From a virus: a stretch of 25,437 bases of DNA. The position numbers and the translations under genes are program-made. The notes under the pieces are model-generated. The model made no database searches and was not told where the DNA came from. It saw only the letters and a program-made list of their open reading frames with translations. Below, piece by piece: positions 1 to 25,437 of the stretch (position 1 is the first letter of the stretch; every line of letters begins with the position of its first letter). Location: positions 1 through 25,437 of the IMG/VR virus record IMGVR_UViG_3300009412_000031, one strand, 5' to 3'.

Positions 1-45
1 CAGCGCGGCTATTTGAGCGTTTACCAGCTTGCGTAGGTCAGTCAT
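1..45 (-). CDS. start of a leftward prophage gene, truncated by the window
   Basis: A minus-strand reading frame opens with ATG at 45 and stays open to the window edge, giving only MTDLRKLVNAQIAAL. A GAGG lies about seven bases upstream of the ATG. It follows the Cro-like gene in the same direction with an 85-base gap, so it would be the second gene of the rightward-lambda-equivalent (cro) operon. Fifteen residues are too few to name a family. The call rests on position, open frame and the ribosome-binding site. Confidence 0.4.
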   Translation of the reverse strand, partial: MTDLRKLVNAQIAAL

Positions 46-130
46 TGGCAACCTCGTTTCCTTGGGGTTGGTGGGGTTCGCGCCCATCTGTTCGGTATGG
101 AAAAGACAGACAAAAAATCGTCGGAAGGGG

Positions 131-376
131 TCAGGCCGCAGTCGCTGGATTGCCGCTATCCTCGGATGGAAAGAAGTTTTCGGGACCAATTTCGATGTCG
201 CGTTCTTTGGCGATCCGAAGCAAAACAATCGCGTGCTTCATCGGGATAAGCCCGTCCGTTCCGCCGCGCTCTTTCGAGCACTTCCACATCGAAACGCGGG
301 TGCGGTGCACGCCGACTAAATCGGCTACTGCGGTCGGCCCTCCAAGGGCGGTGATAATGCTGTGTGCTGGTTCCAT
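131..376 (-). CDS. Cro/YdaS-like helix-turn-helix regulator
   Basis: An 81-residue protein with an N-terminal helix-turn-helix: residues about 5-30 read as helix, turn, recognition helix (GGPTAVADLVGVHRTRVSMW), the pattern of small phage Cro and YdaS-type regulators. It diverges from the S24 repressor gene at 471, the classical cI/cro arrangement. Inferred role: binding the shared operators to switch off repressor synthesis and open the leftward operon. A strong promoter lies directly upstream (383-411), and its predicted transcript would begin at or next to the ATG, which also lacks a Shine-Dalgarno sequence. The tail after about residue 65 has no recognisable domain. Long plus-strand frames over this stretch are shadows. 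Confidence 0.75.
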   Translation of the reverse strand: MEPAHSIITALGGPTAVADLVGVHRTRVSMWKCSKERGGTDGLIPMKHAIVLLRIAKERDIEIGPENFFPSEDSGNPATAA

Positions 377-382
377 AGTGCA

Positions 383-411
383 TATATCGCGATAATCACT
401 ACTTTAGTCAA
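383..411 (-). promoter_or_regulatory. sigma70-type promoter for the Cro-like gene
   Basis: On the minus strand TTGACT (406-411) and GATATA (383-388) are separated by exactly 17 bases. Transcription would start near 376, the first base of the Cro-like ATG, so the message may be leaderless. A 15-base dyad operator (387-401) fills the spacer, so a bound repressor would block polymerase. Confidence 0.7.
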
Positions 412-434
412 CTCTATTGTAGCGTTTTTCACCA
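387..434. promoter_or_regulatory. right-hand operator cluster (OR-like), two dyads
   Basis: Two 15-base imperfect palindromes lie between the divergent cro-like and repressor genes. Read on the minus strand they are TAGTGATTATCGCGA (387-401) and TGGTGAAAAACGCTA (420-434), centres 33 bases apart. They match the sites at 1764-1850, which fit a TAGYG-N5-CGCTA consensus. The first lies inside the cro promoter spacer. Binding by the S24 repressor and the Cro-like protein is inferred from position and repetition. Confidence 0.6.
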
Positions 435-470
435 TTTTAAGGACGTTGCGAAAATGACTACACATGGGGC

Positions 471-1094
471 ATGGATGTGATTGATGGCGAATGGATCAAA
501 GCCCGGATGACGGGGGATCGCGGCGAGCAGGCGCGGCTTGCTGCGGCAATGGGGATCGACAACGACAAAATATCGAAGGTTCTAAAGGGCCTGCGACGCG
601 TGCAGCCTAATGAGATACCGTTGGTTCTGGCATTCTTCGATGAGGACAGATCCAAGGCGACGCAGCATGGCCCAGAAAACCCGAACACCACCCTCGTTCC
701 AGTCTATGACGTTCAGGCCAGCGCAGGTTTTGGATCGTTGGTGGACTATGAGGAGCAGACCCACAGCCTCGCTTTCCCGCCGGATTATTTGAAGAGATTG
801 ACCGCAGGTTCAGCGAAAGACTTGGTGATAATAAGCACGAAGGGGGACTCTATGGAGCCAACCCTGCTGGATGACGATATTGTGCTGGTCGACATGTCAA
901 AGACCCACATGGGCTATGAAGGGATGTTTGTGCTGCGCCACAATGACACGCTGCTTGTCAAGCGGGCGGGCATGGCTGCGCAGGATGGCTTTGTGAACCT
1001 GATTTCGGACAACAAAGCGTACCCGCCGATACTGGCAAAACTCGATGATCTAACCGTAGTTGGCAAAGTTCTATGGTATGGGAGAAAAGTATGA
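471..1094 (+). CDS. CI/LexA-type phage repressor, S24 self-cleaving
   Basis: A 207-residue prophage repressor. The N-terminal 60 residues are helical and contain a helix-turn-helix (about 18-42: RLAAAMGIDNDKISKVLKG). The C-terminal half is a LexA-like S24 peptidase fold with the nucleophile in GDSMEP (Ser127) and the general-base Lys164 in LLVKRA. An Ala-Gly pair at 85-86 (ASAGFG) is the likely self-cleavage site, so RecA-stimulated cleavage on DNA damage would induce the prophage. ATG 471 is the first in-frame start after upstream stops. Its Shine-Dalgarno is poor: GGGG is too close. The stop overlaps the next start (ATGA). Operators lie on both sides of the operon. Confidence 0.9.
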   Translation: MDVIDGEWIKARMTGDRGEQARLAAAMGIDNDKISKVLKGLRRVQPNEIPLVLAFFDEDRSKATQHGPENPNTTLVPVYDVQASAGFGSLVDYEEQTHSLAFPPDYLKRLTAGSAKDLVIISTKGDSMEPTLLDDDIVLVDMSKTHMGYEGMFVLRHNDTLLVKRAGMAAQDGFVNLISDNKAYPPILAKLDDLTVVGKVLWYGRKV

Positions 1095-1366
1095 GCGACC
1101 AAGAGTTCAGGTTATTGCAGTTGAAGGTCGATAAAATGGAGGCCGAGATTCAACTTCTTGAGTTTGAGGTGAAAATTCTACGGCTCGGAATCGCAAAGCT
1201 GTCCACACAAGACATAGATATTCTAACCGCCGCTCAGGACCGAGACAGCCAAGCAGTAGCAAAGGCATACGGATCGATAAGGGAAACGTTTAAAGTTTTG
1301 CGCAAAATTGCTGATTACGACAGAGAACCTGGCGACTATCCAGACGAAGAAAGTGTGGACGCATGA
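1091..1366 (+). CDS. small coiled-coil protein in the lysogeny operon
   Basis: A 91-residue protein whose first 40 residues are a heptad-patterned coiled coil (LLQLKVDKMEAEIQLLEFEV). A polar helical part and an acidic tail follow. No family recognised. The start at 1091 overlaps the repressor stop as ATGA, and its own stop overlaps the next start in the same way, so translation is coupled to the repressor. Expression in the lysogen is therefore expected. A regulatory partner of the repressor or a lysogenic-conversion factor are both possible; nothing in the sequence decides between them. Confidence 0.7.
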   Translation: MSDQEFRLLQLKVDKMEAEIQLLEFEVKILRLGIAKLSTQDIDILTAAQDRDSQAVAKAYGSIRETFKVLRKIADYDREPGDYPDEESVDA

Positions 1367-1668
1367 GTAGCAACATAAGCGACTTTACAAAGCAAAACCG
1401 AACACCTGATCAGATAATGCGCCAGATAGATGACTTGCAAAAGCGCAACGAACCATCACATAGTGGCGGAGGAGGTGGTGGTTCAGATATGTTGGAAAAC
1501 AGAGTAGCAAAAATCGAAACTGACTTGACGGACATCAAGGTAGAGCTCGCGAAGATTTCGACCAAGCTTGACGCCAAGATTGATTACAAATGGCTCACTG
1601 TCTATGTGCTGGGCATCGTGGCCGTTATAATGCGGGCTGAGATCGCGGCTCTCTTCACCAGCGGCTAA
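1363..1668 (+). CDS. coiled-coil protein with C-terminal membrane anchor
   Basis: A 101-residue protein: polar N-terminus, a run of six glycines (about 36-41), a coiled coil (about 45-72, LENRVAKIETDLTDIKVELA) and one hydrophobic segment (about 76-97, starting WLTVYVLGIVAVIM). The coiled coil plus C-terminal anchor resembles XhlA-like and similar small phage membrane proteins, but placement directly behind the repressor argues against lysis. As the last gene of the operon expressed in the lysogen, a membrane superinfection-exclusion role is plausible but is inference only. It is translationally coupled by ATGA, and a terminator follows 37 bases after the stop. Confidence 0.7.
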   Translation: MSSNISDFTKQNRTPDQIMRQIDDLQKRNEPSHSGGGGGGSDMLENRVAKIETDLTDIKVELAKISTKLDAKIDYKWLTVYVLGIVAVIMRAEIAALFTSG

Positions 1669-1704
1669 GCAGATCAACCAAGCTGAAATACTTATCCGAA
1701 ATGA

Positions 1705-1726
1705 CCCCGCTCCGGCGGGGTTTTTT
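1705..1726 (+). terminator. intrinsic terminator of the repressor operon
   Basis: CCCCGC (1705-1710), loop TCCG, GCGGGG (1715-1720), then six T (1721-1726). It is a textbook rho-independent terminator, 37 bases after the anchor-protein gene and before the second operator cluster. Confidence 0.9.
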
Positions 1727-1763
1727 ATTGCGCCGACCCCGCGTCGACACGTGCAGTATAGCA

Positions 1764-1850
1764 TAGCGATTCTCGCGTTGTAGCGATGAAAATTCATTTT
1801 GTAGCGTTTATCTCTATTTTATCGCTTGCCTGATGTAGTGTTTATCGCTA
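1764..1850. promoter_or_regulatory. left-hand operator cluster (OL-like), three dyads and a half-site
   Basis: Sites on the plus strand are TAGCGATTCTCGCGT (1764-1778), half-site TAGCGATG (1781-1788), TAGCGTTTATCTCTA (1802-1816) and TAGTGTTTATCGCTA (1836-1850). The last is 13/15 identical to the minus-strand site at 387-401. The outer arms fit TAGYG-N5-CGCTA. Spacing of the last two (34 bases) matches that of the right-hand pair (33). The cluster controls the early recombination operon. Confidence 0.6.
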
Positions 1851-1854
1851 TCTT
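1826..1854 (+). promoter_or_regulatory. early promoter (PL-like) of the recombination operon
   Basis: TTGCCT (1826-1831) and TATCTT (1849-1854) have a 17-base spacer. The dyad at 1836-1850 lies in the spacer and touches the -10 hexamer, the same geometry as in the cro promoter. The first gene starts at 1887. Confidence 0.6.
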
Positions 1855-1886
1855 CATTCTCAACAACAACACGAGGATGAACGACA

Positions 1887-2084
1887 ATGACCCCGCATTT
1901 CTACAGCAACAGCGCAGGCAAGACGGCCACGCCCCAACAGATCGTGGCGCGGGTCAAGCCCTTCGCTACCGGCCTTCTGGTGGGCACGTCAGCGCCCTGC
2001 CCCGCCCCCACTTCTAAGCTGATCACGCCCTCATGGGTAATTGAGCCGCATGTTATCGACGCGGTGATTGGCGGTGCGTCGTGA
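1887..2084 (+). CDS. first gene of the early operon, unknown 65-aa protein
   Basis: A 65-residue protein of no recognised family, rich in Thr, Pro and Ala, with no membrane segment or metal motif. The start at 1887 is preceded by GAGGA at about ten bases. An overlapping frame from 1826 has no comparable ribosome-binding site. Its stop overlaps the GTG of the next gene (GTGA). That chained-overlap pattern, continued through the whole operon, is the main evidence that it is real. Confidence 0.55.
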   Translation: MTPHFYSNSAGKTATPQQIVARVKPFATGLLVGTSAPCPAPTSKLITPSWVIEPHVIDAVIGGAS

Positions 2085-2350
2085 GCGGCCCCCAAGCATT
2101 CCCCGCAGCATGGGGCAACCCAGAGCAAGGCGGCGATCACGTCGAGGGTATGACCCTGCGCGACTACTTCGCGGCACATGCACCAGAGCCTTCCGAGGCG
2201 TGGATCAGTGTGCAGCGCGGGATCGACCGGAATAGGAACCCGCACAACGAGCCTCACAAACCCGCACCACGTGACGATTTCCAGCTGATTGCTGAATATA
2301 AGTTCGCTCATGCCGACGCCATGGTTAAAGCCCGCGAGGCCGCGTCATGA
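2081..2350 (+). CDS. unknown 89-aa phage protein, GTG start
   Basis: An 89-residue hydrophilic protein with the stretch MTLRDYFAAHAP (about 24-35), a short signature I associate with small phage proteins of unknown function. It begins with GTG inside the overlap GTGA with the preceding stop and ends in an ATGA overlap, so it is translated by coupling. No enzymatic motif is visible. Confidence 0.65.
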   Translation: MSGPQAFPAAWGNPEQGGDHVEGMTLRDYFAAHAPEPSEAWISVQRGIDRNRNPHNEPHKPAPRDDFQLIAEYKFAHADAMVKAREAAS

Positions 2351-2724
2351 GCCGTTTCGCAGGTCACAAATACACATGGACGAAACCATTCACATCGGTT
2401 CGGCATAGCTGGGAGTTGCGCGGGCCAATCGGCGGCATCCACTTCCATGCCTCTCTGTCCCGCAATGATGAATACGAACCTTCGTGTGGTCTTGAGTTCC
2501 ATCACTGCTTTGACCCATCGGGCGGCAATCAAGCGCCCCATCACACCAACTGCCATGTAACAGGCGGTCAGTGCTGGCACGATGGAACGTCGCTTTATGC
2601 GAGTGAACACATCTGGCCCATCGTCAGGGACTACCTGCGGGGCGGTGAACACGCAGAAGTCTTTCGGCTCTTGGAGCGTGAATACGAAAAGCACTTTGAG
2701 GATTTTGCGGGGTATCGGTCATGA
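2347..2724 (+). CDS. unknown His/Cys-rich 125-aa phage protein
   Basis: A 125-residue protein unusually rich in histidine, tryptophan and aromatics. The middle (about 35-80) carries several His and Cys residues (CGLEFHHCF, HHTNCHV, CWHDG), which could bind a metal but do not form a standard zinc-finger spacing. The C-terminus is a charged helix (EVFRLLEREYEKHFEDF). No family recognised. It overlaps both neighbours by four bases. Confidence 0.65.
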   Translation: MSRFAGHKYTWTKPFTSVRHSWELRGPIGGIHFHASLSRNDEYEPSCGLEFHHCFDPSGGNQAPHHTNCHVTGGQCWHDGTSLYASEHIWPIVRDYLRGGEHAEVFRLLEREYEKHFEDFAGYRS

Positions 2725-3053
2725 GCTTCCAAACGCAAATATCCCCGCCGCTCTCTCGGCCCCCTCGCCTACGCCTCGACAAGATGCCCGCAGAGGACAG
2801 CACCGCTGATATCTCCGATGTCTGGGCTGACGAGGTTGAGAACGAGGAAGGCGCAATTGTGACCGCGTATTTTCGGCACACCAGCGACGACCACGGCGGC
2901 TTTTACGCTGACCTTATCGGGGTTGGCGTCATGACCGGCACGTCTGCTGTGATCTACAGCTACGACGGCGCGGTTGCGTGGTTTGGCTGGGAGACGGTGA
3001 ACCGGATTGAGAACGTACAGACGCAGGCAATCGCAGACGGGGTGGCGATATGA
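2721..3053 (+). CDS. unknown 110-aa phage protein
   Basis: A 110-residue acidic protein. A disordered Pro-rich N-terminus (1-20) is followed by a probable small beta-rich domain (about 45-95: IVTAYFRH, GFYADLIGVGV, AVIYSYDGAVAWFGW). No catalytic signature is visible and no family recognised. ATGA overlaps on both sides place it in the early operon. Overlapping minus-strand frames are shadows. Confidence 0.65.
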   Translation: MSFQTQISPPLSRPPRLRLDKMPAEDSTADISDVWADEVENEEGAIVTAYFRHTSDDHGGFYADLIGVGVMTGTSAVIYSYDGAVAWFGWETVNRIENVQTQAIADGVAI

Positions 3054-3283
3054 ATATCAGGGACCAGCTTTTAGAAGCAGCGGAAAGCTACGACGCCGCC
3101 GGATTGGATGGTGAATGTGGTGCCGACATGTGCCGAGCCGCCGTAGCTGCGCTGATTGCTGCGGAAGAAATGGCACAGGCTTACGCACAGTATGCGTCTC
3201 GCCCCGCCGCAGACAACCCCGACGATTGGCAGGCCATGCAAACTGCGTATGCCGCCTTCCGTGCCGCGACAGGTGCATCATGA
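3050..3283 (+). CDS. unknown 77-aa Ala-rich helical phage protein
   Basis: A 77-residue, alanine-rich, mostly helical protein (AAVAALIAAEEMAQAYAQYA) with two cysteines in GECGADMC. No family recognised. Four-base overlaps with both neighbours support it. Longer plus-strand frames over 3115-3429 and 3156-3854 include this region only as upstream extensions of the next genes. Confidence 0.6.
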   Translation: MNIRDQLLEAAESYDAAGLDGECGADMCRAAVAALIAAEEMAQAYAQYASRPAADNPDDWQAMQTAYAAFRAATGAS

Positions 3284-3429
3284 TCCGCCGCATCCTCGCC
3301 ATCCTTCGCAGCATCAAGGCCGATGCCCAATACATGAACGACCTGAAATACGAGTTCGACCGGATAGAGCGCAAGGCCATCCGAGACGCCGAACACAGCG
3401 CAGAGTTCCACGAGGAGAATGTGACATGA
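3280..3429 (+). CDS. unknown 49-aa phage peptide
   Basis: A 49-residue basic-then-acidic helical peptide (MIRRILAILRSIKADAQYMN). The start at 3280 lies in an ATGA overlap with the previous stop, and its stop at 3427-3429 overlaps the next ATG at 3426. The N-terminal amphipathic helix could sit on a membrane or bind a partner, but no family is recognised. The start choice follows the operon's strict overlap pattern. Confidence 0.55.
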   Translation: MIRRILAILRSIKADAQYMNDLKYEFDRIERKAIRDAEHSAEFHEENVT

Positions 3430-3854
3430 CCTTTGATACCAAAGATTACCTTGACGAAGATGAAATGAAGAGCATCGCGCGACAAGCCTTCAAAGAACAC
3501 TGCCTTGATAAATTCCGCGAAGACCACGAGCGGATTTTCGGCAACGTAGCGCACAAGATGGTGTGGGAAGAAGTTGATAAGGCCGTTGAGGGCGATATCG
3601 CTGAGATAATTGCAAAGCGCGTCAAGGCCGTGATGCAGGGAATCTCTTTACACACGATTTTCCGCCCCAAAAACGTCTGGGAAAAGAGCGACAGCGCTGG
3701 TCAGATTGAAATGAATCGGGCGGTCAGCGCCAATCGTGACATTATCAACACCAAGGTAGTTGAAGCGGCGGCGGGCATTACCACCCAAATGGTTTTTGAC
3801 GCGATGGCAGACGGTGATTTTAACTTCACTCTCTCCCCATCGAAGGGGGGCTGA
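3426..3854 (+). CDS. unknown 142-aa acidic helical phage protein
   Basis: A 142-residue, charged, largely helical protein (MTFDTKDYLDEDEMKSIARQ at the start), with a dense run of acidic and basic residues from 5 to 70 and a looser C-terminus ending SPSKGG. No membrane segment or catalytic motif. The start at 3426 overlaps the previous stop by four bases. The longer frame back to 3156 would run through two other genes and is not credible. Confidence 0.65.
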   Translation: MTFDTKDYLDEDEMKSIARQAFKEHCLDKFREDHERIFGNVAHKMVWEEVDKAVEGDIAEIIAKRVKAVMQGISLHTIFRPKNVWEKSDSAGQIEMNRAVSANRDIINTKVVEAAAGITTQMVFDAMADGDFNFTLSPSKGG

Positions 3855-3855
3855 C

Positions 3856-4041
3856 ATGCGCCCTGACCTACGCAGCCCCCGCGCCATCCGCCGCCAGAAC
3901 ATCCGCGACGTGTTCCTTGGCATCATCGGACTGACCGTTATCGCAATCGCTGTTTTCGCCGCGTCTTATACCGCAGCAGGATCGCAGTTCATCGAAGCGC
4001 AGGCAATCCACCCTGACTGCATGGGAGACGCCAAATGCTAG
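3856..4041 (+). CDS. single-pass membrane protein, 61 aa
   Basis: A 61-residue protein with an Arg-rich N-terminus (MRPDLRSPRAIRRQNIR) and one membrane helix (about 19-41, VFLGIIGLTVIAIAVFAASY). A short outer tail with two cysteines follows. The positive-inside rule puts the N-terminus in the cytoplasm. The ATG lies one base after the preceding stop, with GGGGGG upstream as ribosome-binding site. Function unknown; small early membrane proteins of phages often act on host physiology or exclude other phages. Confidence 0.6.
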   Translation: MRPDLRSPRAIRRQNIRDVFLGIIGLTVIAIAVFAASYTAAGSQFIEAQAIHPDCMGDAKC

Positions 4042-4232
4042 ACCTCGAAGCCGCCCTGAACGTCGCCAATGAAGCGCTGGCCGACGTGATGCTGGCCGCA
4101 GAGGTCGACGCGGACCTGCCCGACACGTCCTACGAGCGCCTGCGGAAGGCTTGCGACGATATCGACAGGCTGGCCCGCAACTACCCGAATTTCAAAGCAC
4201 GTAACGCAATTCAACGGAGGCTAACAGCATGA
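4035..4232 (+). CDS. unknown 65-aa phage protein
   Basis: A 65-residue helical protein (DLEAALNVANEALADVMLAA at the start) with acidic first half and basic second half. No family recognised. It overlaps the membrane-protein gene by seven bases and the next gene by four. AACGGAGG just before 4229 serves the following start. Confidence 0.6.
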   Translation: MLDLEAALNVANEALADVMLAAEVDADLPDTSYERLRKACDDIDRLARNYPNFKARNAIQRRLTA

Positions 4233-4441
4233 TGCACGACCAAGCACAGTTCAAGCGCCCCACCGGATATCGCGGTATGGCCCTGACGCAACTGATGGAT
4301 CGCCGCCCGTTCAAGCGCGGGTCCGCAGACTGGGAATACCGCACAATCGCCGCGTGGGTGTATCTGCAAATGGCAATGGGCCGTGCGTCCTGCGATTGGA
4401 CGCGCACCCCGCCCCGCGTGACCGTGGGGGCAGCAAAGTGA
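4229..4441 (+). CDS. unknown 70-aa phage protein
   Basis: A 70-residue basic protein (KRPTGYRGMALTQLMDRRPF in the first third). No family recognised. Two consecutive ATG codons (4229, 4232) follow a good AACGGAGG site, and either could initiate. The stop overlaps the GTG start of the next gene. Confidence 0.6.
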   Translation: MMHDQAQFKRPTGYRGMALTQLMDRRPFKRGSADWEYRTIAAWVYLQMAMGRASCDWTRTPPRVTVGAAK

Positions 4442-4641
4442 ACGACCTGCCCCCCAACAAGACGTTTGGCCGCAAGGACGCGTTCTTTAGCCTGTGCCTC
4501 GCGCCGCTGGAATACGTCACCAAATCCCTGCGCATGGGCGATGGCTGGGATCTGGCCGAGCTTACCCCATTCGTAAACCGATGCCGCGCTCTGGTGCAGG
4601 CATATGACGACCGCATGAAGGCGGCAGGAGAGGACAAATGA
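4438..4641 (+). CDS. unknown 67-aa phage protein, GTG start
   Basis: A 67-residue helical protein starting VNDLPPNKTFGRKDAFF. GTG at 4438 overlaps the previous stop (GTGA), and its stop overlaps the ATG of the Sak4-like gene. An upstream ATG in the same frame (4354) would lie deep inside the preceding gene, so the GTG start is preferred. It has no recognised domain. Its place directly before the recombinase suggests an accessory role, inferred from position only. Confidence 0.55.
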   Translation: MNDLPPNKTFGRKDAFFSLCLAPLEYVTKSLRMGDGWDLAELTPFVNRCRALVQAYDDRMKAAGEDK

Positions 4642-5564
4642 CACTGAAAATCACACACGCCGACGAGGTGATCGAAGTCAAAACGCTGTGCCTGACGATC
4701 TATTCGCAGCCCGGTCTAGGCAAGACAAGCCTCGCGTTCACGGCATCTAAGCCGCTGATGCTGGACTTTGACAAAGGTGCATACCGCGCCGTTGACCGCA
4801 AAGACGTTGTGCAAGTGAACGATTGGCGCGACGTGGCAGGCATCACCGCCGCTGACGTGGCCGAGTTTGACACAATCATCATTGATACCGTTGGCAAGGC
4901 GCTGGACTTCTTGGCCCAAGACATTCTTCGCAGCAATTCCAAGCTGGGGTATGGCGGGGCGTTGAACCAGCAAGGCTGGGGGCAGCTTGGGGCGCGCTTT
5001 AGCGCATACCTCAAGATGCTGCGCGGCTTCGGCAAAGACGTTGTCCTGATCTCGCATATGGACGAAAAATCCGATGGCGACACGATCAAAGAGCGCCTGA
5101 AAATCTCCGGCGGCACAAAAGACTTGGTGTTGACCGACAGCGACGTGATCGCCCGCATCTCCATCTACAACAAAGAGCGGCACCTCGTCTTTTCGCCAAC
5201 GGAAACCTCGTTTGGCAAAGACCCCGCGAACCTTGTCGATATCGGCCTGCCTGACGCCAGCGCCCCTGAGTTTAGCACCTGCCTAGAGGGCATCATCGCG
5301 CAGGTGAAAGACGGCCTGAACGCACTTTCTGAGGCGCAGATCGCCCGCAAGTCTGAGGTGGAGTGGTTCAACACCGCCCTGCCCGAAGTGAAGGACGCAG
5401 AAGGCATTAACGGCCTGTTGTCTCGCGCAAAGAAGGCAGGCCGTGACGTGCAGATGCTTTTGGTCGCACGCGCCAAGGAACTGCAACTGGAGTTCGACGC
5501 TGACGCCAAGAAATACGTCTACCTCGAAGAAACCGAAGAAGATCAGAAGGACCAAGCAGCATGA
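4638..5564 (+). CDS. Sak4-like RecA-fold phage recombinase (AAA_24 ATPase)
   Basis: A 308-residue P-loop ATPase. Walker A is SQPGLGKTS (residues about 23-31), a Walker B-like strand is DTIIIDT (about 79-85), and VVLISHMDEKS follows, the layout of AAA_24 'phage nucleotide-binding' proteins. Known family: Sak4-type proteins are RecA-like single-strand annealing recombinases, usually next to a phage SSB, as here two genes downstream. Inferred role: annealing and repair of phage DNA ends with SSB and NinB. The C-terminus (about 220-308) is helical and charged, outside the core fold. ATGA overlaps on both sides. Without a structural match, another AAA_24 function remains possible. Confidence 0.8.
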   Translation: MTLKITHADEVIEVKTLCLTIYSQPGLGKTSLAFTASKPLMLDFDKGAYRAVDRKDVVQVNDWRDVAGITAADVAEFDTIIIDTVGKALDFLAQDILRSNSKLGYGGALNQQGWGQLGARFSAYLKMLRGFGKDVVLISHMDEKSDGDTIKERLKISGGTKDLVLTDSDVIARISIYNKERHLVFSPTETSFGKDPANLVDIGLPDASAPEFSTCLEGIIAQVKDGLNALSEAQIARKSEVEWFNTALPEVKDAEGINGLLSRAKKAGRDVQMLLVARAKELQLEFDADAKKYVYLEETEEDQKDQAA

Positions 5565-5803
5565 CAGACGAAACCTACCGAGTGACAGCCGACGAGCTGC
5601 GACAGTTCGTAGAGCGGGCGGAACGGCTTGAATCGGATCGCAAAGACATTGCCGATCAGGTGAAGGACGTAATGGCCGAAGCCAAGGGGCGCGGCTACGA
5701 GCCGAAAATCATACGCAAGTGCCTGGCGCTTCGTAAACGCAGCAAGGACGAAATCGCAGAAGAAGACGCGGTGACGCAGATGTATATGGAGGCATTGGGC
5801 TGA
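5561..5803 (+). CDS. GapR-like (DUF2312) DNA-binding protein
   Basis: An 80-residue protein closely following the GapR/DUF2312 pattern: [20 protein letters not shown], then [28 protein letters not shown] and a C-terminal MYMEALG. In Caulobacter, GapR is an essential protein that clamps overtwisted DNA ahead of replication and transcription. This prophage copy lies between the recombinase and SSB, suggesting a role on phage DNA during replication or recombination, or competition with the host protein. Full length for the family (about 80-90 residues). The start is in an ATGA overlap; the stop shares one base with the SSB ATG. Confidence 0.85.
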
Positions 5804-6264
5804 TGGCTGGCAGTGTGAATAAAGTGATCCTGATCGGGAACTTGGGGCGCGATCCCGAAGTGCGCTCATTTCAGAACGGCAACAAGGTCTGCAACCTGCG
5901 GATTGCCACTTCCGAGACATGGAAAGACCGCGACAGCGGGGAACGCCGTGAAAAAGTTGAGTGGCACAGCGTCGCGATTTTCCAAGAGGGCCTTGTGCGG
6001 ATTGCTGAGCAGTACCTCAAGAAGGGCAGCAAGGTTTATATCGAAGGCCAGCTTCAGACGCGCAAGTGGCAGGACCAATCCGGCGCGGACAAGTACAGCA
6101 CCGAAGTTGTGCTGCAAGGCTTCGGCGGCACCCTGACGATGCTGGACGGAAACGGTGGCGGCTCGGATAGCGGCGGCGGTCAGTCTGGCGGCGGCTATGA
6201 CAGCGGCGCGTCTGGTGGCGGGTACGGCGGATCGCGTGACCTCGGAGACGAGGTGCCCTTCTGA
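5803..6264 (+). CDS. ssb: single-stranded DNA-binding protein
   Basis: A 153-residue SSB. The OB fold (about 4-112) starts [18 protein letters not shown] and includes [18 protein letters not shown] and [12 protein letters not shown] Gly/Ser-rich linker (about 116-146) leads to the acidic tip GDEVPF, the conserved docking tail for recombination and replication partners. It coats single-stranded phage DNA, and the adjacent Sak4-like protein is the expected partner. The length is slightly short for a bacterial SSB because of the compact linker. Clear family membership; it is phage-encoded by context. Confidence 0.95.
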
Positions 6265-6482
6265 CCCCTCACGGGAAAGCGCGGCTTATCGCCCGCATTA
6301 ACGCCTTCACCAGCCTGAGCGACCTTGCAGGCTGGTGGAAAAATAACCTCGCGTATCCGTATCAGCGCGACCCCGACATCATTGCAGCGAAAGACAAGCG
6401 GAAAGGACAGCTAGATGGCAACGCGCACCGTGACCAATCAGCAGCAGCTAGACAGCCTGATCGCCCTGCTAAAAGCGCGTGA
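6261..6482 (+). CDS. probable small phage gene with a CTG start, 73 aa
   Basis: The 150 bases between SSB and NinB would otherwise be the only sizeable gap in this part of the array. One frame is open from a TGA at 6237-6239 to 6482 and has no ATG, GTG or TTG near its beginning. It does have CTG at 6261, forming CTGA with the SSB stop exactly as ATGA/GTGA does elsewhere, and GAGG at 6250-6253 seven bases before it. The predicted protein looks coding: [20 protein letters not shown], then GWWKNNL, and [14 protein letters not shown]. The last 20 or so residues run inside the NinB gene and look less natural, so a different end or a recent frameshift is possible. No family name. Confidence 0.4.
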
Positions 6483-6852
6483 CCTGCCTTTCACAGCCAG
6501 CATCGCGGCAGGCAAGGGGCGCAGCGCAGAGCAGAACAGGTTGCAGCGCCGCTGGATGCTGGAAGCCGCAGAGCAACTGGGGACCGATACCGCCGAGGGC
6601 TTTCGCGGATACTGCAAGCTGCACTTCGGCGTGGGCATCCTCAAGGCCGAGAACGAACACTTCGCCGCCGAGTATGACGCCGTAATTCGGCCACTGCCCT
6701 ATGAGCAAAAGCTGCGCCTGATGATGGTGCCGTTTGACTTCGGAGTGACCCGCCAAATGACCAGCCCACAGAAACGGAAATATCTCGACGCTGTTCACTC
6801 GCACTTCACGCGCCTTGGCGTTGTGCTGACCGAACCGGAGGATAAGCGATGA
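6415..6852 (+). CDS. ninB: NinB-like recombination mediator
   Basis: A 145-residue protein matching the NinB (lambda Orf) family: RLQRRWMLEAAEQLG, then FRGYCKLHFGVGIL, then YEQKLRLMMVPFDFGVTRQM and a C-terminal YLDAVHSHF..LGV. Lambda Orf binds SSB and single-stranded DNA and helps load the annealing protein, so the place beside SSB and the Sak4-like gene fits. Start at 6415 with AAAGGACAG upstream. Its stop overlaps the next ATG. Family length is about 140-150 residues, so it appears complete. Confidence 0.85.
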   Translation: MATRTVTNQQQLDSLIALLKARDLPFTASIAAGKGRSAEQNRLQRRWMLEAAEQLGTDTAEGFRGYCKLHFGVGILKAENEHFAAEYDAVIRPLPYEQKLRLMMVPFDFGVTRQMTSPQKRKYLDAVHSHFTRLGVVLTEPEDKR

Positions 6853-7289
6853 ACCAGATATCCCCCCGTGGCCCGCTTGGCCTCAAGGTGCCGAAGCCAA
6901 AGAGAGTTAAGAAAGGCCTAAGAAATGTTTCAAAGAAACGAACCGCCCACCGGTCAACAAAAAAAGGGCAATGCGGCCTGTCATACATGGCCGCAGTTAA
7001 GCAACTTCCCTGCGTTATCTGTGGTTCACCGCCCCCGAATGACGCCCACCACTGCCAGAGCCGACCGCCTGCCGACGAGCCGCACGGATACGACCAGCTA
7101 CCGGCGGCGGGGCGCAAGAGCGGCGACCGTGACACGATCCCGCTTTGCCATTGGGATTGCCACCAGGAAGGCCCGAACGCCTACCACAAGAGCAAGAGGG
7201 CGTGGGAAGCGAGAAACGGGCCGGATTACGGCTTTATCCCAAGCACCCGCGCAGCCGTCGCGGCGATGCTTGGCGAGATTGATTTTTAA
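6849..7289 (+). CDS. HNH-type phage nuclease (DUF968/Ref-like)
   Basis: A 146-residue protein with a very basic N-terminus (about 15-40), then a zinc-supported HNH core: CVIC (55-58), NDAHHC (65-70), IPLCHWDCH (97-105) and a final H113. This Cys-Cys...His-His...Cys-Cys-His order fits the small phage HNH nucleases of the DUF968/Ref group. P1 Ref needs RecA filaments to cut DNA; NinG is an alternative relative with a similar position after NinB. Inferred role: processing recombination intermediates. ATGA overlap with NinB. DUF968 versus other HNH subfamilies is not decided. Confidence 0.75.
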   Translation: MNQISPRGPLGLKVPKPKRVKKGLRNVSKKRTAHRSTKKGQCGLSYMAAVKQLPCVICGSPPPNDAHHCQSRPPADEPHGYDQLPAAGRKSGDRDTIPLCHWDCHQEGPNAYHKSKRAWEARNGPDYGFIPSTRAAVAAMLGEIDF

Positions 7290-7310
7290 CCCAACCGAAG
7301 GAATGAACCA

Positions 7311-7730
7311 ATGCAAATCACCATCACTAAAAAAGTGGACGTGGAAGTGAAGACCTTACGCGCGGTGTGCGGTGTTAGGTACTGGGAAGACGCCACCGTA
7401 AACGGCAAAGAAGACGCTGACGGCGACCTGATGCCCTTTGCCAAAGGCGAGACTTGGGACATCCAGATTGACCTTGATACAGGCAAGATCAAAGGTTGGC
7501 CCGGCGGCACTATCGCAACCACTCACTACAAGGTCTGCGATGACGGCATCTATTCTCTGCTCGAAGAAAGCGGGGAAGCTGTCACCCAAAAAGACGGGTA
7601 CGTGCCCTCTATGCTTTCCCCAGCAGGTAACGGCTACGGCGATTACATCATCATGAACATTGGCGCTGATGGACAGATCGAAGGTTGGGAATTTGACGCC
7701 AGCTATTTTGACGAAAGCGACGATTACTGA
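7311..7730 (+). CDS. unknown 139-aa phage protein
   Basis: A 139-residue acidic protein with an all-beta look: alternating strands such as MQITITKKVDVEVKTLRAV, then WDIQIDLDTGKIKGW and YGDYIIMNIGADGQIEGW. The motif G(K/Q)I(K/E)GW occurs twice (about 57-62 and 120-125), hinting at an internal duplication of a beta unit. Similar proteins occur in alphaproteobacterial phages without assigned function, to my recollection. The start at 7311 is preceded by GAAGGAA. It ends in acidic residues (FDESDDY). Confidence 0.7.
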   Translation: MQITITKKVDVEVKTLRAVCGVRYWEDATVNGKEDADGDLMPFAKGETWDIQIDLDTGKIKGWPGGTIATTHYKVCDDGIYSLLEESGEAVTQKDGYVPSMLSPAGNGYGDYIIMNIGADGQIEGWEFDASYFDESDDY

Positions 7731-7781
7731 GATTCCCGCTCCGGGGATAACGCGGCCACAGCGAACTAGTGGCGACAATAA

Positions 7782-7859
7782 GCCCGACGGGCGCTTGTTC
7801 TATGGAAGTTGCTCGGGCGAGCAAAACGCCCCCTGTCGAGCGCCAATTTGGCAGGGGGC
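7782..7859 (+). promoter_or_regulatory. hairpin cluster in the only real gap of the early operon
   Basis: Three inverted repeats lie within the 146-base gap: GCCC/GGGC (7782-7792), GCTC/GAGC (7811-7822) and GCCCCCTG (7828-7835) with CAGGGGGC (7852-7859). The last encloses an inner GCCAA/TTGGC. None has a T-run, so it is not a standard terminator. It could be a processing site or an attenuator separating the recombination genes from the distal accessory genes. The role is inference. Confidence 0.35.
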
Positions 7860-7876
7860 ACCCAAAGGAGAACCAC

Positions 7877-7978
7877 ATGAGCAAGCTGTTTAACCGCATC
7901 CAAGCGCTGTTTGCCAGCGGATGCACCAGAGACTGCAATCAGGGCCGCGATTGCCCGCTACGGAAGGCTAAGCAATGA
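7877..7978 (+). CDS. 33-aa Cys-containing phage peptide
   Basis: A 33-residue peptide (MSKLFNRIQALFASGCTRDC in its first 20), preceded by AAAGGAG at seven bases and ending in an ATGA overlap with the next gene. The spacing C-x3-C-x5-C (about 16, 20, 26) could bind a metal. The strong ribosome-binding site after the hairpin gap and the coupling to the next gene are the grounds for calling it. Confidence 0.55.
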   Translation: MSKLFNRIQALFASGCTRDCNQGRDCPLRKAKQ

Positions 7979-8427
7979 CTGATCGGGTAGATAGGTTCAC
8001 GCCGTACCTACATGAAGATTGGCGCGGAATGATCGGTGTGACCGCCAGCATGCGATCGACAACAAATGGCGAATATGTCCGCGTTGAGGTGTACCAATCC
8101 CAAGCCGAGCGGGTTGCCGAGTTGGAGGCCGAGAACGCCATTCTGCGCACCGAGAAACACGCGGATGCAGAGGCTATCGCTGCCATGAAAGAGGCAGGGA
8201 TGGATCGCCTAGTATCCGAGGGGCAGCGATGTGACGCCATGACGCCGCAGGAGGCGGCGAAGGTATCCGCCGAAGACCGCGAAAACATCGTGGATGAAAT
8301 CGAGAGCATCATCTGCGAGACGCACGAAATGGATGTGCGCGATATAGATTACGCCGAAAACATCGTTTCATGGCTAGAGCGGCACCACCCCGCCGCCCTA
8401 CGCGCTATCTCGGAGGACAGCCAGTGA
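7975..8427 (+). CDS. unknown 150-aa phage protein with coiled coil
   Basis: A 150-residue protein. An N-terminal domain of about 40 residues is followed by a coiled coil (about 42-75, QAERVAELEAENAILRTEKH) and a helical C-terminus ending AISEDSQ. The coiled coil suggests a dimer. No family name. Its C-terminal codons and stop lie in a 17-base sequence (8411-8427) repeated at the end of the following gene. ATGA overlap at its start; GTGA overlap at its end. Confidence 0.65.
   Translation: MTDRVDRFTPYLHEDWRGMIGVTASMRSTTNGEYVRVEVYQSQAERVAELEAENAILRTEKHADAEAIAAMKEAGMDRLVSEGQRCDAMTPQEAAKVSAEDRENIVDEIESIICETHEMDVRDIDYAENIVSWLERHHPAALRAISEDSQ
8411..8427 (+). repeat. 17-base repeated gene junction, copy 1
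   Basis: The sequence CGGAGGACAGCCAGTGA encodes the end of one gene (EDSQ, stop), carries a GGAGG ribosome-binding site and holds the GTG start of the next gene. It recurs with one change (GTG to ATG) at 8611-8627, exactly 200 bases on. Confidence 0.8.
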
Positions 8428-8627
8428 CCTTTAATCAACAGCAACGTGCGCTTTCAATCCTGCACAACATGTCTCTTGAGCGCGTCGGTTTCTGGCGGCA
8501 GCTTTTCCGACGCTGGCACATTGCGGATGAACCACTACGGCATGACGCGGCGAACATGTTGCGCGAAGTTGGTGCTGAATTTCTGACACCTGTTGGCTGT
8601 CAGCGTGTTGCGGAGGACAGCCAATGA
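8424..8627 (+). CDS. unknown 67-aa phage protein, GTG start
   Basis: A 67-residue basic helical protein (VTFNQQQRALSILHNMSLER at the start). GTG 8424 follows GGAGG at about eight bases and overlaps the previous stop. An in-frame ATG at 8370 lies inside the preceding gene and lacks a ribosome-binding site. Its C-terminus AEDSQ repeats the end of its neighbour because of the duplicated junction, so this gene may be a cassette inserted between two copies of the junction. Confidence 0.6.
   Translation: MTFNQQQRALSILHNMSLERVGFWRQLFRRWHIADEPLRHDAANMLREVGAEFLTPVGCQRVAEDSQ
8611..8627 (+). repeat. 17-base repeated gene junction, copy 2
   Basis: CGGAGGACAGCCAATGA differs from copy 1 (8411-8427) at one base, the first letter of the start codon (ATG instead of GTG). 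It likewise holds the end of one gene, the ribosome-binding site and the next start. Confidence 0.8.
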
Positions 8628-8938
8628 CCAACTGGACCGAAGCCCAGATAGACCGCCACTTGCACCTTTGGGAGCATAGGCACGGGCCAGACAGCCCGGA
8701 GGCGGGGATTGTGCGGCAGTTGCGGGCGGAGCGGGATGCCGCGCGGGAGGCGTTACTACCGACTGCGGCAAATCTCGCGGGCGCTGCGTCTGCGTATCGC
8801 AGGTTTGCACGTCGCCACCCGTCAAAGGGCAAGGCTGACGTAGACGCTCTTTTCAGTATGCGGGCGGATGATTTTGACAAGGCCGTTGATTATGCCCGCG
8901 CCGCCCTACCCACCACACAGGAGACACCCCATGAGTGA
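8624..8938 (+). CDS. unknown 104-aa phage protein
   Basis: A 104-residue Arg/Ala-rich helical protein (MTNWTEAQIDRHLHLWEHRH at the start; then RQLRAERDAAREALL). No family name. ATG 8624 follows GGAGG. The end overlaps the next gene by eight bases. A possible coiled coil at about 30-45 is the only structural feature visible. Confidence 0.6.
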   Translation: MTNWTEAQIDRHLHLWEHRHGPDSPEAGIVRQLRAERDAAREALLPTAANLAGAASAYRRFARRHPSKGKADVDALFSMRADDFDKAVDYARAALPTTQETPHE

Positions 8939-9290
8939 ACTGCGTAAAAAACTGGCCTCTGTCGTTTACGATGCGGCTGTCGGGGACGACGAGGGGCGCG
9001 TGCTAAATTCGCCAGACGTTGCCGACGCCATCATTGCCGCGATGCCGGGGCGAGTTCTGCCGTTGGAGTGGTTAGGTGGTGGAAAGCGCCATCACGCTGG
9101 GAATTATGTGATTGAGGATATTAGCACCCCACGGCGGGAAATCCGACGCTTGCTACACGCCTCATTCGGCACAACCTACTTGGCAGACTTTGGAGGTGAT
9201 CGCCCCCTAGAAGCCGCCAAAGCCGCCGCGCAAGCCCACCACACCGCCGCCATCCTATCGGCCTTCGGGGTACAGGGAGGGGAGGCATGA
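8931..9290 (+). CDS. unknown 119-aa phage protein
   Basis: A 119-residue protein starting MSELRKKLASVVYDAAVGDD. The middle (about 44-80) contains PLEWLGGGKRHHAGNYVIED, resembling short recurrent segments of phage proteins of unknown function in which a tryptophan motif precedes a beta hairpin. ACAGGAGA lies upstream of ATG 8931. ATGA overlap with the next gene. The frame from 8868 is less likely because it lacks a ribosome-binding site. Confidence 0.6.
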   Translation: MSELRKKLASVVYDAAVGDDEGRVLNSPDVADAIIAAMPGRVLPLEWLGGGKRHHAGNYVIEDISTPRREIRRLLHASFGTTYLADFGGDRPLEAAKAAAQAHHTAAILSAFGVQGGEA

Positions 9291-9637
9291 GCGACATGAA
9301 TTGCCCGTATTGCGAAGCTGAATGTGAAGTCTGCCATGATGATGGGCATGGATATTCCGAAGACACCAGACACGAACACGAGTGTCATAGTTGCGGCAAA
9401 ATGTTTGTCTTTGAAACGGTGATAACCTTTGACTACCACCCGATCCCTGCCGATTGCCTTAACACCGGAGATCACGAGTGGGAGCCATCATTCACGTACC
9501 CGATTGAGTACACGAAGGGGGTTTGCAAGCATTGCCACAAAGAGCGCAAAGCCACCGATGAAGATATGGCTGCGGCGGTGGCATACCGCGCTAAGCTCAA
9601 GCACCGAGCATCTTCGCCAAAGGGGGAAGCAGAATGA
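9287..9637 (+). CDS. zinc-ribbon-type phage protein, 116 aa
   Basis: A 116-residue protein with several CxxC pairs: CPYC (5-8), CEVC (about 13-16), CHSC (about 33-36) and CKHC (about 80-83), plus nearby histidines. The first pairs look like one zinc ribbon (MNCPYCEAECEVC to HECHSCGKMFVFE). The sheet-like FETVITFDYHP follows the ribbon. Zinc binding is read from the motifs. A nucleic-acid or protein partner is not evident. ATGA overlaps with both neighbours. Confidence 0.7.
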   Translation: MSDMNCPYCEAECEVCHDDGHGYSEDTRHEHECHSCGKMFVFETVITFDYHPIPADCLNTGDHEWEPSFTYPIEYTKGVCKHCHKERKATDEDMAAAVAYRAKLKHRASSPKGEAE

Positions 9638-9846
9638 GCCAAGCACGACTAATGAAGATCCACGACGCCGCAACCTACCTTGGCATGAGCGTAACCAAGC
9701 TGAAATCCAAGGGCCTGCCCGTCCGGCGCGATGGCGGCAACGTCCTATATGACCGCCTGGACCTTGACGATTACGCGGACAACCTGCCGTATGATGGCAA
9801 AAAGCAATCGGAGGGCGTAGAGGAATGGCAAAAGGCGTTCGACTAA
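9634..9846 (+). CDS. excisionase-like helix-turn-helix protein
   Basis: A 70-residue protein with a MerR/HTH_17-type N-terminus: LMKIHDAATYLGMSVTKLKS (about 6-25) as the helix-turn-helix, then PVRRDGGNVLYDRLDLDDYA as the wing and the strand that ends such domains. It directly precedes and overlaps (22 bases) the integrase, the usual place for Xis. Inferred role: bending the attachment site and steering the integrase to excision. Confidence 0.75.
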   Translation: MSQARLMKIHDAATYLGMSVTKLKSKGLPVRRDGGNVLYDRLDLDDYADNLPYDGKKQSEGVEEWQKAFD

Positions 9847-10856
9847 AGGGCATCAAGGTTGTCACGAAGCCCAACGGCAAGCGATACGTTTACCGCCGCG
9901 TAAGGGGGCAATTCGTGTCACTGCCGGACCTGCCTGAGAACCACCCCGACTTTCTGCGGGCCTATGTGGACGCCGAGCATTACGCCCCGACAGACGGGAC
10001 GCTTGCCAGCACGATCAAGCTATTCATTGCCTCGAATGACTTCAAACAACGCAAGGAAAGCACCCGCAAGGTATGGCGGCGCAGGCTTGAGAAGATCGCC
10101 ATTCAGTACGGCAGTTCGCCCATCGACAAGCTGACGACCGATTTAGTCAACAAAGCCATTCGCAAGGTATCCCCCGGCGCACAGCGGGGAGAGCGTACAA
10201 TCTGGCGGGCTATCTTCGCTTTTGCGCAATCTGAGTTCCTGCGCAGCGACAACCCTGCCAAGGATGCCATGATCGGCAAGACAAAGGCCACACCGCACGG
10301 CACATGGACGCCAGACGACATCAAAGCATTTCGTAAGCGCTGGCCTGTAGGCACGCCAGAGCGCCAAGCCTTCGAGGTGATATACTGGACCGCTGCGCGT
10401 TGCGTTGATGCGGCTGTGATAGGCTGGCAGCACGTTAGCGACGGCGTGCTTGAATTTGTGCAAGAGAAAACAGGGGGCACAGCCGTTGTGCCGATCACCG
10501 CGCCCGTTGCCCCGTATTTGGAGGCTGATCGCCGCTTGTTCCTGGATGCCGCATCCCCTGACCTGCTATTCATCCTGACGACCACGGGCAAGGGCCGATC
10601 TGTGAAGGCTCTGAGCCAATTTGTAAGCCGTGCCGCCCGCGATGCTGGCCTAGAGAGCCGGACAGCCCACGGCCTGCGCCGCGCCCGCGCCGTGATCCTT
10701 GCTGAGAACGGATGGACGCCGCACCAAATCGGGGCATGGACGGGGCATGAATCTTTGGCCGAGGTCAGCCATTACACCCGCGATGCGAACAAAAGAAGCA
10801 TGGTTGTTGGCAACCACGTTGGAAACTCCGGCAATGTGAAGCAGTTTCCGTCATAA
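9825..10856 (+). CDS. int: prophage tyrosine integrase
   Basis: A 343-residue tyrosine recombinase. It has a core-binding domain (about 58-140, LASTIKLFIASNDFK) and a catalytic domain with Arg192 (TAARCVDAA), Lys215 (QEKTGGTA), the HGLRR box (His282, Arg285), His308 (WTGHES) and the nucleophile Tyr317 (SHYTRD). All expected catalytic residues are present, so it should be active. It integrates and, with the Xis-like protein, excises the prophage. A tRNA 3'-half core lies 24 bases after its stop, so it most likely uses a tRNA-Arg gene as attachment site. The start overlaps the preceding gene. It is the last gene of the early operon. Confidence 0.92.
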   Translation: MAKGVRLKGIKVVTKPNGKRYVYRRVRGQFVSLPDLPENHPDFLRAYVDAEHYAPTDGTLASTIKLFIASNDFKQRKESTRKVWRRRLEKIAIQYGSSPIDKLTTDLVNKAIRKVSPGAQRGERTIWRAIFAFAQSEFLRSDNPAKDAMIGKTKATPHGTWTPDDIKAFRKRWPVGTPERQAFEVIYWTAARCVDAAVIGWQHVSDGVLEFVQEKTGGTAVVPITAPVAPYLEADRRLFLDAASPDLLFILTTTGKGRSVKALSQFVSRAARDAGLESRTAHGLRRARAVILAENGWTPHQIGAWTGHESLAEVSHYTRDANKRSMVVGNHVGNSGNVKQFPS

Positions 10857-10880
10857 AAATAAGGGGTTTGAAGTAGTTTA

Positions 10881-10925
10881 TGGCGGACCCTAGAGGATTC
10901 GAACCTCTGGCCTCTGCCTTCGGAG
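10881..10925 (-). other. tRNA-Arg(CCG) 3' half, candidate attachment-site core
   Basis: On the minus strand these 45 bases are the 3' half of a tRNA: anticodon loop CTCCGAA (anticodon CCG), stem strand GGCAG, variable AGGCC, T arm AGAGG-TTCGAAT-CCTCT, acceptor strand AGGGTCC, discriminator G and CCA (10881-10883). The base next to the loop should begin CTGCC on the 5' side, but the sequence there reads ACCAG, and no D arm or 5' acceptor follows. So this is not a functional tRNA gene. Phage integrases commonly use exactly this segment as core. It sits just downstream of the integrase at 9825-10856. Confidence 0.8.
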
Positions 10926-10982
10926 CTGGTCTAAGGGCCTATCCGAATTGCACGATAGGGCACGCCAGAGCACGATAACCAC

Positions 10983-11003
10983 CTGAAAATTATTGATTTT
11001 CAG
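10983..11003. repeat. perfect inverted repeat between the two integrases
   Basis: CTGAAAAT (10983-10990) and ATTTTCAG (10996-11003) are separated by TATTG. No T-run follows, so it is unlikely to be a standard terminator. It may be an integrase arm-type or regulatory site near the attachment core. The remaining bases of 10926-11103 hold no credible gene. Confidence 0.4.
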
Positions 11004-11103
11004 AATCCGCTCTCCGAAGTCTCTATCCGAGAATACGCCTTGATTTCCGCCCGCGTGCTTGCGTGGTGCTTACTCGAAATCGGGGCTTCCGAGGGACGGG
11101 AGC

Positions 11104-12426
11104 ATGACCAAACTGACCAAACGGTTCGTAGAGACCGCCGAGCCGCAGAGCAAAGGTCACGTCATCTGGGATGACGAACTGCCGGGCTTCGGTCTTCGTG
11201 TCTATCCCTCGGGCAAGCGCAGCTACATCGTCCAGTACCGCTCTCGTGGCCGTTCACGTCGCTACACGATTGGCCTTCATGGCGCCTGGACGCCCGAGAC
11301 CGCCCGCCGCGAAGCCAAGGCCCTGCTTGGACATGTCGCGCATGGCGGCGATCCTGCTGAAGAACGCGAGGAAGATCGCAAGGCGCTGACCATCAAGCAG
11401 CTCTGCGAGCAGTATATCGCCGACATGGAAGCTGGCCTCATCCTGGGAAAAGGCGGCCGGCCAAAGAAGGACACCACGATCGCCACCGATGTCGGCCGTA
11501 TCCGCAGGCACATCATTCCTCTTCTCGGGGCACGACGTGTGCGGGACATCACCAAGCCGGACATGAACAATCTGATGAAGGACATCATTGCCGGCAAGAC
11601 GCGCGTGACCGTGAAGACCGAAAAGCTCCGCGGCAAGGCCATCGTCCGCGGCGGCCGCGGAACCGCGATCCGAACGATGGGTCTGCTTGGCGGCATCTTC
11701 TCATACGCAGTCGAGGCTGGGGTGATCGAGCACAATCCCACGCATGGCCTCCGCAAACCGAAATATCAGGTCCGCGACCGCCGGCTCAGCGAAGCCGAGT
11801 ATCGGGTTCTAGGCAGCATTCTCAGGGAGGCGCAGGGAAGCGACCGCTACAGGATACATGCCGAGATCCTCCGGCTGATCGCGGTGACGGGCTGCCGGCG
11901 CGGCGAAATCGTCAATCTCAAATGGAGCGAGGTCGATCTCGAAGGGAGCTGCCTGCGGTTGATCGACAGCAAGGAAGGCTCCTCGGTTCGTCCGGTTGGG
12001 CTCCCCGTCGTGGAGTATCTAGAGGAGGAGCGGCCTCAGAGAACCGGCACCTACGTCTTTCCCGGCCAGGGCATCGACAACGCGGTCGGAAACTTCCCGC
12101 AGAGCTGGAAGAAGCTGTTCAAGGACACACCGCTCTGGGACGTCACACCTCACGTGCTCCGGCACAGTTTCGCCAGCATCGCGAACGATCTGGGCTTCAC
12201 CGAGATCACGATTGCCGCGCTGATCGGTCATGCCAAGGGATCAGTCACGAGCAAATACGTCCACACACTCGATTCTACACTGATCATGGCGGCGGACACC
12301 GTGTCCGGCTATGTGAAAGCCTTACTTGAAGGCGTCGAGTTCAGGCGCAACACATACACGCTGGATCGTCAGTCGCGGCAAAGTGCGATCGATCAAATGC
12401 TCAGTGACGCGAGGGCTGCTGACTAA
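11104..12426 (+). CDS. second tyrosine integrase, DUF4102 arm-binding type
   Basis: A 440-residue integrase of the P4/genomic-island type. The N-terminal DUF4102 domain (about 1-90) holds DDELPGFGLRVYPSGKRSYI. A SAM-like core-binding domain (about 95-215) follows, then the catalytic domain with the Arg box TGCRRGE (262-268), Lys290, HVLRHS (His350, Arg353), GHAKGSV (His376) and Tyr385. It is complete and probably active. The ATG at 11104 with GGGACGGG upstream fits the usual 'KLTK' N-terminus; a start 45 bases earlier is less likely. It lies right after the tRNA-fragment core and points into the island, as expected for an element inserted at a tRNA. The family differs from the prophage integrase, which argues for two separate elements. 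Confidence 0.9.
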   Translation: MTKLTKRFVETAEPQSKGHVIWDDELPGFGLRVYPSGKRSYIVQYRSRGRSRRYTIGLHGAWTPETARREAKALLGHVAHGGDPAEEREEDRKALTIKQLCEQYIADMEAGLILGKGGRPKKDTTIATDVGRIRRHIIPLLGARRVRDITKPDMNNLMKDIIAGKTRVTVKTEKLRGKAIVRGGRGTAIRTMGLLGGIFSYAVEAGVIEHNPTHGLRKPKYQVRDRRLSEAEYRVLGSILREAQGSDRYRIHAEILRLIAVTGCRRGEIVNLKWSEVDLEGSCLRLIDSKEGSSVRPVGLPVVEYLEEERPQRTGTYVFPGQGIDNAVGNFPQSWKKLFKDTPLWDVTPHVLRHSFASIANDLGFTEITIAALIGHAKGSVTSKYVHTLDSTLIMAADTVSGYVKALLEGVEFRRNTYTLDRQSRQSAIDQMLSDARAAD

Positions 12427-12535
12427 GAACTTGGTAAACGCCTTAGCGCCAGCTCGTATGAGCTAGCCGCTCGATCGCAGGATGCACAAGAATACTTTCG
12501 AGGTGCGGCGATCAGTAACGAACGGTCTGCGACGC

Positions 12536-13726
12536 TTAGGTGTAGAACGCGAACTGGTCCAGCGTCAGCAGAGCTTGAAGGGCGCGAGGCATAGTGTATT
12601 GGTCCGCTGTCAAAGCCCCGTGACCAACAGCGTGGCGCGAGGCGACGCCGCCGTCGCGACCACGCTCGAAGTCAGCAAAGGCGTAGTCGCGCAGATAGGC
12701 CGCGAACTCTGTAGGGAAATACAGTGTATCCTTTCCTACTCGCTCTGCGGCAAGTTCAACAGCGAAGTCCAAAAGCTTTTTGAGCTTCCTCGTGTGCTCT
12801 CCATGCGTCCGGAAATACGCGTCCGCCAGAACGCCCTCAATCTCGGTGAGTACGTTCTTAATAACCGACACTGGATCACGCATCTTGAAGGCGTCGACAG
12901 CGGATTGAAGGATAATCTCCCGACTTTTCAGGTGGGGCCGCTGCATCCAGCGCTCAAACATCCGGGCCAGGCGGGCGTCATCAAACTTCGCAACGAGCGC
13001 CTTTTCCTCATCGTCTAGCTCGAACCCGGACTGATACATCGAGACCAGCTTGCCGAATTCGCCGCTCATTAACTCCAGGAAGGGAAACCAGCCAGCCCCT
13101 ACTAGGTGTCCGAAAGTGGGTTGGTGGGCAATGGCCGCGTAGAGGTCGGCATACTTCATCCGGCGATATAGGGTACCCAGGTCCCGTTTAGCATCGGCGA
13201 TGGATAGCTCACTGTTGGAGTTGCCGTCGAAAAGGAGACCGAAGCGCCAGCCTTCGCGGAATATGCAAAGGATACGATCTTGAGATCCCACCTCGACCAG
13301 CGGAAACCACATCCCCCGAACGTCCGCGATGTCATTCTCGTACAGTACTGTTCCCGCCGCCAGCGAGCCGGGTCTTTTTAAGGTAGATTCGTGCATCACC
13401 GCCGCTGCATCCACCCACAGCTCCGCCGAATTATCCGGCCGAATGACCAAGAAAACCGTATTGGCCATGGCGAGTTGGATGTAAGAGCCGGCTTGCCGCG
13501 CGTAGTGCTCAACAGCGGCAACCAGATTCCCTACAATGTCGTGGAATAGCTTCTGGTCAGACGAAGCCACAATCCGTGTCCATGCACTGGCGGTCTCGCC
13601 GCCGCGGGCTGACTCCGCAAGGATGGCGTGAATATTGACACCCGTGAGGAGGATCGGCTCGCCGCCGTTCCTCACATCAATGCCCTTGCGCAGTGCCTGA
13701 TTCGGCGGTTGGTTATCGCCCTTCAT
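12536..13726 (-). CDS. unknown 396-aa protein with C-terminal HEPN-like RxxxxH motif
   Basis: Last gene of the minus-strand four-gene block. I recognise no named family. The N-terminal half is mixed alpha/beta (ILLTGVNIHAILAES, VFLVIRPDNSAELWVD, FGLLFDGNS). The second half is helical, with a charged region around 285-330 (THGEHTRKLKKLLDFAVELA). The C-terminus reads SRHAVGHGALTADQYTMPRA and a final helix, which fits a HEPN-type Rx4-6H RNase signature (Arg364, His369) and the 'R-H-x-x-x-H-G' ends of many abortive-infection proteins. Start at 13726, 14 bases after the HNH stop, with AAGG upstream; a 25-residue longer start at 13801 would overlap the HNH gene by 59 bases. Inferred role: RNase effector of the block. 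Confidence 0.65.
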   Translation of the reverse strand: MKGDNQPPNQALRKGIDVRNGGEPILLTGVNIHAILAESARGGETASAWTRIVASSDQKLFHDIVGNLVAAVEHYARQAGSYIQLAMANTVFLVIRPDNSAELWVDAAAVMHESTLKRPGSLAAGTVLYENDIADVRGMWFPLVEVGSQDRILCIFREGWRFGLLFDGNSNSELSIADAKRDLGTLYRRMKYADLYAAIAHQPTFGHLVGAGWFPFLELMSGEFGKLVSMYQSGFELDDEEKALVAKFDDARLARMFERWMQRPHLKSREIILQSAVDAFKMRDPVSVIKNVLTEIEGVLADAYFRTHGEHTRKLKKLLDFAVELAAERVGKDTLYFPTEFAAYLRDYAFADFERGRDGGVASRHAVGHGALTADQYTMPRALQALLTLDQFAFYT

Positions 13727-13742
13727 CGAATGGACCTTGCTA

Positions 13743-14597
13743 TCAATGCGGTTGAGGTTGAATTCGGATCGCCTCAAAGCCGCCGTCACAGAAATCTTCA
13801 TTCCCGGCTAGGGCTCGATAAAGTTTGGCGAGCCAGTAGTTCGGGCCTGACACTTCCTCGAAGTCCTCCGCTCCCTCGATCAGCTTCTGCGCGACGCGCT
13901 CCGCATTTTCACCTGAACCAAAAGCGCGACGAAGCGCCGGGTACTGCCCTCCCAAATGTTCGAGGCCCATTCGTCTGTACCGGTCAGCAAGGTTGAGCTC
14001 GTTGAAGTGCGACCGCAGATGCTGGAAGGTCTGAAGCGACATCCCGGCCGGCCTCGTCAGACGATAGGATAGAATCAGTGCGTCAGCCTCCATACGCGCT
14101 CGCACCGCTAGAAATGCCACGTCTGGGATCACGTCATAACAGGGGTGCAGGAACATCCGTACGTTTGTTCCCTCGTCCAGAATGCGATCTCGCTTGCGCG
14201 TGTTGCAGACTGCGCAGCTCGGCACGAGATTCTTCGGGAACACTGAGAACTCTGGATATTGCTCCTTCGGCAAATAGTGGTCGAGCGTCGAGGACTCGCT
14301 GATCCCGCAGAACGGACACCGCGCGACGCTGATTCTCTTTAGGAGGCGACCCCGGAGCGTCGTCATCGGTTTGGTCTCTACGGTGAACGCGTGCCGCATC
14401 GCCTCTTTCTGCGGGTCAGTTAGCTGGGCTTCATCCAGCCCGCCAACCTCTGGCACTGCATCCTCGTAGCCCTGATAGGCGGCGAGCACCTCACCGCGCG
14501 CCGCCTGCATGCGGCCGCGCCGCGGTTGGCGCTTGGCCGCGGCGATATCATCGAACACATCCGTCGCATCGACGGGGAGCAGCGGGGCCGAGCGCAT
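13743..14597 (-). CDS. HNH nuclease of PtuB-like type
   Basis: A 284-residue protein with a clear HNH core: CPFCG (94-98), TLDHYLPKEQYPEF (104-117, catalytic His107 expected), NLVPSCAVCNTRKRD (123-137). The N-terminal 85 residues and the helical C-terminus (about 170-284) lie outside known domains. The start is three bases after the ATPase stop, with GAGGAG inside the end of that gene, so the two are translationally coupled. An ATPase followed directly by an HNH nuclease is the arrangement of the Septu defence system (PtuA, PtuB). Inferred role: DNA-cutting effector controlled by the ATPase. Relation to true PtuB is by motif and context only. Confidence 0.8.
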   Translation of the reverse strand: MRSAPLLPVDATDVFDDIAAAKRQPRRGRMQAARGEVLAAYQGYEDAVPEVGGLDEAQLTDPQKEAMRHAFTVETKPMTTLRGRLLKRISVARCPFCGISESSTLDHYLPKEQYPEFSVFPKNLVPSCAVCNTRKRDRILDEGTNVRMFLHPCYDVIPDVAFLAVRARMEADALILSYRLTRPAGMSLQTFQHLRSHFNELNLADRYRRMGLEHLGGQYPALRRAFGSGENAERVAQKLIEGAEDFEEVSGPNYWLAKLYRALAGNEDFCDGGFEAIRIQPQPH

Positions 14598-14600
14598 CCG

Positions 14601-16163
14601 CTACTCCTCGATCTCGTCGCGAATGCTCAAAACGTAGGAGCGCGCCGCAAAGCCCAGCTTGCGACCGAACGCCTCCTCTATCTCCTCAAGCGTGTTTCGA
14701 CGCGCCAGCGCTCTCAACGTCTCGTGCCAATCGGTCGAGCCGTCGCCGAGATTGAAGACCTCTTGTGTGATGACGCCGATGCTTTCCGCGAACGTCTCCA
14801 CGCTCGGCGCTACGACGCGGGTCTGGTCCGCCGTTCGGCGCAGGACCTGGACATATTTCGCCGGGGTTTCCTGCAAGACCACCGGCGAGTGTGTGGCGAT
14901 GATCGCATAGCCGTCGAAGGCTTCGAGACATGCCCGCACGCTCTTGAGAAATGCGGCGAGCAGCGGCGGATGGAGGTGAGTTTCCGGCTCGTCAATGAGA
15001 ACCAGTGTCGGCTCCGACCCCGCGATATGCGCTGTGAGCTCGGTGACGATCTTGAGGACAGCCTTGTGACCACTGCTCAGTCCACGGAAAAGCTCCCCGA
15101 GTTCTTCATCATCGCGATTGGCGTAGAGTTGGGTCAATCCGATGCGCTGAAACGATGGGTCGCGAAGGAGCGGTTTCAAGACCTCCAGCAGGTTCTCTAG
15201 GCGGTCGGCTTGACCGACGCGCTTTAGCGCCGACAGGAACTCTGCCTCGATCTCCGCCGAAGTTCGCAGCCGATAGGCCTGCTCACCATCCGGCGCGTCA
15301 TCGTCCGATCGCTCGCGAAGACCGCAATAGACGTATCCGAAGATTTCTCCGCTCTCCTGGAGCCTCTCCTTTTCCCCCTCGGTGCGTCCTGGAATGACAA
15401 AGGTGTCGAACGCGCTGTATGACACCACGACCACTGTCTTGAAGGGCGGCGCGGTGCCGACGAACCGACCCGCCGCGTTGTCCAGCACATCTTCTTTGCT
15501 CCCGTAACCGTAGCCGCTCGCCACGATGGCGAGGTTCGAGAGCAGCCGGGTCTTGCCCGTCCCGTTGTAACCAATCAGGGCGTTGATGCGGTTCGGCAGC
15601 CGGCCACGTCGCCGAAAATCGAAGTCGATCGTGAAGGCGTTCGAGTGTCGCGCCACCCGCGTCTTGAACTTAACCTTGAAACCCGCGTTTCGTCGTTTCG
15701 CTGGCAGGGTAGGAGCACGTAGTAGCCGTGCGGCATCATTTATGGTCCGCTTGGCGCCGCTAAAACGCAGCAGCGAAACCTGATAGGCCTCGCTGTCTTC
15801 GACGCTGGCCTTGATCTCGTCGTCGAACGCGACATCTCGAAGACCTCTGAAATATGGTTCGAAGACGTCACGACCAAGTTTATAGATTGTCTCATAATAG
15901 TCGAGGTCTGCACCTAGCGAGGCATGGCCGGTGGGTAACTCCTGAAAGGACCGCCTGGGCATTTTGGTGTAGCCGCTGGTTCGACCCGCCTCGATTATCT
16001 TGATGCTGCCGAGATCGTAGCTTTCATCGGCCGACATGTGCAGCGTGACGTGAAAAGTGGTCTTGTAACCATAATCATCCCAGTTATCCTGAACTAGCAC
16101 TGCATGTGGGTAACGATTGGTCGTGGGCGAATCGCCTGACCTGAATTTGACGACGAACCTCAT
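14601..16163 (-). CDS. OLD/PtuA-like AAA ATPase
   Basis: A 520-residue ABC/SMC-type ATPase. After an N-terminal domain of about 190 residues (DNWDDYGYKTTFHVTLH near its start), Walker A is GYNGTGKT (198-205). The ABC-like signature LSSGHK is at 362-367, Walker B LVLIDEPETHLHP at 387-399 and the switch histidine in ATHSP (423-427). This set, with 'ETHLHP', is typical of the OLD and PtuA families. No Toprim domain is visible at the C-terminus, so it is not a standard OLD nuclease; the partner HNH likely supplies the cutting. ATG 16163 has GGGGGAG eight bases upstream; an in-frame GTG at 16178 is less likely. It lies between TrlF-like and HNH genes in one operon. Confidence 0.85.
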   Translation of the reverse strand: MRFVVKFRSGDSPTTNRYPHAVLVQDNWDDYGYKTTFHVTLHMSADESYDLGSIKIIEAGRTSGYTKMPRRSFQELPTGHASLGADLDYYETIYKLGRDVFEPYFRGLRDVAFDDEIKASVEDSEAYQVSLLRFSGAKRTINDAARLLRAPTLPAKRRNAGFKVKFKTRVARHSNAFTIDFDFRRRGRLPNRINALIGYNGTGKTRLLSNLAIVASGYGYGSKEDVLDNAAGRFVGTAPPFKTVVVVSYSAFDTFVIPGRTEGEKERLQESGEIFGYVYCGLRERSDDDAPDGEQAYRLRTSAEIEAEFLSALKRVGQADRLENLLEVLKPLLRDPSFQRIGLTQLYANRDDEELGELFRGLSSGHKAVLKIVTELTAHIAGSEPTLVLIDEPETHLHPPLLAAFLKSVRACLEAFDGYAIIATHSPVVLQETPAKYVQVLRRTADQTRVVAPSVETFAESIGVITQEVFNLGDGSTDWHETLRALARRNTLEEIEEAFGRKLGFAARSYVLSIRDEIEE

Positions 16164-16215
16164 TCCAATCTCCCCCACACGGCGGGCATCTTCATCAGTG
16201 ACGCGGAGTGCAACC

Positions 16216-19194
16216 TCATCGCTCCAGCCTCACGCGCAGCCGTCTCGCCCGTTCGCGGAATGCTGCCTCACCACCTTCCAGGATGTCACAGACGGACTTG
16301 CGAATGTCGGCGTTCTCCAGGCCGCCCGCCATATAAGTGATCGGCGGTAGGCCTCCGGAGGGGTGTGGCCCTGCGGACGCTACGATGATCTGATCTGCGT
16401 CGGTATTGATGACGAGATTGGCGTTGTGAGTGACCATGATCACTTGGCGCTTAGCCTTCGCGGCGATGAACAACGCCACAAGTTCATCGAACACGGACTT
16501 GGGGTCGAGGTTCTCCTCCGGTTGGTCGATTATCAAGGGGCGGTCGTCTGAATCGTCGAGAGCGAGATAGAGCAGCAGCAGAACGATACCCCGAGTGCCT
16601 GGCGATAGCTTTCGGATGTCGATGCCGTCATAGGAGATCTCGTAGCGGACGGCGATGTGACCAGTGCCAAAGAGCCAGTTTGCGAATTGGTTTGACCAAG
16701 CCCTAAATTCGGCCTGCTGCGTCGGCGCGTAAGGTGCATGTGAAAGCAGGTCTTTCAGGTGTTTCCCCATGAAGGCCGTCATGGCCGCCTGAACCTCGGT
16801 GGCCGACCCCATCTCCCAGGCGGGCTTGAGCGCTTCCGTCGCAGCCGCGATCAGAGAACCCCGACCGTAAAAAGGTCCTGTCCTGCGTCGATCAAGGAGT
16901 TCTTCCTCCGCGATCGAGCCCCAGGCTTGAACGTCAGCGATCCTCCGAACCGAGAAGCTGAGCTTCCGGAGCGTACCCGACGATGCTGCAAGCCGCGCCA
17001 TCAGCGGGGCGTAGAGCCCGGCCAGCGCGTTTTGCTCGTTGATGATTGCCTCGAACACCCGGCCGTAGGTGTCATCGCGTTCAGTCTGCAGATCCTTCCG
17101 TCGCGCCGCCGCACCTTGCGCGTCCGCGAGCCGGGTTTCGAGAGTCTGGAGCGCAGAGCTCTCCTGCGCGATGCGACTGGTTAGCGCCGCGTATTGATCG
17201 CGGACGACCTTGTCGGCGCTAAACAGCGCCTCAAGGCGTGTCATTTCGGCGGCGATCGGTGCGAGCGAAAGTGCGGAAAGATCAGCGGTATCAGGGATCA
17301 GGGCGACGTTCGGGTCGCCTGGCGGTGGCGGAACGCCGTTGAGGTTGCTGACCTCGCCATCCGCCCACGCAATGTATGCGGAGAGGCTCTTGTCGACATC
17401 GCCCTTGTAGATCAACAAGAACTCGTCCCACTGCTTAGCGTCGAGACCGCTGTTGCCGTGCCGCGCCTGAGCTTGGCGGAGCATTTCTGGCGCCCCGGTA
17501 GCGCGCATACTGCGAACCTCATCCTGCAGAGCGACGAAGGTGCGGCGCTGGTTGCCAAAAGCCTGGATCCTATTGCGGAGCGCCTGCGCCGCTTCGCTGA
17601 GCCGCGTGTGTCGGGTAACTTGCGCCTCGGTTCCCTTCACAACGAGCTTAGCGCGATCAGCGGTGTAGTCGGCGATCAGTTTCTTCTTCTGTCCGACCTG
17701 GGTGGCCAGAGTCGCAACAAGGCTCTCTTTTTCAAACTCGGTCGCAATGCGATCCGAGATGTCGCCGATCGCCTCAGCTTCGCGCTCACGCGCCTGTTGG
17801 AATCTGGCCGTCTGCTGCTCGCGCAACTCGGCAAAATCGAGCGCCCATTCGCGATCGTCCTGCGAATGCGACTCGAAGATCACGCGCTCTATCTCATCGA
17901 CGAGGCCGTCGGCGACGCCTTTCGCAGAACAGAGTTCCTCGACGAATTGCTGCGAGAGATAGCGGGCGCGTGGGAACGACATGTGGCCGTTGGCGTCGCT
18001 GCCATCGAGTGCGCGTGTGACTGTTGCACCAGCAGCCCAGGTCAGCGTCGTCGTTGCGTCGCCGACAAGCTTGCGCGCCCGCGCCAGGAATGACGGGCTG
18101 ATGTTCTCGTCTGCATCCCACCCGGCCGGCGTGATCGCGTCGCAACCCGCCGCGATTACGTCCGCCAAGGCCGTCTTTCCTGATCCGCGTGCACCGATGA
18201 TGGCGACGAGGCCGGGGTTGAGAGGAATGTCGGGTGTTGTCGCCCAATCCGCATTATCGATCCGGACGTGCGAAATCACCTGCGACGGCATGGCCGAGTG
18301 CGGCGGCTGTTCACCAACGTAAGCGCGCCCGTCGGGATCAATGCACGCCTGCCGAAGCGAATCGAATTCCAGCCCGCCCTTGATCCAAGAGAAGCGATTG
18401 CCGAACGGCGAGGCCACGGCGTCGAGCTTGTGCGCGTCGCTCCCATGGAGGCAGGGCTTCAGGCCGCCATACCGGGCGCGAATTTCATCAGGTCCGAGAT
18501 TCTTCTGACCCAACCAGAACTCGCGCTGCGCCGGACTGCCCGCAAAGATCACGTGGGCGAAACCCTCGATCTCGCGCCGGATCGTCTGATCGGCGGCTTC
18601 CCGCACGCCAGACGTGCCGTCTGTCGCGCCGCCGGCCACGGCGATTAGAATGTTCTTCTTCGCCCATCCGCTTTCGGAAAACACTTCACGAAGCTGCTGG
18701 AAGTTGACCTTGAATTGGTTGGCCCCATAGGCCAGTGCCGCCCGCTCGTCCGAAATATTGGGATCGGCCTTCTTGCCGAGCCGGATGAGATCGGCCCGCG
18801 TGCAATCAAAACGATCCTGCATGACGTTGAACTGCAGGCGCGATAGCAGACGCCGCAGCTCTTCGAGATGCTGCGGGTCCTCAGGGCTGACGAACAGGTG
18901 GAGGTTGACGAAGCCGCCTTTTGCCGTCGCCACGTCGAGCCGGAGCTCCACGTTCGGAAAGACGAGCTGGGCGTTGGGCAGGCGGCCAGTCGCCTTGTGC
19001 CGCAACACCTCTTCGTAAGTATCGGTCACGTAATAGTCAGTGACCGCGACAGCCTCGATGACCGGCGTGGCTCGCTCAAGCGCGGTCAGATAATCGCCCC
19101 AAGCGTTCTGGCCGTTGAACTGATTGTTCATGACCGTTCCTGGCGCGTGGATATGCGGCTCCCATCTCCGCCATTCCGATCCACGATTCAGCAT
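16216..19194 (-). CDS. TrlF-type protein: PHP domain plus SMC/ABC-like ATPase
   Basis: A 992-residue protein. A PHP phosphoesterase domain opens it: EPHIHAPG (His14, His16), AVTDYY (Asp53) and LHGSDAHKL (His250, Asp253, His255) are the expected metal ligands. Walker A GARGSGKT follows at 334-341. A long coiled coil runs from about 430 to 560, with another helical part to about 720. A signature KLSPGTRG (862-869), Walker B PLIIDQPEENLDP (886-898) and switch His923 (VTHNANL) complete an SMC/ABC head. NCBI calls such proteins 'TrlF family AAA-like ATPase'. AAGGAGG lies six bases before the ATG. Proposed role: nucleic-acid sensor and metal-dependent nuclease or phosphatase; the substrate is unknown. 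The gap after AbiEii is 64 bases; the next gene starts 52 bases on. Confidence 0.85.
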   Translation of the reverse strand: MLNRGSEWRRWEPHIHAPGTVMNNQFNGQNAWGDYLTALERATPVIEAVAVTDYYVTDTYEEVLRHKATGRLPNAQLVFPNVELRLDVATAKGGFVNLHLFVSPEDPQHLEELRRLLSRLQFNVMQDRFDCTRADLIRLGKKADPNISDERAALAYGANQFKVNFQQLREVFSESGWAKKNILIAVAGGATDGTSGVREAADQTIRREIEGFAHVIFAGSPAQREFWLGQKNLGPDEIRARYGGLKPCLHGSDAHKLDAVASPFGNRFSWIKGGLEFDSLRQACIDPDGRAYVGEQPPHSAMPSQVISHVRIDNADWATTPDIPLNPGLVAIIGARGSGKTALADVIAAGCDAITPAGWDADENISPSFLARARKLVGDATTTLTWAAGATVTRALDGSDANGHMSFPRARYLSQQFVEELCSAKGVADGLVDEIERVIFESHSQDDREWALDFAELREQQTARFQQAREREAEAIGDISDRIATEFEKESLVATLATQVGQKKKLIADYTADRAKLVVKGTEAQVTRHTRLSEAAQALRNRIQAFGNQRRTFVALQDEVRSMRATGAPEMLRQAQARHGNSGLDAKQWDEFLLIYKGDVDKSLSAYIAWADGEVSNLNGVPPPPGDPNVALIPDTADLSALSLAPIAAEMTRLEALFSADKVVRDQYAALTSRIAQESSALQTLETRLADAQGAAARRKDLQTERDDTYGRVFEAIINEQNALAGLYAPLMARLAASSGTLRKLSFSVRRIADVQAWGSIAEEELLDRRRTGPFYGRGSLIAAATEALKPAWEMGSATEVQAAMTAFMGKHLKDLLSHAPYAPTQQAEFRAWSNQFANWLFGTGHIAVRYEISYDGIDIRKLSPGTRGIVLLLLYLALDDSDDRPLIIDQPEENLDPKSVFDELVALFIAAKAKRQVIMVTHNANLVINTDADQIIVASAGPHPSGGLPPITYMAGGLENADIRKSVCDILEGGEAAFRERARRLRVRLER

Positions 19195-19258
19195 GAGCCC
19201 TCCTTATTCCTTTTCTTCCTGAGTGTTTTCCTCAGTGCACTCCTCCACTTCACCACTA

Positions 19259-20125
19259 TTAGCCAAGTTCTTTTGCTCGCTTGGCCCGTGGCATCAAGAA
19301 GCGGGCGAGTTCCTCAAGAACCAGCGCAAGAGGCCCTGGATCAACTGCAACGTCCTCGACAAAGGCGCGCCACTGCTTCTGTTTCTGTTCGTCCGCCGCA
19401 AACGCCGGCGTAAGCGCATCGGGCAGCTCGGTCGGAATCGCCGTCTCGCGCCGTGCAAAGGTCGCGGCGATCGCCTGTGCCAGCCTGTCCTCCTCAAAGG
19501 TGAACGACCGGCTCAAAATCCAGATGTCGTAGAAGTCCTTCATCCGGCTGTTCGCCCGGCCGAGGGCCACCATCGCCTGGAATTTCTCGGCGATAACCGT
19601 CTCCCGCGCGTAGGCGCGCAACCTCGGCGCCGGAAGGTCGAGCATAACCGGATAGTCGACGACTTCCGCCCCTGGCTGCAGCGCATCGCCAAAACCGATA
19701 TCGATTGTCAGATTGATCCGGGCGCCGCCAATCGAGGCGATGGCGCGTAGCCGGAGACCGCCATAGTCGAGCTCTTCACGAATACGGTCGACACGTAGCG
19801 TCTCCGGATCGAACACGACACCGTCTTCGACATCCTGGCTGAGGATGTCCCGAAAGGTCGCCAGCATCGCGTCTTCGCTCGGGTCGCCGAAGCCCAACAG
19901 GTCGAGGTCGCGCGTCCCTCGGTGCGGGTCGTCGAACCAGCTCATCATGAGCATCGCGCCCTTCAACACGAAGCGGTCGGCATGCGGCGACTGGCTGAGA
20001 CGGAACAGAAGGCGCTCCAACGCGAAGCGCGTAAGCACCAGATCGAAGCTCTGTCCGTTCGCCTTGGAGAGCTTGAGGAGGCGGGCACGCACCGAGGCGC
20101 CGAGATTCTTGATCTCCTTAGCCAT
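19259..20125 (-). CDS. abiEii: AbiEii-type nucleotidyltransferase toxin
   Basis: A 288-residue protein of the AbiEii/AbiGii family. Nucleotidyltransferase motifs: FVLKGAMLMMSW (52-63), then RGTRDLDLLGFG (69-80, with Asp73 and Asp75 as metal ligands) and the C-terminal helix motif ETVIAEKFQAMVALGRANSR with KDFYDIW (175-202). Known family: AbiEii stops growth by nucleotide transfer to target RNA or, as for relatives, tRNA, when AbiEi control is lost. The active-site residues are present. The start overlaps the AbiEi stop by eight bases, the usual coupling. The family also occurs as MenT-like toxins. Confidence 0.9.
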   Translation of the reverse strand: MAKEIKNLGASVRARLLKLSKANGQSFDLVLTRFALERLLFRLSQSPHADRFVLKGAMLMMSWFDDPHRGTRDLDLLGFGDPSEDAMLATFRDILSQDVEDGVVFDPETLRVDRIREELDYGGLRLRAIASIGGARINLTIDIGFGDALQPGAEVVDYPVMLDLPAPRLRAYARETVIAEKFQAMVALGRANSRMKDFYDIWILSRSFTFEEDRLAQAIAATFARRETAIPTELPDALTPAFAADEQKQKQWRAFVEDVAVDPGPLALVLEELARFLMPRAKRAKELG

Positions 20126-20735
20126 TAGCGGTCAGCGCCTCCAGATAAGGGCGGATCACCGTACCGACCCCACCTGTGTCCGCAGCCCTCGCGATCTCTG
20201 CGGGCGTGGCTTTGCGTTGGCGCAGAGCTTCCTGCAGGCCTTCAATCGCTACGGTGAGCCCGATTTTGCTACGATGCCGGAAACAGTCGGCGATGGTCTT
20301 CGCAGCATCGAACACCTTCACCGACACGCCTTCGATCACATGGGTCTCGACGCCGTCGGCAAGCAGATCGTCCGAGAAGCGCAGTGTGCGGATCGGCATG
20401 TCGCTTGGCTTCGGCGTCCAATCGTTTCGGCCGATCGCCATCCAGACCTTCTTCGGAAGTTGATCCGTGAGTTCGTGAAAGGCGAGCGCCGAGACAAGGC
20501 AGATCACGCCCTTGGGAAAACGTTTGGCCGCCTCAGCGAGGCTGTGATTTGCATCGAGCTCTGCGTCGGGAAGCTGATAGAGTCCGCGCGCCAGCCGGAT
20601 TACCTCGCCGTCCTTTTCCATGCGGCTAACGGTTGCGGCGGTGACACCGGCTTCTCTGAGTTCCGCAAGTCGCATAATCCCACGCGTCGCGAGGAGATCG
20701 CGGGCTATCTCGCGTTGAGACCGGGTCCGGGGCAT
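20118..20735 (-). CDS. abiEi: AbiEi-type antitoxin and regulator
   Basis: A 205-residue protein with an N-terminal winged helix-turn-helix (about 5-50, LLATRGIMRLAELREAGVTA and ARGLYQLPDA), then the alpha/beta C-terminal domain characteristic of AbiEi (VICLVSALAFHELTDQLP, KVFDAAKTIADCFRHR, RKATPAEIARAAD). It represses its own operon and neutralises AbiEii as a type IV antitoxin. Start choice: ATG 20735 (MPRTRSQ) begins the conserved part, but ATG 20765 (MDVEVQEYIS) is an alternative ten residues earlier; neither has a good Shine-Dalgarno. A 283-base gap upstream (20736-21018) separates it from the GGCT fusion and probably holds its promoter and operator; no gene is seen there. Confidence 0.9.
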   Translation of the reverse strand: MPRTRSQREIARDLLATRGIMRLAELREAGVTAATVSRMEKDGEVIRLARGLYQLPDAELDANHSLAEAAKRFPKGVICLVSALAFHELTDQLPKKVWMAIGRNDWTPKPSDMPIRTLRFSDDLLADGVETHVIEGVSVKVFDAAKTIADCFRHRSKIGLTVAIEGLQEALRQRKATPAEIARAADTGGVGTVIRPYLEALTANG

Positions 20736-21018
20736 CGATATATATTCTTGCACTTCAACATCCATAGTGTGAGGTTTTGTATCACGCAGGGCATTCAGCG
20801 TAAAGGCAAAGCTACACGGGCACTGCCCCTGATTCATCTGCGGGGAATGGAAGCAAACAGGGTGTACTGGCCTTCGAAAGCGTCGGACGAACGAGCAGGC
20901 AATATCCAGGTACGAGGCAATACAAGCGCAGATAGCCAAGACCGAGGGCCGGGATGAACGCGCACGATTGGCGCTCCCGTTCGAGACAAGCGAGACGAAA
21001 GCTCTGGAACCTTCACCC

Positions 21019-22494
21019 CTAAACCGACCGCTCCCGCCGGTCACGCTCTTCGTCTGGATCAGGTTGCGCCTCTACGGACTCGACAAACTCTATCACGTAG
21101 TCGGCGGGAAGGCGGTGTTCGAATACACCAGTCAGAACATGGTGCTTATACCAAGTGTACGGCCTGAGGCTGTCATTAATGAAATCAGGCGTGGCTAGAT
21201 AGACCAGAGCCTTCTTGCGTCGGCCTTGGGCGTCCACAACCGATACCGTTGCATCCCGATAGCCCTTGTTGAGGCCTTCGGCGGCATCAAGCTTGTGACG
21301 CTCGGCCGGATCAATAGCGTACAAGACACCGATAACGCGATCCGTGTCGTCGCCCGTCTCGAAGGCATCGCACTTTCCCGACTGGTCCTTGCTTCGTTTG
21401 TGAAACCGGAGGACATGGCCTGAAAGAAGCGCCGTTCCGAGCGCACGAGCGCTTGGCGTCCGGGCCTTCAGACGCTCCGTCGACATGTTCGACCCATACG
21501 CAAAATATAGAAGCGACGGCGCCGCTTCCGACTTTTCTTCGGGCAACGGCAGAATTGGTGGGTCTCCAAGTGCCACAATCGTGCGAAGGGGAACGGTCAT
21601 GATCGAATGATCGTCGGTGGTCTCGCCCTCGCGGGTGATGATGGATACGCCTTCCTCAAGCTCTGCTAAAGGCACCGGTCGCCCTGTCCAGCCACAGTCT
21701 GAACAACGCGGGCGCTCCCACAAGATTCCTGGTGCCGCCGAATTCTCGCCCTCTTCCGGTTCCAGGCGCGGCGATCCACATTCCGGACACGCCGAAGGTA
21801 CGCCGCGCAATGCACGAACGACGAGACTGGCCGCCATTCCGATTGCATGCTGGGTGAGACCGCAAGCCATGTCCGCGTCGCTCCAAGTGCCGGACTTTGC
21901 ATGGGTGAGCCAGTTGGCAAACGTCCAGGCGGACTCAAGAGCGCTCTTGATCGCCCCCCGCCGCTCCTTGTTTGAGCCGCCGGGCAGCAAGTCGTTGCAG
22001 ATGACTTCCGTCCATGACCGGAAGTCGGCGCGCTTGGGCGGGTCGTCCGTCCATACCGCAGCATCCTGAGCGACGCCGACGAACTCTAGCAGGGTTTCCC
22101 GACAGCGAACGCCTACCGCTTGAATGTCAGCCAGATTCTGGGCTTGCGTGACGGCGTCGACGACGTCGCCCAGCTTCGAAAATACGGTGCCGAACGGCAA
22201 AATGCGCTTTTCGTCTACCTGCTGTTCGCGCGTGCGCGGAATGCGCAGGCAGAGTCCGATATGGAACGTCAGCGCAAGATCCATGTTCGGAAACTGGTCT
22301 TGCGAATAGAGGTTCGTCGGCTCCGTAATGACCCACCATCGATCCTTGTTCGTGTGAATGTCCCAGACGTGGTGGCGCGCATTAAGCACCGATTCCGAAT
22401 AGACTTTCTGCATGAAGGTGATTTCGAGGTCAGGCGCCTGCCACTCAAAATACTCCCGTACGTTCTCGGTTTCCTCTGGCGTCGATTTCAGCAT
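21019..22494 (-). CDS. zinc-ribbon protein fused to gamma-glutamylcyclotransferase-like domain
   Basis: A 491-residue protein. The N-terminal 230 residues are mostly helical and unknown (a helical pair about 105-145 and 178-232 could be HEPN-like, not shown). A zinc ribbon follows: CPECGSPRL (236-244) and CSDCGWTG (264-271). The C-terminal domain (about 328-470) is a GGCT/AIG2 fold with FAYGSNMS (331-338, the glutamyl-binding loop), HVLRFHKRSK and DAAEGLNKGYR, where Glu406 is the expected catalytic acid. GGCT enzymes release 5-oxoproline from gamma-glutamyl peptides. The three-part fusion is unusual. ATG follows the HNH_5 stop with no gap (TAGATG) and GGGGGAG upstream, so the genes are coupled. 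Confidence 0.8.
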   Translation of the reverse strand: MLKSTPEETENVREYFEWQAPDLEITFMQKVYSESVLNARHHVWDIHTNKDRWWVITEPTNLYSQDQFPNMDLALTFHIGLCLRIPRTREQQVDEKRILPFGTVFSKLGDVVDAVTQAQNLADIQAVGVRCRETLLEFVGVAQDAAVWTDDPPKRADFRSWTEVICNDLLPGGSNKERRGAIKSALESAWTFANWLTHAKSGTWSDADMACGLTQHAIGMAASLVVRALRGVPSACPECGSPRLEPEEGENSAAPGILWERPRCSDCGWTGRPVPLAELEEGVSIITREGETTDDHSIMTVPLRTIVALGDPPILPLPEEKSEAAPSLLYFAYGSNMSTERLKARTPSARALGTALLSGHVLRFHKRSKDQSGKCDAFETGDDTDRVIGVLYAIDPAERHKLDAAEGLNKGYRDATVSVVDAQGRRKKALVYLATPDFINDSLRPYTWYKHHVLTGVFEHRLPADYVIEFVESVEAQPDPDEERDRRERSV

Positions 22495-23451
22495 CTAAAC
22501 TCCCCCGGACCGTGGCACAGGTCTCAATATCCCTTCGGTCGTTTTTGGATTAAATGTCAGTTCAAAGGCCTCGAAGGGTTGCGATCGTGGCACCAAATCT
22601 GACCAGTCGAACTGGAGCAGGTCGCTGAACTGGATCGGGAGATAGCCGCCCTCAGGTTTCGGGAGCTGCGCCGAAAACCGAACGCCAAGCCGACCGATCT
22701 CCGGGACGTGGTCATCGAGTTCGTCCGAACGCAGCCAGATTTGGAAGCAGACTGATCCGGCCATCAGCACGAAAATCATGTAGGGTGCGTGAGCTTGGTG
22801 GTCACGCCGGCGCAACAGGGTCCCCGCAAGCGCTGGCGGAGAATTCCCGACATAGGCATAAGAAAATCCAACCTGCAAAACGCCGCCATGTGGTTTGGCG
22901 TCCAGTTCCGCCAAGCTGGCGATCACTTTCCCAAACCTAGGCAACTCCTCGGGCGGAAGCATCGACAGAGCGATCTTCACCAAGGCCTTGTACGCATAGC
23001 GAGGCACGAAGATGTCACCCTCGACCGGCATTGTCAGTTTGAGGGAACCTGTAGCCTTGTCGACCCCGACCAATTCGTTGGCCTCGCCGTGAGAGGCAAC
23101 ACTAAGCTGACGCTTTCCTGCGACCACATTATGCCGCACGGTCGATTTCGATCCGGTCTGTCCGGTCTGGCGCACGCCGTTCCGGCCGCGCACGCCGCCA
23201 AATGTCAGGAACGGGCCGACCGCCTTGCATAGCGCATCTTCATAGACCGAGAACTTGGTGTTGCACGCCTTGCATTCATCGAGCGAGAACAATGTCCGGT
23301 TCCCGAACGCGACCGGAAGGGCATGGGCGTTGGTCGCTTTCCCGAAGGCGATCGCATCCGTCGCGCCGCAATATCGGCACCTCGTTCGATCACCGAGAAA
23401 TCTTTTCGCGCCACCGGGCTCAACCAGCTCCTGCGAAATGATGTCGTACAT
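22495..23451 (-). CDS. HNH_5-like nuclease, 318 aa
   Basis: A 318-residue protein with an N-terminal HNH_5-type zinc core: CRYCG (25-29), NAHALPVAFGN (41-51, His43 the likely catalytic residue), DECKACNTKFS (58-68) and Glu71. The remaining 240 residues form a larger alpha/beta domain (KLTMPVEGDIFVPRYAYKAL, MLPPEELPRFGKVIASLAEL) that I do not recognise. Start at 23451 (MYDIISQELV) with AGGTGG upstream; the longer frame to 23643 overlaps the next gene and is rejected. Coupled to the GGCT fusion gene. Inferred role: DNA-cutting or nicking partner in an uncharacterised defence module. Confidence 0.75.
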   Translation of the reverse strand: MYDIISQELVEPGGAKRFLGDRTRCRYCGATDAIAFGKATNAHALPVAFGNRTLFSLDECKACNTKFSVYEDALCKAVGPFLTFGGVRGRNGVRQTGQTGSKSTVRHNVVAGKRQLSVASHGEANELVGVDKATGSLKLTMPVEGDIFVPRYAYKALVKIALSMLPPEELPRFGKVIASLAELDAKPHGGVLQVGFSYAYVGNSPPALAGTLLRRRDHQAHAPYMIFVLMAGSVCFQIWLRSDELDDHVPEIGRLGVRFSAQLPKPEGGYLPIQFSDLLQFDWSDLVPRSQPFEAFELTFNPKTTEGILRPVPRSGGV

Positions 23452-23518
23452 ATTGCCACCTATCCGGAGCGGGCTTTCAGAAGTCGCTCGTAAATCCTGT
23501 TGGCGCCCCGAAAGCGAA

Positions 23519-24127
23519 CTATAAAGCCCGTGGTTTGGTCTTCTTGACGCGACGTACACGCGCTTTCGAGGCATCTTCCTTCTTGCTGGCCGGCTCTTCC
23601 TCCTCGTCCTCGGCGAGTGGCTCATCCAAGTCCTCTGCACCAATCTCGATCATCCGCGCCATCAGCGCATTCCAAAGCTGATCGTTGATCATCCCGTCGT
23701 CCCGCAGCTTTCGAAGGGGCGTGTAGGGGTTCTCTATCAGGATGTAGCTCACCGGCCCGCTAGGACCTTCCTTGATGTCGATAAAGCCGAGTTCCTGCAG
23801 GCGGCGGATGCGCGAAAGCCAGGTGCGCTGCGCGCGCTCGCCATCAAATCCTGAGAAGAACGCCATCTCACGAGGACGGCTCGCCGTGACAAACCCGTTA
23901 TTGTAGGTCCGGCACCACAGCTCGAAATAGGTCGACGATACCGGCTGTCCCTTCGTCAGGCTGTCCAGGATGCGCATGATCACTGGCATTGATCTGGGAA
24001 CGTTCAGCCATCCATCACTCTTTTCATATTCCCAGATCCGCGACCCGGCATCCCGCCAGAGATTGTCCCTGAGTTGCCGGGTGCGCCGATCGATCTTCGC
24101 TTTCGTTCTTTTGCTTCCAACTGCCAT
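23519..24127 (-). CDS. winged-helix-like protein with acidic/basic tail
   Basis: A 202-residue protein, first gene of the minus-strand block. The middle (about 65-130) looks like a winged helix: ASRPREMAFFSGFDGERAQR, WLSRIRRLQELGFIDIKEG and a strand pair VSYILIENP. It resembles replication-initiator-like or regulatory wHTH proteins of plasmids, but no family is certain. The tail (about 165-202) is acidic then basic (AEDEEEEPASKKEDASKARV). ATG 24127 is preceded by an alternative GTG. 67 bases separate it from the HNH_5 gene. DNA-binding control of the block is an inference. Confidence 0.65.
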   Translation of the reverse strand: MAVGSKRTKAKIDRRTRQLRDNLWRDAGSRIWEYEKSDGWLNVPRSMPVIMRILDSLTKGQPVSSTYFELWCRTYNNGFVTASRPREMAFFSGFDGERAQRTWLSRIRRLQELGFIDIKEGPSGPVSYILIENPYTPLRKLRDDGMINDQLWNALMARMIEIGAEDLDEPLAEDEEEEPASKKEDASKARVRRVKKTKPRAL

Positions 24128-24748
24128 CACGCATATACTCCAGCTTAGCTTCGGGCCAGGGTTTGGACGCCTGGCCCTAGGAAAACGTGCTTGCCGGCCG
24201 GACCATCAGTCTATCAGGCTTGGAACCCTGATGGGCTAGTGGGTCCGCTTTCCGTAGCCAAGAGATAGGCCAACATCTGTGTCGCTGCCAGGATTTAAGT
24301 CGGACTGAATACGCTGAGCTTGGGTTCAATATTGCGCATTGATACCCTGAGTTCGACATATATATGCCGGTTGGGATTACGAGTTGGACATCGGACAATT
24401 CAGATTTCGCTGTTAATTCAGGATGTTGCGCTTACGCGCGTGTGATCCGGGTATCATGGTTATCGCGTCATCCCACTGTGATCTCCGTGCTCATGGGGGA
24501 TGGGTGCAGGGTAAGGGGGGCACCAGGCGCCTGGCGGCAATGATATTTCCTTCCGCAAACTTCCATCCGCATCAAGCAAAGGTATGCGATTCCGTGGTCA
24601 GTTTGTCGTCATCGGCGAGCGCCTCATGGGCGACTATCAATTGACCGCGCCCCCAGTACCCAGCCTCAAACGACTAGGCTTCTACGGAAGGAGGTGAAAG
24701 AACTCTAGGTCTTTCCATATTCTCGTACTGCTCCTGAACATCGATGGG
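24128..24748. other. about 620 bases without a convincing gene
   Basis: Short frames here (for example minus 24177-24398, 73 aa, and plus 24423-24644, 73 aa) have no ribosome-binding site and no recognisable protein, so I leave them uncalled. I see no tRNA, rRNA or CRISPR. The stretch separates the divergent winged-helix gene (minus) and DUF932 gene (plus), and should hold both promoters. AT-rich patches lie at about 24355-24370 and 24410-24420. Confidence 0.6.
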
Positions 24749-24852
24749 AGGGGAAAGCCTTCCCCTGCGTCCGAGCCCAGGTCTCGGCCTACCCCTTCTG
24801 CGGGGAGACCCCGCAACGCCCCCAGAGAGTGAGAGTTCAGCGGCTTTCGCCG
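24749..24852 (+). promoter_or_regulatory. hairpin-rich leader upstream of the DUF932-type gene
   Basis: Perfect stems: AGGGGAA-AGCC-TTCCCCT (24749-24766), GCGGGG-AGA-CCCCGC (24800-24814) and CGGC-TTTC-GCCG (24841-24852). GGTCTC (24779-24784) can instead pair with GAGACC (24805-24810), with CCCC (24792-24795) against GGGG (24802-24805). That pairing would break the second stem, so mutually exclusive folds exist. GGAAGGAGGTG upstream (24687-24697) is unexplained. Confidence 0.4.
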
Positions 24853-24910
24853 TGACGGGTTTGGAGGTCGAGAGAGAGGCTCCCGGCCGGCCTGTCGCGG
24901 AGATTGACCC

Positions 24911-25437
24911 ATGACCAACCTTGAAACCCTGGACGGCCGACGCGACGCGAGCGGCGGCTACAAAGTTGATATCTCGCGCGGAGAGCGGATCGGCCGCGTC
25001 TCCTCGGAATGGTTTTCCCGGCCCGACGACGAGCGCTATCTGTCCCTGTCGGAGCTTTACGCCTCTGTGAAAACCCGCGCCGAGCGCAGCCGCACACGGA
25101 CGGTCGAGAGCGCGGCGGTCCGCGTCGAAGCCCATCGCGACGATCCGGAAAACCTAGCGCTCATCCTGCCCGACGCCGAGGCGCCGGTCGCGCCGACCCA
25201 TTGGAGCTTCGGCCAGCTCGCCAGCCTGGTCAGCGCGCCGGCTGCCTATCTGCGCCAGCTCCCGGCGCCGCTTGCGGGCATCAACCTGCAATACGGGCTC
25301 ACCTCGCACCGCGTCGAGCAGATCAAGACGCTGGAAACCGAAGACGGGCGCACGGAACTGCGCGCCGTCACCGGCCCGGATTATGGCCGCATCTACGACC
25401 ACGAACTCGTGGCGGCCGTGCAGAAGATCGCGGGGAA
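24911..25437 (+). CDS. DUF932-type protein, truncated by the window
   Basis: A frame opens with ATG at 24911 and stays open to the last base (175 residues visible). It contains SSEWFSRPDDERYLSLSELY (about 37-56), WSFGQLASLVSAPAAYLRQL (about 98-117), INLQYGLTSHRVEQIKTLET and LRAVTGPDYGRIYDHELVAA. The last segment is the hallmark of DUF932 (phage/plasmid-like) proteins. Such genes sit in the conserved accessory block of alphaproteobacterial plasmids and ICEs, near ParB-like and ArdC genes. The biochemical function is not established. Compared with the prophage, codon use here is strongly GC3-rich. A minus-strand frame across it (24674-25135) is its shadow. Only the N-terminal half to two thirds is present. 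Confidence 0.85.
   Translation, partial: MTNLETLDGRRDASGGYKVDISRGERIGRVSSEWFSRPDDERYLSLSELYASVKTRAERSRTRTVESAAVRVEAHRDDPENLALILPDAEAPVAPTHWSFGQLASLVSAPAAYLRQLPAPLAGINLQYGLTSHRVEQIKTLETEDGRTELRAVTGPDYGRIYDHELVAAVQKIAG

Follow-up and report, generated by a model that had tools for sequence, protein, structure and literature searches.

A gamma-glutamyl cyclotransferase (GGCT) domain was joined once to an older, widespread protein of three domains, namely an alpha/beta domain, a helical bundle that resembles HEPN, and a zinc ribbon. A representative of the resulting fusion, 491 residues long, is encoded in the window studied here (the whole stretch of 25,437 bases that was analysed, an IMG/VR record). 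The best explanation for this protein, to which we assign a probability of roughly 0.45, is that it is a solitary defence protein of abortive-infection-like type, mobile by horizontal transfer and extended by a GGCT domain. Established here are the domain make-up of the protein, the origin of the fusion in a single event, the purifying selection that acts on the GGCT residues, mobility as a single gene and neighbourhoods rich in defence genes.

The left part of the window carries phage-type genes and an integrase. After a second integrase (11059-12426) comes a run of minus-strand genes, which scans with Pfam, PADLOC and NCBIfam show to be, in order, a 421-aa open reading frame, a Septu-like PDC-M01B/A pair, TrlF, AbiEii/AbiEi, and finally the genes for the fusion, the HNH protein and the putative winged-helix (wHTH) protein. 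Given this succession of phage-type genes, second integrase and minus-strand defence genes, the initial annotation was correct in assigning the last three genes to a defence island (AbiEi/AbiEii, TrlF and the PDC-M01 pair adjoin them), and these genes, together with the defence genes, are probably not part of the prophage itself. The record is probably a prophage plus an adjoining island. The two integrases are tyrosine-type and stand in tandem at 9825-12426; the first, identified by eye, closes off the left part with its phage-type genes, and the island starts with the second. The PDC-M01A/PDC-M01B pair and the 421-aa minus-strand frame, which slightly overlaps PDC-M01B, occupy 12536-16178; searches of Pfam, PADLOC and NCBIfam with the 421-aa frame found nothing, and it is possibly a third component of the pair. 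The features that concern us most are listed below.

21019-22494, minus strand: third gene, an open reading frame of 491 aa encoding the fusion of alpha/beta domain, HEPN-like bundle, zinc ribbon and GGCT domain (Pfam, predicted structure, relatives)
22201-22494, minus strand: residues 1-98, alpha/beta N-terminal domain with the signature WWVIT..NLYSQ..F..D...FHxGL (alignment, models)
21799-22200, minus strand: residues 99-232, helical bundle, HEPN-like (alignment, models, structure search, hhalign)
21670-21798, minus strand: residues 233-275, zinc ribbon C236xxC239...C264xxC267 (alignment)
21517-21669, minus strand: residues 276-326, low-confidence linker (pLDDT mostly below 50; highest dN/dS)
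21073-21516, minus strand: residues 327-474, GGCT domain with YGSN at 333-336 and the catalytic-type Glu406 (Pfam, structure, alignment, dN/dS)
22495-23451, minus strand: HNH_5-like protein of 318 aa, a neighbour of the fusion but no conserved partner of it (Pfam, neighbourhood comparison)
23519-24130, minus strand: 203-aa protein, a neighbour only, whose family is frequent on small plasmids (a winged helix according to the initial annotation)

The predicted structure of the fusion protein has a mean pLDDT of 82. Beyond the GGCT domain, the libraries searched name no part of it: Pfam matches nothing in the first 306 residues, comparison of the N-terminal part with solved structures by sequence gave no significant match, and a viral structure library returned weak matches alone for the fusion protein, mostly to zinc ribbons. 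Searches of the fusion, HNH and wHTH proteins against the PADLOC 2.0 system models matched 0 families. The protein had been described as a helical N-terminal domain followed by a zinc ribbon and a GGCT fold. The cysteines of the CPECG/CSDCG ribbon are indeed found at 236, 239, 264 and 267, and the ribbon, which is of TFIIB/TFIIS type, spans residues 236-267. The N-terminal domain required revision: predicted models retain a helical bundle for residues 99-232, but residues 1-98 are alpha/beta.

Residues 330-467 match Pfam AIG2_2 at 45.7 bits (curated cut-off 27) and GGACT at 38.7 bits (cut-off 22.8), with YGSN (333-336) and Glu406 in the places given for them, and the predicted fold matches 3cry with an E-value of 5.7e-11 and a TM score of 0.81 of target. 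The domain shares its fold, YGSN loop and catalytic-type Glu with human GGCT (3cry/2i5t; Pfam GGACT/AIG2_2), to which it aligns from the YGSN loop through the catalytic-Glu region and further; unlike human GGCT, it is the C-terminal domain of a larger protein. Homologues without YGSN and Glu406 were named beforehand as refuting the initial reading of the module, and this did not come about: Y333, G334, N336 and E406 are kept in 32 of 32 fused proteins and Ser335 in 29 of 32. The median dN/dS of the GGCT domain is 0.122; the other folded domains lie at 0.062-0.116 and the linker at 0.203. The invariant residues, together with a dN/dS well below that of the linker, show that the enzyme site is under selection, and the domain apparently is intact and active, as judged from its residues.

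It is conceivable that a metabolic GGCT (one involved in glutathione-type turnover) became attached by chance to an unrelated protein, with no functional coupling between the two. A flexible, low-confidence linker is what such an accident might leave, and the N-terminal part occurs without GGCT in most relatives; however, the catalytic residues have remained invariant, and dN/dS low, throughout the wide transfer of the fusion, and we regard a chance association as distinctly unlikely.

When the N-terminal part was used as query in a genome scan, 80 loci were recovered, and plasmid and viral collections supplied further ones. The same GGCT fusion is present at 34 other loci from alpha-, beta- and gammaproteobacteria, a recurrence that exceeds chance; the remaining relatives, which make up the majority, consist of the N-terminal part alone (about 280-330 aa). 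In a tree of 62 proteins the 18 sampled fused proteins form a single clade (support 100/96), within which the window protein is the first branch, and the unfused sisters fall outside. This topology implies one fusion event, followed by wide transfer that included Luteimonas and Paraburkholderia. Each of 20 carrier genomes has one copy of the fusion, and in one order matches occur in 5 of 249 genomes (two of them weak). The N-terminal part has no relative in 50,697 phage records, which argues against a structural or replication role in phage. Within open-licence papers we found no description of the fusion. At two loci (L122 and L127) the fusion gene is split by a broken reading frame, and at a third (L083) an IS21-type element lies between the two parts. 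In Paraburkholderia domus (L164, 7001-10171) residues 1-123 of the N-terminal part are in frame with a type III restriction-like helicase; we weighed a second true fusion here and judged a deletion chimera more likely.

Within the helical bundle R132, E133, R179, W190 and H198 are invariant in the alignment, and the place of the RNxxxH motif reads (A/S/V/T)N194WLTH198: the Asn (nearly invariant) and the His are retained and the Arg is lost, such that the canonical HEPN Rx4-6H motif is absent. A survey of HEPN domains lists families in which the His is kept and the Arg is missing (PMC3710099). In structure search with the helical part, HEPN proteins ranked among the best by probability (2q00 at 0.97-0.99, HEPN-MNT toxins up to 0.98), but the E-values lay at 0.1-0.4 and ordinary four-helix bundles such as cytochrome b562 scored close behind. 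Profile comparison with DUF4145 and Abi_C, based on small samples, gave no signal. A stronger connection came through a distant match: the helical part aligns with the module C-terminal to AbiJ_NTD3 in another protein (hhalign probability 98.8, E-value 4.7e-17), although the HEPN status of that module is likewise not established. It is this homology that identifies the helical part as a shared module, at least one Abi-like protein included; the module lies behind several N-terminal parts, of which AbiJ_NTD3 is one, and constitutes an unnamed C-terminal domain family. Copies of it are carried by solitary plasmid and chromosomal proteins with varied N-terminal parts (L219, L221, L224-L226, and L223 at 1100-1768, which has AbiJ_NTD3). 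Membership of HEPN is likely rather than proven.

Among the closest known proteins are AbiJ and Tha-1. AbiJ proteins, in which AbiJ N-terminal domains are joined to HEPN domains in abortive-infection proteins (PMC3710099), resemble the window protein in being the product of a single gene in which an alpha+beta domain at the N-terminus precedes a helical module (HEPN in AbiJ, HEPN-like in the window protein), and the helical domain of the window protein is homologous to the module behind AbiJ_NTD3 in L223. Unlike them, the window protein has no AbiJ_NTD match in its N-terminal domain, lacks the R of Rx4-6H and carries a zinc ribbon and GGCT in addition. Tha-1, from Staphylococcus aureus prophages (PMC11087260), is similar in architecture: a solitary protein of about 300 aa, with an N-terminal part and HEPN, on mobile DNA. 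Tha has R265NSIMH270 and demonstrated RNase and anti-phage activity (PMC11087260), whereas the window family has (A/S/V/T)NWLTH together with the zinc ribbon and GGCT.

The initial annotation had correctly recognised three minus-strand genes (open reading frames at 21019-22494, 22495-23643 and 23519-24130), the last two abutting as TAG-ATG, and had proposed that they form one coupled defence module. On this view the wHTH protein would regulate the module, the HNH_5 protein would cut nucleic acid and the GGCT protein would act on a metabolite or modified peptide. The shared strand, the abutment and the surrounding island all favour the proposal. The HNH frame is listed as 22495-23643 on the minus strand, and its start is most likely the ATG at 23451 (318 aa) rather than the TTG at 23643; its stop (TAG, 22497-22495) directly abuts the ATG of the fusion at 22494, just upstream of which is a ribosome-site-like run, GGGGGAG. 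The HNH_5 identity holds in so far as the C..C/H/C..C residues are plainly present, but the Pfam score of 22.5 bits falls below the curated cut-off of 27.5; the protein stands near the stand-alone HNH_5 nucleases and is not a conserved partner of the fusion. The 203-aa putative winged-helix protein has no Pfam match and belongs to a family frequent on small plasmids of unrelated bacteria.

Comparison with other genomes largely refutes the coupling. Homologues of the HNH or wHTH protein are found near 0 of the 34 other fusion loci (blastp, E up to 1e-4, a search that a very distant HNH could escape, over mostly 7 kb per side and down to 0.8 kb upstream in short contigs); the fusion is therefore common without a homologue of this HNH protein nearby, a situation that had been named as refuting the module. 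Relatives of the HNH protein are likewise found apart from the fusion: the nearest (72% identity, found in 1 of 397 genomes) has no fusion in the 3.9 kb of DNA available around it, and homology between the two HNH genes stops near the TAG-ATG junction. Annotation around the plasmid HNH relatives that were inspected revealed no fusion neighbour, the plasmid genera with the HNH family do not overlap with the genera that carry the fusion family, and scanning of viral contigs found no relative of the HNH protein. We consider a coupled module very improbable; the HNH and wHTH genes are best explained as separate cargo beside the fusion. All-against-all clustering of flanking open reading frames yielded no other conserved partner, the commonest clusters being resolvases and integrases. 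That two genes abut without a gap in a single genome counts for little as evidence of an operon; here wider sampling dissolved the module and strengthened the fusion.

Pairwise DNA comparison of 17 fusion loci revealed that similarity ends no more than 130 nt upstream of the start and no more than 65 nt after the stop, and the flanks are unrelated. The moving unit is accordingly one gene and its own leader. At most fusion loci the gene has an upstream leader that contains a GGGAG-type ribosome site. In the window the end of the HNH gene has taken the place of this leader as far as the ribosome site, so that the TAG-ATG junction appears to be an event peculiar to the window. A motif like AAGCGGACAT lies near -117 to -122 and, inverted, near +39 to +45, at one or both ends of several loci, with copies by the gene ends at L095, L103, L113, L127, L128 and L145. 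The 10-mer itself occurs seven times in 1.65 Mb, six of them near the fusion gene family, and is inverted downstream; its pooled enrichment is modest and is drawn from related sequences. Locus by locus, a search for terminal inverted repeats gave scores no better than those of shuffles. It is possible that AAGCGGACAT is the terminal repeat of some mobile unit, but the statistics do not establish this.

Relatives also occur on conjugative elements and on plasmids, some as small as 5.8 kb, with mob and toxin-antitoxin genes next to them. This distribution, with its broad range of elements, would suit a protein that serves mobile elements in regulation or maintenance and has no role in defence: the zinc-ribbon core, being of TFIIB/TFIIS type, would bind nucleic acid or RNA polymerase and tune the expression of element or host, while GGCT would sense or edit a gamma-glutamyl metabolite. 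We consider this unlikely, since an AbiJ_NTD3 protein has the helical module too and anti-phage systems abound near the fusion in comparison with the control. The 109 proteins that flank fusion genes match 202 PADLOC models (E up to 1e-20), a figure that counts families rather than independent genes because the models overlap. The matches include Gabija A and B, two UG20-type reverse transcriptases, Lamassu LmuB, an Argonaute (pAgo), Dsr2 (confirmed individually, at L123), a CBASS-type cyclase and DISARM DrmMII. In the control, 97 proteins drawn from these genomes at arbitrary places match three models (GlgB-, deaminase- and PolA-type), all of which look like housekeeping functions; the control represents the random genome, not other islands. 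Enrichment among neighbours tells of the company that a gene keeps, not of its function, and the defence reading should be viewed with this in mind.

A solitary gene on plasmids and conjugative elements could encode an anti-defence or immunity factor, with GGCT or the zinc ribbon neutralising a toxin of the host or of a rival. In structure search the ribbon resembles Lar-type restriction-alleviation zinc ribbons, but the match is limited to 45-50 residues, there is no conserved partner toxin and the 50,697 phage records again count against the idea, which we think improbable.

Returning to the solitary, abortive-infection-like defence protein, we infer a role in defence, an RNA target and a substrate and role for GGCT. 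The older core, still alone in most relatives, comprises a putative sensing alpha/beta domain, the HEPN-like helical domain and the zinc ribbon, with GGCT gained once at its C-terminus. Most likely the N-terminal part would detect the invader or its RNA, the helical domain and zinc ribbon would bind or cut RNA, and GGCT would be a second effector or control enzyme, converting a gamma-glutamyl compound to 5-oxoproline. A corresponding division of labour has been proposed for Abi proteins, in which the N-terminal domains would meet the invader and HEPN would act as a suicidal RNase (PMC3710099). Counting against our reading are the insecure HEPN assignment and the chance that GGCT could be a metabolic passenger. 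If the protein does defend against phage, it would add gamma-glutamyl cyclisation to bacterial immunity, a chemistry that our searches of open-licence papers did not find there, and a new N-terminal domain family to the abortive-infection-like proteins. More specifically, it may represent an undescribed single-gene anti-phage family, a one-gene cassette in which GGCT was recruited to a HEPN-like immune protein; this we put forward tentatively and hold to be somewhat unlikely, but if true it would tie gamma-glutamyl chemistry (glutathione-like or of modified peptides) to bacterial immunity.

As to what GGCT contributes, it may drain a gamma-glutamyl metabolite, remove gamma-glutamyl marks or restrain the effector. 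As regards the removal of marks, GGCT genes in viral contigs sometimes adjoin amidoligases. Most GGCT matches in these contigs are small proteins that stand alone, and four of the neighbours scanned are amidoligases; across L003-L045 many such proteins begin with YFAYGSNM, and some lie near amidoligase or metallophosphatase genes.
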